A stretch of 64,000 nucleotides of DNA from Trematomus loennbergii. Lineage: Eukaryota; Chordata; Actinopteri; Perciformes; Nototheniidae. The notes beneath the pieces were generated by a model. That model was not told the DNA's origin, did not search any database, and worked only from the letters and a program-made list of their open reading frames with translations. How positions within the stretch are numbered: position 1 is the stretch's first letter; every line of letters starts with the position of its first letter. Shown one piece after another: positions 1-64,000 of the stretch. The DNA lies in assembly GCA_012861695.1 (NCBI GenBank), contig JAAOOA010000026.1, positions 13,201,432 through 13,265,431 on the forward strand. Direction: 5' to 3'. Position numbers and translations under genes: made by a program.

Positions 1-717
1 TTGAGTACTTATTTATGTGTTTATGATTTCAATCAGCTACGTAATGAATGTTAAGGCTTGGGTTAGCGTGTAAGCGAGTGGTAGCTACATCGGTGCTAAC
101 GATGCTAATCTTAGCCTCCAAGTTAACTTAAAACCATAGACTGTATATATAACGGTTTAAAACGAAATAGACAAGTGTTAAGCGTTAAGTGGGATAATAC
201 TGTAGAACAAAAGGCTTCTGTTTGAGGTTGATAAAATAAGGTCATCCTTGTAACTTAGAGAGTATTTTATTATGTAGGTAGGAATTGTATGCATCGCTAA
301 GGTTAATTTAAATTGGCTATGCTGAAGTATGTAGACAAGCTAACGTCGAAGTAGTGTATGTGAAATCAACCTCAAAATAAGATGTGTGTATATTACAATT
401 ATTAATGTCATATTTCAAGATGATTACTTAGATATTACAATATGGTTGGTTGAGCTGGAGTTCATTATTGAGCTTACACGTTAACATCACAGTCATCTGA
501 AGAACGAACCCAAACCTTGTTGTTTTTATTAATTGCATTACCAAATTGGTATCAAATAAACAGTAAGCATTGGTAACACAACTTCCAAAGTTACAGTAAA
601 ATAAAAGGACCCTGACTCGGACAATACACAATCCAACATGTTCAACAGAAGATAATAAGTTATATTGTTTGTACACATGGTTCTTTACATATATATCTGT
701 TTGTTTAAAGTGTCCAG
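1..717. other. No gene recognised
   Basis: AT-rich sequence with only short chance open frames. A phrase around 136-152 (catagactgtatata) recurs inside the fold-back elements further on, so part of this stretch may be old repeat. No promoter, RNA gene or conserved exon could be supported. Confidence 0.5.
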
Positions 718-784
718 GTGGACAGGCTGGACCAGAGAGTGAGAGACAGAACTGGACTCCTCACAGCAGTGAACTTCAGCACAG
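718..784 (+). CDS. Candidate internal exon, unidentified
   Basis: A 67-nt segment is bounded by an AG acceptor (ttgtttaaagtgtccag) and a GT donor (acag|gtacaaa). All 22 codons are open when read from the first base, and it ends in phase 1, the phase required by the next recognised + strand exon at 9739. It could therefore be an upstream exon of the FXYD gene, whose 5' exons are otherwise not found. The peptide is charged and polar and matches no family I recognise. This is a splice-signal guess only; transcript reads would decide. Confidence 0.2.
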
Positions 785-1788
785 GTACAAATACTCTTTT
801 TTCATACTGTACAAAGAATCAAGAAAGATATTGGTTTAAATAAATGAAGTATTGACTTTAATACACTGCTATACATTCCATTAAACAATACTAAATACTA
901 GATCACCTACACATCAGTGAAGTTGAGGGTTTTTTCCATGCAAAGGGTTACATTTAGATGTTAACAAGCAATATGACTGTCAGCTTTCTAATTTAATGTA
1001 TTGAAGGCAAAGATATTTAACGCATAGTGACAACTGCTATTATCTCTCAATATTGTCTGTAAAAATGTGTTAAAAGTTATTCTTTCAGTGAGATAACAGA
1101 GCAAGCTTGTTTTAATAACAGTTAAATATTATTTTGATAATAAAATACATTTCAATGTTGATGAATTTCATACTGTTCATTCATAATCTGATTGTCTTTG
1201 TAGCTCACTGTTGAAATAAAAAAAAACATTACAATTACAAAATAATTATATCTACAGCCCCTAAACACAAACACACTTCTTTCATAAATAACACACTTGT
1301 TCTGCAATAATATGTTTTATGTTTCCTGTAATTTTTGTTAGGAAAGGACATGCCTGAAAGACACAACTCAGCATCTCCTCTTTCTCAGAGGGTCAAGAAA
1401 AACATCCAATAGGAAAATTAAAAGCTGATGTTATGAGATGTTAAGACCAGTACAGGACATTCACTAAGAAACTATTTTTATTGTGAAAACACAGTCAGCT
1501 GATCGAATGCACCTATTTCCACATCTACACTCCATCAGCTGATTATTTCTATTTGCCTCACTTCATGAGCTTCACAACATGTACCTTGTACTGCAGAGTT
1601 TGCAATGCAAATAAATGGGGCCAATCTTCAGTCGGATGTGAATGTGTAATCTAATATTTTCAGTAAGAATAATGGACAAAAGGAGTGCAAATACAAATTC
1701 AATTTATTGAAATGTGAACCAAAGGTTAATCAAACATGTTTTAAATAAAAAGCACATATGGACAGAAGGTGTAAACCTATGAAATGTA
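785..1788. other. No gene recognised
   Basis: AT-rich non-coding sequence with no long open frame and no clear repeat structure, running up to the target duplication of the next transposon. Confidence 0.5.
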
Positions 1789-1791
1789 TAA

Positions 1792-2588
1792 TGCTGCGTT
1801 CACACCGGACGCGATGCGATGTTGGGGCGGCGCGATTACATGTAAAGTCAATTCAGAGACGCGGACAGACGCGAATTCGCTCCGACGGCGCGCATGAAGC
1901 GGTGGACGCGGCGCGAATCACGCGATTGAGGTGATTGAACGGTGCCGCGTTAAACGCGAGAGTTCAATTTTTTCAACTCAAGCGTCAAATTCACGCAACG
2001 CGTTCTCGCGGAAGCCAATCAGCGGTGAGGATCTCAGCCGCCGTCACTGACGTTCAACCACACAACATCAGCCGTTAGCTGTTAGCAGTTAGCACACAGA
2101 GCTCACAGCTCCTCATATCTGTTCAGAAACTGGACAAAAGTTAAACAAGTACAAACCACAGACTGTCTGTGCCATGGCGAATACAGTCGCTGCTTTATTT
2201 ATGTCTGTAGGCCGTTGTTATGAGTGTGGAATGAGCATATACAACGTTAGCTTAGCCTGGTCGACCCGATCTTCATTCAGAAAACAAGCATTTTAAAGGT
2301 GTTTTGCCTGCCGTCTTGTCTGCAGACTTGTCAAAGCATTAATTCATGGTTGTTACTAACCGGTATCAGTATGTTGTTACTTCGGCATCATTTAGAAACG
2401 TCTATTACAATTTAATCACGGTAAAATATGTTCATTTGTTGTAGTTGTAGCTCCCGAGCCAGCGCGTCTGTTTGAATGATGCGAGTAAACAGAGCTGGCA
2501 GCCGCGGTGAAACTCCAGCGTTTAGAGCGATGCGATAGAGCGATTAGAGCGAAGCGAATATTCGCATCGCGTCCGTGTGAACGCAGCA
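1792..2588. mobile_element. Harbinger-like MITE, copy 1
   Basis: A 797-bp non-autonomous DNA transposon. The left end TGCTGCGTTCACACCGGACG is mirrored at the right end (gtgtgaacgcagca). It is flanked by TAA on both sides (1789-1791 and 2589-2591), a 3-bp TWA duplication of the PIF/Harbinger type; because AT is also shared at both ends, an ISL2EU-type 2-bp duplication cannot be excluded. There is no transposase. A second copy in opposite orientation lies at 4244-5045 and matches over nearly its whole length. Confidence 0.85.
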
Positions 2589-2753
2589 TAAGTAAACGCA
2601 TTTAGTCAAATAAAGTGACAGACTAGCCTGATCAGGTGGTATCAGCTATGCATGGGCTCCTCCATCAGGTCTGGTCCTCCGCTTTTCCAGCTCCGGCTCA
2701 TGCTCTATGGCTGATATGAGACAGAGAGCTACGCAAGGATCAATCAGAGAGCT

Positions 2754-3379
2754 ATGCAAGGATCAATTAGGTTTACAAGCTGGAATGTCAGAGGACTTGG
2801 CGGGCCTACTAAAAGAGCCAGAGTATTCTCACATCTTAAGGATATGACGACGGACATTGCTTTTCTGCAGGAGACCCACCTGCGTGTCTGTGACCACACC
2901 AGACACCCAGAAACCCTGGGTCGGACAAGTGTTCCACTCCAGCTTCAATAGCCGTTCCAGAGGTACAAGCAATTTTACTACACAAACGACTGCAGTTCTC
3001 TTTAGAAAAGTGTATTTCTGATACAAATGGGCGTTACATTATAGTCGTGGGTGTATTGCTCCAAACTCCTGTTATTATGGTTTGCGTCTATGCCCCTAAT
3101 TGGAGTTGTCCTAATTGTATGACGTCCTTATTCTCATTAATCCCATGCCTGGATTCACACCACCTTATTTTGGGGGGAGATCTTAACTTGGTTGTTATCC
3201 TGCCCTTGATTTATCCAAGCCAAAAACTAACCCCATCTAGTACGGCTAGAGCTCTTATGACACTTGTGGACCAAATCGGTTGTGTGGATACGTGGCGATT
3301 CAGCCACCCAACAGCAAAAGAGTTTTCATTCTATTCCCATGTTCATCAAACATATTCTCGCATTGATTATTTTTTTTAG
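2754..3379 (+). pseudogene. LINE endonuclease domain remnant
   Basis: An APE-type endonuclease would nick target DNA to prime reverse transcription. The first fragment (2754-2951) carries the N-terminal strand SWNVRGLGG and the catalytic glutamate motif FLQETHL. The second (3047-3379), in a different frame, carries VCVYAPN, LILGGDLNLV (the GDxN motif) and ends with SRIDYFF, the usual SRIDY block. The C-terminal SDH motif region is lost, and at least one frameshift separates the two halves. Confidence 0.8.
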
Positions 3380-4243
3380 ACAAAATACTCCTTCCTTCAG
3401 TGAAATTATGTGAATACTCAGCAATAGTCATATCAGACCTTGCCCCCTTTTATTAGACTTGGAATTGCTTCCTAAAAGTGGACAGCGCTCAAATTGGAGA
3501 TTGAATACAGGGTTATTATCTTCTAAGAAATTCTGCGAATTTATTTCTGAGGAAATTAGGCTCTTTATCCTAAATAACAAATCTGACTCGACTTCTCCTT
3601 CCCTCCTGTGGGAAACCTTAAAGCAGTAATTCACGGTGAAATGATCTCTTACAGTGCCAGGAACATAAGCAGCGAATACAGAGACAACTTGAGCTGATGG
3701 AAGCAATTCTACAAATTGACAGACAGAACCCCTCTTCTCCTAGTCCCGCTCTTCAGACGGAGAGACTCAAGCTCCAAACTGAATTTGATCTTATTTCCAC
3801 AAACAAAGCAGAGTTTGTTTTAAGGCGCACAAAGAGTACCAATTATGAATATGGGGACAGGGCCAGCCGACTGCTAGCGTTACAACTAAAGCATCAATCT
3901 GCCTCACGTTTTATTACACAATTCGCAAATCCCCCCATACAATAGTTACAGACCCAAAGGAGATAAATAATGTTTTCGCTTCGTACTATTCTAATCTTTA
4001 CCAATCAGAGGCTCCACCTGACAACATCTTAATGAAACCATTTTTGGATAATTTGGACTTCCTATGATCAACGAAACAAGTAAAAGGAATCTAGATGCTC
4101 CACTCTGTTTAAAGGAGGTTACAGACAGTCTCAAATTAATACAGATGGAGGCAACCGGGCCCGGACGGCTTCCCAGCTGACTTTTTAAAGAAATTCTCTG
4201 ATCAACTGGCTCCCTTGCTATGGATATGTTCAACGACTCCTTA

Positions 4244-5045
4244 TGCTGCGTTCACACCGGACGCGATGCGAATATTCGCTTCGCTCTAATCGCTCCTATC
4301 GCATCGCTCTAAACGCTGGAGTTTCACCGCGGCTGCCAGCTGTGTTTACTCGCATCATTCAAACAAGACGCGCTGGCTCGGGAGCTACAACTACAACAAA
4401 TGAACATATTTACCGTGATTAAATTGTAATAGACGTTTCTAAATGATGCCGAAGTAACAACATACTGATACCGGTTAGTAACAACCATGAATTAATGCTT
4501 TGACAAGTCTGCAGACAAGACGGCAGGCGAAACACCTTTAAAATGCTTGTTTTCTGAATGAAGATCGGGTCGACCAGGCTAAGCTAACGTTGTATATGCT
4601 CATTCCACACTCATAACAACGGCCTACAGACATAAATAAAGCAGCGACTGTATTCGCCATGGCACAGACAGTCTGTGGTTTGTACTTGTTTAACTTTTGT
4701 CCAGTTTCTGAACAGATATGAGGAGCTGTGAGCTCTGTGTGCTAACTGCTAACAGCTAACGGCTGATGTTGTGTGGTTGAACGTCAGTGACGGCGGCTGA
4801 GATCCTCACCGCTGATTGGTTTCCGCGAGAACGCGTCACGTGAATTTGACGCTCGAGTTGAAAAAATTGAACTCTCGCGTTTAACGCGGCACCGTTCAAT
4901 CGCCTCAATCGTGTGATTCGCGCCGCGTCCACCGCTTCATGCGCGCCGTTGGAGCGAATTCGCGTCTGTCCGCGTCTCTGCATTGACTTTACATGTAATG
5001 GCGCCGCCCCCAAAACATCGCATCGCGTCCGGTGTGAACGCAGCA
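4244..5045. mobile_element. Harbinger-like MITE, copy 2 (inverted)
   Basis: An 802-bp element flanked by TTA on both sides (4241-4243, 5046-5048), in reverse orientation to the copy at 1792-2588. It sits inside the LINE: the sequence before it ends the LINE linker (WICSTTPY-type frame, caacgactcc) and the sequence after it resumes with the block coding GFLPPSVTQASISLIPKK. Removing the element and one TTA rejoins the LINE, so it inserted after the LINE. No transposase is encoded. Confidence 0.9.
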
Positions 5046-5048
5046 TTA

Positions 5049-5863
5049 GAGCGGGTTTCCTTCCTCCATCCGTAACTCAAGCATCAATTTCACTCATTCC
5101 AAAGAAAAACAAAGATCCAGCAGAATGTAGCAGCTGGAGACCTATTAGTTTGCTCAACTCTGACAAAGCTATTGGCTAAGACCCTGGCTAGCCGTCTGGA
5201 CCCTGTTTACCAAACATTATTTCGGGTGATCAAACTGGCTTCATAAGGGGTAGACAGTTGTCGTTGCCTCCTTAATATTATAATGTCTAAGTCTAGCACA
5301 CGAGGCTGAAATGGTAATCTCTATGGATGCGGAGAAGGATTTTGACCGAGTGGAGTGGGGTTATTTATTTTCAGCTCTTGACAAGTTTGGTTTTGGTCAA
5401 AGATATATTTCATGGATTCAATTGTTGTATTGTGCTCCTACAGCTAGTGTGACTACCAACTGCACTCAATCCAAATGTTTCCTTTACAACGCGGTTGCCG
5501 CCAAGGCTGTCCCTGTCGCCTTTACTGTTTGCTATTGCAATCGAGCCACTTTCCATCATTCTTAGAAACTCACCAGCTTTTAAAGGTATCTATAGGAATG
5601 GGGTTGAACACAGGGTTTCGCTGTACGCGGATGATTTGCTGCTCTATGTCTCGAACCCTACGGCCAGTATTAATGGGATTCTTGACGTTTTACAAACGTT
5701 TGGTTCCTTTTCAGGATACAAGTTGAACATCAGTAAGAGCGAATGCTTCCCTCTTATCTTGCGGCAAAACAGATTCCGGCCCAGAGGCTGCCTTTTCATT
5801 TGGCCTCCTCTAGTTTCCGGTACCTGGGCATTAATATTTTGCATAGTCTCCCTCACTTCATAA
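5049..5863 (+). pseudogene. LINE reverse transcriptase remnant
   Basis: RT blocks appear in order but in shifting frames: SLIPKKNKDP and WRPISLLNSD (5080-5170), MDAEKDFDRVEWGYLF (motif A, about 5320-5365), then PLLFAIAIEPL and SLYADDLLLYV with the catalytic YADD box (about 5513-5650), followed by GYKLNISKSEC (thumb side). At least three frameshifts are needed to follow the domain, so no functional polymerase can be made. Confidence 0.85.
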
Positions 5864-5960
5864 GCATAACGTTTTGAAGTTGGTGAAGGAGGTTAAATCT
5901 GACCTACAGCTCTGGAACTCTCTCCCTCTGTCGATTGTAGGTTGAATCAATTCAATCAAA

Positions 5961-7158
5961 ATGAATGTGCTTCCCAGATTCTCATTCCTTTTTCAATGTT
6001 TACCATTATTCCTCCCCAAATCTTTTTTTAAGGACTTAGACAAGACTATTTCATATTTTATTTGGGCAGGAAAGACCCCAAGGGTAAAATATTCTGTCCT
6101 ACAAAGGACTAAAGAAGATGGTGGCCTTGCTCTACCTAACCTTCTGGCATACTATTGGGCGGCCAATATTCAAAAGATTCACACTTGGCACAACTCCCCC
6201 ATTACAGACTGGTGCCAGATGGAAGCGCGGTCTTGTGGCTCTATCTCTTTATCGGCGTTAATTTGTGCCCCCTTAAAATCATATCCTGCTAAATGCGTAT
6301 CCAACCAATGTACAATCTACTGTAAAGATTTGGAGGCAATTTAGATGCCACTTTACAATTGTTTCCCTTTCCCTGCTAATGCCCATTTGTAATAATCATA
6401 TTTTTCTTCCTTCATCTCTTGACCCAGTTTTCTCTTTGTGGAAGGAGAAAGGTTTGGTTTATTTCAAACAACTTTTTGTTGATAACATTTTTGTCTCCTT
6501 CTCAAGATTAAATTTGACCTTCCAAACTCTCAGTTATTTAGATTTTTCAAATCCGAGACTTTGCTCGTTGTAACTTCCCCAATTTTCCTCATCAACCACC
6601 TGATTCTCTCATTGATACAATTATTGTCCCCTGTAGTCCGTGGAGCCATTTCAGCCATGGGAAGTTAATCTTATCAGCATTATCGTCTCCTTTAGCGACT
6701 AGGAACACCTGGGAGAAGGAGCTTGGGGTTACCTTTTCAGATGAATGGTGGCAGGGGGCCCTAGACAGAGTCAACTCTACTTCATCTTGCGCCAGACTGA
6801 CACTGATACAGTTTAAGGTCCTACACAGATCACACCTGACCAAAGTCAGACTTAGCAAACTGTTTGACACAAGTGAGATGTGTGATAGATGCTCTCTCTC
6901 TCGGCCAACCACACACACATGTTTTTCTCCTGTCCAAAGCTGGGTTCATTCTGGTCCTCTTTTTATGATACACTCTCGAAGGCCTTCAATAAGCCGGTGG
7001 TTCCTAGCCCTTCAATTTCTATTTTTGGTGTCCCTGAGGAGTTCTCTAGTTTCACTAACAAGGAGAACAATGTTATTGCTTTTGCTTCACTTGTAGCCCG
7101 CAGATGTATTTTACTGCAGTGGAAGGACCAGAAACTCCATCTTCTCAGTCGTGGTTGA
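5961..7158 (+). pseudogene. LINE ORF2 C-terminal remnant
   Basis: Fragments 5961-6344, 6379-6573 and 6878-7158 continue the LINE ORF2 beyond the RT. They include FIWAGKTPRVKYSVLQ and GGLALPNLLAYYWAANIQ, typical of the post-RT region of L1/Tx1 elements, and a cysteine/histidine-containing stretch near 6880-6960. Several stops and frameshifts interrupt them. Confidence 0.75.
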
Positions 7159-7645
7159 AAGACTTGATGTCTTTCTTATACTTAGAGAAGATTAAGTATA
7201 GTATAAGGGATGCTCTGATAAATTTAGCAAAACCTGGGATCCTATTCTCTCTTTTGTTAATTCTATTCCTTCTTTAGGGGATTAGATAATCCTATTACTC
7301 ATTAATGTACGCCGTCGCTACTATTTTGAGACTGGATGGTTATAATGCAATGATAAGTGATTGTCTCCTTTGGCGTGTGAATGGTCATGCAGCCCAATGT
7401 GCATTGTGCAACACAGTGTTTCTTTGTATTTCTGTGCCTTTATGATATCCTCTTGTATTTTTTATTTACTTATTTTTGCTCCTCTTTATATCGTATTGTG
7501 ACACTTTTCGGTTTGTTTTGTAGGGGGGTGGGGGGATGGTTACTATGCCATGTTTGTTGTAAAAAATGTAAAATCGGGTGATCTTATGTCAACAGTTTGT
7601 ATGTTTAAGATTGATGGCCCAATAAAATACTTGTAAAAAAAAAAG

Positions 7646-8357
7646 TAATTTCATTGTATTTCAAAATGGCGTCCAACACAAGCACTATTTATTTATAGAA
7701 AGAGAAATGGTTAAGTTTGTTATTACCAGTGTTGTGAGTTCAATATTTTTAATTAATTATAGTAAGGGAACATCTTAGGAGTTAGTGTAGTGAGTTTCAG
7801 AGCAGTGTAATAATTATTTGACCTAAAACTAAATGTTTTTATGAACATGACATGGGGATTTGCTAACTTTTGATTTCCCCCATTTTACACGACACAAATG
7901 GAGACCACTATGGGCCAAAACTAACACGTAGGTTTCTGTAGGGTTCATGGCAGACGGATGCAGTTGCTCTCAGGAGGATATATAATAAAGGTGTGTTAGC
8001 TGCTGAGCCTATTTAGTGTGCATACGACACACCTGGCACAGTTTATTCATTTCACACGTTGCGTAGCACGTGCATGTCGTCGTCCAATCCTTTTGTCAAT
8101 CCTTCTTAACCGCCTTCGCTTCCGAATCAGCATTGCTATTGCACAATCCTTCTTAACCGCCTTCGCTTCCGAATCAGCATTGCTATTGCATTTGACTGGT
8201 CGACGATCTGTATTTGTGTTTGCTTAAATAACTCAGACGAAGCTCATGTCTGAGGTCGGAAGGTAAACAGAAGCCTCATATACAGCAGGTGGGCGCGGCA
8301 GTATACGCGGGAGGTTTTTCTTCTTTTTCTCTCGGTTTTTTGGCGGATTGCAACTTT
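7646..8357. other. No gene; minor repeats
   Basis: Non-coding sequence downstream of the LINE tail. Apart from the 47-bp direct duplication at 8096-8189, nothing recognisable was seen. Confidence 0.45.
8096..8189. repeat. 47-bp tandem duplication
   Basis: Two adjacent, near-identical 47-bp units each begin CAATCCTTCTTAACCGCC and end GCATTGCTATTGCA. Confidence 0.85.
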
Positions 8358-8595
8358 AAGGTGCATACCGCCACCTACTGTACTCGCCGTGAAGTTGTTT
8401 GCAGCCTGCCAGTAAACCCAAAGCAGAAGAAGAAGAAGTGACGTCAGCGGTTCATTTGCCTAATCCACCCCCAGGAACTCATTTTGGTGTGACGCGATCT
8501 GCTTTAGTTCATCAGAACTAAAGAGTTCTCATGAACTAAAGTTCTCATGAACTATTGTGGGAAAAGTACTTGGTGTGAACGCGCCTATTGACGTC
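8358..8595 (-). mobile_element. Partial MITE, inverted relative to 8910-9583
   Basis: Sequence from the cataccgccacc block through the aagcagaagaagaagaagtgacgtcagcgg block to the terminus ggtgtgaacgcgcc is the reverse complement of the left third of the complete element at 8910-9583. Only one terminus is present, so this is a truncated copy. Confidence 0.75.
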
Positions 8596-8909
8596 TCTCC
8601 AACGAGGCGTTTTGGGGAGGTATTTTCTGTGTTAGAGTTTTACTCGCTACAGGTGTACTTTGAGGGTTTGTGACTCTGCACACCCTTTACATGCATAAAA
8701 ACCTTCATAACACACGGGGACGGGTAATAACCGGAAAAGCATGACATGGCCCTTTAAACTCTAAATCACCTTTCAAACACTACTTCTACATTCCAAGCTC
8801 CTTTGTTCCTCTGCTGCTGTAATGATACCAGGGGTATCCTGCTGCTGGCCTGTAACCCACTTTTTTCCATGGTGCCTCTTTTTTTCTGCTGAGCAAAGAT
8901 GCTGCATTA

Positions 8910-9583
8910 GGCGCTTTCACACCGCAGTACTTTTCCACAAAGCTTCATCAGAACTTAGTTCATCAGAACTCTTAGTTCTGATGAACGAAGTACAGATCGC
9001 GTTCACACCGGAATAAGTCCCTGGGGGAGGATTAGGCAAATGAAGCCGCTGACGTCACTTCTTCTTCTGCTTTGGGTTTACTGGCAGGCCGCAAACCACT
9101 TCACGGCGTATACTGCCACCCGAGTCCCGGCCGGAAGTCCCCGGAGTTGGGACTGGCTTCAGTAGAAGCTGCTGGGACTCCCCAGCAGCTTCTACTGAAG
9201 CCTTCCGAGTAAATCGCCAGAACGCCGACACCTCCTCATCTCCACCGCTCCCATGTTTTCTTTGTGTTGCCATAAGTTAGTCTCTCTGCGTTTCTGCGCT
9301 GGGCTAATGCTAATAATGCTAATGCGAGAATAATAAAATGGCGGCTTCACAAAACTTTTTGGGAGTTTTACGGGCCGTGGTTTGCATTCCGCCCAGCCAA
9401 TCAGACATAGGAAACCTTTTTCTGCCACGAAAGTACCTGCTCTCTAGCAGGGACTGAACACTGACGGAAAAGGGGTAAAAAGGTTCTCATGAACTAATTT
9501 TAGTTCCGGCTCTTTTTGGTGTGAACGCGACATTTCGGAACTATCGGAACTAAAGTGGGAAAGTACTGCGGTGTGAACGCGCC
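8910..9583. mobile_element. MITE with GGCGCNTTCACACCGCAGTA termini
   Basis: A 674-bp element. The left end GGCGCTTTCACACCGCAGTA is mirrored by TACTGCGGTGTGAACGCGCC at the right end. Flanks share only TA, so the target duplication is TA or a decayed 3-bp site. There is no coding capacity. It lies upstream of the first recognised FXYD exon, probably in an intron of that gene. Confidence 0.8.
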
Positions 9584-9738
9584 TATTGAGCTCCTCTCAG
9601 GGAAAAAAAAAAATCCTCCTGAGGAGTTGTGGAGCCAAGGCTGCAGATCTGAGGAACTGCAGACCTCTCTGTGCATGGTGCTGAACTCATGTAACACTAT
9701 TCTCTCCTCTATAACTTATCCTGCTCTTTCTTTTGCAG

Positions 9739-10827
9739 AAACACTGTTTCCAGACCGAAGTGACTTTGAATATGGTAAGATTTACACAATCTACTATCAA
9801 AATCCTGTTAAACATATCACATTCTTTACTTTTTTGCTACATGTTATTTACCATGTTACATGTTCGTCATAAAGTGCAATAACTCTTCCCTTGTAGATTA
9901 TGAGACTTTGTGTACCACGGGGGTCATCCTTGCCGTAATCATGTTTGTCGCTGGCATTTTAATAGCCCTCAGTAAGTTAAAACTTTCAATTATCGCTTTA
10001 ATAAAGAGGCTTTCTCATATATGCATAAGCACATTTACACTGTTACTAATCTATCATTCCTCAAACAGGTAAAAAATTCACAAATTGTGTAAAACCCTCA
10101 TCCAAGTAAGAAATGTGCAAGGCTCAGTGGATGATTCGCCTGTGCATGTTGTATGAATTTGACTCAAATGGGAAAACCCCACCAATGTTTAAAAAGAACC
10201 TTTACAGTATTGTTTTTTGACTAAAAATGAGTTTTCCACAGCTTTCCTATCCCTGCTCTGGTTGCCTCTTAAAAAAAAAAAAAAACCCTTTCCTTTCTGC
10301 TGACCAACCCCAAAGCACACACTTCCCAACACATTAAAGAGTTTTTACCCTGTATGACAAATCACATGTAGGTAGTGCTTTGATGACGTCCTTATCTCCG
10401 TGCTTGCTCTTATAACCACTCCCTTGTGTTGGCAGTGAGTAGGCAGTGTATATTGATCTGATGTAATCTTAACGCATGACGCTTGTATGGCAACAGGAGA
10501 AGAAAGACGAGTGCTGCTGTTTGAACGGAACAAAGATCTGCATTTTGGCCCAAAGACACACCTCAGTTACCTCAGAACCCTGTGGCTTCAACTTGTTTTG
10601 CCTTTATATCATAATCAGTAATCTTGATGTATTAAAAACAATGCAAAGGTTTACTAAGTTCCTAATTTTTGATTGCAGTTCCAACTCATCTGCTACCCCG
10701 GTTCCAAAGACAGAGGGTAAGTTCACTTTTCTCCTCAGGATCATTTTATACTCAATAATGCAGACTTTCACTCTGCAACTCGCTCTGATTTGTCTTTTCT
10801 TGTGCAGTGCCTCCTCAAACTGTATAG
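9739..10827 (+). CDS. FXYD-family Na,K-ATPase regulator, last five exons
   Basis: FXYD proteins are small single-pass membrane proteins that bind and tune the Na+,K+-ATPase at the plasma membrane. Five exons join in consistent phase: 9739-9774, 9897-9971, 10069-10105, 10679-10716 and 10808-10827 (stop TAG 10825-10827), each with AG/GT borders. They encode an acidic pre-membrane stretch ending in the signature FEYD, then YETL and a transmembrane helix with the conserved glycines (TTGVIL, VAGILIALS), then a short basic cysteine-containing tail (KKFTNCVKPSS) and a Ser/Pro-rich end finishing PPQTV. The usual proline before F-x-Y-D is absent (DFEYD). The signal peptide and 5' exons are not found; the upstream region is full of transposons. 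The subfamily is unresolved, though the extended tail suits FXYD5/6-like members. Confidence 0.85.
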
Positions 10828-10867
10828 AAACTGCAGTGTATACTAGGAAGGGAGGAAGTCGTCACAG

Positions 10868-13163
10868 GCAACACACTCTCACTCCATAAATGTCAGGAGC
10901 GACACTTGGTCAGGGTCCAGAGGCGTGCAGTTGGGACGCTCCTAGGCTCCTTCAGCTTCATAAACAGATGCAAATAGCTTTCAACTGATTGCAATGTATT
11001 CCCATCTGCGGCGGGATTTGACGCTCATGGAAGCACGGCATTCGTTTGTGTCGGAGGCTGTTAAAGGCAATGTGAGCGTCCATTCCCATTGGATAACGGA
11101 GAATTGTACACCGGAAGTAAGTATTCCCCTTACTGTCGATTGATTTGACAGTGATATCTCCACTACTCATCAACTCAAAAACACCAGATTATCCTTGTTA
11201 ATTAAACGACATTGATAGGTTTTAGTGTATGAACAATGCTTTTGTCACATTTTCCCCTTCAATTCTGAGAAACAAGTAGTTTTTCTATGAGTTTTGGATG
11301 GCCGAAGACATTACATTACCCACAATCCTCTGTAGCAACCATAGACTGTATAAAACAATTAAATAATACATTATTCCGAGTGTGCTTGCTTTTCTCTTTG
11401 AAAGTCATCACATAACGGCATTGTAATACACGTTTCGGCTGCATTAAATAATACATATCTGCCGTAGTTAACTCTATTTATAGAGCCCTGATGACAAGAC
11501 TTCTCGACAAACAGGAACTGCCGCCAAAACTGAAAACTTGACGTGGATCTTAAATATATAAGCAATTAAACTACATCTTACATTTCTTTTCACACAATAC
11601 GTCTCCTTGCAGTATCAACACTAATTCGGCTGACTTTTATATTTGATCCAATTGGTAGATAGGCTGTATTTACGCCATAACGGTGCACAGCTGATAGAAA
11701 GGGACACCTACTGGTTAAAGCATTAAATTGCATTTTATAATTTTATTATTAGATATTAATAGGATCCCTATAAAGTATATTCTTTACTCGTCGTTATTCT
11801 CTACTAATAGTTAATTAAAGACTGTATATAATGACTATTTATACTATATTTGATATAAGATGTATTTAGATAGTATAAGAAATGTGTAGAATATGACAAT
11901 GTAATGGTGGAGGTACACACATATTGATAGATGTCTTGTAATGCACTGTTGAGGAACCTGCGACCCAAGTTTTTCATTCATTGCATAACTACACCGTAGT
12001 TGTGTATAATATGATATGTCAATAAACCTTAGAAAATCTTGAAATCTTGAAAGGGATGTGCAAAATAGTCATTATATACAGTCTTTAATGTCAATAAACC
12101 TTAGAAAATCTTGAAATCTTGAATGGATGTGCAAAATAGTCATTATATACAGTCTTTAATTAACTATTAGTAGAGAATAACGACGAGTAAAGAATATACT
12201 TTATAGGGATCCTATTAATATCTAATAATACAATTATAAAATGCAATAACGTGCTTTAACCAGTAGGTGTCCCTTTCTATCAGCTGTGCACCGTTATGGC
12301 GTAAATACAGCCTATCTACCAATTGGATCAAATTAAAAGTCAGCCGAATTAGTGTTGATACTGCAAGGAGACGTATTGTGTGAAAAGAAATGTAAGATGT
12401 TGTTTAATTGCTTATATATTTAAGATCCACGTCAAGTTTTCAGTTTTGGCGGCAGTTCCTGTTTGTCTAGAAGTCTTGTCATCAGGGCTCTATAAATAGA
12501 GTTAACTACGGCAGATATGTAATATTTAATGCAGCCGAAACGTGTATTACAATGCCGTTATGTGATGACTATCAAAGAGAAAAGCAAGCACACTCGGAAT
12601 AATGTTTTCGGATTTCACATCGCATAAACACCAAATCCCAGCGTGCATAGCGGAATATCAGTATGAGAAAAACGGCATCATCTGTCCTTTGATCCTCACA
12701 TCGTACAAGGAAAAACTTCCAGAGAAAAACCACAGTTAATATACACACATTCCTTCACATTTACATTTTAATTTACATTAAAGTATTTCGTGAGGCCTTC
12801 TAACATGTTTTTAAATATAACTACGTTTAGTTGAAGAGTTTGTAAATTAACATGAACCGAAGCTGTTGCCTGTGGCAATATACAGTATATGGTTGCTACA
12901 GAGGATTGTGGGTAATGTAATGTCTTCGGCCATCCAAAACTCATAGAAAACTACTTGTTTCTCAGAATTGAAGGGGAAAATGTGACAAAAGCATTGTACA
13001 CACACTAAAACCTATCAATGTCATTTAATTAACAAGGATAATCTGGTGTTTTTGAGTGATGAGTAGGAGATATCACTGTCAAATCAATCGACAGTAAGGG
13101 GAATACTTACTTCCGGGTGTACAATTCTCCGTTTATCCAATGGGAATGGACGGTCACATGCCT
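10868..13163. mobile_element. Fold-back element with about 1-kb inverted arms, interrupted
   Basis: The left arm (about 10868-11860) is the reverse complement of the right arm (about 12130-13163, continued at 44089-44282), around a spacer of about 270 bp holding a duplicated segment that contains tcaataaaccttagaaaatc. Outer ends read ACACACTCTCACTCCATAAA. About 285 bp of unrelated sequence interrupts the right arm at about 12604-12888. The right arm is then split by the TTAA element. It lies just downstream of the FXYD stop codon, in the 3' UTR or beyond. Small open frames in the arms are not supported as genes. A single-arm relative lies at 50975-52135. Confidence 0.85.
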
Positions 13164-13954
13164 TTAACCTGTTAAGCCCAAGCATGTTTTTCAGGTTTCA
13201 GGCTTGAAAATGACATGCCCAGAACAAATGACTATATCTTCACTTCTAAAAGGGGTAACTTAATAATCTTTTTTCTCAAAGCATGATACACTTGTGAGTT
13301 GGATGTAGAAAAGTCAGAATAATATAGATAAATAAATAAATTGTAGTTTCCGTCCAAAAAAAAACCCATTACTTATAGTGAAAACCACCCTTGAATGATG
13401 GGATAGTAGACTAAAAGCTTTAGGAATCCAAACTAAAACAATAATTAGTACCGTGTATCAAGATGATGCAAAACAAGTGAAATTGACCTTTTAGAGAGGT
13501 TTAGAAAAAACAAAACCCACCTCTGGGGTCATTTGGGTATATTTGCCATACAGTATACTGTATCTGGAACCTGTTGAGGTCTCCATATTAGTTGAATAAT
13601 TAAAACGAAAGTTAATATAATCAATATATTCTTGTATAACCCACAATGAAAATGCATTATATTTCATGTTCTATAATCACAGTATTTACAAACACAAGAG
13701 GTTTGGTAAATTGAGTTTAAGGCCTATTATAGTTTATCACTACGGGGTGTTACTGTTTAAAGAGTGGAGACAGTTGTCTTCACTCACAGCAAGCTGTGCA
13801 CAGGAGACCTGACTCAATGGAAAAGTACTAAAGCCCCAAAATGGGTTTAGGCCATACCATAGGAGAATATGTCTGGACATGTCCAGTCCTGCACACCAGA
13901 GGCCATGACCTTTCCCCACATGTATGGGTATGAAGGTGTGTCTTTGGTTCTATT

Positions 13955-14636
13955 TCGTCCCTACTGACCGCCAGAGGCGGTGCTTTTAGCACTGGATATG
14001 TCCATCGTGCGCATGCGCAGCTCGAGTACCAATAACAACAAAGTCACCTGTGACCCACGTGACACCGGCTATATCAGCGGATCTGTTCCTTTCATCTTCA
14101 TCTCAGCTGCGCGAGAGAGTACCGTGGCTGCATTCTTGCAGCCTACAGCGTTCAGGTTTGAACGTTTGATCTGAGGGATTTCTCTGCATACAGCTGGCCG
14201 CGGGGAGCTTCGCGACTGATAGTCGGAGCTACGGGTTGTTAACGCGTCCTCCAGGAGCTGTGGCCGGCTGTGCGCCGTGCAGAGCCTCGACGGACAGGTT
14301 CGTGTCAACTTGTGGTGATGGCTGTGTTCCCGCACCCTCTCCCAGCTAAGTTGTCCTGATTGCTGTCTTGTTTATTGTCGGGCTACTTTCTGGTGACGAC
14401 AGTGTTCTCGCCTCTCTCTCCCATAAAGTTGCCCTTATGATGCTCTTTTGAAAGTTCTGCTTGTGGCGTTGTGCCCGAGCTATCTTTAGCATTTGAGTTC
14501 CCAGCTTTCGCTGTGTCTCTCATTTAATTTGTATGGAAAGCCCACAGTGCCATATAGTCTCCTAGCACTAGGATGGGTAGATGCGGTGAACAATCTTCAC
14601 TGTGTGTGCTGTGTGCTCCGCATGTGTGGCCATTCA
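13955..14636 (+). mobile_element. DIRS-type retroelement, left part
   Basis: GC-rich leader starting near tactgaccgccagaggcgg. It contains a ggctgtgttcccgcaccc phrase that recurs in the array at 26745-27950 and breaks off at CCGG, where the ERV is inserted. The other side of the ERV continues with the same kind of leader and then a DIRS-like coding region. The outer boundary is approximate. The assignment rests on the leader style and on the reverse transcriptase downstream. Confidence 0.6.
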
Positions 14637-14640
14637 CCGG

Positions 14641-15403
14641 TGTTAGAAATTAAAATCAATGTTAAACAGCATAATTCAGTCTAAAACATATCGTCAGTTT
14701 AAAGCTGTTTTATTGTGGAAAAGCCCGGAAGTTCCAGGAAATCAATGCCAAGCTTTTATTCTGAAAAATCCTTTATCCGGTTAGCTTGTGACTAATGTTG
14801 CGTTCTGAATGTAAAGTGAAAATGACTTGAGTGTTACACAAAACGTACGGACTTTAACACTACATCGATAGACGTTAAGATATTATTACTGCTGAATATT
14901 AAATGAAGGTCTAGTTGATCGTAGTGTTTACAATACGTGAGAAGCTATGACGTCAGAGGGAATTTCCGTAAAATAAGAACTGTGCCGGAGCGGAACCACT
15001 AGGACTTCTAAACTAAGTATTACAGCTGTTTATAAGGTATTAAATAGAAAGTCATGACAGAGATAATGAGGAGAAAATGCTTAAGGAAGTAGGCAGGAAT
15101 ATAGAATGTCGAAATCATCTGTGCTCTCGCGATCGAACCAAAACAATGAGAAGGGCGTACTCACTAACTGCACAGCATGAGACACGAGAGGAGGATAAAA
15201 ACGGAAGACAGAAACGGCTCGCTCTCTTTTCTACGCTGCAGCCTACCTCCAAGACAACACCGGCTTTGTCTTTCCATTCACCATGCTTGTTCTTTAACCA
15301 CGTTACTTAATTAAACTACCCATTTGAACCTTTTCAGAGACTCCATTAGTCTCGTTATTTTAAGTTTCTTTCCTGGGAGCGAGAAGATCACGAATTATCA
15401 ACA
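14641..15403 (+). repeat. ERV 5' LTR
   Basis: 763 bp, beginning TGTTAGAAATTAAAATCAAT and ending in gaattatcaaca. It is nearly identical to the 3' LTR, differing mainly by single-base indels and a few substitutions. Confidence 0.92.
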
Positions 15404-15405
15404 AC

Positions 15406-15422
15406 TGGCTGACCCCGACGTG
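15406..15422 (+). promoter_or_regulatory. ERV primer-binding site, tRNA-Trp type
   Basis: Two bases after the LTR lies TGGCTGACCCCGACGTG. Except for one extra C after TGG, it is complementary to the 3' end of vertebrate tRNA-Trp (recalled 3' end ...CACGTCGGGGTCACCA). Retroviruses prime minus-strand DNA synthesis from such a site. Confidence 0.7.
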
Positions 15423-15817
15423 TGAGATATCGACACTGGGAGAGAAACCGCTAGTTTCGACGGAGATTTGTGGACCACAAAACACACAAAGGGCCCATAC
15501 ACAAACGGTAAGAAGAAGCCAGTTATATCAAATTCTTCAATAGCTTATATAGAACCATTTAGATTTGTGTGTTTTGAGGCGAGCAGGACATCCTGAGAAC
15601 AGCTGTAAATGTAATGTTAAATATCTAAATTTAAACCAAACCACGTGGCGTTGTTTTATACCAAGCAGGGTGAGTCTATTTTCCTTTCTTTGTTTCATTA
15701 ACCAACTGCATGTTTTTTAAACCAACTGCATGATTATAATGTGTGTGTTTTCCAAGCCGGATAATTTAATGTGCTTTTAAGCCGGTATTTATATAATCTT
15801 TTAAAAAAAAAAAAAAA

Positions 15818-17785
15818 AAACTTTATTAATTAAAAAAAAAAAAAAAAATCCCAGATATTGAAGTTAAGTTTGGATGACATAGGATATTTGTTATCAGGAG
15901 CGAAGGTACTATTCAGTAGATTAGTGATTCATCTTTGATACATTTAAGGACTATATCCAACTACTTATTATATTGTGTTTGACGACTTATAGATGGACTC
16001 TTGTCGTTTTGTATATTCTCAAGACAGATGGTATCTTCTTGACAGAGAAATAGATGGTATCTTTTCTCGTTATTAGCAAGTTAAAGATGGAATCTTCTTG
16101 TTAAAGAGAGTTGATGGCATCGTCTCGTTTTTAGTCTCAAGATCAGATGGAATCGTCTTGTTTCATTGTCCCAAATAAGTGAGATGGTCTCTTGTTTAAT
16201 TGGTGATAAGAGTCTGTGGAAGTCTGAAGTATACTTTTTAATCATTGCGTGTGCATTACGGAAAGAAATGCGGAATTCGTGCGTTAGATAGACGATATTC
16301 TTCTAATAGTGTTTGACTGGCTTCCCATTTGGTCGCACAATAGCGTGAGAGTTGCCCAGATGACCATAGGCTAAATAGTTTTTGATGGTCTCTAACTATT
16401 TTGTATTAACTTGTTTAAATTGTATAGCATATTGAGAGAGTCGTGCTGTTATACTGCTCTGAAGTTTAGCCTGGAATGAGGTCTCCCCAGTTGAGATCAA
16501 CACCTCCAGGATTTCAACGCATCAGAAACAGCCATTCTTCTTAAAAAAAATTAAAAAAAAACTCTTTGTTCTGCAGGTCAGCATTTGAAATCAGTTGCCA
16601 TCTTGTTTTGACCTCATGTTGACAAACAATTACATGGCAGTCGCCATTCTGTGAAATGCTAATTCAGAGGACCAGTTGTCTTTTTGAAATCCATTCAGTT
16701 TCACTCACATGAGGCTAATTCAATATTCATGACCTCCATAGTGTGTAGAAAAAATCATTCTTCTTGAGTCAAAGTTGGAATTAGATATTCCATTTTGCTG
16801 AATCAGTTATCTATACCGTTGGAGTTTGGTCTTTGAAGAAAAGGATTATTGTATTTTCTAAAAAAGCTCAAATCTGATTTTTGAAATATTAGTCCTTGCA
16901 AAGGAGTTTTACCTGCTTATGCTTTACTGTGCAATGTGATGGCTGTTTTATGCTTTGTCGATTAATCCTAAAAATTGTGTGTGCTGATGGCTGTTTTATG
17001 CTTTGTCCATTAATCCTAAAAATTGTGATTGCAAGTGTATTCGCTGGTTTAAGTTTGACTGTTTAATCATAAAGTGAATTTCTTTCCCATATCAAAGATA
17101 GTTTTTAAGAAAATAAGCTTCTTGTTAAAAAGAAGTCCGTTTTTAGAAAAATTTAAAAGGGGGAATTAAAAGCTGAAAAATTACAACAGCGCACTCTGCT
17201 GGTTGTACAGAATTGTTGCACAAGAAATAGGGATAAAGGGACAAACGTATAAATACACACCAATTGATTATAATTATGCTAAGGTTTACTTTCAAGTATT
17301 ATAGATGAACACGTACTTCATCACACATAGATAGAATCACAGGTGGTTCCTGATATTAAGATAAGAAACCTTACATAAGTCTTTCAACCTAGACTGTAGA
17401 ATACCTAAACACCACACAATTGAAGTAAAAACATAGTTTATGACATTAGCATAATTTCATGCACTTTGGAATACACTATACACAGTAAAGCTAGATTTTT
17501 ACGAGATTTCTATTTGCATATTTCAAAGCCAAGCCACTGTACAAGTAAAAAAAAAAAAAAAATCTAAAAATTTGCATATTTTTTATGTTACTTTATTAAT
17601 CTTTTAAAAAAATCTAAAAAAAAATTTGCATATTTTTTATGTTACTTTATTAATCTTTAAAAAAAAAAAAAAAAAAAGTGGAAGTTGAGTTCGGATGACA
17701 GGATATTTGCTATCAGGAGCGAAGGTACTATTCAGAAGATTAGTGATTCATCTTTGATACATTTAATAACTATATCCAACTACTT
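15818..17785 (+). repeat. ERV leader with repeated segment
   Basis: An untranslated leader between the primer-binding site and gag. A segment of about 105-150 bp occurs at 15818-15966 and again at 17643-17785 (key phrase ttatcaggagcgaaggtact), each copy preceded by an A/T-rich tract. The 1.7 kb between holds short reiterations such as agatggtatcttc around 16020-16160 and a doubled phrase ttttttatgttactttatta near 17578-17655, but no open frame. Confidence 0.7.
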
Positions 17786-17792
17786 AAGCAAT

Positions 17793-19783
17793 ATGTCGCC
17801 AAAATACACTAAGTTAGGAGCACCCGCAGAGCCAGGGTCAACTGCAGACATCAAGGCAAAGGTACATGTCAGATCAGATGCCACAACACATGCATCAGAC
17901 AGACAAAAGAACTGGAAACAGATACAGGAATTGTTTGATCAATGGCAGACGAGAGGATTGATTCCAGCAGATGATCAACCTGGCCCAACAAAAGCCCATA
18001 GAAAAGCTGTAGTTGCTTATGAGAACGAGAGATACTTACACCAGCAAGAAGCATGGATCCACACCAGACCCCTTTTGGTATGGACCTGAAAAAAGCGCTA
18101 TGAACAAAGCTGAAAAAAGAAACGACAGTTACAAGTCTGCTGCTCCATCTGAAATATGCCAGCCAGGGATTGACAAACAGCATACATGTGTTAGAAGTGG
18201 CAGATCTGCCAGTGAAGGAAGACACAGCAGGAATAACAGAAGAGGCTCCAGTTATCCAAACTCAAGAGCAGAATCCAAGTCTAACCGAAGTGTCTTTTTC
18301 CAACATATCAGAGAACAACCCTTTTCACCAAGCCCCTATAGGAGAAGTATTGGAGTTGGATGGACTCCCCACAGCTACACGTGTCAAAGACTTGGAGTAT
18401 GAAGTCAGGATGCTATCTGGTGAAGTTAACCAGCTGAAGGAGGAACTCAAAAGAAGAGAGGAAGACGCTACAACAGTAGCTATAGCTGGAAGACTCAAGA
18501 ACGGCACAATCCACATATTACCGGTGATAGCAGCTGGAGAAGGAGGATTTCAATACCAACCATGGACTCACAGGGACATGGAAACATTAGTGTCCAAGCT
18601 ACCTCCACTCGCCAAAGGAGGTCAGAAGTGGGTAAATGATCTGGAGAAGTACACTGTCCAAGACGACCTGTGCTTGGGAGACATGAGGGCACTGCTAGGA
18701 CGGATAGAAGGAAGACTAAAGGCAAGAGCAGTAGATTTCGAGGCCAAATGCGCCAACTCTCCAGATGACATTTCATTCAACAAAATCAGGTCGAGCTATT
18801 GGGCTGCTATTCGTCACATCTACCCGACAGCATACAGTTTACATGCCCTCACCAGCCTGAAAAAAGGAACGGAGGAAGACATGCATGCCTTCTTGAAAAG
18901 ATGTGAAGGAGTGTGGGAGGACAGCACTGGAGAACGACATGACGCTTCTCCGGCTGTCGTGATGTTGTGGAAGAATGCGGTCATTAAAGCCCTTCCCCAA
19001 TCTGTGCAGGCATGCCTGGAAGACAAGGTGGGATTAGACATTAAACCCATTGAAGAATGGAGACAACATCTCATTCACCAAGACATGACATACCAGGCAA
19101 CACAGAGGGAAAATGACGAAGTGATGAAAGCACTAAAACTAAGACTTTTGAAGATGCAGGTAGCTGAGAAAGACATTGAGGCTTGTAGGAAGAAGACAAG
19201 GAGAAGGGAGGAGAAGCTTTCAGAGATAGCCATAGAACCAGAGAAGGCAGGGCGAACACCTCTAACAGTTCAAACTCAGGAAGAACCAGAGAATCAAATG
19301 CAGAACCAACAAAGCGGAGGAGGACGTTTCAGAGGAAGACGTTTCCAGAATGGTGGCTGCTACACATGTGGTCAGACGTCACATTGGTCCAATGCATGTC
19401 CCACACAACTCCAGCAACAGCAAGCACCTGTGTATCTTCCTACCCAAGTACAGCCACAAGCACCACAGTATCTTCAACAGCAAACACCTGCATATCTGCC
19501 TACCCAAGTACAGCCGCAAGCACAGGTATACCCTCCCATACAACGAAGGGGCAGAGGAGGACGTTTTCAATCAACAGCAAGAAGTTCCCAAAGTGAAGGA
19601 TGCTTCAAATGTGGTCAGCTGACACATTGGTCCAGAGAGTGTCCGCAGAACATTGCACCAAACAACGCCTCTCCACACAGTTACCCCAGGGGAGGTTTCC
19701 ATGACTATAACAGAGGCAGGGGGTCTCAGGGATGGCAAAGAGGAATAGTATTTCCAAACATGAATGTGTTGAATGTTATTTAA
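17793..19783 (+). pseudogene. ERV gag remnant
   Basis: Gag builds the viral core and packages RNA. The first frame (17793-18089) breaks near 18070-18090, a short piece follows in another frame, and the main frame (18170-19783) runs in the third, so at least two frameshifts are present. The main frame has a predicted coiled coil (about 18390-18460), a capsid-like helical middle, a basic region (RFRGRRF), and two CCHC zinc knuckles, CYTCGQTSHWSNAC (about 19360-19400) and CFKCGQLTHWSREC (about 19600-19640), separated by a Gln/Pro repeat. The knuckles and position support gag; closeness to a named genus cannot be judged. Confidence 0.8.
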
Positions 19784-21214
19784 CAATAGTGAGTAGCATA
19801 TTGCATTTAAATATAAATCATCCACAGATCAGTATAATAAGATTAAAACATAGTAGAACATTTAGCAGACTATTTTTGTAATTATGAGAAGGAAAGAGAT
19901 TACGAGTGATGTTGTTCCCCCACACAGAAAACTATTGTGCCCACACAGCTAGAGAGGTCAAGACAATGGGTTTACGCCCAAAATATGAAGATGAAAGCCT
20001 AGTCCTCGTCCAAGAAGGAGGGTCCTTACCAAGTCCTCCTGTTTAAATCGACTGCAGTTCAAGGGGCAGTTCAGGCTACACCTGATGTGCAGCTGCTGAG
20101 ACCTGAAAACAGAAACTCGATTCTGCTGTGGTGAAGTCTGGCTACAAAGGGAGGTGTTTCAATAAGATCGCTTGTCTCAAACCAGTGAAGAAGTCAACAA
20201 GAACCCAGCAGAACTAGAGAGTGACTGTTAGCGGGAGAACAGTGACAGAGTGACAGAAACTGGCACAACATTTACCAGCCAGTACATAGATAGACCCCGT
20301 CAGAAGACCGGGGCTGTGTTCAAAGGGGAACTTCATTTATTAAGTTGAGGTATATATGGAGTCAGATTACATTCTCTCATAAACACATTTTTATAATAGG
20401 TCTGAAGTTTCTGATTTAAGGCATGAGCTGCCAACTAAATAACATAAACTGAGCTTGGATGGTTTTTACAACAGTTTCAAGAATCAGTCTTCATTTATTT
20501 ATGTTCAAGTGAATTTGCTGATTTATAAAGTAGTGCATAAGGCAATATCTATTTTTAAGTGAGGGACATCAGCCCTTCATGTTCTTCTGCGTGCAACCCT
20601 CTGTGAGAGTAGTTCGTATTTCCCTCTAGTTTAAAGAATTATTATTTTGTCATGATTTGTTTGTTTAACAGTGTCAGCCAATCTCTAATACTAGAGCTAT
20701 TAAGACGTATTAGCAACAGCAGTGTGGTTTTTTCGCAGTAACACTGATACATAGTACCATGACAAAAGCCATTATTGAACTAACAAGAAGTAAAAACTAA
20801 TTTTTGTACTAATGACAGATTTTTAGTCAATGTGCATTTATACCATTGGAAGACGATACATCACACAACATCTTTGTACGCCTTGTGGGTACACAGAGGA
20901 TTTATGTGTTTGCTACGACGTTATGGGTTTTTCCATGTCCTATTCATAATAGAGTAATCATTGCGATATTAATTGAGCATTTTATGCTCAAAGGAGGGAA
21001 GGTCATGATTAGTCAGATAATGGATTAATAACATGTTGTCAACAATAGCTCGCATAACAACAAAAGGTATACCAAAGCTTGGGCCTCCTCCAAGGAGTGG
21101 GGTGGTCCAGTTTTAGATATTAGACAAATAAGTGGATGAATATGTCAGAGCTCTGAGTAATATTTTCCAAGTTTTTGTCTACACAGGCTAGGAAAGACTG
21201 CACAGATACCAGAC
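19784..21214 (+). other. ERV internal region without pol
   Basis: About 1.4 kb where protease, reverse transcriptase and most of integrase should lie, but no RT or integrase catalytic motif was found in any frame. A 5-6 kb pol would be expected, so it has been deleted. Confidence 0.6.
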
Positions 21215-21310
21215 GAGACATCAGAAGAGACTCCTGTTCGGCCAGGTGATTGGGTGAGGGTGAAAGTTCCCAAAACACAGTGGGCTGATCCCCGGTGGTC
21301 GGAACCGTGA
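21215..21310 (+). pseudogene. ERV integrase C-terminal remnant
   Basis: An open stretch of 31 codons ending in TGA carries PGDWVRV and WADPRW, which resemble the C-terminal DNA-binding domain at the end of gammaretrovirus-like pol. It lies shortly before the envelope start, as expected. The rest of pol is absent upstream and the downstream continuation is broken by stops. Confidence 0.6.
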
Positions 21311-21642
21311 CAAGTTGTAATGAACTTCACACGCGCTCCGGTTTAAAGGTAAAGAAAAAGGAGCAAATTGACACCACCTCACACATTGTCACCCTTCACT
21401 GGCAACTTCCAGAAAAGTTATTGGAAGCTAGGACTGATTTGGCAGAGCTGGAACAAAACAATAAATATAAATACGATTAAAGATAGCAACAGCCATAAGA
21501 CGAATTGTCTTTAGATTTTTATAGATTGTACACTAAAGTGAAAACCTATTTTGTTTTTTCACCTGAAAGAGTCCAACATTTTGTTTCTATTTTTCGTATA
21601 CGTTATTTTTGTACTCATTTACATTTTATAACTGACACAACC

Positions 21643-21987
21643 ATGGATAAAATGTCAAGAACAAAGCAATTGTGGGGTCCCCTAAGGATAAGAGTCAGAA
21701 TAGCATTGTTGATTGTGCTCATTACACTTGGCACCTTTCTGGTTGGATGGGGAGTACAATATCATGAAAGACATGGATCCATTAGTTCACTCGTAGAAAA
21801 TGCCCACATCACTAACAAAACACCAGCTGTGTTTCAGAGACTTTCACTTATCCCCAGAGCCAAAAGATCAGTTGAGCAACAAGAGGAGGAGTTAGAAATA
21901 CTCGTTCCCAAAGAAGAGGAGGTTACAATCAAGATGATTCACCCCCCCTATATGCAGTTCTTGTACCAAATGATGAGATGGGTTTAA
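21643..21987 (+). pseudogene. ERV envelope N-terminal remnant
   Basis: A 114-codon frame starting ATGGATAAAATG. A basic N-terminal segment precedes one long hydrophobic stretch (about residues 25-44), consistent with a long leader or signal anchor. The remainder is acidic with a dibasic cluster. It ends after about 114 residues, while an envelope would be several hundred. Position after the integrase remnant is the main reason for the call; no receptor or fusion domain is preserved in frame. Confidence 0.5.
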
Positions 21988-22514
21988 GTGATCGGAATAT
22001 GTAAGTGATGGGAATTTACAATTTAGGGGAATCTCCAAATACACTGGATTCATGTTTTAGTCTGTACCAGAAACACCCCCGTTAAGACTATGGACAACCG
22101 ACTGGTGACCTGAGCACAATTATTGAAAAGTTATTACAGTAGAAACAGGGTACTAACCCACGAGGACAACTGTATGTACAAACTCTATGAACAAAATTCC
22201 CCAACAGATTGTGGCGACTGTGCACAGATGTATCCAGTCACAAAAGTTACTATTGCTCGAAGTAATAGTGAGATTTAAAATATTGGAGAATATATGGGGA
22301 CGTCCTTTTATAGTGTGTGAAACATGTGGTGTTTGAAACATGTAACTATTTCAATTTATAGAAGAAAATGGTTTCCTGAAAGAGTTATTTGGAGTAGATG
22401 TGTTACAGTGGGAGAAAAAACAATGTTTAGAGATATAGTACATTTATTAGTAGACATTAATTGTGTTTAGATGGCATTTAACATTTAAAACAGATAGTAT
22501 GATTAGAAGATAGA

Positions 22515-23033
22515 GTGGAGAAGGTTAGATTTACTTTACCTCAGTGTGTTAGAATTTCTATAGGTAATGCGTCCCGAGACCTGGACTCTCTCTCTCTCTC
22601 TCTGCCTGTCAGACTGCTACGACCCCTATCAGACAAAAGACCTCACTACAGGAGACTCCTCCTCCTCCTCCATCGAACAGACAGAGAACCAGAGCTGAAC
22701 CAACAACGACAAGACTCCATCCAGAACCTTCTCCACCTGAGGCATCCAGAACCAGAACAGCATGCTGACATAGAGGCATACTCTCATCAGTCGCCACAGG
22801 ACATGAAGTTCCAAGCTGAGCCACGAGATTTGGCACAAGAGCAGAGTGTGGGACATGAGAGCAGAATACGTCCTCCATACAACAGCGAAGAGACTGTAAA
22901 GAAGGAGATGAAATGCAAAGCAGTTGGGCCACTGAAAAGAGTACCAGCGGAAGGATTCAAGAGATGGACTGAGGAGAAGACGGAACCTGAGAAGACAGAA
23001 CCAGAGGAGTTGGCATGGTCTAACAGAATGTGA
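22515..23033 (+). CDS. Open frame of unknown function inside the ERV
   Basis: 172 codons without a stop, rich in Arg, Glu, Gln and Pro and without membrane segments. It begins at a non-ATG codon; the first ATG lies near 22803. A (tc)n tract at about 22585-22605 explains a Leu/Ser-rich part. The opposite strand is also open over much of the same interval, which points to composition rather than selection. It might be an accessory reading frame or chance. Confidence 0.2.
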   Translation: MEKVRFTLPQCVRISIGNASRDLDSLSLSLPVRLLRPLSDKRPHYRRLLLLLHRTDREPELNQQRQDSIQNLLHLRHPEPEQHADIEAYSHQSPQDMKFQAEPRDLAQEQSVGHESRIRPPYNSEETVKKEMKCKAVGPLKRVPAEGFKRWTEEKTEPEKTEPEELAWSNRM

Positions 23034-25278
23034 GGGGGTCGTGGCTTGAGACAACAAGAGGAGGAGAAAAGGAAAACGGGAGTGAGTGAGTTTATACATA
23101 AACACACTTATTCACAAACAAACTTGAATTGACTTGATAAATACGTAAAGACAAAAAGATTTATTAGCCATGAATTAATAAATTGGTAAATTAAAATAGT
23201 AATAAAGAGGAAACTGTTAAAGTAAAATGAGGAAATAATCCTAAAACACACTGAGGGTACTGTGAGATAAAGGGGTAGACATGATGGAAATATTCACCAC
23301 ACTTTAAGCAGTGAGTGTTTTGGGACTTAGGAGTACAGAGTAGAACATATTTTTCAATCTTTCCATCATGGAAACGAATTATTCCCTAAGAGATTTTATT
23401 CATGGGTGAATTTGGTAGAGATCTAATGTGTTACAATATTGATCTACAGCTAAAGGGATAGTTTTAGTGACCACTCTATAAGAACAGACAAATCTGTGTT
23501 AGTTGGAAAATGTTAAAGGGAGAGCTAATACCAAGCCAAATATAGTATCCCAATCTAAAGTATTGTTTTCGCCATTGTAGCATAGTTATTACCATAGGAG
23601 AACTGTTGAGGTGGAAATAACATTTGTTTGTCCAAGATGTAGAGTTTTAAAGGACACTGGGCAAAGAGCGATTGCAAATTTAATTTTGGAAAAAGCAATA
23701 TAATTGGGAGTAATACATGCGGGGCCTTGGATCACTCATTGCAATGATGCATATTTTTGACAACCCATATCGTTTAGGAGAAGGGGTCACTCAACCCACC
23801 CAGCAGTTGTTTTAAATCTTACTTGTAGCTTCACAGGGAGCGCACGGCACCAAATTATGAGTTTAAAAGACAAGCGCCACCACCTCCTGATGGTCATCCA
23901 TTTAATCAGGGATGACCTGAAATTTAGAGATGTTATTTAAAGTAGAAACATATCCGCCATAAGTGAAAATTCCTAAATTGAACTACAAACCATGATGAAA
24001 TAACTCTGTTTTTAAAATCCTTGCTAAAGGAGGGAGTAACTGTTACATGCTCGGACACCCAAGGTTCCACACACTGTTAAAGGGGTTAGCATAGTTCTTT
24101 AAGTAGACTAGAATTGAAGATAAATTAGTATAAGGAGTTATTGATATTCCACCGGTTTTCACACCATTTAAGGAACTTTATCACTGCATTAGAACAGACC
24201 AATGAAGTAGGAACCATAAGTGATGAAATTCTCCAATTGTTGTAACTGACCAAAATCTTCTCCCAGAAATGAAATGCCGTATCCCAGAGTAGATGTTTGA
24301 TGGTATCATGGAACTAAAACCTTGTACGCAGTCTTGCTACAGGATTAGACTGGGACCTGTGCACTTGTACAGCCAGTGATGTTTTATATATGCAGTACCA
24401 ATGACAGTGGGGCAGTTGATCAACATGGCGAAACACCCAAAAAACCAGTAGGGCTAAGAGACCAGTCAAAGGAGGGAGTTTAGGCTCCACAGTGTACAAG
24501 GATAGCATAGGGGTGACCAGGGGAGTGCTAGATGTTGGAGTTGCATTCCATGTACCTACCCTAACGTACCGATTGATCACCACGGCCTTTTCTAGAGAAC
24601 ATATTACTTTCATACTTTAAAAAGTATGAAAGGGGGGAGGGTACATTTCTCATAAGGGAACGTTTCAATTGCTAGCAGAACAAGACGACTCAACCCATAT
24701 ACAGATATTGATGAAAATGAAGACAGTGTGTAAAGAATGTTAAATGATATGGATGTGGATGTTAAATGATATGGATGATAAATGATGAGATTGTTCAAAG
24801 AATGTCCAAATCATGTGATATTTCAAATGATGAAATCATTAGAATGAAGAACCAGCTACAAAGTGGTATTACTTACCACACTATTCTAAAATAGTTTCTT
24901 TTTTATGTTTTATACTGTTATTAGTGATGCGATTTTTAAATTGTATGTTTTTTATGCTTTGTAACAAGTGCCTTAACAACTGAATGTGGTATGGGAACGG
25001 TTTCTGTGAAAGGAGGGAGTAAGAAATGTTCCAATACCACAAGTTGCTGCTATATTGAATGATTAAAACTAGAAGTTATGCACAAGGGAAAACTTTTATG
25101 TTTGAAGACCAGCCAAAGTATTTTTTGTATTTGTTGTATTTTTGATGATGGTTATTTAAACCATTACATTTATGATTGTATGTTCTTTGATATGAGATAT
25201 GTACTATGCACAGTTCAGATGAAGAACTCATTACTTTCAGTATTGTGTTCACACCTTAAAAGGTGTGAAAGGAGGGAT
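23034..25278 (+). other. ERV 3' region, decayed
   Basis: Non-coding remnant of the envelope region up to the first polypurine tract. The purine-rich phrase ggagggag recurs (near 24032, 24470, 24640, 25015, 25270). No envelope domain could be followed. Confidence 0.5.
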
Positions 25279-25411
25279 TGTTAGAAATTAAAATTCAATG
25301 TTTTATGGCATGATTTAGTCTAAAACATACCGTCAGTTTAAAAGCAGTCAGATGAAGAATTTATTACTTTTAGTATTGTGTTCACACCTTAAATGGTGTG
25401 AAAGGAGGGAT
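25279..25411 (+). repeat. Partial LTR duplication before the 3' LTR
   Basis: The first about 60 bp of the LTR (TGTTAGAAATTAAAATTCAA and onward) is followed by a second copy of the sequence that precedes the LTR (ttagtattgtgttcacacct ... gaaaggaggga), then the complete 3' LTR. The 133-bp unit is a tandem duplication of the polypurine-tract/LTR junction. Confidence 0.85.
25400..25411 (+). promoter_or_regulatory. ERV polypurine tract
   Basis: GAAAGGAGGGAT lies immediately before the 3' LTR start and would prime plus-strand DNA synthesis. An identical tract stands at 25267-25278 because of the local duplication. Confidence 0.75.
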
Positions 25412-26187
25412 TGTTAGAAATTAAAATCAATGTTAAACAGCATAATTCAGTCTAAAACATATCGTCAGTTTAAAGCTGTTTTATTGTGGAAAAGCCCGGA
25501 AGTTCCCAGGAAATCAATGCCAAGCTTTTATTCTGAAAAATCCTTTATCCGGTTAGCTTGTGACTAATGTTGCATTTTCTGAATGTAAAGTGAAAATGAC
25601 TTTGAGTGTTACACACAAACGTACGGACTTTAACACTACATCGATAGACGTTAAGATATTATTACTGCTGAATATTAAATGAAGGTCTAGTTGATCGTAG
25701 TGTTTACAAATACGTGAGAAGCTATGACGTCAGAGGGAATTTCCGTAAAATAAGAACTGTGCCGGAGCGGAACCACTAGGACTTCTAAACTAAGTATTAC
25801 AGCTGTTTATAAGGTATTAAATAGAAAGTCATGACAGAGATAATGAGGAGAAAAGGTTTAAGGAAGTAGGCAGGGAATATAGAATGTCGAAATCATCTGT
25901 ACTCTCGCGATGTCGAACCAAAACAGATGAGAAGGGCGTACTCACTAACTGCACAGCATGAGACCACGAGAGGAGGATAAAAACGGAAGACAGACAACGG
26001 CTCGCTCTCTTTTCTACGCTGCAGCCTACCTCCAAGACAACACCGGCTTTGTCTTTCCATTCACCATGCTTGTTCTTTAACCACGTTACTTAATTAAACT
26101 ACCCATTTGAACCTTTTCAGAGACTCCATTAGTCTCGTTATTTTAAGTTTTCTTTCCTGGGAGCGAGAAGATCACGAATTATCAACA
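25412..26187 (+). repeat. ERV 3' LTR
   Basis: 776 bp with the same start and end as the 5' LTR, followed by the CCGG target duplication. The 13-bp length difference from the 5' LTR comes from small indels. Confidence 0.92.
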
Positions 26188-26204
26188 CCGGCCACGGTTA
26201 CTTT

Positions 26205-26590
26205 GCCATAGTTACTACTGTAGCTACGGTTCTAAGCCGTTTAAGTATTGGCCATAGTTACTACTGTAACTACGGGTCTACGCCGTGTAAATACTGGCCA
26301 TAGTTACTACTGTAACTACGGTTCTAAGCCGCGTAAGTACTGGCCATAGTTACTACTGTAACTACGGTTCTAAGCCGCGTAAGTACTGGCCATAGTTACT
26401 ACTGTAACTACGGTTCTAAGCCGCGTAAGTACTGGCCATGGTTACTACTGTAACTACGGTTCTACGCCGCGTAAATACTGGCCATAGTTACTACTTAACT
26501 ACGGTTCTAAGCCGTGTAAGTACTGTCCATAGTTACTACTGTAACTACGGTTCTAGGCGTGTAGGCTGGCCATGGTTACTACTGTAACTA
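26205..26590. repeat. 46-bp tandem array
   Basis: About eight units of the form ggccatagttactactgtaa plus ctacggttctaagccgcgta, spaced 46 bp apart (unit starts at 26250, 26296, 26342, 26388). Each unit contains a short internal inverted phrase, tagttac/gtaacta. Confidence 0.9.
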
Positions 26591-26744
26591 CAGCTCTGTG
26601 CTGTTCTCTTCTTTGGAAGCTAGTTATCTGGTCTTAAACATTGTGTTTTTGACTTGATTTCGCTTGGTTGTTAGCAGCAGCCGCTTGACTAACACCTTGC
26701 ATGGACCGTTTAGCTTCATTATTTAACTAGCTGGTGAAGGCAGT

Positions 26745-27950
26745 GCTCTCGCTCCCGCTCCGGTAACGTTGCCCTGTAACGTATCACTCTGACTATTAGC
26801 AGCGGCCACTTGGCTAACATCGCGTGTTCTGCGTGCTGCTTGATTCTTAGCAGCAGCTGCGGCTAAGCTGTCCTGTTGAACTTCTTTATTTAACCCAGCT
26901 AGGTGAAGGCAGTGCTCTCGCTCCCGCTCCCTCTGCTGGTAGCTCCGTGCTTCGTTTACTCAGCTAGGTGAAGGCAGTGCTCTCGCTCCCCGCTCCCTCT
27001 GCTAGTAACTTGCACTTTCATTTACTCAGCTAGGTGAAGGCAGTGCTCTCGCTCCCCGCTCCCTCTGCTAGTAACGTGGGTGTAGGACATTACACCCCTC
27101 TCGTGTTCGGCGAGTAGGAGCATTGCTCTACTCTTTCCGTTCAGCAGTAACTGGTGAAGGCTGTGTTCTCGCACCCCGCTCCCGGTTACGCTGCATCTGG
27201 CATTCGTCTCAAACTTAACCAGTGAAGGCAGTGCTCTCGCCCCCGCTCCTGGTAGACGCTAAACTGCCTTGTTCGTTAATCCAGCTAGGTGAAGGCAGTG
27301 CTCTCGCTCCCGCTCCCTCTGCTGGTAACGTGGGTGTAATTATATCCCTCTTTGTATTCGGCGAGTAGGAGCATTGCTCTACTCTTTCTGTTCAGCAGGT
27401 AGCTGGCGAAGGCTGTGTTCCCGCACCCGCTCCCCGTTACGCTGCATCTGGCATTTGTCTCGAACTTAACCAGTGAAGGCAGTGATCTCGCCCCCCTCCT
27501 GGTAGACGCTAAACTGCCTTGTTCGTTAATCCAGCTAGGTGAAGGCAGTGCTCTCGCTCCCGCTCCCTCTGCTGGTAACGTGGGTGTAGTTACATCCCTC
27601 TTTGTATTCGGCGAGTAGGAGCATTGCTCTACTCTTTCTGTTCAGCAGGTAGCTGGTGAAGGCGGTGTTTCCCGCACCCGCTCACGCTGCATCTGGCATT
27701 CGTCTCGAACTTAACCAGTGAAGGCAGTGTTCTCGCCCCCGCTCCTGGTAGACGCTAGACTGCCTTGTTTATTAATCCAGCTAGGTGAAGGCAGCGCTCT
27801 CGTTCCCGCTCCCTCTGCCGGTAACGTGGGTGTAATTACATCCCTCTTTCTGTTCGGCGAGTAGCAGCACCGCTCTACTCTTTCCGTTAAACAGGTAGCT
27901 GGTGCAGGCTGTGTTCCCGCACCCGCTCCCGGCTACGCTGCATCTGGCTA
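26745..27950. repeat. About 250-bp GC-rich leader array
   Basis: Four to five imperfect units of 247-253 bp; the phrase gtaacgtgggtgta starts at about 27071, 27324, 27574 and 27821. Within each unit a shorter phrase gtgaaggcagtgctctcgct recurs two or three times. It immediately precedes the DIRS ORF1 start, so it is the amplified leader of that element. Confidence 0.85.
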
Positions 27951-27958
27951 CCCACAGA

Positions 27959-28321
27959 ATGGCTCATTCATGTGGGCTGTCCCCTAAGGTGGATCGGTTA
28001 GCTGCCATCATGGAGCAGACAAAGCCGCTCCTGTTGGCCCTTCAGCCAGGGGCCGGTGTGGGGGCTGCTAGCTTGCCGCCTGGCCCGCCTTCGGTTGCCA
28101 CACCTCTGCTTGAGGATGCCATGTCGGGGCCCGCTCACCCCCGAAGAGGCTCCCCACTCCTCTGCTCAGAGCTCTTTGCAGGGCACGGAGGACGGCTCCA
28201 TGGCGGCCATTATTCGTGCGGCCCTGGTACGCTTGCAGCTTCAGGTTCCGCAGGCCGACCCAGGCTAGCGCCTTCTTCAGGCATAACCCTGCCCCTTTCA
28301 TTCCCACTGTTCCTCCTTTAG
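27959..28321 (+). pseudogene. DIRS ORF1 (gag-like) remnant
   Basis: Starts MAHSCGLSPKVDRLAAIMEQ and is rich in Pro, Ala and Gly, like the N-terminus of gag-like proteins in fish DIRS elements. The frame ends at 28321, and further ORF1-like sequence continues in other frames to about 29100. Confidence 0.5.
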
Positions 28322-29199
28322 AGGAGTACCTGAGGGAGCTCCATGCATGCTAGAGACACACCAGGGCCCTCTCCCACTCTGCTGCCATGCAGGATCCGGT
28401 GAGGGTGGGGCTGGGTCGCTTGCCATCCATTGAGCCTGCCATCGCCTCCCGATTCTGGCCCCGGATGCCAGGCGCCCTCGGCCTCAGTGCAGGGTCACAA
28501 ACGAGCTGCTCTGTAAGGCCTACGACACAGCGGCACGGAAACTCCCTCTCCCATCTGATACTGGCTGTCTCTACCTCTCTGCAGCAGGCTCCGGCTGAGC
28601 CTTCTTTGCTGGGCCTCAGTGATGCATCACTGCAAGTCTTTGCCCTAATGCTAGGGAATTGGGACGAATCATGTCCTTATGGTGCAGACTCGTCGCCAGG
28701 TTTGACCTGCTTAGTCACCACTGTCGGAGACATGTCCTCCGTAGTGTGCCAGTCGAGTCAGGGGAGCTGTTTGGGGCAGCTGCCCTGTAGGCACTGGAGC
28801 GTGCTGTCCAAGCTAGGCAGACCAGGCAGCAGCTCTCGGGTCTTTATAGGCCTGTGCCCACTCCCAGCAGGCCCAGGGGCCCCTCTAGCAGCCGCACTCA
28901 GCCACCAGCTTACAGTGGTGGTCTGTGCAGGTCCCAGCGGCCCACTCATCCATTGTGCCCCCGGCTGCCGGCCTTCTAGGCGGCCTCGTGCCTCAGAGCC
29001 TTACCGGCCTCCCCCCAGCAGCAGCTCAGCTACTGGGCTGTCTGTACTTCCGGCCCAGGGGTACGAACCGCAGTTCCGGCCCCTAGCCTTCGGGGCCAAA
29101 ATGACAGTCGTCAGCGATCCGGCAGATGCCCTAGCTCTAGCCAAGAGATGCCCGTCCTTCTGCCCAAGGAGGCAATCGAGCCAGTAGACCTCTGCTTAG

Positions 29200-29470
29200 C
29201 CCAGGGGGTTCTACTCTGCGTACTTTCTCGTGGCCAAGAAAGTCAGCGGATTTCACCTGCTCTTGGACCTCAGAGGAATCGACAGATTCCTGGAGGTGCT
29301 GCCATTCCATATGCTGACCGCAGCACATGCACAGTGGGAGTGGTTGCAACCGTGGACTTTAGGGATGCCTACTTCCTCGTGGGCCGGGCAAGAGGGTGCC
29401 TTATATTCAGTTCCTCCGGCCCTTGGGCAGACTGACGGCTGCCTCAGCTGTCGTTGTGCCCCATGCAGAT
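29200..29470 (+). pseudogene. DIRS reverse transcriptase remnant
   Basis: Two frames together carry early RT motifs: KKVSGFHLLLDLRGIDRFL then EVLPFHMLTAA, and, after a frame change, VATVDFRDAYFLV, which is motif A of the DIRS/gypsy RT type. The catalytic YxDD box could not be found and the frames are broken. Confidence 0.7.
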
Positions 29471-29918
29471 GTGGCTGATCAGCCTTCTCTTGGATGCCAA
29501 GTGGCACAGGCACAGGAAAGTCAGAGCGTTGCAGCGTTGTCTCCACTCTCTGTCACGCCGGAGGGGCAGGGCGTGCCCATGGGCGCCATCCCATCCCGCC
29601 AGGAGACCGTCACCATAGGTGCATGTCTCTTAGGGTGGGGTGCAGTGCGGCAGGGCAGGACCGCTCAGGGTTAGTGGTCTGCCCAGGAGGGTGCACGCCA
29701 TGTCAACGTGCTAGAGCTTCGGGCTGTGCAGCTTGCACTCACGTACTTTCTACCCCAACTGAGGGGCAAGAATATGCATGTTCCTTGGGACAGCAGGTAC
29801 ACTGTTGCCCAGACGGCAGTCCCTTCTAGATAGTGGACGTTCTCACTCCACTCTGAATTTATGTGGCTGCTATTTCTGCCCGACATGTTCGGGTCGACGG
29901 GCCACGGCAGGGTAGGCC

Positions 29919-30300
29919 CAGTGGCGGCCGGCCCCATAGGGGCGCTAGGGGCGCCACCCCCGTTTGATTGTCATTAAAAATATATATTTTTTATTTTTAA
30001 TGAACAAGGTAAATATTATATAGTTGGTATCAGTAAAATGTATAATCTACAATAAAATGTCGTTTAAAATTGTTTTACGATGTCTAAAGTTACTGATAAG
30101 TCACATGTTTCCTGCCTGGCCACAGCGTGTATCATTACCCTCTCTCGTCCGGGCGGTAAGAAAGGAGCCCTCAGCCAGAGCAGCAGCAGCCAACAAGCTG
30201 ACTGTTGCTATCTGTAAACTATGCCGCGGAAACATAATTTCAGCCAATCAGCGTTGTCAGATCTGATGCTCAAAGGGCGCCCTTTCAGCGCCCTGGCCTG
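29919..30300. mobile_element. Possible hAT 5' fragment
   Basis: CAGTGGCGGCC at 29919, followed by a palindromic gggcgctaggggcgcc block and AT-rich sequence, looks like the left end of a fish hAT element. No matching right end or 8-bp target duplication was found, so it may be truncated. Confidence 0.35.
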
Positions 30301-30574
30301 TGTGTGTCTGTGAGTTGTTTGGACTCGTATCCAAGGTGACGCTACAGTAGTTGTCGAGGATGGCTGCGTCTGCAGGTGGAGACTCCGGTGCTAGTGGATC
30401 GCCGGAGCTGTAGATTAACATTTACATGCTTATTGTAGTTGTAAGGGCAATGCCTGTAGCACCATGGAGCATATGTGTGGGCTGGACCTGTATTTTACAG
30501 GAAAGGAGTGAGCAGAGGGTCGAGTTTTCGATTCTTGTTGAGTTTTCATCTTCCTCACCCTCTCAGACTTTGAG

Positions 30575-31527
30575 TTGCGCGCTCCGGCTCGGAGCTGGAG
30601 CTGGAAAAGCGCCGGTTTTTCCTGTTCACACCGCAGCGGCGCGGCGTCATAGCTCCGGAATGCGGTTCACTTCCAGCTCCAAAAAATTGTCGGTCTAGAG
30701 GCAAGAGCTTCGGAGCTATGACGCGGCGTCGCTTACGTCTCTCTTACGTCGAGGCGTGCAGGAAACCTTACTTTGACCATCCGTTCGCTGTTATTGATCA
30801 TTGTGGAGGCAGGCAGACGTTTTGTTTGTTATTATAGCAGCTATCGGATGGAATTAATACATGGGCTGTACAGGTTGTCATGTCCGACTATCACAAGTAG
30901 AATCATAATGAAAAATACGCTGGTAAAATGTGCCTGTAGAAAACGGCTTAGCAAGTAGTCAGTTTAGCTTCGGTTGCTATGCTAACATCACTCATGTTAT
31001 ACCAGAGAAACTTTCATAACAGCGTTGTGATGCCAAACAGCGTCAATTCAGACTGACACACATTCACTTAAGGGAACTGGGGATATGTATCAGCTGCTTG
31101 TGTGACAGTCAGACAGTGAATACTTTAGAGCCGTGTGAGCTAACCGGAGCTAACGGGAGAATAAACTCCCGTGGAAGAGCAGCCAGCACTGCAGCGGTCG
31201 GTAAATGCCGCTGAAACACATTAATAAACAATGAACCACGGCACTCTGGAGAAAAGTATAAGGTTGGAGAAGTCGTTATTTAATTTAATCTGGCTTCGTA
31301 TGATTAAAAGCAACACGATCATCGACCCGACGCAGTCCCCGGCCCGTTGTTGTTGTGAGCTCCGTTGGGGAGAAAATCAGCAATGTAAACGGTGACGTCA
31401 TGACGCAGCAGCGGCAGCTCTGGGCGGTGTGAACAGAGCGGGAGCTGAAAAGGGAAACCGGAGCTGAACCAGAAAAGCTCTCGCTAGGAGCTAGAAAGGG
31501 AAAAGCGCTGGTGTGAAAGCCGCATGA
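30575..31527. mobile_element. Possible MITE with partial inverted ends
   Basis: Left side: agctggaaaagcgccggttt then cctgttcacaccgcagc. Right side: gcggtgtgaacagagcggga, ccggagctgaacc and gggaaaagcgctggtgtgaa. These resemble each other as inverted sequences, but the outermost ends do not pair cleanly. No gene is present. Confidence 0.4.
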
Positions 31528-31530
31528 GTA

Positions 31531-31636
31531 GGCCAGTTGAGGTTAGAATGTAAATGTCACAACTGAGGTGGGCCAGTTGAAGTTAGAATGTAATGTCATA
31601 ACTGAAGTGGGCCAGTTGAAGTTAGAATTTAATGTA
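31531..31636. repeat. Short tandem repeat, about 39 bp x 3
   Basis: Three imperfect units of ggccagttgaagttagaatg plus taatgtcataactgaagtg. The remaining sequence to 31963 shows nothing else recognisable. Confidence 0.8.
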
Positions 31637-31963
31637 AGAAATGTAAAACTGTGAATTGAGGTTTTTTATTAGAAAAGGACCACAGCATTTAGTGCGTCGT
31701 CTGAATTGAAACAGCAGTTAATTGAACCTGGTTCTTCAGGAGTTAGTAGAGGTGAGACCTTGCTGATCCAGGTGGATCCGAGCCTGGCAGTAAACTTACA
31801 TAGTAGACTCAATAGCTTCTGTTAGGTCAATTAGTAGGTCTGAGTAATTGCCGGAATAAATGAACAGGCCCCGACTCCAACAAACCCATTGATCGATTTT
31901 GGTGATTGACACCTCTTTGAACCGTTAGAGCCAATAGAATCGAGGGGAGTTCCTAAATCCATC

Positions 31964-34592
31964 TAATAATAATAAATGGAATTTATAAAGCGCCTTTCAC
32001 GGGACCCAAGGTCGCTGTACATGGTGGACAGACAAAACAAAACAGACAATGAGGAGCGAACAAAACAAGAACAAATAAAATAAAATAAAGGAAGCCAGGG
32101 GACCAGGAAAAGACTAGGGTCCGAAGGCCATGGTGAACAGGTGCGTTTTAGTGAGGATTTGAAGATGTCCAGTGAGGCAGCGTTCCGGATCTCAGGAGGA
32201 AGTGCATTCCAGAGGTGGGGGCCGCAACACTGAACGCCCTGTCACCCACAGTACGAAGGCGAGCGGGGGATGGAGAGCAGGCCCGTGTCGGAGGACCGCA
32301 GACTCCGAGAAGGGGTGTAGGGATGTAGGAAGTCTGTTAAGTACTGGGGGGCGAGGGTATGGAGGGACTTGTACGTGAGAAGGAATGTTTTATAGTGAAT
32401 CCGGGACTTGACCGGCAGCCAGTGGAGGTGGATGAGGGTGGGGTTGATATGTTGCCATGGCTTAGTGCGGGTGAGAAGCCTGGCGGCAGAGTTCTGGACA
32501 TATTGGAGCCTGGCCAGGGTTTTGCTGGGAACCCCGGACAGGACTCCATTGCAGTAGTCCAGACGGGATGTGATGAAGGCGTGTATGAGTGTTTCTGCCA
32601 CAGAGTCAGAGAGTGAGGGGCGGAGTCTGGCAATGTTTTTGAGATGGTAGAAGGCGGATTTGGTAATGGATTTGATATGCGCCTGGAAAGAGAGGGTGGA
32701 GTCAGGATGACTCCCAGGTTGCGGACTTCAGTGGACGGGGAGATGGAGCAGCCGTCAATGGTGAGAAGCAGGTCACCAACCTTCTGGAGCTGCGCCTTGG
32801 GAGCCACAATGATGAGCTCAGTTTTGTTGCTGTTTATTTTTAGCAGGTTTGATGACATCCAGTTTTTGATGTCCTGGAGGCAGTTGACAAGGGAAAGAGG
32901 TGGGAGCTGTGTGGACGGTTTGGTGAAGAAAGAGAGCTGTGTGTCATCGGCATACGAGTGGAAGCTGAGACCATGTTGGCGGATGATTTGACCAAGTGGG
33001 AGCATGTAGATGGTGAATAGGAGGGGTCCAAGCACAGAGCCTTGAGGTACACCTTGGTTAACTGGGGCCAGAGGGGAGCTGCAGTCACTGATGGAAACTA
33101 AGTGAGTACTGTTAGAGAGGTAAGACTCGAACCAGGCAAGAGCTGTGTGACTGAGGCCAAGGTAGTCTGACAGGCGGCTGAGAAGGATGCTATGGGATAT
33201 TGTGTCAAAGGCAGCGGAGAGGTCCAGGAGGATGAGAATACTGATGAGGCCAGAATCAGATGCGATGAGGAGGTCATTAGTGATTTTAATGAGGGCAGTC
33301 TCAGTACTGTGATGGGATCTGAAGCCAGACTGGAGGGGTTCGTAGAGCTCATGAAATGTCATGTGGTGTTGTAGTTGTGCGGCAACTGCTCTTTCCAAGA
33401 TCTTGCTCAGGAATGGGAGGTTTGAGATTGGCCGGTGGTTGTTGAGGTCCTCCGGGTCCAAGCCAGGCTTCTTCAGGATTGGAAAGACTGAGGCAGTTTT
33501 GAGGCAGGGTGGGACTGTGCTAGAAGACAGGGACAAGTTCACAATGTCAACAATGATGGGGCAGATGGTGGATAGAGCTGCCTTGACCAAGGCTGTGGGC
33601 ATGGGGTCGAGAGAGCAGGTCGATGTCTTGGCTTTAGTGACCAGCTTGGCAATTTGGATGACATCCACTGGGGAGAAGGTGGAGAGGCAACACCTAGGTG
33701 GACGATTAATACCTTGCAGCTGGGGTGTGGTTGGAGTAGGGGAGGGCCAGGCACCAGAAGCTGCTGATGGATGGAATCAACTTTGGCCTGGAAGAAATCC
33801 AGAAACTTCGAGCAGAGATCGAGAGCACCTGGAGGATGGGGTGGGTCCAGGGGATGGAGAAGCCGGTTTATGGTTGAGAACAGCATTCTCGGTTGGGATT
33901 GTTGGATGCCAATGAGAGTGGAGTAGTACGAAGACCTAGCCAGGGAGAGGCTTCTTTGTAGGCCTTTACATGGTCCTGGTATGCTTTGCGGTGGACGGTG
34001 AGGCCAGTTCTTGTTTTGAGTCTCTCTAGCCGACGACCAGAAGCCTTCAGGGCGCGTAGTTCAGTGGTGAACCAAGGGCCGAACGGGTGAAGGAGACAGT
34101 CCGGGTTTGAGGGGGCTAGAGAGTCAAGGCTGAGGGATAGAGCTGAGTTGTAGCGAGCAACCAGGCCATCCACTGTGGTGGTAAGTATGGCAAGGTGGTC
34201 GGCAACAGCTAGGTCCAGGCACTGGAGATGGGAGGGAGGGGTGCCTATAGAGCACAACTAGGTCCAGCGTGTGACCTTTGGTGTGGGTGGGACCTTGGAC
34301 GTGCTGTGTGAGTTGAAGCAGTCGAGTAGTGAGAGAAATTCAGAGGCGAAGGGCCATGTACTGGAGTCGACATGGATGTTAAAGTCACCAAGGAGCAATG
34401 TGGATGGAGATCTGGAGCAGGCACAGGTGAGCAGCTCAGCGAAACTCAGACATGAAGACGGCGGAGGCTTTGGGGGGGCGGTATATGAGGACAACCTGTA
34501 GCTGTGGATGATCCGGGCAAAGAAAAGGCAATACATTCAAAAGAGGTTGTATTTACCACAGGGAGTTGTTTTATCGGGATTTCTGCTCCCTC
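31964..34592 (-). mobile_element. L2-clade LINE, 3' part
   Basis: On the minus strand the element runs from the endonuclease through the reverse transcriptase to a 3' end at ggcgctttataaattccatt followed by TAA repeats (31964-31975 on +), the usual L2 tail. Endonuclease pieces include LLLGDFNIHVDSSTWPF (about 34360-34430) and the linker lies at 33868-34257. The 5' 325 bp are displaced to 43555-43880 by the recombinase element, which cuts the endonuclease near a reading EIPIKQLPVVNTTSFEC. Confidence 0.9.
32242..33668 (-). pseudogene. L2 reverse transcriptase remnant
   Basis: A 443-codon frame (32337-33668) contains [50 protein letters not shown] (motif A), NQGVPQGSVLGPLLFTIYM and HSYADDTQLSFF (YADD catalytic box). 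A frameshift near 32680 moves the C-terminal part into another frame (32242-32601: [20 protein letters not shown]). Most of the RT is therefore open, but the protein as a whole is broken. Confidence 0.9.
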
Positions 34593-34675
34593 TTAGGTGC
34601 CTTGCAAACAATGGACGTCCGCTCTCGGAGCGTCGGAGTGGTGCGGTCACCCTAAGTGACAGACCTAAAGTATCC

Positions 34676-34735
34676 GGGATTCAGGCATCTTCCCTGGCTT
34701 GTACATTTTTGGAGATGCGCCCTGGAGATATCAGC
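34676..34735 (-). repeat. Left subterminal copy of the 80-bp repeat, inverted
   Basis: Read on the minus strand, this stretch gives gcgcat ... acaagccagggaagatgcct gaatcc, matching the 80-bp unit that lies on + at 41048-41575 and again near the right end at 43250-43350. It is about 80 bp inside the left boundary. Confidence 0.8.
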
Positions 34736-34780
34736 CTATTTTTAACAACTTTTCCCAGCTTTTCAAACATTTATTCCGGG

Positions 34781-34902
34781 TTTTAGCCAGTCATTTTGCA
34801 AGAAATCATTAACATTAACGGTCTCCTGAAAAAGCACATATTCTGTGCATTTTCAGGAGAGCGTCTATGTTAAATAATTTCGTGCAAAATGACTGTCTAA
34901 AA
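34781..34902. repeat. 122-bp imperfect palindrome (hairpin)
   Basis: Left half TTTTAGCCAGTCATTTTGCA pairs with right half TGCAAAATGACTGTCTAAAA. The pairing continues inward (gaaat-cattaacat with atgttaaataatttc) to an apical stem tctcctgaaa-agcaca / tgtgc-attttcaggaga around 34822-34860 with a tiny loop. It lies about 190 bp inside the left end of the recombinase element. Confidence 0.85.
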
Positions 34903-35035
34903 ACTCTCTTCCAGACATTTAAAAATACTTTCCCCGACCATTAAACATTATTTCTGGGTGGTAAAGTGCAGTAAGCGGCCTGGAGGTATTATACTATTTC
35001 AAACAACTTTTCCCCGCCTTTCAAAGACTTATTCC

Positions 35036-35490
35036 TGGGTACTGTTATCTTTCCCCCCCTGGGTGTGTGTGAGACAAGTGAAGTGAGTCAGCCTGCCAAC
35101 AAGCAGCAGTGTGCTGTCATTTGAAACATGTTCCCCCACACTGTGACTATGCTGTAGCCACCTTTCGAGCACTCTTTCCTGGGTCAATGTGTCCTCTTTC
35201 TCCCCCCCCTGGGTGTGTGTGAGACAAGTGAAGTGAGTCAGCCTGCCAACAAGCAGCAGTGTGCTGTCATTTGAAACATGTTCCCCCACAGTTTAACACA
35301 CTTTTACCTGTGTTTTGAGGACTCTTTCCTGGGTCAATGTGTCCTCTTTCTCCCCCCCCTGGTGTGTGTGAGACAAGTGAAGTGAGTCAGCCTGCCAACA
35401 AGCAGCAGTGTGCGTCATTTGAAACATGTTTACCCCACAGTGTGACTATGCTGTAGCCACGTTTCGACCACTCTTTCCTGGGTCGAAAAG
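35036..35490. repeat. About 150-bp tandem array, 3 copies
   Basis: Units share gagacaagtgaagtgagtca and ctttcctgggtcaatgtgtc; spacing is 150 and 149 bp (gagacaag at 35071, 35221, 35370). Confidence 0.9.
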
Positions 35491-36400
35491 ACATGTGCTG
35501 TAACCTGGTTCTCTCCCAGTACTGGGTACTAGTTAATGCCACTATCACCACCACATTTAAAACCAGATGAAGTGGTAGTTATCCGGGTGTTGCAGAGTCA
35601 TTTTCAGGCTCCTCTCCACAATTGTCCCCCTAAAATGATTTTAAATCATTATTTTTGCATTTAAATGCATTTATTCTATCATTTATATGGTTCCCCAACA
35701 CAATGCACATAGTCTGGAGCTCACTGGGGTCCTGCATATAATTTAATCAGGCGTTTTAACACTTTTTCCCATGAAAATGATTTTTAATCACTATCATGGG
35801 GCTATGAAAATAAAATTCCGGGTAATGCAGAGCACAAGTGCACCTTTTACTATTTAAATGTATTTGTATTATATATATTTGGGCTAGGTAGGGGACCTCT
35901 CTGGGTGATTTAGTCAGTTTATGGATTTTTTCCCACAAATCCTGGATGATCCAGGCCGAATTTGGGTGCTCATAGGCGGCCTGCCAGGCGCCCCCACCCG
36001 TGGAAAGCAAAAAAAAGTGAAGAAAACGCTTAATTATATCTTAAAATAATCAAAAATGAAGTTTTGAAAAATTGTCAAATTTTTGAAAAATTTTCAAATT
36101 TTTTCTAAGTGCCAACGGGAGTAGTGGCCAGGTGTTTGGCGCTTCGGGCCGATTTTTCCCCTTCTCCGATGGTTGGTACAACGGAGAAGGGGAAAAAGTC
36201 CCTGGGCTTCATTTCCACTTCTCTGTCAAAAAGATTCATCCATAATTTTCAGACTACCTTCCGCACGAAATCAGAAACCCAGTTTTTGGGTGGACTCAGA
36301 AAAAATACGGCTGTTGGAAATCATGGAAGAATGTATCCGCTCACCAAGCACTCTGAGTGGGCCTCATTTTGTGCCTCAAGACCCCCCAGCCTGGTTCTCC
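35491..36400. other. Recombinase element, non-repetitive spacer
   Basis: AT-rich spacer without a supported gene. Open frames near 36109-36532 overlap each other in two frames and run into the next array. The phrase gggtgc-aggcgccc near 35960-36000 is locally palindromic. Confidence 0.5.
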
Positions 36401-37290
36401 CAATACTTTAAGTTCGACATGGAGGAATGCGAGGGCACTTTTGCAGGTGACTCTATTGATTATGAGGCACTATTTTGGGATGTTTTTTTACATTTTCCTG
36501 GTTCTCCAAATAGTTTAAGTGCGACATTTTGAGCCCTGGAGGAATGCGAGGGCACTTTTGCAGGTGACTCTACCCGATTATGAGGCACTATTTTGGGATG
36601 TATTTTTTACATTTTCCCGGTTCTCCAAATAGTTTAAGTGCGACATTTTGAGCCCTGGAGGAATGCGAGGGCACTTTCCCGGTGACTCTACCCGATTTTG
36701 AGGCACTATTTTGGGGTATAATTTTTACATTTTGACCCCTTTCCCCGGTTTTCACCAAAGTTGAGTTGGATGATTTCCACCATGGAGGAATGTCAGGGGA
36801 GTCCGCGGGGGACTCTTGCGGGGTCATGAGGCACTATTTTGGGGTACAATTTTTCCATTTTGACCCCTTTCCCCGGTTTCACCAAAGTTGAGTTGGATGA
36901 TTTCCACCATGGAGGAATGTCAGGGGAGTCCGCGGGGGACTCTTGCGGGGTCATGAGGCACTATTTTGGGGTACAATTTTTCCATTTTGACCCCTTTCCC
37001 CGGTTCTCACCAAAGTTGAGTTGGATGATTTCCACCATGGAGGAATGTCAGGGGAGTCCGCGGGGGACTCTGCGGGGTCATGAGGCACTATTTTGGGGTA
37101 ATTTTTACATTTTGACCCCTTTCCCCGGTTCTCACCAAAGTTGAGTTGGTGATTTCCACCATGGAGGAATGTCAGGGGAGTCCGCGGGGGACTCCTGCGG
37201 GGTCATGAGACACTGTTTTGGGGTATAATTTTTACATTTTGACCCCTTTCCCCGGTTCTCACCAAAGTTGAGTGTGATGATTGCTGAGTC
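36401..37290. repeat. 117-128-bp tandem array, about 7 copies
   Basis: Two related subtypes follow each other. The first (about 36401-36700) has ggaggaatgcgagggcactt; the second (about 36720-37290) has ggaggaatgtcaggggagtc. Both share gaggcactattttggg, so they derive from one ancestral unit. Confidence 0.9.
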
Positions 37291-37299
37291 ATGATGCAC

Positions 37300-37875
37300 T
37301 TTTTTGGGGGTACCTCATTATCAACACGGACTAGAGATGTCTCGGAGATGGCTCGGACCCCACACCCTGGTTCTATGTAACCCTGGAGGAATGTCACATG
37401 AGTCGACAGGGGACTGCTGCTGGCTAATGAAGGACTATTTTGGGGTACATTTCCCCCATTATCAACACGGACTAGAGATGTCTCGGAGATGGCTCGGACC
37501 CCACACCCTGGTTCTATGTAACCCTGGAGGAATGTCACATGAGTCGACAGGGGACTGCTGCTGGCTAATGAAGGACTATTTTGGGGTACATTTCCCCCAT
37601 TATCAACACGGACTAGAGATGTCTCGGAGATGGCTCGGACCCCACACCCTGGTTCTATGTAACCCTGGAGGAATGTCACATGAGTCGACAGGGGACTGCT
37701 GCTGGCTAATGAAGGACTATTTTGGGGTACATTTCCCCCATTATCAACATGGACTAGAGATGTCTCGGAGATGGCTCGGACCCCACACCCTGGTTCTATG
37801 TAACCCTGGAGGAATGTCACATGAGTCGACAGGGGACTGCTGCTGGCTAATGAAGCACTATTTCCGGGTACTTTT
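37300..37875. repeat. 141-bp tandem array, 4 copies
   Basis: Units are spaced exactly 141 bp (ttatcaac at 37318, 37459, 37600, 37741) and are nearly identical. They contain ccctggaggaatgtcacatg and gactattttggggtac, linking them to the preceding array. Because 141 is a multiple of three, long open frames appear on both strands; they are not genes. Confidence 0.93.
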
Positions 37876-38297
37876 TTTTCATTTTCACCCAAATTTCCCT
37901 GGATGAAATATTTTTTAGTTTTTTTTGTTTTTAGCCCAGTTTTGGCCACAGCGTTGCCTGGAGGATAGGACCGAGATATGACAGACTCTCTGGCCGCCTC
38001 ACAAGTCACTATTGTCGGACACTTTCTTTGCTTTACCCCGGTTCTATCACTCTTTCCTCCTTTGACCATACAACCCGTTTCCTGCTGGGGTGGTGCCTGG
38101 TTCCGGGGTACCCCAAACCCTCTCATGGTCGGGGCACCATGTATGGATGCATCGGACCCAATGTTGCCATCACCAGCCCCGCGTTGGTGCGGAAGTGGGA
38201 CCATCTGACCCGGTGGTAACCCAATACTTCCCTTCGTCCATGCACCATGAATTGATGCATCGGACCCAGTGTCGCAACCACCGCTCACGCTAACGCA

Positions 38298-38303
38298 TAT
38301 AAA
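38298..38303 (+). promoter_or_regulatory. TATA box of the recombinase gene
   Basis: TATAAA stands 54-59 nt upstream of the preferred start codon, leaving room for a short 5' leader. No other core promoter motif is obvious. Confidence 0.45.
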
Positions 38304-38356
38304 CGGAGAACTATAACATCATTTTGATCAAATTCATTATGTGTGTTTCAGTAAGG

Positions 38357-40090
38357 ATGTCATCTGAATGCCCGGTGTGCAGACTCTTCTATCTGGCATT
38401 GAACAAACACCTTAAGCACAAGCATGCAGTGCGGAACTTGGAGGAGAGGGGAATCCTCCTGAAAATAGCCAGTGGAAGGATAAATGTTCGGACCAAACCC
38501 TGTCCCATCGCTGGGTGTTCGTACGCTGGGAAGAGACTGGACCGTCATGTAAAACATGACCACCCTGAGTTGTCCCGACATGAGGCACAGCAGGTCATGG
38601 CAAGGCTGAAGCATAGTGTGGCACTGCAGTTGCTCCATGACCTCCGTGAGACTAACCCCATCATTGGAATGGCTACATCATTGGATATAGACAATGAGGG
38701 GGAATACCCCGGGCACCCTCCACCCTTCTCCCCACATACCGAGTGTGACAACGAGGACTGCAGGCAGGTGATGCTGGAAAATGTGGCATTGAGGGCTCAG
38801 AAGGATGCCCTCAATGATGAGGTGAAGACCCTGCGCTCCAGGCTGAAAAAGGAGCTAAAACCCAGGAAGCAGAGTGCTGCTGTTCTTGAGGAAGAGGACG
38901 AATGTATACGATTTAAGGGCCTGGCAATCCCAAGTACCTCCGGCATAAACACAGTAGCCTCAGGCAGCAATACCCCTGTGAAGACCCCGGTGAAGACTGT
39001 CATGCAGTCCCCAGTAACCTCCGGTAGCGGGACCCCTGTGAAGACCCCGGTGAAGACTGTCATGCATTCCCCAGTAACCTCCGGTAGCGGGACCCCTGTG
39101 AAGACCCCGGTGAAGACTGTCATGCATTCCCCAGTAACCTCCGGTAGCGGGACCCCTGTGAAGACCCCGGTGAAGACTGTCATGCATTCCCCAGTAACCT
39201 CCGGTAGCGGGACCCCTGTGAGGAGCCCGGTGAAGACTGTCATGCTTGCAGTAGCCTCCGGTGGGAAGACACCGGTAAAGAACCCTGTGAAGAGCCAAGT
39301 GAAGACTGTAATGCTTGCAGTAGCCTCCGGTGGAAAGAGACCGGTCAAGAACCCTGTGAAGAGCCCAGTGAAGACTGTCATATTACCAGTTTCCTCCGGT
39401 AGCGAGACGCCTGTGAAGACCCCGGTGGAAACTGTCATGTTTGCAGTAGCCTCCGGTAGCGAGACCCCTGTGAAGACCCCGGTGGAAACTGTCATGTTTG
39501 CAGTAGCCTCCGGTAGCGAGACCCCTGTGAAGACCCCGGTGGAAACTGTCATGTTTGCAGTAGCCTCCGGTAGCGAGACCCCTGTATGCCGGAAGACCCG
39601 TGCCTCTAAGCTGGCTAATGACTTGCCCTCTCCCTCAAATTACTGGTCCACTGGGTGTGGACGGGGGAATACCATGCGTGAAATCACGTTGCCTAGAAGC
39701 ATGGAGGCGTACCTTCAGACATACTTGGATCATTGTTTGGGTGTCGCTCCGACAGTAAAACAGAAAGACAATGTTGTGTCGAAGATCAGCCGGATAAAGA
39801 ACTTCATAGTATACATGGCCCATGGTGTTAACCGCCTGTCAGACTGGCTGTTCCTAAGAAACATGAAGATGATCCGTGGCTGGAGCGAGTATATTGTAAA
39901 GCCGGGCCGGGCAGTCACAACATCAGAGTTCTTCCTGAAGAATGTGCACCAGTTCATGGGGTACATGTCTGAGTCAAAGCCCCGGGGGTGCAAGCTCACC
40001 CAGTCTGATATGACCCACATAATGAGAGAGGTGAAAGCCAACATGAAACACTTGAATAAGGCAGTCACTCTACATCAGTTTAAGGTGTAG
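38357..40090 (+). CDS. Zinc-finger / core-binding part of a tyrosine recombinase
   Basis: 577 codons from the ATG at 38357 (A at -3); an upstream in-frame ATG at 38339 is the alternative start. Two zinc fingers with identical spacing come first: C5-x2-C8-x9-H18-x4-H23 and C49-x4-C54-x9-H64-x4-H69. A predicted coiled coil follows (about residues 135-168, LRAQKDALNDEVKTLRSRL), then a domain of 20-residue repeats (about 204-410), then a helical region (about 444-570, MEAYLQTYLDHCLG ... FLKNVHQFMGYMSES) that fits the DNA-binding core domain preceding a recombinase catalytic domain. The frame ends at TAG (40088-40090) and, without any shift, stays open on the other side into the catalytic domain. 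It is thus the N-terminal half of one protein of about 895 residues, either truncated by a nonsense change or separately translated. Confidence 0.75.
   Translation: MSSECPVCRLFYLALNKHLKHKHAVRNLEERGILLKIASGRINVRTKPCPIAGCSYAGKRLDRHVKHDHPELSRHEAQQVMARLKHSVALQLLHDLRETNPIIGMATSLDIDNEGEYPGHPPPFSPHTECDNEDCRQVMLENVALRAQKDALNDEVKTLRSRLKKELKPRKQSAAVLEEEDECIRFKGLAIPSTSGINTVASGSNTPVKTPVKTVMQSPVTSGSGTPVKTPVKTVMHSPVTSGSGTPVKTPVKTVMHSPVTSGSGTPVKTPVKTVMHSPVTSGSGTPVRSPVKTVMLAVASGGKTPVKNPVKSQVKTVMLAVASGGKRPVKNPVKSPVKTVILPVSSGSETPVKTPVETVMFAVASGSETPVKTPVETVMFAVASGSETPVKTPVETVMFAVASGSETPVCRKTRASKLANDLPSPSNYWSTGCGRGNTMREITLPRSMEAYLQTYLDHCLGVAPTVKQKDNVVSKISRIKNFIVYMAHGVNRLSDWLFLRNMKMIRGWSEYIVKPGRAVTTSEFFLKNVHQFMGYMSESKPRGCKLTQSDMTHIMREVKANMKHLNKAVTLHQFKV
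38967..39587 (+). repeat. 60-bp tandem repeats within the coding frame
   Basis: About ten units of 60 bp or close derivatives, coding for SGSGTPVKTPVKTVMHSPVT and variants (SGGKTPVKNPVK, SGSETPVKTPVETVMFAVA). Unit length keeps the frame. Each repeat offers TPVK sites, the form preferred by proline-directed kinases. Confidence 0.95.
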
Positions 40091-40138
40091 AGGAACAAAC
40101 TGGATCGTCTGCCGAGCCAGGCGGAGCTTCTCGCCGCC

Positions 40139-41041
40139 ATGGCGGCCGCTGAGAAGCGCATCCCGGAGCTCCTCGACCTGATGGCCGGCACGCCGACCTC
40201 AACCACCCAGAAGCTTCTCTATGGCTATCTCACCCTCCATTGGAGCCTCCTGTATGGCCACCGTACGGGCGTGTACGCAAACATGAAAAACAGTGAGGTC
40301 TTAGAGGCAGCCATAAGGGGAACTGCTGAGGGCTACATCATCCATGTGCAGGATCACAAGACGGCCAAGACATATGGCGAAGCACAGCTGGCGCTTACAG
40401 TAGAGGAGTTTAGCTGGGTCATGCGGTGGATGGGGATTAAAAAGGTATTGCTGGGTCCTCAGAATGAATTCTTCCTTTTCACAAGGGGGAATCGGGCCTC
40501 CAAGAACCTGAACGCTCACTTGAAGAGGGCATGGGCTGATGCTGGGCTAGAAACAGCCGTCACCTTCACAATCCTGCGCACTGCCCTGGCTGACAATATC
40601 AAGCATCACCAAGATCCAGAAAGCCGGTCGATTCTCGCCAGGTTTATGTGTCACGACGTAACCACGGCGGACCGGTTCTACGCGAATGCGCCGGGAATAA
40701 AGGAGGCATTGAGAATCCGCTCCATGTTCAGGGCGTCATCAGATGCGGCAGCAGCTGCATCATCATCAGAAGGATGTCTACCGCTGTCAGATGGGGAGAC
40801 CTCCGAAGAGGGCTGCTATAACAGTACTGCTCCATCATCTCCATCATCTCCATCATCTTCACCTGATGGGTCATTGGAGCGGCAGCAGCAGCGGAAGCGG
40901 AAGCGGGAGGGAAAGAGGCCAATGAAGTCGGGACCGGGGCTGGTTGACACTCCTGATGATGGGGCAGGGGCCGTGGACTCAACCTGTTTGCCCTGGTGCA
41001 CCGTAAGAATTAGACGCCTTTGGTCCCCTGAATCCCGCTAA
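40139..41041 (+). CDS. Tyrosine-recombinase catalytic domain
   Basis: 300 codons starting at an ATG in an ideal Kozak context (gccgccATGg), 48 nt after the stop of the upstream frame and in the same reading frame. Tyrosine recombinases cut and rejoin DNA through a 3'-phosphotyrosine. Candidate catalytic residues in order: R42 (GHRTGVYANM), K74 (HKTAK), R147 (FTILRTAL, where the usual H of HxxR is T144), H172 (MCHDVTTADRFY) and nucleophile Y181. The order and spacing fit the family, and TTADRFY resembles the usual TTxxYY end block. Beyond residue 200 the chain is low-complexity (Ser, Gln, Arg runs, basic RKRKREGKR), likely a nuclear localisation region. Nearest class: Crypton-type recombinase. 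Confidence 0.75.
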   Translation: MAAAEKRIPELLDLMAGTPTSTTQKLLYGYLTLHWSLLYGHRTGVYANMKNSEVLEAAIRGTAEGYIIHVQDHKTAKTYGEAQLALTVEEFSWVMRWMGIKKVLLGPQNEFFLFTRGNRASKNLNAHLKRAWADAGLETAVTFTILRTALADNIKHHQDPESRSILARFMCHDVTTADRFYANAPGIKEALRIRSMFRASSDAAAAASSSEGCLPLSDGETSEEGCYNSTAPSSPSSPSSSPDGSLERQQQRKRKREGKRPMKSGPGLVDTPDDGAGAVDSTCLPWCTVRIRRLWSPESR

Positions 41042-41047
41042 ACATAT

Positions 41048-41575
41048 GGGCATACATTTTGTTAATAGTGCAACACCTCCAGGGCGCATAACTGCAGTTT
41101 ACAAGCCAGGGAAGGTGCCAGAATCCTGGGCATACATTTTGTTAATAGTGCAACACCTCCAGGGCGCATAACTGCAGTTTACAAGCCAGGGAAGGTGCCA
41201 GAATCCTGGGCATACATTTTGTTAATAGTGCAACACCTCCAGGGCGCATAACTGCAGTTTACAAGCCAGGGAAGGTGCCAGAATCCTGGGCATACATTTT
41301 GTTAATAGTGCAACACCTCCAGGGCGCATAACTGCAGTTTACAAGCCAGGGAAGGTGCCAGAATCCTGGGCATACATTTTGTTAATAGTGCAACACCTCC
41401 AGGGCGCATAACTGCAGTTTACAAGCCAGGGAAGGTGCCAGAATCCTGGGCATACATTTTGTTAATAGTGCAACACCTCCAGGGCGCATAACTGCAGTTT
41501 ACAAGCCAGGGAAGGTGCCAGAATCCTGGGCATACATTTTGTTAATAGTGCAACACCTCCAGGGCGCATAACTGC
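41048..41575. repeat. 80-bp tandem array, 7 copies
   Basis: Near-perfect 80-bp units (catacatttt at 41051, 41131, 41211, 41291, 41371, 41451, 41531) containing caacacctccagggcgcata and acaagccagggaaggtgcca. The array begins just after the recombinase stop codon, so it would form the 3' UTR. Related single units lie at 34676-34735 (inverted) and 43250-43350. Confidence 0.95.
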
Positions 41576-41738
41576 ACTTTAAAACGTAGGTTAAGAAATT
41601 TAGTAGTACTGTTATAGCAGCAGTAGTACGTGTAAATAGTTGATGTTTTAGTCTGTGTGTACTGTCATTTTTGTTACTGCAACGTGTAAATAGTTGATGT
41701 TTTAGGGTGTGTGGTTGATGTTTTAGGGTGTGTGTTCA

Positions 41739-41744
41739 AATAAA
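41739..41744 (+). terminator. Poly(A) signal of the recombinase gene
   Basis: AATAAA is followed by an A-rich tract (to about 41765), about 700 nt after the recombinase stop codon. It is the first such signal seen downstream of the gene. Confidence 0.5.
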
Positions 41745-41914
41745 ATTAAAAATTAAAAAAAAACAATAACCTTGATGGTTACCAGGGGCAGATAAAGTGC
41801 CACTTTCCATCAGCACCGGGGTGCTGAACCCTGTGATGAGCGCTCAAGTGTTGGCGGAGGAGGTGTAAGCCAGAGGAGGGTGAACAAAAGTTAAAGTGTT
41901 TGAACCTCCAGCCC

Positions 41915-42135
41915 AGAAGGGGGGTGGTGGTGCCGTGAAGAAGGCCGACTATGGATGCTGATGGGCGGACATAGAAGCACCACAAAATCCACCCCCTTTA
42001 GGGTCACCAGGGGCACGAGAATACCCTCAACAGAAGGGGTGGTGGTGCCGTGAAGAAGGCCGACTATGGATGCTGATGGGCGGACATAGAAGCACCACAA
42101 AATCCACCCCCTTTAGGGTCACCAGGGGCACGAGG
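41915..42135. repeat. About 115-bp tandem duplication, 2 copies
   Basis: Two units contain ggtggtgccgtgaagaaggc and ccacccccttagggtcacca. They differ by the phrase between units. Confidence 0.85.
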
Positions 42136-42250
42136 TTCTGGTGGGTGTGAATACCTGTGTTTAGTCCGTGGGGGAGTGCTTAAGTGTGGGGGCCCGGGGA
42201 CTCAGGGTGTGCAAGGTTATGGAGGTCCCACTGTTATGGGGACATGCTGG

Positions 42251-42668
42251 AGGTCATGAGTCCGTCCTTCGGGGCTCTGTGAGCGGGCACAGACAGGTGA
42301 TTTTCCCCTGGTCTCTCCTGGAGCTGTGAAATGCACAGAGTCCCACTGTTAGGGAGCCATCCTGGAGGTCATGAGTCCGTACTTTGGGGGTCTGTGAGCG
42401 GGCACAGACAGGTGATTTTCCCCTGGTCTCTCCTGGAGCTGTGAAATGCACAGAGTCCCACTGTTAGGGAGCCATCCTGGAGGTCATGAGTCCGTACTTT
42501 GGGGGTCTGTGAGCGGGCACAGACAGGTGATTTTCCCCTGGTCTCTGCTGGAGCTGTGAAATGCACAGAGTCCCACTGTTAGGGAGCCATCCTGGAGGTC
42601 ATGAGTCCGTACTTTGGGGGTCTGTGAGCGGGCACAGACAGGTGATTTTCCCCTGGTCTCTCCTGGTA
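42251..42668. repeat. 115-bp tandem array, 3.6 copies
   Basis: aggtcatgagtccg recurs at 42251, 42366, 42481 and 42596, exactly 115 bp apart. Units are almost identical (gtgagcgggcacagacaggt). The 42669-43249 stretch beyond carries a smaller triplication with ggttcctgtatattatatgc (about 43080-43215) and no gene. Confidence 0.92.
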
Positions 42669-43249
42669 ACTCCGCCCCGAGGTCCTAGAGACTCGGCGAT
42701 GGTACCATTGGATGCGGGATACGTGGAAATGGGGGGGGTACAGAAAGGCCTGAACCGAACAGAGCTTGTTATCAAAAGTTATGGATTAGTAGCAAGATTT
42801 CACAATGTAGCTCTCCAGAGTGCTGAAGGTCATTAGTCCGACAGCCGGTGGCTGAAACCCGAGTAAATGTGTTTAACTTCCCACAGTAAATGGGACCCAT
42901 GGGACCCTCCCCGAGACCCCCGATGCGTCCCCCTATTTTAGAAACCCGAGGACATATGAAAAACCAAGCTCAGTAAATGTGCATTGGCATATACTGGCGG
43001 TGGCTGTATATTATACTGCCACCGGACGTTCGGTGATCTGGAAACGCTACTTTCGGGTAGCAGAACTGGCAGAATGATCCCGGTTCCTGCATATTATATG
43101 CGGAGAGGGATGCAGAATTATCCGGTTCCTGTATATTATATGCGGAGAGGGATGCATAACTGGCAGAATGACTTCCTAAATTATCCGGTTCCTGTATATT
43201 ATATGCGGAGAGGGATCTGGAGAATACCTCCATGGCGCATAACTGCACT

Positions 43250-43350
43250 TTACAAAGGGGCCATAATCCTGGGTATACATTTTGTAAATATTGCAATACC
43301 TCCAAGGCGCATAACTGCACTTTACAAGCCAGGGAAGATGCCTGAATCCT
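43250..43350 (+). repeat. Right subterminal copies of the 80-bp repeat
   Basis: One and a half units in + orientation (ggcgcataactgcactttac, acaagccagggaagatgcct). The last is closer to the inverted left-end copy at 34676-34735 (shared gaagatgcctgaatcc) than to the central array (gaaggtgccagaatcc). Confidence 0.85.
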
Positions 43351-43554
43351 GGGGTAAACATTGTTTAATTGTTTAAGTGTTTTTAAATGTATGGAACAGT
43401 GTTTTGTCTCTTTCAAAACTCTCCCGTCATTGGCCGGATACATGGGGACGATTTTATATTGACTATGACCGTTACTATTCCAGTGAGACGAAGTACGTCC
43501 AGTGACGGGAGTGATCCCATGTTAATTTTGTCCGAAAACCAGAGCATTCCCTTA

Positions 43555-43880
43555 TCTGTGGATAACAGCCAGCCCACCACCCCGACCCAGGGAGCGGGGC
43601 TTCTGCAGGTAAACATAGCCTGGGGGTGTGGCTTGGTTTAAGGTGAAAAAGTCTTGTTGATTTTGCCAGGTCTCCGTTAGGCAAACAAAGTCCGTTTTCC
43701 TGTCAGTGATGATGTCATGAATGAGTGGTGCTTTATTATTGAGGGAACGGGTATTCAGCAGCGTGAATGTGGGGGCGTTGCTACTGGAAGCTGGCGGTGT
43801 GAGCAGAATGACACTGTCAACAGTAAAAAACATTACCAATGAGGATTGAGAGTGATGCGCACGCAGTTTGCCCAAACCGA
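43555..43880 (-). mobile_element. L2-clade LINE, displaced 5' part
   Basis: Minus-strand coding LLNTRSLNNKAPLIHDIITD, FVCLTETWQ and GRGGGLAVIHR: the first third of an L2 endonuclease, including the catalytic glutamate (TETW). It joins the L2 at 31964-34592 in strand and order, with the recombinase element between them. The 5' end is near 43880, where the right end of the TTAA element begins. Confidence 0.88.
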
Positions 43881-44088
43881 AAGCTATGTTACACTCTATA
43901 GAAAACTACGTTTATTGCCATAAATATGATGATGGATTAACCTTCAGCAGCGTTTTTCTCGTTTTAATGCCATTGAACACAACTTTTGATCAGAACAACA
44001 GCTAAGGTAAGACGTTTTTACTGAGAAGCCCTCAGACGCTGTTTCTTGCAAGATGTTGCGTTTTGCCCCGTGGGGTTTAACTGGTTAA

Positions 44089-44282
44089 CAGCCTCCGACA
44101 CAAACGAATGCCATGCTTCCATGAGCGTCAAATCCCGCCGCAGATGGGAATACATTGCAATCAGTTGAAAGCTATTTGCGTCTGTTTATGAAGCTGAAGG
44201 AGCCTAGGAGCGTCCCAACTGCACGCCTCGGGACCCTGACCAAGCGTCGCTCCTGGACGTTTATGGAGTGAGAGTGTGTTGA
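44089..44282. mobile_element. Fold-back element, end of right arm
   Basis: Continues the right arm from 13163 (cagcctccgacacaaacgaa onward) to the terminus gagtgagagtgtgttg. It is the reverse complement of about 10868-11065, and it also matches 51945-52135 with few differences. Confidence 0.9.
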
Positions 44283-44560
44283 ACATGTTGTTACTGTCAC
44301 GATCTGTCTGTGTGTTTTTTGTCATGTCTAGTTCTGTCTTTGGTTTCCTGTCAGTTGATTAGTTTGTGTGCATTTAAGTTCTGGTTTTTCTGTCTGTCTT
44401 TGTGAGATTATTGATGTTGTTGGAAGTTTTTTGTTCAGAGGGATTTTTGTGTTTTTGCCTTGCCTTATTTTACTTTGTTGCTAGTTTTGCAATAAAGTAT
44501 TTTGAATTTGGATATTCTGCATTTGGGTCCTGTGTACCTTGCCCTCCAGTCGTGACAGTT
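44283..44560. repeat. Interspersed repeat, unclassified
   Basis: T-rich sequence with cacgatctgtctgtgtgttt, tctggtttttctgtctgtct, a poly(A)-like tgcaataaagtattt and ending gtgacag. I recognise the style as a common fish repeat family but cannot name it. Confidence 0.4.
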
Positions 44561-45636
44561 AAGGCCCTGACACACCAGGCAGTCACCAGAGAACTCGCCG
44601 ACACCGACATCGACTGTTGCATCGGCGAGTTCTCCTGCGTCTTGGCCATGTGTCGCACTGGAACACACCACAAAGACTTCAGCCGAGCACGTACAAACTG
44701 CGCATGCGTGAGTGGCAATAACTCTCCTTACCAGCAGGCGGCGGTAGTGTGTATTCGTCATTCAAAATAGGCAACAACCGGAAGACAGAGAAGAAGAACA
44801 GACTGATCTAAACAAACAACAAATAGCGTGTGCGTTCCATTTTCACTCTCATCCATCGAAAACATGTTTTAGAATATAAAAATACATGAATGATGAAATG
44901 AGCACATAAAGTGCAGACATACTATAAAATCACAGTTAATAGACCTGCATCTGATGATCGCAGTGTTCTGGCGGGTGTGTAGTTTATTGAGTCAGCAATG
45001 TAGTAATGTATGTAATGTAATAATGGCCACTTCTTGCTAAATTTACATTTCCATGTGATGCTTTTATCCGAGGCGACTCACAATAGGTAAATGAACAGCA
45101 GAAGACAGTATCTCATTTACTTAGACACTGTACTTAAGGACATTGTTGAGGTACTTGAGACTACTGCAACTTTATACTGACAAATAAACCGATGAGATGA
45201 AAAACTGGACTTGACCAAACAAATCACGGAGCTCTCAGCAGAGGACAGCCGGGGACGCTCCCGCCGATATCAGAGATGTCCCTGCTATGTGTGGGAGGTA
45301 AGAGAGGATATTTAAGGGCTATGTTTGATGTCTTTAAGTATCACCTGCTGGGGTTTAGCTGCTGTCCTGTGCCTTCTTAAATCGTTTGTTTACGTCCCTC
45401 ACTTCCGTTTCGCTTCTCATTTGCTAGCTGAACAGCTGATCAGAGTGGTTTCTTGGCCCGATAGCTTGTGTCCGACAAATGGCCAATTCAACATGTTGAA
45501 TCGGCCGTGTGTCGACCGTGAAAGGCGTGTCACGGCCGAGGGTTCGGGACACACCAAATTGACTTTGGGCGACAGGGCACGCTTTGTCGCCAGACAACCG
45601 AAGACGGCCGATATCGGCCTGGTGTGTCTGGGCCTT
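44561..45636. mobile_element. MITE with AAGGCCCNGACACACCAGGC termini
   Basis: 1,076 bp. The left end AAGGCCCTGACACACCAGGC is mirrored by GCCTGGTGTGTCTGGGCCTT at the right end, one mismatch in 20. Immediately outside both ends lies T/TA, so the target duplication is probably TA or TTA. There is no transposase. Confidence 0.88.
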
Positions 45637-46069
45637 TACTGCACCTCAAGACTGTACTTCTCTGATTGTATTATTATTATATACATAATTTTTTAAGGAA
45701 ACCCGGCTAATCTTGTATATTAGGCACTGATTAATGACCTGTTCACGAGTGACCTTTCATTCATTGCCATATACTGATGCCAATTATAGTTACTGTAAAC
45801 TATTTAGAGCCAGCTGTCAGAATATAGTCACACTGATCACTATCCCAGGATCAGTACATCACATTTCACCAGCCTAACTGTGGCTCAGGGAGTGGAGAGG
45901 GAAGGGGTTTGGAGAGGGAATTAAACGGTAGTGTTACATGGTCCAGTCATTGGGTCTGCAGTGTCAGAAGATGGTTTAGACCACTACGTACAAAATGGGT
46001 GCCACATCCCTGCTAGCCTCACGTGGCCTGCATCTGGACTTATGTAACAGGGATAGAAACACATGTTTC
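45637..46069. other. No gene recognised
   Basis: Non-coding spacer between the MITE and the stray Hsc70 exons. Confidence 0.5.
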
Positions 46070-46705
46070 ACAAATACCAGTTCCCCATCCATTGTCCCAG
46101 TTTATTACATTACTCTTGAAAGTGTTCACTGACAGAATCTAAATGTTTCAGGTTTTTGAAGGTGAGAGAGCCATGACCAAGGACAATAACATATTGGGCA
46201 AGTTTGAGCTTACCGGTATTCCACCTTCTCCCAGAGGAGTCCCTCAGATTGAAGAGACCTTTGACATTGATGCCAATGGCATTCTAAATGTGTCTCCGGT
46301 GGACAAAAGCACTGGAAAAGAGAACAAGATCACCATCACCAATGACAAAGGTAACCATATTAAACACTGATAAAGCACAAAAGCTGAAATAATACTGCGC
46401 TTGAACATGGTGAATAAAAAACTATTCCATGCAAGGTAAATAGCTTTGTAATGTATTCCTCCATAGGGCGGTTGAGCAAGGAGGACATTGAGCAGATGGT
46501 GCAGGAGGCTGAGCAATTCAAGGCTGAGGACGAGATACAGAGAGAAAAGGTCACAGCCAAGAACTCACTCGAGTCTCTGGCCTTCACCGTGGAGGACGAG
46601 AAGCTCCAAGACAAGATCAGCCCTGAGGAAAAGTGCAACGAAGACATTGCCTGGCTCGACAGAAATCAGGTATATACTGTTGACTGAACCATGATTCACA
46701 AGTTC
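46070..46705 (+). pseudogene. Partial duplicate of two Hsc70 3' exons
   Basis: Matches 48666-49338 of the Hsc70 gene including intron sequence. It contains an exon coding [13 protein letters not shown] ... ITITNDKG (about 46153-46351) and one coding [20 protein letters not shown] ... WLDRNQ (about 46468-46671). Relative to the downstream gene the second exon lacks four codons (NMKS) and a further block (DKKTIV). It lies upstream of the gene's first coding exon, directly fused to intron sequence, so it is the residue of an unequal exchange or of a deleted upstream tandem copy. Confidence 0.9.
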
Positions 46706-46746
46706 CTCTACATCACATTTCTTGTATCTATTTTATTTTATAGAAG

Positions 46747-49665
<2,919 letters not shown>

Positions 49666-50862
49666 AAACAAGGCAGACGGTGTCTTCATCTCAGATCCCA
49701 ACAAACGCTTATTGCCATTAAAGCTATATAGACAGAAATACACATCTAATAAACTGAAGATCATGGGATTGTTTTGATTAACATTATGGATCAATGAAAA
49801 TACTCAGTCACATAAGAAATAATTAAAGTCTGTTTGTTGTCTTAATTATTTCTCTCTCAAATTATGATTTACACGAGGTAGACAAATACATGCCTTTTTA
49901 TCAGTGGTGTTTAAGCATTTAATCAATAAAGATCACCAATGGGATTCTGATTTGCATAATCTACTGTGTGGTTATTTTTATTATTTACTATTTTAATCAC
50001 ATTACATATCTGAATAAACCATTTAAGAAGGAGAAGAAGAAGAAAAAGGAGAAGTAGGGAAAATAAGTTGTTCACTCTGCTACTCATTACATGCATAACA
50101 GTTCTACATTATGCACATACTGTAGGTAAAATGCACATATGAACATATGCACAAGCACAAACATATCAATACATTATCAGAGAGGTGTCAGTGTTCTTTG
50201 CCTTGCTCTACCAATGAGGTAAACTGGCACCTCTCCAGCTACAGAATATTAATTAGTGAATAAAATAGTTTACAAGGGAAGTCTCGAGATGCAGATGCTT
50301 AAGATAAAACTGGTTCCTGTTCACAGACCACTAAGGTTGTGATTCATATCTTTTTTCCTGTGAGTTAACATATTTTACAGGAAATAACAACTTTGTAAGA
50401 TCCAATAAGAAAGGTATTGCTGTAATTGTCAAGAAGCATTTGTTACAAACAATATCTGGTATCTTGTGTCTGCTGATGAATAAGGTGTGAGTTGTGCAAG
50501 CAAGGACATAGCAGCAATCAGACAACTTAATATATTGAATGTGGTGCAAATGTATCTTAATAATTAATTAAAAAACACAAAGACAGTAAAATGGAAAGAA
50601 TATTTTCTTTTTCCACAGTAATACAAAGGGGATGTGTTGCTTCTAACCAATGAAATTATTTAACAACAATGTGTTTGCAAAGCCATGACCTTTGTGCACA
50701 AGAACAGGCCAAACAGGAACATAGGAATAAGTACTGTATATGATCAGGTGTTCTCTTCCCATAATTATCACTGAAGCCGTGTGTCTGGGTGTGTGTGTGG
50801 GGGGGTGTGGGGGTGTGTACCTACAGTATAGGTCTCAGGGTCATGTGTGGGGGATACAAACA
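49666..50862. other. No gene; Hsc70 3' flank and spacer
   Basis: Contains AATAAA-like signals (about 49748, 49925, 50012) downstream of the Hsc70 stop, a GAAGAAGAAG stretch (50028-50055) and a GT-rich tract at about 50785-50818. No coding exon was recognised. Confidence 0.5.
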
Positions 50863-50870
50863 TATAAAAG
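50863..50870 (+). promoter_or_regulatory. TATA box
   Basis: TATAAAAG lies 46-53 nt upstream of the ATG at 50916, which would place the transcription start near 50893. Confidence 0.65.
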
Positions 50871-50915
50871 GCAGCGTTCCCCAGATCTGACATTCAGGAA
50901 AAGTGAGACGTGACC

Positions 50916-50961
50916 ATGTTCTTCCTTGTTAGTTGTTTTGCTCTTGTGGTCTCTGCACTGG
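50916..50961 (+). CDS. Signal-peptide exon, secreted protein (protease-like?)
   Basis: ATG followed by 15 codons, MFFLVSCFALVVSALG, then a strong donor (CTGG|gtaagt) in phase 1. It is a textbook secretory signal peptide behind a close TATA box. The wording resembles the first exon of fish chymotrypsinogen-type pancreatic proteases, but this is only a resemblance. No trypsin-fold exon (GDSGGP or AAHC) was seen downstream, where a fold-back element starts 14 bp after the exon. Orphan exon or start of a gene whose remaining exons are lost or unrecognised. Confidence 0.5.
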
Positions 50962-50974
50962 GTAAGTGTCTGGC

Positions 50975-52135
50975 CAACACACTCACACTCCAGAATATGA
51001 CAATGTAATGGAGGTACACACATATTGATAGATGTCTTGTAATGCACTGTTGAGGAACGTGCGACCCAAGTTTTTCATTCATTGCATAACTACACCGTAG
51101 TTGTGTATAATATGATATGTCAATAAACCTTAGAAAATCTTGAAATCTTGAATGGGATGTGCAAAATAGTCATTATATACAGTCTTTAATTAACTATTAG
51201 TAGAGAATAACGACGAGTAAAGAATATACTTTATAGGGATCCTATTAATATCTAATAATACAATTATAAAATGCAATAACGTGCTTTAACCAGTAGGTGT
51301 CCCTTTCTATCAGCTGTGCACCGTTATGGCGTAAATACAGCCTATCTACCAATTGGATCAAATATAAAAGTCAGCCGAATTAGTGTTGATACTGCAAGGA
51401 GACGTATTGTGTGAAAAGAAATGTAAGATGTTGTTTAATTGCTTATATATTTAAGATCCACGTCAAGTTTTCAGTTTTGGCGGCAGTTCCTGTTTGTCTA
51501 GAAGTCTTGTCATCAGGGCTCTATAAATAGAGTTAACTACGGCAGATATGTATTATTTAATGCAGCCGAAACGTGTATTACAATGCCGTTATGTGATGAC
51601 TTTCAAAGAGAAAAGCAAGCACACTCGGAATAATGTATTATTTAATTGTTTTATACAGTCTATGGTTGCTACAGAGGATTGTGGGTAATGTAATGTCTTC
51701 GGCCATCCAAAATCATAGAAAACTACTTGTTTCTCAGAATTGAAGGGGAAAACGTGACAAAAGCATTGTACACACACTAAAACCTATCAATGTCGTTTAA
51801 TTAACAAGGATAATCTGGTGTTTTTGAGTTGATGAGTAGTGGAGATATCACTGTCAAATCAATCGACAGCATGGGGAATACTTACTTCCGGGTGTCCAAT
51901 TCTCCGTTATCCAATGGGAATGGATGCTCACATTGCCTTTAACAGCCTCCGACACAAACGAATGCCGTGCTTCCATGAGCGTCAAATCCCGCCGCAGATG
52001 GGAATACATTGCAATCAGTTGAAAGCTATTTGCGTCTGTTTATGAAGCTGAAGGAGCCTAGGAGCGTCCCAACTGCACGCCTCGGGACCCTGACCAAGCG
52101 CCGCTCCTGGACGTTTATGGAGTGAGAGTGTGTTG
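50975..52135. mobile_element. Fold-back family element, single-arm copy
   Basis: 1,161 bp with short inverted ends CAACACACTCACACTCC and GGAGTGAGAGTGTGTTG. It matches the spacer and right arm of the element at 10868-13163/44089-44282, including the uninterrupted target cctttaacagcctcc near 51937. The open frame at 51839-52045 is shared by the other copies only as repeat sequence. It lies in the intron after the signal-peptide exon. Confidence 0.88.
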
Positions 52136-52265
52136 CTCATGGTGGCACTAGAGGAAAAGTCACAGGATCACCAAAGTCAGTATGCTCTGCTCTGGGGACA
52201 ATGTATGCCTATACAAAATGGCATGGCAATCCATCCAATATTTGTTAAGATAATTTGGTCTTTGA
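52136..52265. repeat. Common fish interspersed repeat fragment
   Basis: The phrase tggtggcactagaggaaaag ... ggcaatccatccaatatttg is one I recognise as a widespread fish repeat of uncertain class. It is a fragment only. Confidence 0.5.
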
Positions 52266-52373
52266 AAAAAATCATATTAAAGATGGACAGAATTTGCTCT
52301 CCTTCGTGTAGCCAGCACGTCATCCCAAATAAAAAATGGTATTTGACAGCACAATGCTCTTTTTCCACGGCAG

Positions 52374-52481
52374 ATGAATACATGATGACTGATACTCCTC
52401 TGACAGTGACTAAACCTGCTTTTCAAAGCTTTAAAGTTGTATTTGAATATATGTATGCTGGGAAAACAGCTTCTACACTGG
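52374..52481 (+). CDS. Candidate internal exon, unidentified
   Basis: 108 nt between tttttccacggcag and CTGG|gtaaga. It is open for 36 codons in phase 1-to-1, which is compatible with the signal-peptide exon at 50916 (DEYMMTDTPLTVTKPAF...). I recognise no domain. If real it would follow the secreted-protein exon; otherwise chance. Confidence 0.25.
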
Positions 52482-52669
52482 GTAAGAAAAACATGAATCA
52501 TCCCACTACAATTTCTTTCCACTTTTTGTCCTTGGTTGTCTCTGTTCTCTTCATGGGTGCTTCCATGACTATCCCATTAATTTTATTACAGTTTTCATAT
52601 TAATGCAAATGCTTTGTACCATGTTTGGTAACTGTAAAATAAATGGTATACCTGGTTTATCAAAGCATT

Positions 52670-52765
52670 TTTATTTTTTTTATTTAGCCTTTATTTATAC
52701 AGGTGTAAAATCTCATTGAGACACAAGGTCTCATTTCCAAGAGAGACCTGTCAGTGGTAACACTA
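52670..52765. repeat. Interspersed repeat fragment
   Basis: tttagcctttatttatacag ... cattgagacacaaggtctca ... gagagacctg is a familiar teleost interspersed repeat. The remainder to 53349 shows no gene. Confidence 0.5.
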
Positions 52766-53349
52766 CCACACAAAGTTACAGACAGACAGGACACTAAACA
52801 CAGATTGATAGAGTAGGTCTCATTTATGAACCAAGTTTAAAGTGTTAACATCTTGTGTTAGAGCCAGTATTTTGTTTTGATAAGAAAGGCCACCTAATCG
52901 TGATGTCTGTAGTCAACCAGAGTATAAAAGACTACAATTCCCACGGCGCCTCCTCTAAAGTGACAGTGATGGGCAACCTGTTAGAAAGAGCCTTCGAGGC
53001 ACAGTTTTTAACCGTTCAATTACCCTTTAAGTTATCAAGTTATATAAGCCTTAACAAGAAATAAAGCAAGAAAGAATACCTAAGTTGTTTGTTATATTTA
53101 TCTGTTTTGACTATTGTAAAAGCCTATTTTCTTTGTTGCATGTGTAAATGTTTGTTATTTTATTTTGAGCAAACCCATTGCATAATATCATCCAAACCAT
53201 CGGAGGCCAAGCAACTCATCAACTGTAAGTAACACAAAGATAAAGGAAAGAAAACGAGTTAAAAATGTCTGTTTAACGTGTCTAGTGGCTTGATAGTAAA
53301 ATAAGGAAGGAAGCCACGACACCTTGATTGTAGCCACGGCCATACTCAC

Positions 53350-53639
53350 GTTTCACTTTGAGGGTCCTGGATGTTTTGTGGTGCTGCCCCCCCTTGTATG
53401 TGACGGTGCACTGTACAGGCTTGTTGTGGTCAGCGCTGGTCGGTTGAAATGTCAGAGTAGATGTGGCTGACCACTGGCCATCTTCAAGTAGCTGGGGTTG
53501 GACATGTTCCTCCCCAGAGTGACTCCAGGTGAAGACGGGAGGAGAGGTGGGGCAGGAGTGAGACACAGAGCAGGACGCAGACACACTCGCTCCTCTGTCA
53601 CCTCCTCTTTCATAGAGAACCCGATGGGATTAAGTTCAC
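53350..53639 (-). pseudogene. Siglec/CD22-like C2-set Ig exon, frameshifted
   Basis: Minus-strand exon between an acceptor (ccttggtacag) and a donor (AAAC|gtgagt). It codes an Ig C2-set domain: ELNPIGFSMKEEVTEE, then in a shifted frame SVSASCSVSHSCPTSPPVFT, WSHSGEEH, WSATSTLTFQPT and VQCTVTYKGG. Cysteines at SCSVSHSC and VQCTV and the W of VFTWS are the fold's core. The frame change near 53590 (about one base) breaks the exon. Similar domains follow the V-set in fish CD22/MAG-type receptors, cell-surface lectins of leukocytes or glia. It lies 3' of the V-set exon at 54491-54819. Confidence 0.75.
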
Positions 53640-54490
53640 CTGTACCAAGGAGAAAGTTATTGATAATGGCAATGGCAAAGATCACAAGGTACAGTATTTC
53701 TGGTAAGGTAAAGCTCTTTGTCTGCGGGGCTGTTCAAAACTGTGATATCTTTTTATGTGTATTGCCTCACTTGCTTTGAATTAAGGGATTTGGAATCACT
53801 TTAGATAGCAAAGATACAAAATAATCTTGAAATTCCCAAATCATTCAACACATGAAAAGAGGACTGTGGGGTAAAGGATAGTAGAAAAAGATGGATATTT
53901 ACTCTTTTATTAAAACGTGCCAGTTGTTCTTACATGGGTTGTTGTTATGATCTATGCCATGTCTTGCCCTCATTCAGATTTGGTAAAATATAACAATGCT
54001 AGAGTAGAGTTAGGGTAAGGTTAAAAAAAAACATTTCCCTCTAATAACACAAACATCTCAAAATTGGTGGCATTTCCCCTAATTCCATACATCTGTCAGT
54101 CCAGAGAAATTAAACAGTTTCAATATTTTGATTGCTATTTACACAAATAAGGAAGTTGGAATCTGAGAGTTTTGAAGAATTGAAACCTAAAATGACTTCT
54201 GTTATCTATTGGTTGCGGCCTCTGTTGAGGTACCAGTTGCACATTTAGCTTTCAAAGACAATTTAAATAAAGTTTAGAAATGTGCTGGTCTTTTGGCACT
54301 AATGCAAAATGACTTCTTTAAAGTATGTCAATAACATAGAGAAGGTAACCAAATGGCAAATTATCCTGTCTCCATTTGCGCTGATTGCAGTACTGGAAAC
54401 ATGCAGTAATTAATTTTGCTGTCATAGAAGTCAGGTGAAAGTTGTTAATAATACTTATTTATCATTGTGATAGAGACTGCGTTGTCTTTG

Positions 54491-54819
54491 TTAGAAAACT
54501 TTCAAGTCAGTCATGTTGATCCTGAAATGAAAAGGCCCTTGGTCACTTTGTTGAAGTGGATCGATCTTCAGAGTGCAGATGTTCTGTCTGACGTCTCCCA
54601 GCAGCTCTGTCCGATTCCGATACTGTTGCATTATTTTGGACTTCTCTGGGTGATAGATGAGCTGATGTGATGCCTCAGACCACATCCCAATGAATTCAGT
54701 GACCTTCTTGCCTGGATCTGGATATGTAAACGAGCAGGGGATCACCACACAGGATCCGGGTAGACCTTTGATCGAGGACGGCACCTTAATTGTCCAAGAT
54801 GAGGCTTCAGTTTGAGTAA
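54491..54819 (-). pseudogene. Siglec-like V-set Ig exon, truncated
   Basis: Follows an acceptor (ttttactacag). Reads TQTEASSWTIKVPSSIKG, LPGSCVVIPCSFTYPD, then GMWSEASHQLIYHPEKS, RTELLGDVRQNICTLKIDPL and SDQGPFHFRINM. Cysteines in CVVIPC and ICTL, and the arginine in FHFRI that in siglecs contacts sialic acid, are all present. The frame stops at TAA (54491-54493) before the last strand of the domain, and another frame continues past it, so a frameshift near the end is likely. Family role: sialic-acid-recognising N-terminal domain of a membrane receptor. Confidence 0.75.
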
Positions 54820-55031
54820 CTGTAGTAAAATGCAGAAGATAATGTGAGGAATTGAAACAAAGTTAGAGGTGAGAAGGACTTGTTATATAAATTACAAATA
54901 TACCTGACTAATACATTATTGGCAAAAACAAAAAAGATAATAAAATAACAAAAAGACAAAAAGCTGACTGATTGCACTTCTGAGCAGTGCAGTATAAATA
55001 CTGGATATGCATTGTAGAAAATGTACAGTAC

Positions 55032-55100
55032 CTTTTAAGCAAAGGCCCACAAAAAGAGGGTCCATGTGAAAGAGGCCATCTCGTCCTCCCTGAGTCCGAC
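55032..55100 (-). pseudogene. Siglec-like signal-peptide exon with in-frame stop
   Basis: An exon after acceptor catttgcag begins with a short 5' UTR, then MASFTWTLFLWAFA followed by TAA (55035-55037) just before a donor (AAAG|gtactg). The hydrophobic leader and its position about 215 bp upstream of the V-set exon make it the leader exon of the same gene. The stop would end translation within the leader unless another start or splice site is used. Confidence 0.6.
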
Positions 55101-56534
55101 CTGCAAATGAAGTGGCAAATATTTTTCAAGTGCTACTGTTATGTCCCTGGGTAGGAGATGACTTCACTAGTTTCCATTCCACTTTGAATACACACAGATA
55201 CACGGTTTCTGTTCAGTCAGATGTATATTGCGGAAGTTTACTAATCACCTTTTTTTTTTTGTGATCTGGACAAAGCCATTCAAGTGTATATCTATATCGT
55301 TTTTAAAAAGGTTTAAATTGGTTCATATAACTTTCTATGTGTGCTTATCACTGTGGTGCCTTCAAAGCTCAACCCTTGGCTTTATCACAACATTTGCCAT
55401 CCAGCTGGTCTCACTTCCTTTTTAGGGTTTTTGATATATTTTAGTAATCATAACTTCTCCAATTTTATTGTTGTGAGACATATTTCCCACTGTGTGAAAC
55501 GTCGAGTCCTTGAACTCACTGCCACCTATCAACAACTCTGTTACTATAGTACTATAAATATTAATGATATAGAATACTCCAGTCATATTTCCTTTAAACT
55601 TTTGTTCTAAGTATCGCGATCCCATAAAGCATTTAGTATGCCAATGGGCCATTTGTCTTTAAAATAACTTCATTATGCACGACAGTAGCCACATTTGCCT
55701 AACAGTGGGGGGTGTCACTTTTTTAAATCATGGGTTTATGACAACATTTTTGGTTTTATTTTCTAATATATTAGAATTCATTATTTGCAAAGGCTTTGTC
55801 TGCAAAACACAACAAACAGCAATAGAAAGCAGTGGTTAAACCTCATGGTGCACAGTGTGCAATGACCACTTTTTAGCACTAAAAACAAATCAAGAGGTAT
55901 GGATAGTATCAGCTGGAAGGTTTAATGTATTTTTCACATGTTATAAATGGTTTGCTACAAAGGCATGACTTTAAAAAATACCTTGACAACAATGTGCTTG
56001 GATACTATACAATTATATAAAATCCATGTTATACAGAGAGGAAACATTGTCCTGAATAGAAAGTGCAGATTAAAAGCAATGACAAGTTACTTAAAAAGCC
56101 ATAGAACAGGAAAATTGCACTATACCTTGCATTTGTGTTTCACAGATGCAGAGACAGGATTTCCTTTGCATGGTTTAGCAGCCACAACTTGATGAAGTGT
56201 GTCACGTGTGCAATTTGCTCACATTGTTATTATCTAAAACAATAAAACTCAACAGTTCTTTGTAACTCAATCAGTTAGACTAGATGACAACCTTTGCAAC
56301 AAAAAAAACAAATAGGAAACATTTTTTCCATTTGACAAAAATGAGACCTATCTCATGGAAATAAGCGATGCTTTATTTCCTGTTCACAGATTCACACCAC
56401 GGGGTGGAAATGTGGCACTGAAATACCTCTCATGTTGCAGTACAGTGGTCGTTTGTGAGCTCTTCAAACATCACAGTTGACCAGAAATACTTGCTGAGTT
56501 GGAGATTAAAATTGTCCACAGTAAATTCAGTCTT
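55101..56534. other. No gene recognised
   Basis: AT-rich intergenic sequence between the start of one Siglec-like unit and the end of another. Promoter elements for the minus-strand gene are not obvious. Confidence 0.5.
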
Positions 56535-56836
56535 TCATGGACCTAGATCTCCAACAAAAGCCGGGTTATACATTTCTCCCCTTATTGAATGAACGGTGTT
56601 GTTCTCTTGGAGAGCGAGGTCAACATAATGGATGCTGCGAGAGAGGTGGACTTTCTTCACAGATAAACTCTGCTTTCCTTTTATTCTCCATCTGTCCTCA
56701 TCGCACTGTGTCAAGAAACCGTTCAGCTGCACTGTGTCCTCTTTCTGGTGTCCCCAGGACAGTTTTCTGGGAGTGGAAGTGATGAGGCCGTTTGACCCTG
56801 AGTTACCCATGGCAGGATGAGCTCGATTTGGAATAT
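56535..56836 (-). CDS. Cytoplasmic-tail exon with ITIM, Siglec-like
   Basis: Terminal exon after acceptor gattcacag, open for about 100 codons to TGA (56535-56537). It carries IHYVDLAL, an ITIM (I-x-Y-x-x-L) that when phosphorylated recruits SHP-type phosphatases, and a second tyrosine, GEMYNPAFV, near the C-terminus. No transmembrane segment is in this exon. Because transcription runs right to left, it is the 3' end of a gene starting at higher coordinates, distinct from the leader/V-set unit at 54.5-55.1 kb. No matching Ig exons were found up to 64 kb, so it may be an orphan or have distant partner exons. Confidence 0.6.
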
Positions 56837-58046
56837 CTGTGAATCCAAAAACAGAAAATGCACCAAAAGTAAATGTTATATTCAACCAGAAATACAATGC
56901 AGAACTCTAGATTCTACACACATATATCTTTACCTGGTAACTGAGAGGATTATCCTGCTCGCCTCTGGTTTGTATGCTGTTCCAAAACTGAATGAGAGGT
57001 TGCCAGGTCTCTCCACTTTTAAGTCAGTCCTGCGGGACAGACTGAAGGCCTTACCCTCTAACATCTAAGGAGCCATTATTGTATTTCACAGGATGAGATT
57101 AAGCACAGTAGCAATACAAGCTAATCACTGCTGATGAATGGATCTTGTGATCATTTTGTTTGAATCATTCAGTCAATCAATTGCTCGCAACTTCCTTCCA
57201 AAGCATGTTTACATTTCATCATGTTGAATGCCAGCTCAGATTTCATCATGAGTATCTAAGATGGAATCCTCTTTTTTTATGTTTCATCTCTTTACTGTTG
57301 GTGTACTTAATATAAAGTATACTCTAAGTATGAGAAATATGAGATGAAGTATACTTTTTGTGTGTTGATGAGTCTGTTTACATTATATCCAGACCATTCC
57401 TTGTTTTTGAACAGAGCTCTGGCTGTCTTTTCATAGTAGTGTATATTTTAATTCACTCGTTGTATTACTTTGTGTTTAAATTAAGATGCAATGTCGTTGC
57501 TGAGGGAAAGTCCTTCTGCTGTTCATATGATATCAATAAGTGACTGTCATGGAAAATGTATCAGGATTTTCTCTCTGAATACACAACTTCAAGACATACA
57601 AACAACGGCACAGATATGTTTTGCTGATCTTGAGCTATCTTGTTGTAAGGCAGAACCATAGCATTTTTTTAACTTTCCATCACGTGTGGCGCCTAATTCA
57701 GTTTGTTTCCTCTTTTTGTTTTAACCCCATCGTGAAATGTCTTAGGCTACTCTTAAACAGTCCCCACCATCTGTCGACACAACTGAATGAGAACTGATAG
57801 TGCCAATTGTGTATTAAAAATAAATCCATGGCAGTTTAGTTATTACAATACTCTCCAAAAACAGGTTTCTCTGAAAGTCTGGTGTAGCAGCTACATATAC
57901 AGGAAGTGGAATATATTCCTGTGGAACAATCGACAGACACACAGACACAAAACAGACATACAAATAAGCATTTATGTACAAAGAATATTTTAACATTGCT
58001 ACTATCTGTTTAAAAAACTGGAAATGGTATAGGTGTTTGTTCATTG
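56837..58046. other. No gene recognised
   Basis: Non-coding. The short phrase VPKLNERLPGLSTFKSVLRD can be read on + at about 56980-57050 and has the look of an old coding repeat, but I cannot place it. Confidence 0.45.
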
Positions 58047-58054
58047 AGTTAGAC

Positions 58055-59303
58055 CAGTGTTTCTCAAAGTGTGGGGCGCGCCCCACTGGTGGGCGCAGAG
58101 ATGTGATAGGTGGGTCGCGAATGGACGCAATGAACGGGAGATTTAAAAAAAAAAAAAATATTTAACTTTTTTTTTTTTTTTACTTTTTTTTTTTTAATAC
58201 ATTTTTTGGACCTCAGGCCAGAATCGAACCTGGGTCCTTGCGGGCGGTAGTGGACTGTTACAGCCGGAGACTCGCAACGGCGGTGGACTTTCACAGTGCC
58301 GGAGCCTCGCAACGGCCGGTGTTTGCGGCGGATGCGGTACCAGCGCAGCGGCGCTGTGAAAGTCCACGCCTATGCCAACGGCAGCAGCCCACCAACGGCA
58401 GCGGGCCACCGGGAAAAGTCCCGAATCTCCCGATGGCCAATCCGAGCCTGCTCTCACACACACATCTGAAACCAAAATCATTTACAGACATGTGTAAAAA
58501 TCTCTCACACACACACACAACAGCGTTGCAGTCGGGAAGAAAAGCAATGTGTTTATCTATTTAATATAGCCTAGTTGTAAAAAAAAAAGTAAGAAATCAT
58601 TCCAATGTGTACTGTAGGACAGTAAAAAAAAAAAGAACAGTTTAAAAGGGGAGTGATTAGTAAAATATGCATAAATAAAAAGAAAGAATGCTAACTAGGT
58701 AACATAAGATAAGAATAAACCAGTTTAAATGATTTGTTATTGGTTGTGATCATATTCTAAAGATGTTTGGATAATTGAAAAGTATACAGCTCCCTTTCAT
58801 CTGAGTGTTGAGAGCTGTATCCATCAATTCATGCTGTGCTCAAAGTGCTCCAGATTGATGCATTTCACTTCAACATTTAAAAAAACATCTTCCCGGGGGT
58901 GCATGCCCCCGGACCCCCCTAGGGGAGGTGAGGTCCACCCCCAAATAATACAGGTTAAAATAATTTAATTGCATACATTTTCTTTTAGTAAACACTGAAA
59001 AGGGGTCCCACAGACCCAAATAGCAAACGAAGGTTAAAGGTAAGCATATCATAATGTTAAAATGTGCTAAATATATACACAGCAAAAAACAAAAAAAAAG
59101 AGCAGTAAAAGTAGCTCACGACTTGTTTTATTTTTTTAAGTAGCTCTCATCCTAAAAAAGGTTGGAGACCCCTGCTATAGAACGATACATTTGACAATTT
59201 TAAGCTTGGCCTACCATTTTATTGGAGCGATGAGGAACAGGTGGGGCTTGAAAGGCCCACCTGTTCAAAGTGGGGAATGACAGAAAATGTTTGAGAACCA
59301 CTG
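58055..59303. mobile_element. hAT-type DNA transposon, non-autonomous
   Basis: 1,249 bp with hAT-type ends (CAGTGTTTCTCAAA on the left, TTTGAGAACCACTG on the right) and a perfect 8-bp target duplication AGTTAGAC (58047-58054 and 59304-59311). Internally there are A/T homopolymer tracts, a GC-rich stretch (58200-58440) and a second hAT-like end phrase (ggttggagacccctgct near 59160), suggesting another fragment nested inside. No transposase frame. Confidence 0.93.
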
Positions 59304-59439
59304 AGTTAGACTATGTTTTTCGTATTGAGATGGAACAGTTTTAACATGTTTCTCTTCCAATTGAGATTAACACCTTTGAAATGTATGCTAGCATGTGTGA
59401 TAGTTCAGCTGAAATTATTATAAAAATGACACAAAGTAA

Positions 59440-59570
59440 TTGGTACCACTTTACAATAAGACTACCCTTATAAAGGATTCATAAAGGGTTTATAATTAGG
59501 TTATGAATTAGGTTGTAAACACTTTATTAATCATTAAGAACCATTTATAAACGGACCCTCACTATTGCGG
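59440..59570. repeat. Interspersed repeat fragment
   Basis: taccactttacaataagact ... cttataaaggattcataaag ... ttataaacgga is a widespread fish repeat motif. It stands just upstream of the L2 element. Confidence 0.5.
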
Positions 59571-59799
59571 TAAGCGTGTTGTAACTTCCGGTTGTTGTTG
59601 TCACCTCCGGGTCAGAGCAACATTTCAGGGCTTTGTGGACGTAATCCATGACAAACTGGAGTTGAGACCAGGAGACGGAGTCGCAGTCTTACACGCTTCT
59701 CTGCGCTCTCTCCTGGGCAGTCATCCATAGGAATTCCGAACCCAATAAAATACCCAATATTAACGGTGTGTGTGTCTGCCCAAGGACAATTTAAGGTAA

Positions 59800-62527
59800 A
59801 CCTAATAGAGGTGTCATACATAATAACCTAATAAAAGTAAATGTAACAACTACTACAGTGCAACAAAACAGGAAGATTAAATGTGGTCTCTTAAACATAA
59901 GATCTCTAGCATCTAAAGCAATATTGGTAAATGATTTAATATCAGATTATAATATTGATATATGCTGTCTCACTGAAACTTGGTTGAGACATGAAGAATA
60001 TGTCAGCATAAATGAGGCCACTCCACCAGCCATACCAATACTCATATTGCTCGAGGCACAGGCCGAGGAGGTGGAGTTGCAGCCATCTTTGACTCAAATG
60101 TACTTATCAATACTAAACCAAAATTAAATTATACCTCCTTTGAAAGTCTTGTTTTTAGTCTTACGCATCCGACCTGGAAAACTTTGCAGCCAATCTTATT
60201 TGTTACAGTGTACCGTGCACCAGGTCCTTATTCAGAATTCTTATCAGAATTCTCTGAGTTTTTATCAACTTTGGTACTTAAAACAGATAAAGTAATTATC
60301 GTAGGTGACTTTAATATTCATGTTGACGATGATAAAAATAGCCTTACTGTTGCATTTAACTCTATATTAGATTCTGTTGGTTTCCGTCAGAGTGTAAATA
60401 AACCAACCCACTGTTATAATCACACTCTCGACCTTGTTCTGACTTATGGTATTGAAATTGAGCAACTATTGGTCGAACCGCATAATCCTGCTTTATCCGA
60501 CCATTTCTTAGTAACTTTTGAAGTACTGTTACTAGACTACAAACCATTAGTCAAAAGTTCCTGCAGCAGAAACCTATCTGTTAGTGCGATAGCCAAATTT
60601 AAGGAAGAGATTCCACCAATACTTAACTCGATAGCATGTCTGCATGTAAGGGAGGAAACTTATACAAAATGTACACCACCCCAAATTGATCATGTTGTTG
60701 ATAGTGCTACAGATGCGCTGCGAATAAAATTAGACTCTGTTGCTCCTTTGAAAAAGAAGAAATAAAACAACATAGACTAGCTCCATGGCATAATGCCGAA
60801 ACCCGCAAAATAAAGCAAAAGTCGAGACAACTTGAAAGGATATGGCGTTCCACTAAACTTGAAGAATCTCGTTTAATTTGGCATATTACTCTCAATGAAT
60901 ATAAGAAAGCACTGCGTAAAGCGAGAGCAGCTTACTACTCTTCATTAATAGATGAGAATAAGAATAATGCAAGATTTCTTTTCAGCACTGTAGCCAGGCT
61001 GACAGAGAGCCACAGCTCTATTGAGCCTTCTATTCCCATAGCACTCAGTAGTAATGATTTTATGTGCTTTTTTAACGATAAAATTGTTACTCTTAGAAAC
61101 AAATTAATGACCTCTTGCCTTTGACCAGTATAGTGTTATCAACAGCTCCCGGAAACGTAAGTTCTAATATTACACTAGATAGTAAATTAGAATGCTTTTC
61201 AGCCATAAACCTTGAACAATTAAATTCAATGATTCTCTCTTCTAAACCATCAACGTGTATCTTAGACCCGATTCCAACTAAGCTGTTAAAGGACGTTTTT
61301 CCATTAGTTAGCACTTCTTTATTAAATATTATGAATATGTCTTTATTATCAGGCTATGTTCCACAATCATTCAAAGTAGCAGTGATAAAACCGCTTCTTA
61401 AAAAGCACAACCTCGATCCAGAGGTTTTAGCCAACTATAGACCTATTTCTAATCTTCCGTTCCTCTCAAAAATTCTTGAGAAAGCAGTCGCAAAACAGTT
61501 ATGTGATTACTTAAAAAACAATGATTTATTTGAAGATTTTCAGTCTGGCTTTAGAACACATCATAGCACAGAGACAGCTCTGGTTAAAGTCACAAATGAC
61601 CTTCTAATAGCCTCAGACAAAGGACTTGTCTCTATTCTTGTTTTGCTCGATCTCAGTGCTGCATTTGATACTATCGACCATGATATCTATTGCAAAGACT
61701 AGAGCACTTAGTTGGCATACAGGGAACTGCTTTAGGCTGGTTTAGGTCCTATCTATCTGAACGCTCTCAGTTTGTATGTGTCAACGATGAATCTTCCATG
61801 CAGACCAAAGTTAGCCATGGAGTGCCACAGGGCTCAGTGCTTGGACCTATTTTGTTCACATTATATATGCTTCCGTTAGGCAATATTATAAGGAATCATT
61901 CTGTACATTTTCATTGTTATGCGGATGATACTCAACTATATTTATCAATCAAGCCTGATGAAATTAATCATCTAAATAAAATTCAAGACTGCCTCAAGGA
62001 CTTAAAAACGTGGATGACCTTACATTTTTTATGTTAAACAGGCCAAAATAAGTTATTGTACTCGGCCCAAAGAATCTACGAAACAAATTATCTAAAGATA
62101 TACTAACTATGGATGGCATTAATTTGGCCTCCAGTGAGACTGTAAGGAATCTTGGTGTTATATTTGATCAGGATTTATCCTTTAACGCCCACATAAAATC
62201 AATTTCAAGGACCGCCTACTTCCATCTACGTAACATTGCAAAAATCAGGCATATCTTGCCTCAAAACGATGCAGAGAAACTAGTCCATGCATTTGTTACT
62301 TCAAGGCTGGATTATTGTAACTCTTTATTATCAGGGTGTACCAAGAAGTCAGTTAAGTCGCTTCAGCTGATTCAAAATGCTGCAGCACGTGTACTAACCA
62401 GAGTTAGGAAAAGGGACCACATTACTCCTGTTCTGGCTGCCTTACTGGCTCCCTATAGAACACAGGATAGAATTTAAAATTATTCTTCTCGCCTACAAAG
62501 CCCTTAATGGGCAGGCGCCATCTTACC
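59800..62527 (+). mobile_element. L2-clade LINE, decayed, plus strand
   Basis: Order on +: endonuclease, linker, reverse transcriptase, C-terminus. The endonuclease reads CGLLNIRSLASKAILVNDLI and CCLTETWLR (59858-60127), then VGDFNIHVDDDKN and ALSDHFLVTFEV (60184-60765). It is related to, but clearly different from, the minus-strand L2 at 31964-34592. Frameshifts separate the blocks. The coding sequence ends at a TTAA-flanked MITE (from 62528); L2 sequence was not recognised beyond it, so the 3' end is missing or too decayed. Confidence 0.9.
61115..62477 (+). pseudogene. L2 reverse transcriptase remnant
   Basis: Blocks in order: [49 protein letters not shown] (motif A), a frameshift near 61690, HGVPQGSVLGPILFTLYM and FHCYADDTQLYLS (YADD), a break near 62037, then ASSETVRNLGVIFDQDLSF and [14 protein letters not shown]. 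All catalytic residues are visible but spread over three frames. Confidence 0.9.
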
Positions 62528-62531
62528 TTAA

Positions 62532-63530
62532 AGGGGACCTATCATGCAAAATGCACTTTTGTATGTCTTTTATACATGAATATGTGTCCCCGGTGTTCCA
62601 GGGAACTCACCAAGTGTCAGAAAACACAACCCTCTCTATTTTCCTCCATACCCAAATCTCTAAAAAAAGGGGCTGCAACGGATCTGATAAAAACTGATCC
62701 AGATTTGAACACTGTCCTGACGTCAGGACGGTGGCGCTACGGCTATTGGGCCAACTCTGCACCTATCAGGGGAATGTGGGGTTGGGCCACGGCCGGCCCG
62801 CTCGAAAGCGCTGGAGACGCTGTAGTACATATGCCAGGCCTGTAAGTGGCGCTGTAGTCTGCCACAAAAGCAGCGAAGAAGACTTCCCGCGCATGGTTAC
62901 CATGGTTACCCTTCTGTTTATTCTCCGCTGTGGCTTTTTTTCTCCCTCCCCGAGGCAAGTGTTTGCTCCTGCTGCTTTAATTCAATGCAATCCCTCCCCA
63001 TCGAGGCAAGCACTGTAATTATCTCCGGTTAGTCCACCAGCAGATGACAAACACCCACCTCTCCGCCTCTTCCAAGGAACGAGGGGACCGTGCGGCAGAG
63101 TATCAGTTAGGTTTTCTTTCGCCGGTCAAGATGTCCGTTAAAGTTGAAATCTTCCGGACAAAATTAGAAAAGTGCCGGTCAAAGGTCTTCTTTGTTATTT
63201 ATTGAGCTTTAAAACAAATGAATAACGACTCTATATAATAATAGGCTATAATAAAACACGGAGGACGGAGATCTATTTTTCTCCCCCTCTTCTGACTTGA
63301 TCAGAGCAGTGCACGCCACGCTCCCCTCTCCTGCAGGGGGGCGTGGTCAGCTGCAGCTCACAGAATCAGCCCCCTGCAAAAACAGGGCTGGAGAACAGCA
63401 AATAGAGCGAAATGAGGCATGGCTAAAATGCATGATCTGTTTGGTATTTTGAAAACAGAAACGTATAAATATACCTTATATAGGTATGGCCCTACAATAT
63501 ATCATTTAAATATAGCATGATAGGTCCACT
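62532..63530. mobile_element. TTAA-flanked piggyBac-like MITE
   Basis: 999 bp. The left end AGGGGACCTATCATGC is mirrored by GCATGATAGGTCCACT at the right end, and TTAA stands on both sides (62528-62531, 63531-63534). It is inserted in the C-terminal coding part of the L2 (after a reading LAYKALNGQAPSYL). Non-coding. Confidence 0.92.
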
Positions 63531-63534
63531 TTAA

Positions 63535-64000
63535 CCATATATTTTTTGAAAATCGTTTGCATGTGTTCACCTTCGGAAAATTATGTTTTAATAAAATAAC
63601 ATGAAAATGATATAAAGATGATCAGAGTGTTGCTGCTGAATATGTTACAGAAAGACGTGAGAGAAGACATGACTACTTCAAGTGATGCATGTAATTGATG
63701 TTTGACTGCTTCCATCTAGTGGCTGTCACTTCACATTACAGGTCTTAGTATAATTTAAAATACCCTTTTTCACATTGCACTATTTTGACTCCTAGATCAC
63801 AACTATTATTTTCATATTTCAAAAGTGTATGTGCAGATTTTTTTACTAGCGAAAAAAGGCTTCATCCAGGAATGTAAGGATGAATGTTTCAGTGTCTAAA
63901 TAGCAGGTGGAGTTACTGCAAAAAAACTGCGCACAAAACAATTATTATTGGATATGATTGAATTGTAATTCAAGGGCACATTTTTTTGTCAGAAAAATAA
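63535..64000. other. No gene recognised
   Basis: AT-rich sequence after the MITE. It does not read as L2, so the LINE may end at the MITE or a deletion may have occurred. Confidence 0.45.

Follow-up and report, generated by a model that had tools for sequence, protein, structure and literature searches.

A block at approximately positions 34590-43555 of the 64-kb window (the whole stretch of DNA analysed) splits an old L2 LINE that lies on the minus strand. The left flank, 32242..34592, holds the rest of the L2 endonuclease and the reverse transcriptase region, per its ORFs and the match of a joined protein, and the right flank, 43555..43905, holds the start of the endonuclease, both on the minus strand. 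By itself, the right flank matches PF03372 at E=2.2e-5, and the first 32 residues of the left side, taken alone, yield no match. When the L2 protein was joined across both flanks, with its left side spliced from three reading frames, it matched PF03372 in a single stretch at E=2.5e-13, which bears out the claim of a preliminary description of this locus that minus-strand L2 coding sequence is interrupted and resumes beyond the block. A search of the joined protein against PDB retrieved no credible match (best E=0.2).

We retain the coordinates of the preliminary description for the whole element, 34593..43554 on the plus strand, with L2 on both sides and ends that are uncertain by ~10 bp. Because the L2 endonuclease join scores higher without ~9 nt than with them (50.7 vs 44.0 bits), the left boundary may, judging from sequence, lie up to ~9 bp to the left of 34593, so that the junctions previously placed at 34592 and 43555 hold as approximate points but perhaps not exactly on the left side. 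The motif CTTA is present at both ends as they were set in that description and is possibly a short direct repeat, the ends themselves being uncertain. A BLAST comparison of 34593-43554 with the rest of the 64-kb window placed none of its 129 rows outside the block. Searches of viral and prokaryote contigs, in neither of which fish DNA is expected, found no copies of the element, and the prokaryote contigs held no L2 relatives that would mark an empty site.

The zinc-finger tyrosine-recombinase gene

The sole recognisable gene of the block encodes a tyrosine recombinase (YR) preceded by two C2H2-type zinc-finger motifs and a linker filled with repeats. It occupies one frame on the plus strand, 38342..41041, beginning with an ATG at 38342 and broken in this copy by an in-frame stop at 40088-40090; in two relatives, P0001 and P0003, the reading frame is intact where the window gene has its stop. 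Since this single frame contains only the one in-frame stop, we treat the fingers and the recombinase as one gene. The recombinase gene described earlier was thus correctly identified as such, but its extent is here corrected to include the fingers, with the stop inside. The TATA box and poly(A) signal that had also been reported are both present as motifs on the plus strand, the former as TATAAA at 38298..38303, 44 bp upstream of the ATG, and the latter, a possible signal, as AATAAA at 41739..41744.

The finger motifs read C-x2-C-x9-H-x4-H (finger 1) and C-x4-C-x9-H-x4-H (finger 2). Neither is recognised by Pfam in the window protein, where zf-Di19 at E=1.6 is the only finger match. Their assignment as zinc fingers rests on Cys and His columns that are near-invariant across 24 full-length or long relatives and on the predicted structure of P0003, in which finger 1 is modelled as two strands and a helix and finger 2 as a helix; the two zinc fingers proposed in the preliminary description are therefore retained as predicted domains. 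A pattern search of 54 relatives, many of whose finger-less members are fragments, found finger 1 in 24, finger 2 in 23, and both in 17. The P0003 whole-protein model has a mean pLDDT of 70.8, with N-terminal blocks at 80-88 and the linker below 50, and is weaker than our other model. It also contains a long helix at residues 139-193, which may be a coiled coil. The linker of the window gene includes a coding tandem repeat of 57- to 69-bp units (38952..39585, plus strand), identified by TRF and by alignment with P0003, in which the repeat is far shorter.

The recombinase part lies at 39674..41038 on the plus strand and is equivalent to P0001, a protein of 450 aa from a 1570-base contig, with 445 of 449 residues identical. 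By predicted fold, the gene product is a tyrosine recombinase, as had been claimed: its fold matches include XerH, XerA, Cre, and the Tn1549 and lambda integrases at identities of 8-18% (VIA list), and four viral structures matched at E<=0.001, including a phage integrase and nudivirus VLF-1. Sequence searches gave less, with no match of the recombinase to PDB sequences when searched alone and one, at E=0.37, when searched as a profile. The matches in NCBIfam and PHROGs, XerC at 0.0045 among them, each came from one member, and among the 54 relatives PF00589 was matched by six and PF13495 by eight at E<=0.01, with four Pfam families matched overall.

The candidate catalytic residues R, K, R, H, and Y are conserved in 45-52 of the 54 relatives. 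Those listed in the preliminary description (R42, K74, R147, H172, and Y181) map, at a constant offset of 155, to the conserved P0001 positions R197, K229, R302, H327, and Y336. In the HxxR box, the usual His position is occupied by Thr (TxxR) in 52 of 54 relatives. In fold and in the order of its active-site residues, the family agrees with the bacterial and phage enzymes named above as fold matches; it differs from them in its low identity, its N-terminal zinc fingers, its TxxR box, and its fish host.

Relatives in teleosts

Three protein searches, each of which scored only the ~8000 candidates sharing most words, found at least 2, at least 17, and at least 132 relatives, the best 120 of the 132 being listed. 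Among the matches listed, every row that names an organism is a teleost except P0123, a fragment in an Aeromonas MAG that is probably host contamination. Most relatives are named "uncharacterized", "hypothetical", or "unnamed", and two names are clearly misassigned; UniRef labels two relatives as core-binding-domain proteins, consistent with a YR. P0003, a protein of 721 aa from a 3094-base contig that is identical to the window protein at 687 of 716 residues, is a different copy or comes from a different species, and P0001 could stem from the window locus itself in a second individual. A tree of 50 rows was built from the window protein and 49 of the 54 relatives (the motif GHxxGV was not found in the other five, which were dropped). 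In it, the window protein groups with P0001 and P0003 (100/100) and adjoins notothenioid proteins (99/96).

The gene family is multi-copy in teleosts. Gymnodraco acuticeps has at least seven LOC numbers for it, in Misgurnus and in Leuciscus a single contig can carry several family proteins, of which some may be isoforms or pieces, and Danio members are included. The preservation of the architecture across distant fishes could be read as that of a domesticated host gene that merely resembles a mobile element. For the window copy we regard this as extremely improbable, given seven LOC numbers in one species, many proteins per species elsewhere, and a window copy that is broken and sits inside an L2; as a single-copy host gene in particular, which the preliminary description had named as a possibility to be checked, the gene is rejected because the family is multi-copy.

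Subterminal units and tandem arrays

A unit of ~80 bp recurs within the element. Using an nhmmer model of this unit, we found 11 significant copies in the whole window (E of 1.6e-13 or better), all inside the element. Two lie on the minus strand near the left end (34666..34733, E=8.7e-15, and 34920..34994, E=1.6e-13). Seven on the plus strand form an array directly behind the gene (41068..41624; E of 3e-26 for six and 1.6e-15 for one, the last unit being degenerate; 41047-41581 per TRF), and two on the plus strand lie near the right end (43221..43289, E=6.8e-17, and 43292..43368, E=1.7e-22). A further match at E=1.6 adjoins the array and is also inside the element. None was found in the rest of the 64-kb window, and since the model was built from the element's own copies, only this window-wide absence is informative.

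The units near the two ends are inverted relative to each other, and a 27-bp core at 34677-34703, in the first left copy, is the exact reverse complement of 43323-43349, in the last right copy. When the end regions were aligned, they scored 64 in inverted orientation vs 19 in direct orientation. As controls, 1000 dinucleotide shuffles gave scores no higher than 32, and 500 pairs drawn at random from the window outside the element stayed at or below 40. Aligned more loosely, 34806-35003 and 43281-43486 scored 94, vs a maximum of 58 in 200 mononucleotide shuffles. At the outermost bases of the element, no inverted repeat was detected (score 15). The earlier statement that terminal inverted repeats are lacking is thus accurate for the outermost bases but overlooked the inverted subterminal units. 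Each end region also has a smaller feature of its own: an imperfect palindrome near the left end (34781..34902; BLAST self-match of 84.6% over 123 columns) and a short inverted repeat with 13-bp arms and one mismatch near the right end (43421..43511).

Tandem arrays make up 3768 of the 8962 bp of the block (42%), counted over eight spans chosen from the TRF table with small rows excluded, in agreement with the satellite-like arrays first described. Apart from those discussed above, they comprise arrays with periods of ~150, 118, 127, and 141 bp (35053..37875) and two arrays of 115-bp units (41921..42666). Such a proportion of repeats, together with a junction blurred by ~9 nt and the lack of a second copy with the same ends in the 64-kb window, would fit a composite block, in which a smaller YR element or gene amid satellite arrays was joined by separate insertions into the L2 and the 9-kb unit was never mobile as a whole. 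We consider this unlikely, as within the window the ~80-bp unit is confined to the block, where it occurs inverted near both ends and again behind the gene, and as the L2 frame picks up again across the block.

Cryptons, retroelements, and proposed movement

A YR accompanied by complex repeats is also found in DIRS and Ngaro retrotransposons, some of which carry a zinc finger in Gag (PMC4157794), and the block might accordingly be a decayed element of this kind that has lost its reverse transcriptase. Pfam searches detected no credible reverse transcriptase or DDE transposase in the eight other ORFs of the block, nor were such families among the Pfam matches of the 54 relatives at E<=0.01. One block ORF does match PF18697, the C-terminal domain of retroviral integrase (5.9e-8, 32.7 bits, cutoff 29.2), but we attribute this to repeat-driven chance because the match falls within the 141-bp array, in one of its reading frames, and no stretch of the match passes alone. 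In contrast to the DIRS and Ngaro arrangement, relatives from distant fishes carry the fingers and the YR fused in one protein. With no reverse transcriptase found in the eight ORFs and 54 relatives, a DIRS or Ngaro remnant is largely refuted and, in our estimate, very improbable.

The anatomy of the element is Crypton-like, in that a YR is its only recognised enzyme, reverse transcriptase was not found, and the outermost bases lack an inverted repeat. Fungal and stramenopile Cryptons have terminal direct repeats of 4 to 6 bp; CryptonF proteins carry a GCR1_C DNA-binding domain, and the YR of CryptonA is related to DUF3504. At E<=0.01 the 54 relatives match four Pfam families, and neither domain is one of them, assuming that the library holds the GCR1_C model and that the DUF3504 model is sensitive to true CryptonA proteins. 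The Crypton catalytic tetrad is given as R-H-R-Y in PMC3212892; in the present family R, R, and Y are kept, and the H, if it is the HxxR His as we read it, is replaced by Thr. The same paper describes animal Crypton groups A and I as without terminal repeats, whereas the element has inverted subterminal units, and it differs further in its two N-terminal fingers and its length of 9 kb, 42% of it tandem arrays. We therefore do not file it as a Crypton, a separation drawn from published descriptions of Cryptons. The preliminary proposal of a large Crypton-like family is sustained as to a multi-copy YR family without detected reverse transcriptase, and qualified by the subterminal inverted repeats and the TxxR box.

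Nevertheless, it is quite plausible, although we lean slightly against it, that the element truly belongs to one of the Crypton groups (A, V, or another) for which a repeat library already has a name. Cryptons account for 0.9% of the zebrafish genome annotation (PMC9341512), the present family has Danio members, and CryptonV is entered in Repbase according to PMC8869645 and PMC5753468. The family may already be in repeat libraries. In the titles and beginnings of abstracts that were searched, a scope outside which most subscription journals and Repbase Reports fall, we found no description of a zinc-finger YR family. This possibility overlaps our main interpretation; if it is true, the element is known rather than our interpretation wrong.

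That main interpretation is that the block is probably a large DNA transposon which moves by tyrosine recombinase and is disabled at this locus by the stop in its gene; it is best described as Crypton-like, with a YR and with subterminal sites that are repeated and inverted. The element is real; in broad terms the preliminary description identified its nature correctly, but part of what it said on the gene and the ends was wrong. By analogy with the general Crypton proposal of Goodwin et al. (as reported in PMC3212892), the zinc fingers, perhaps aided by the recombinase's core-binding half, would bind the inverted ~80-bp units at both ends, and recombinase bound at both ends would pair them. 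The active-site Tyr would then cut and rejoin strands at a short matching sequence, releasing the element as a circle that could integrate elsewhere at short homology. We would like to note a bolder and rather doubtful reading, namely that the zinc-finger YR proteins form their own superfamily of teleost DNA transposons apart from Cryptons, set off by the TxxR box, the fused fingers, and ~80-bp units, inverted at the ends and arrayed after the gene, that serve as multiple recombinase-binding sites; if the units do serve so, the satellite-like arrays would therefore be working parts and not filler.

Tyrosine-recombinase DNA transposons are rare in vertebrates, and little is understood of them there. 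With its multiple copies and a near-intact member, this teleost family would lend itself to direct tests of end recognition, circularisation, and integration in such elements, and its uniform Thr at the HxxR His position offers a test of which active-site residues a working tyrosine recombinase requires. The element also bears on whether internal tandem arrays have a function or feed the satellite DNA of fishes.

Repeats within and around the element

A perfect 16-bp inverted repeat with a 13-bp loop is found within the element at 36153-36197, upstream of the zinc-finger tyrosine-recombinase gene. Outside the element, neighboring tandem arrays with units of 46, 66 and ~250 bp occupy window positions 26205-27948. 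The window also contains three copies of a ~200-bp repeat (44085-44290, 51939-52144 and 10869-11064) with an identity of about 97%, one of which is inverted.

Neighboring host gene

An HSC70-like host gene lies ~3 kb rightward of the element. The first piece (window 46744-47049) retrieved a match to PDB HSC70 (8.3e-38), and the ORF at window 47922-48365 is one which we take to be the second piece of the same gene.

A family fragment in an Aeromonas MAG

P0123, a protein relative retrieved by protein search, is an incomplete member of the fish recombinase family and is encoded on a contig of 4824 bases from an Aeromonas MAG. This contig is probably contaminating fish DNA.
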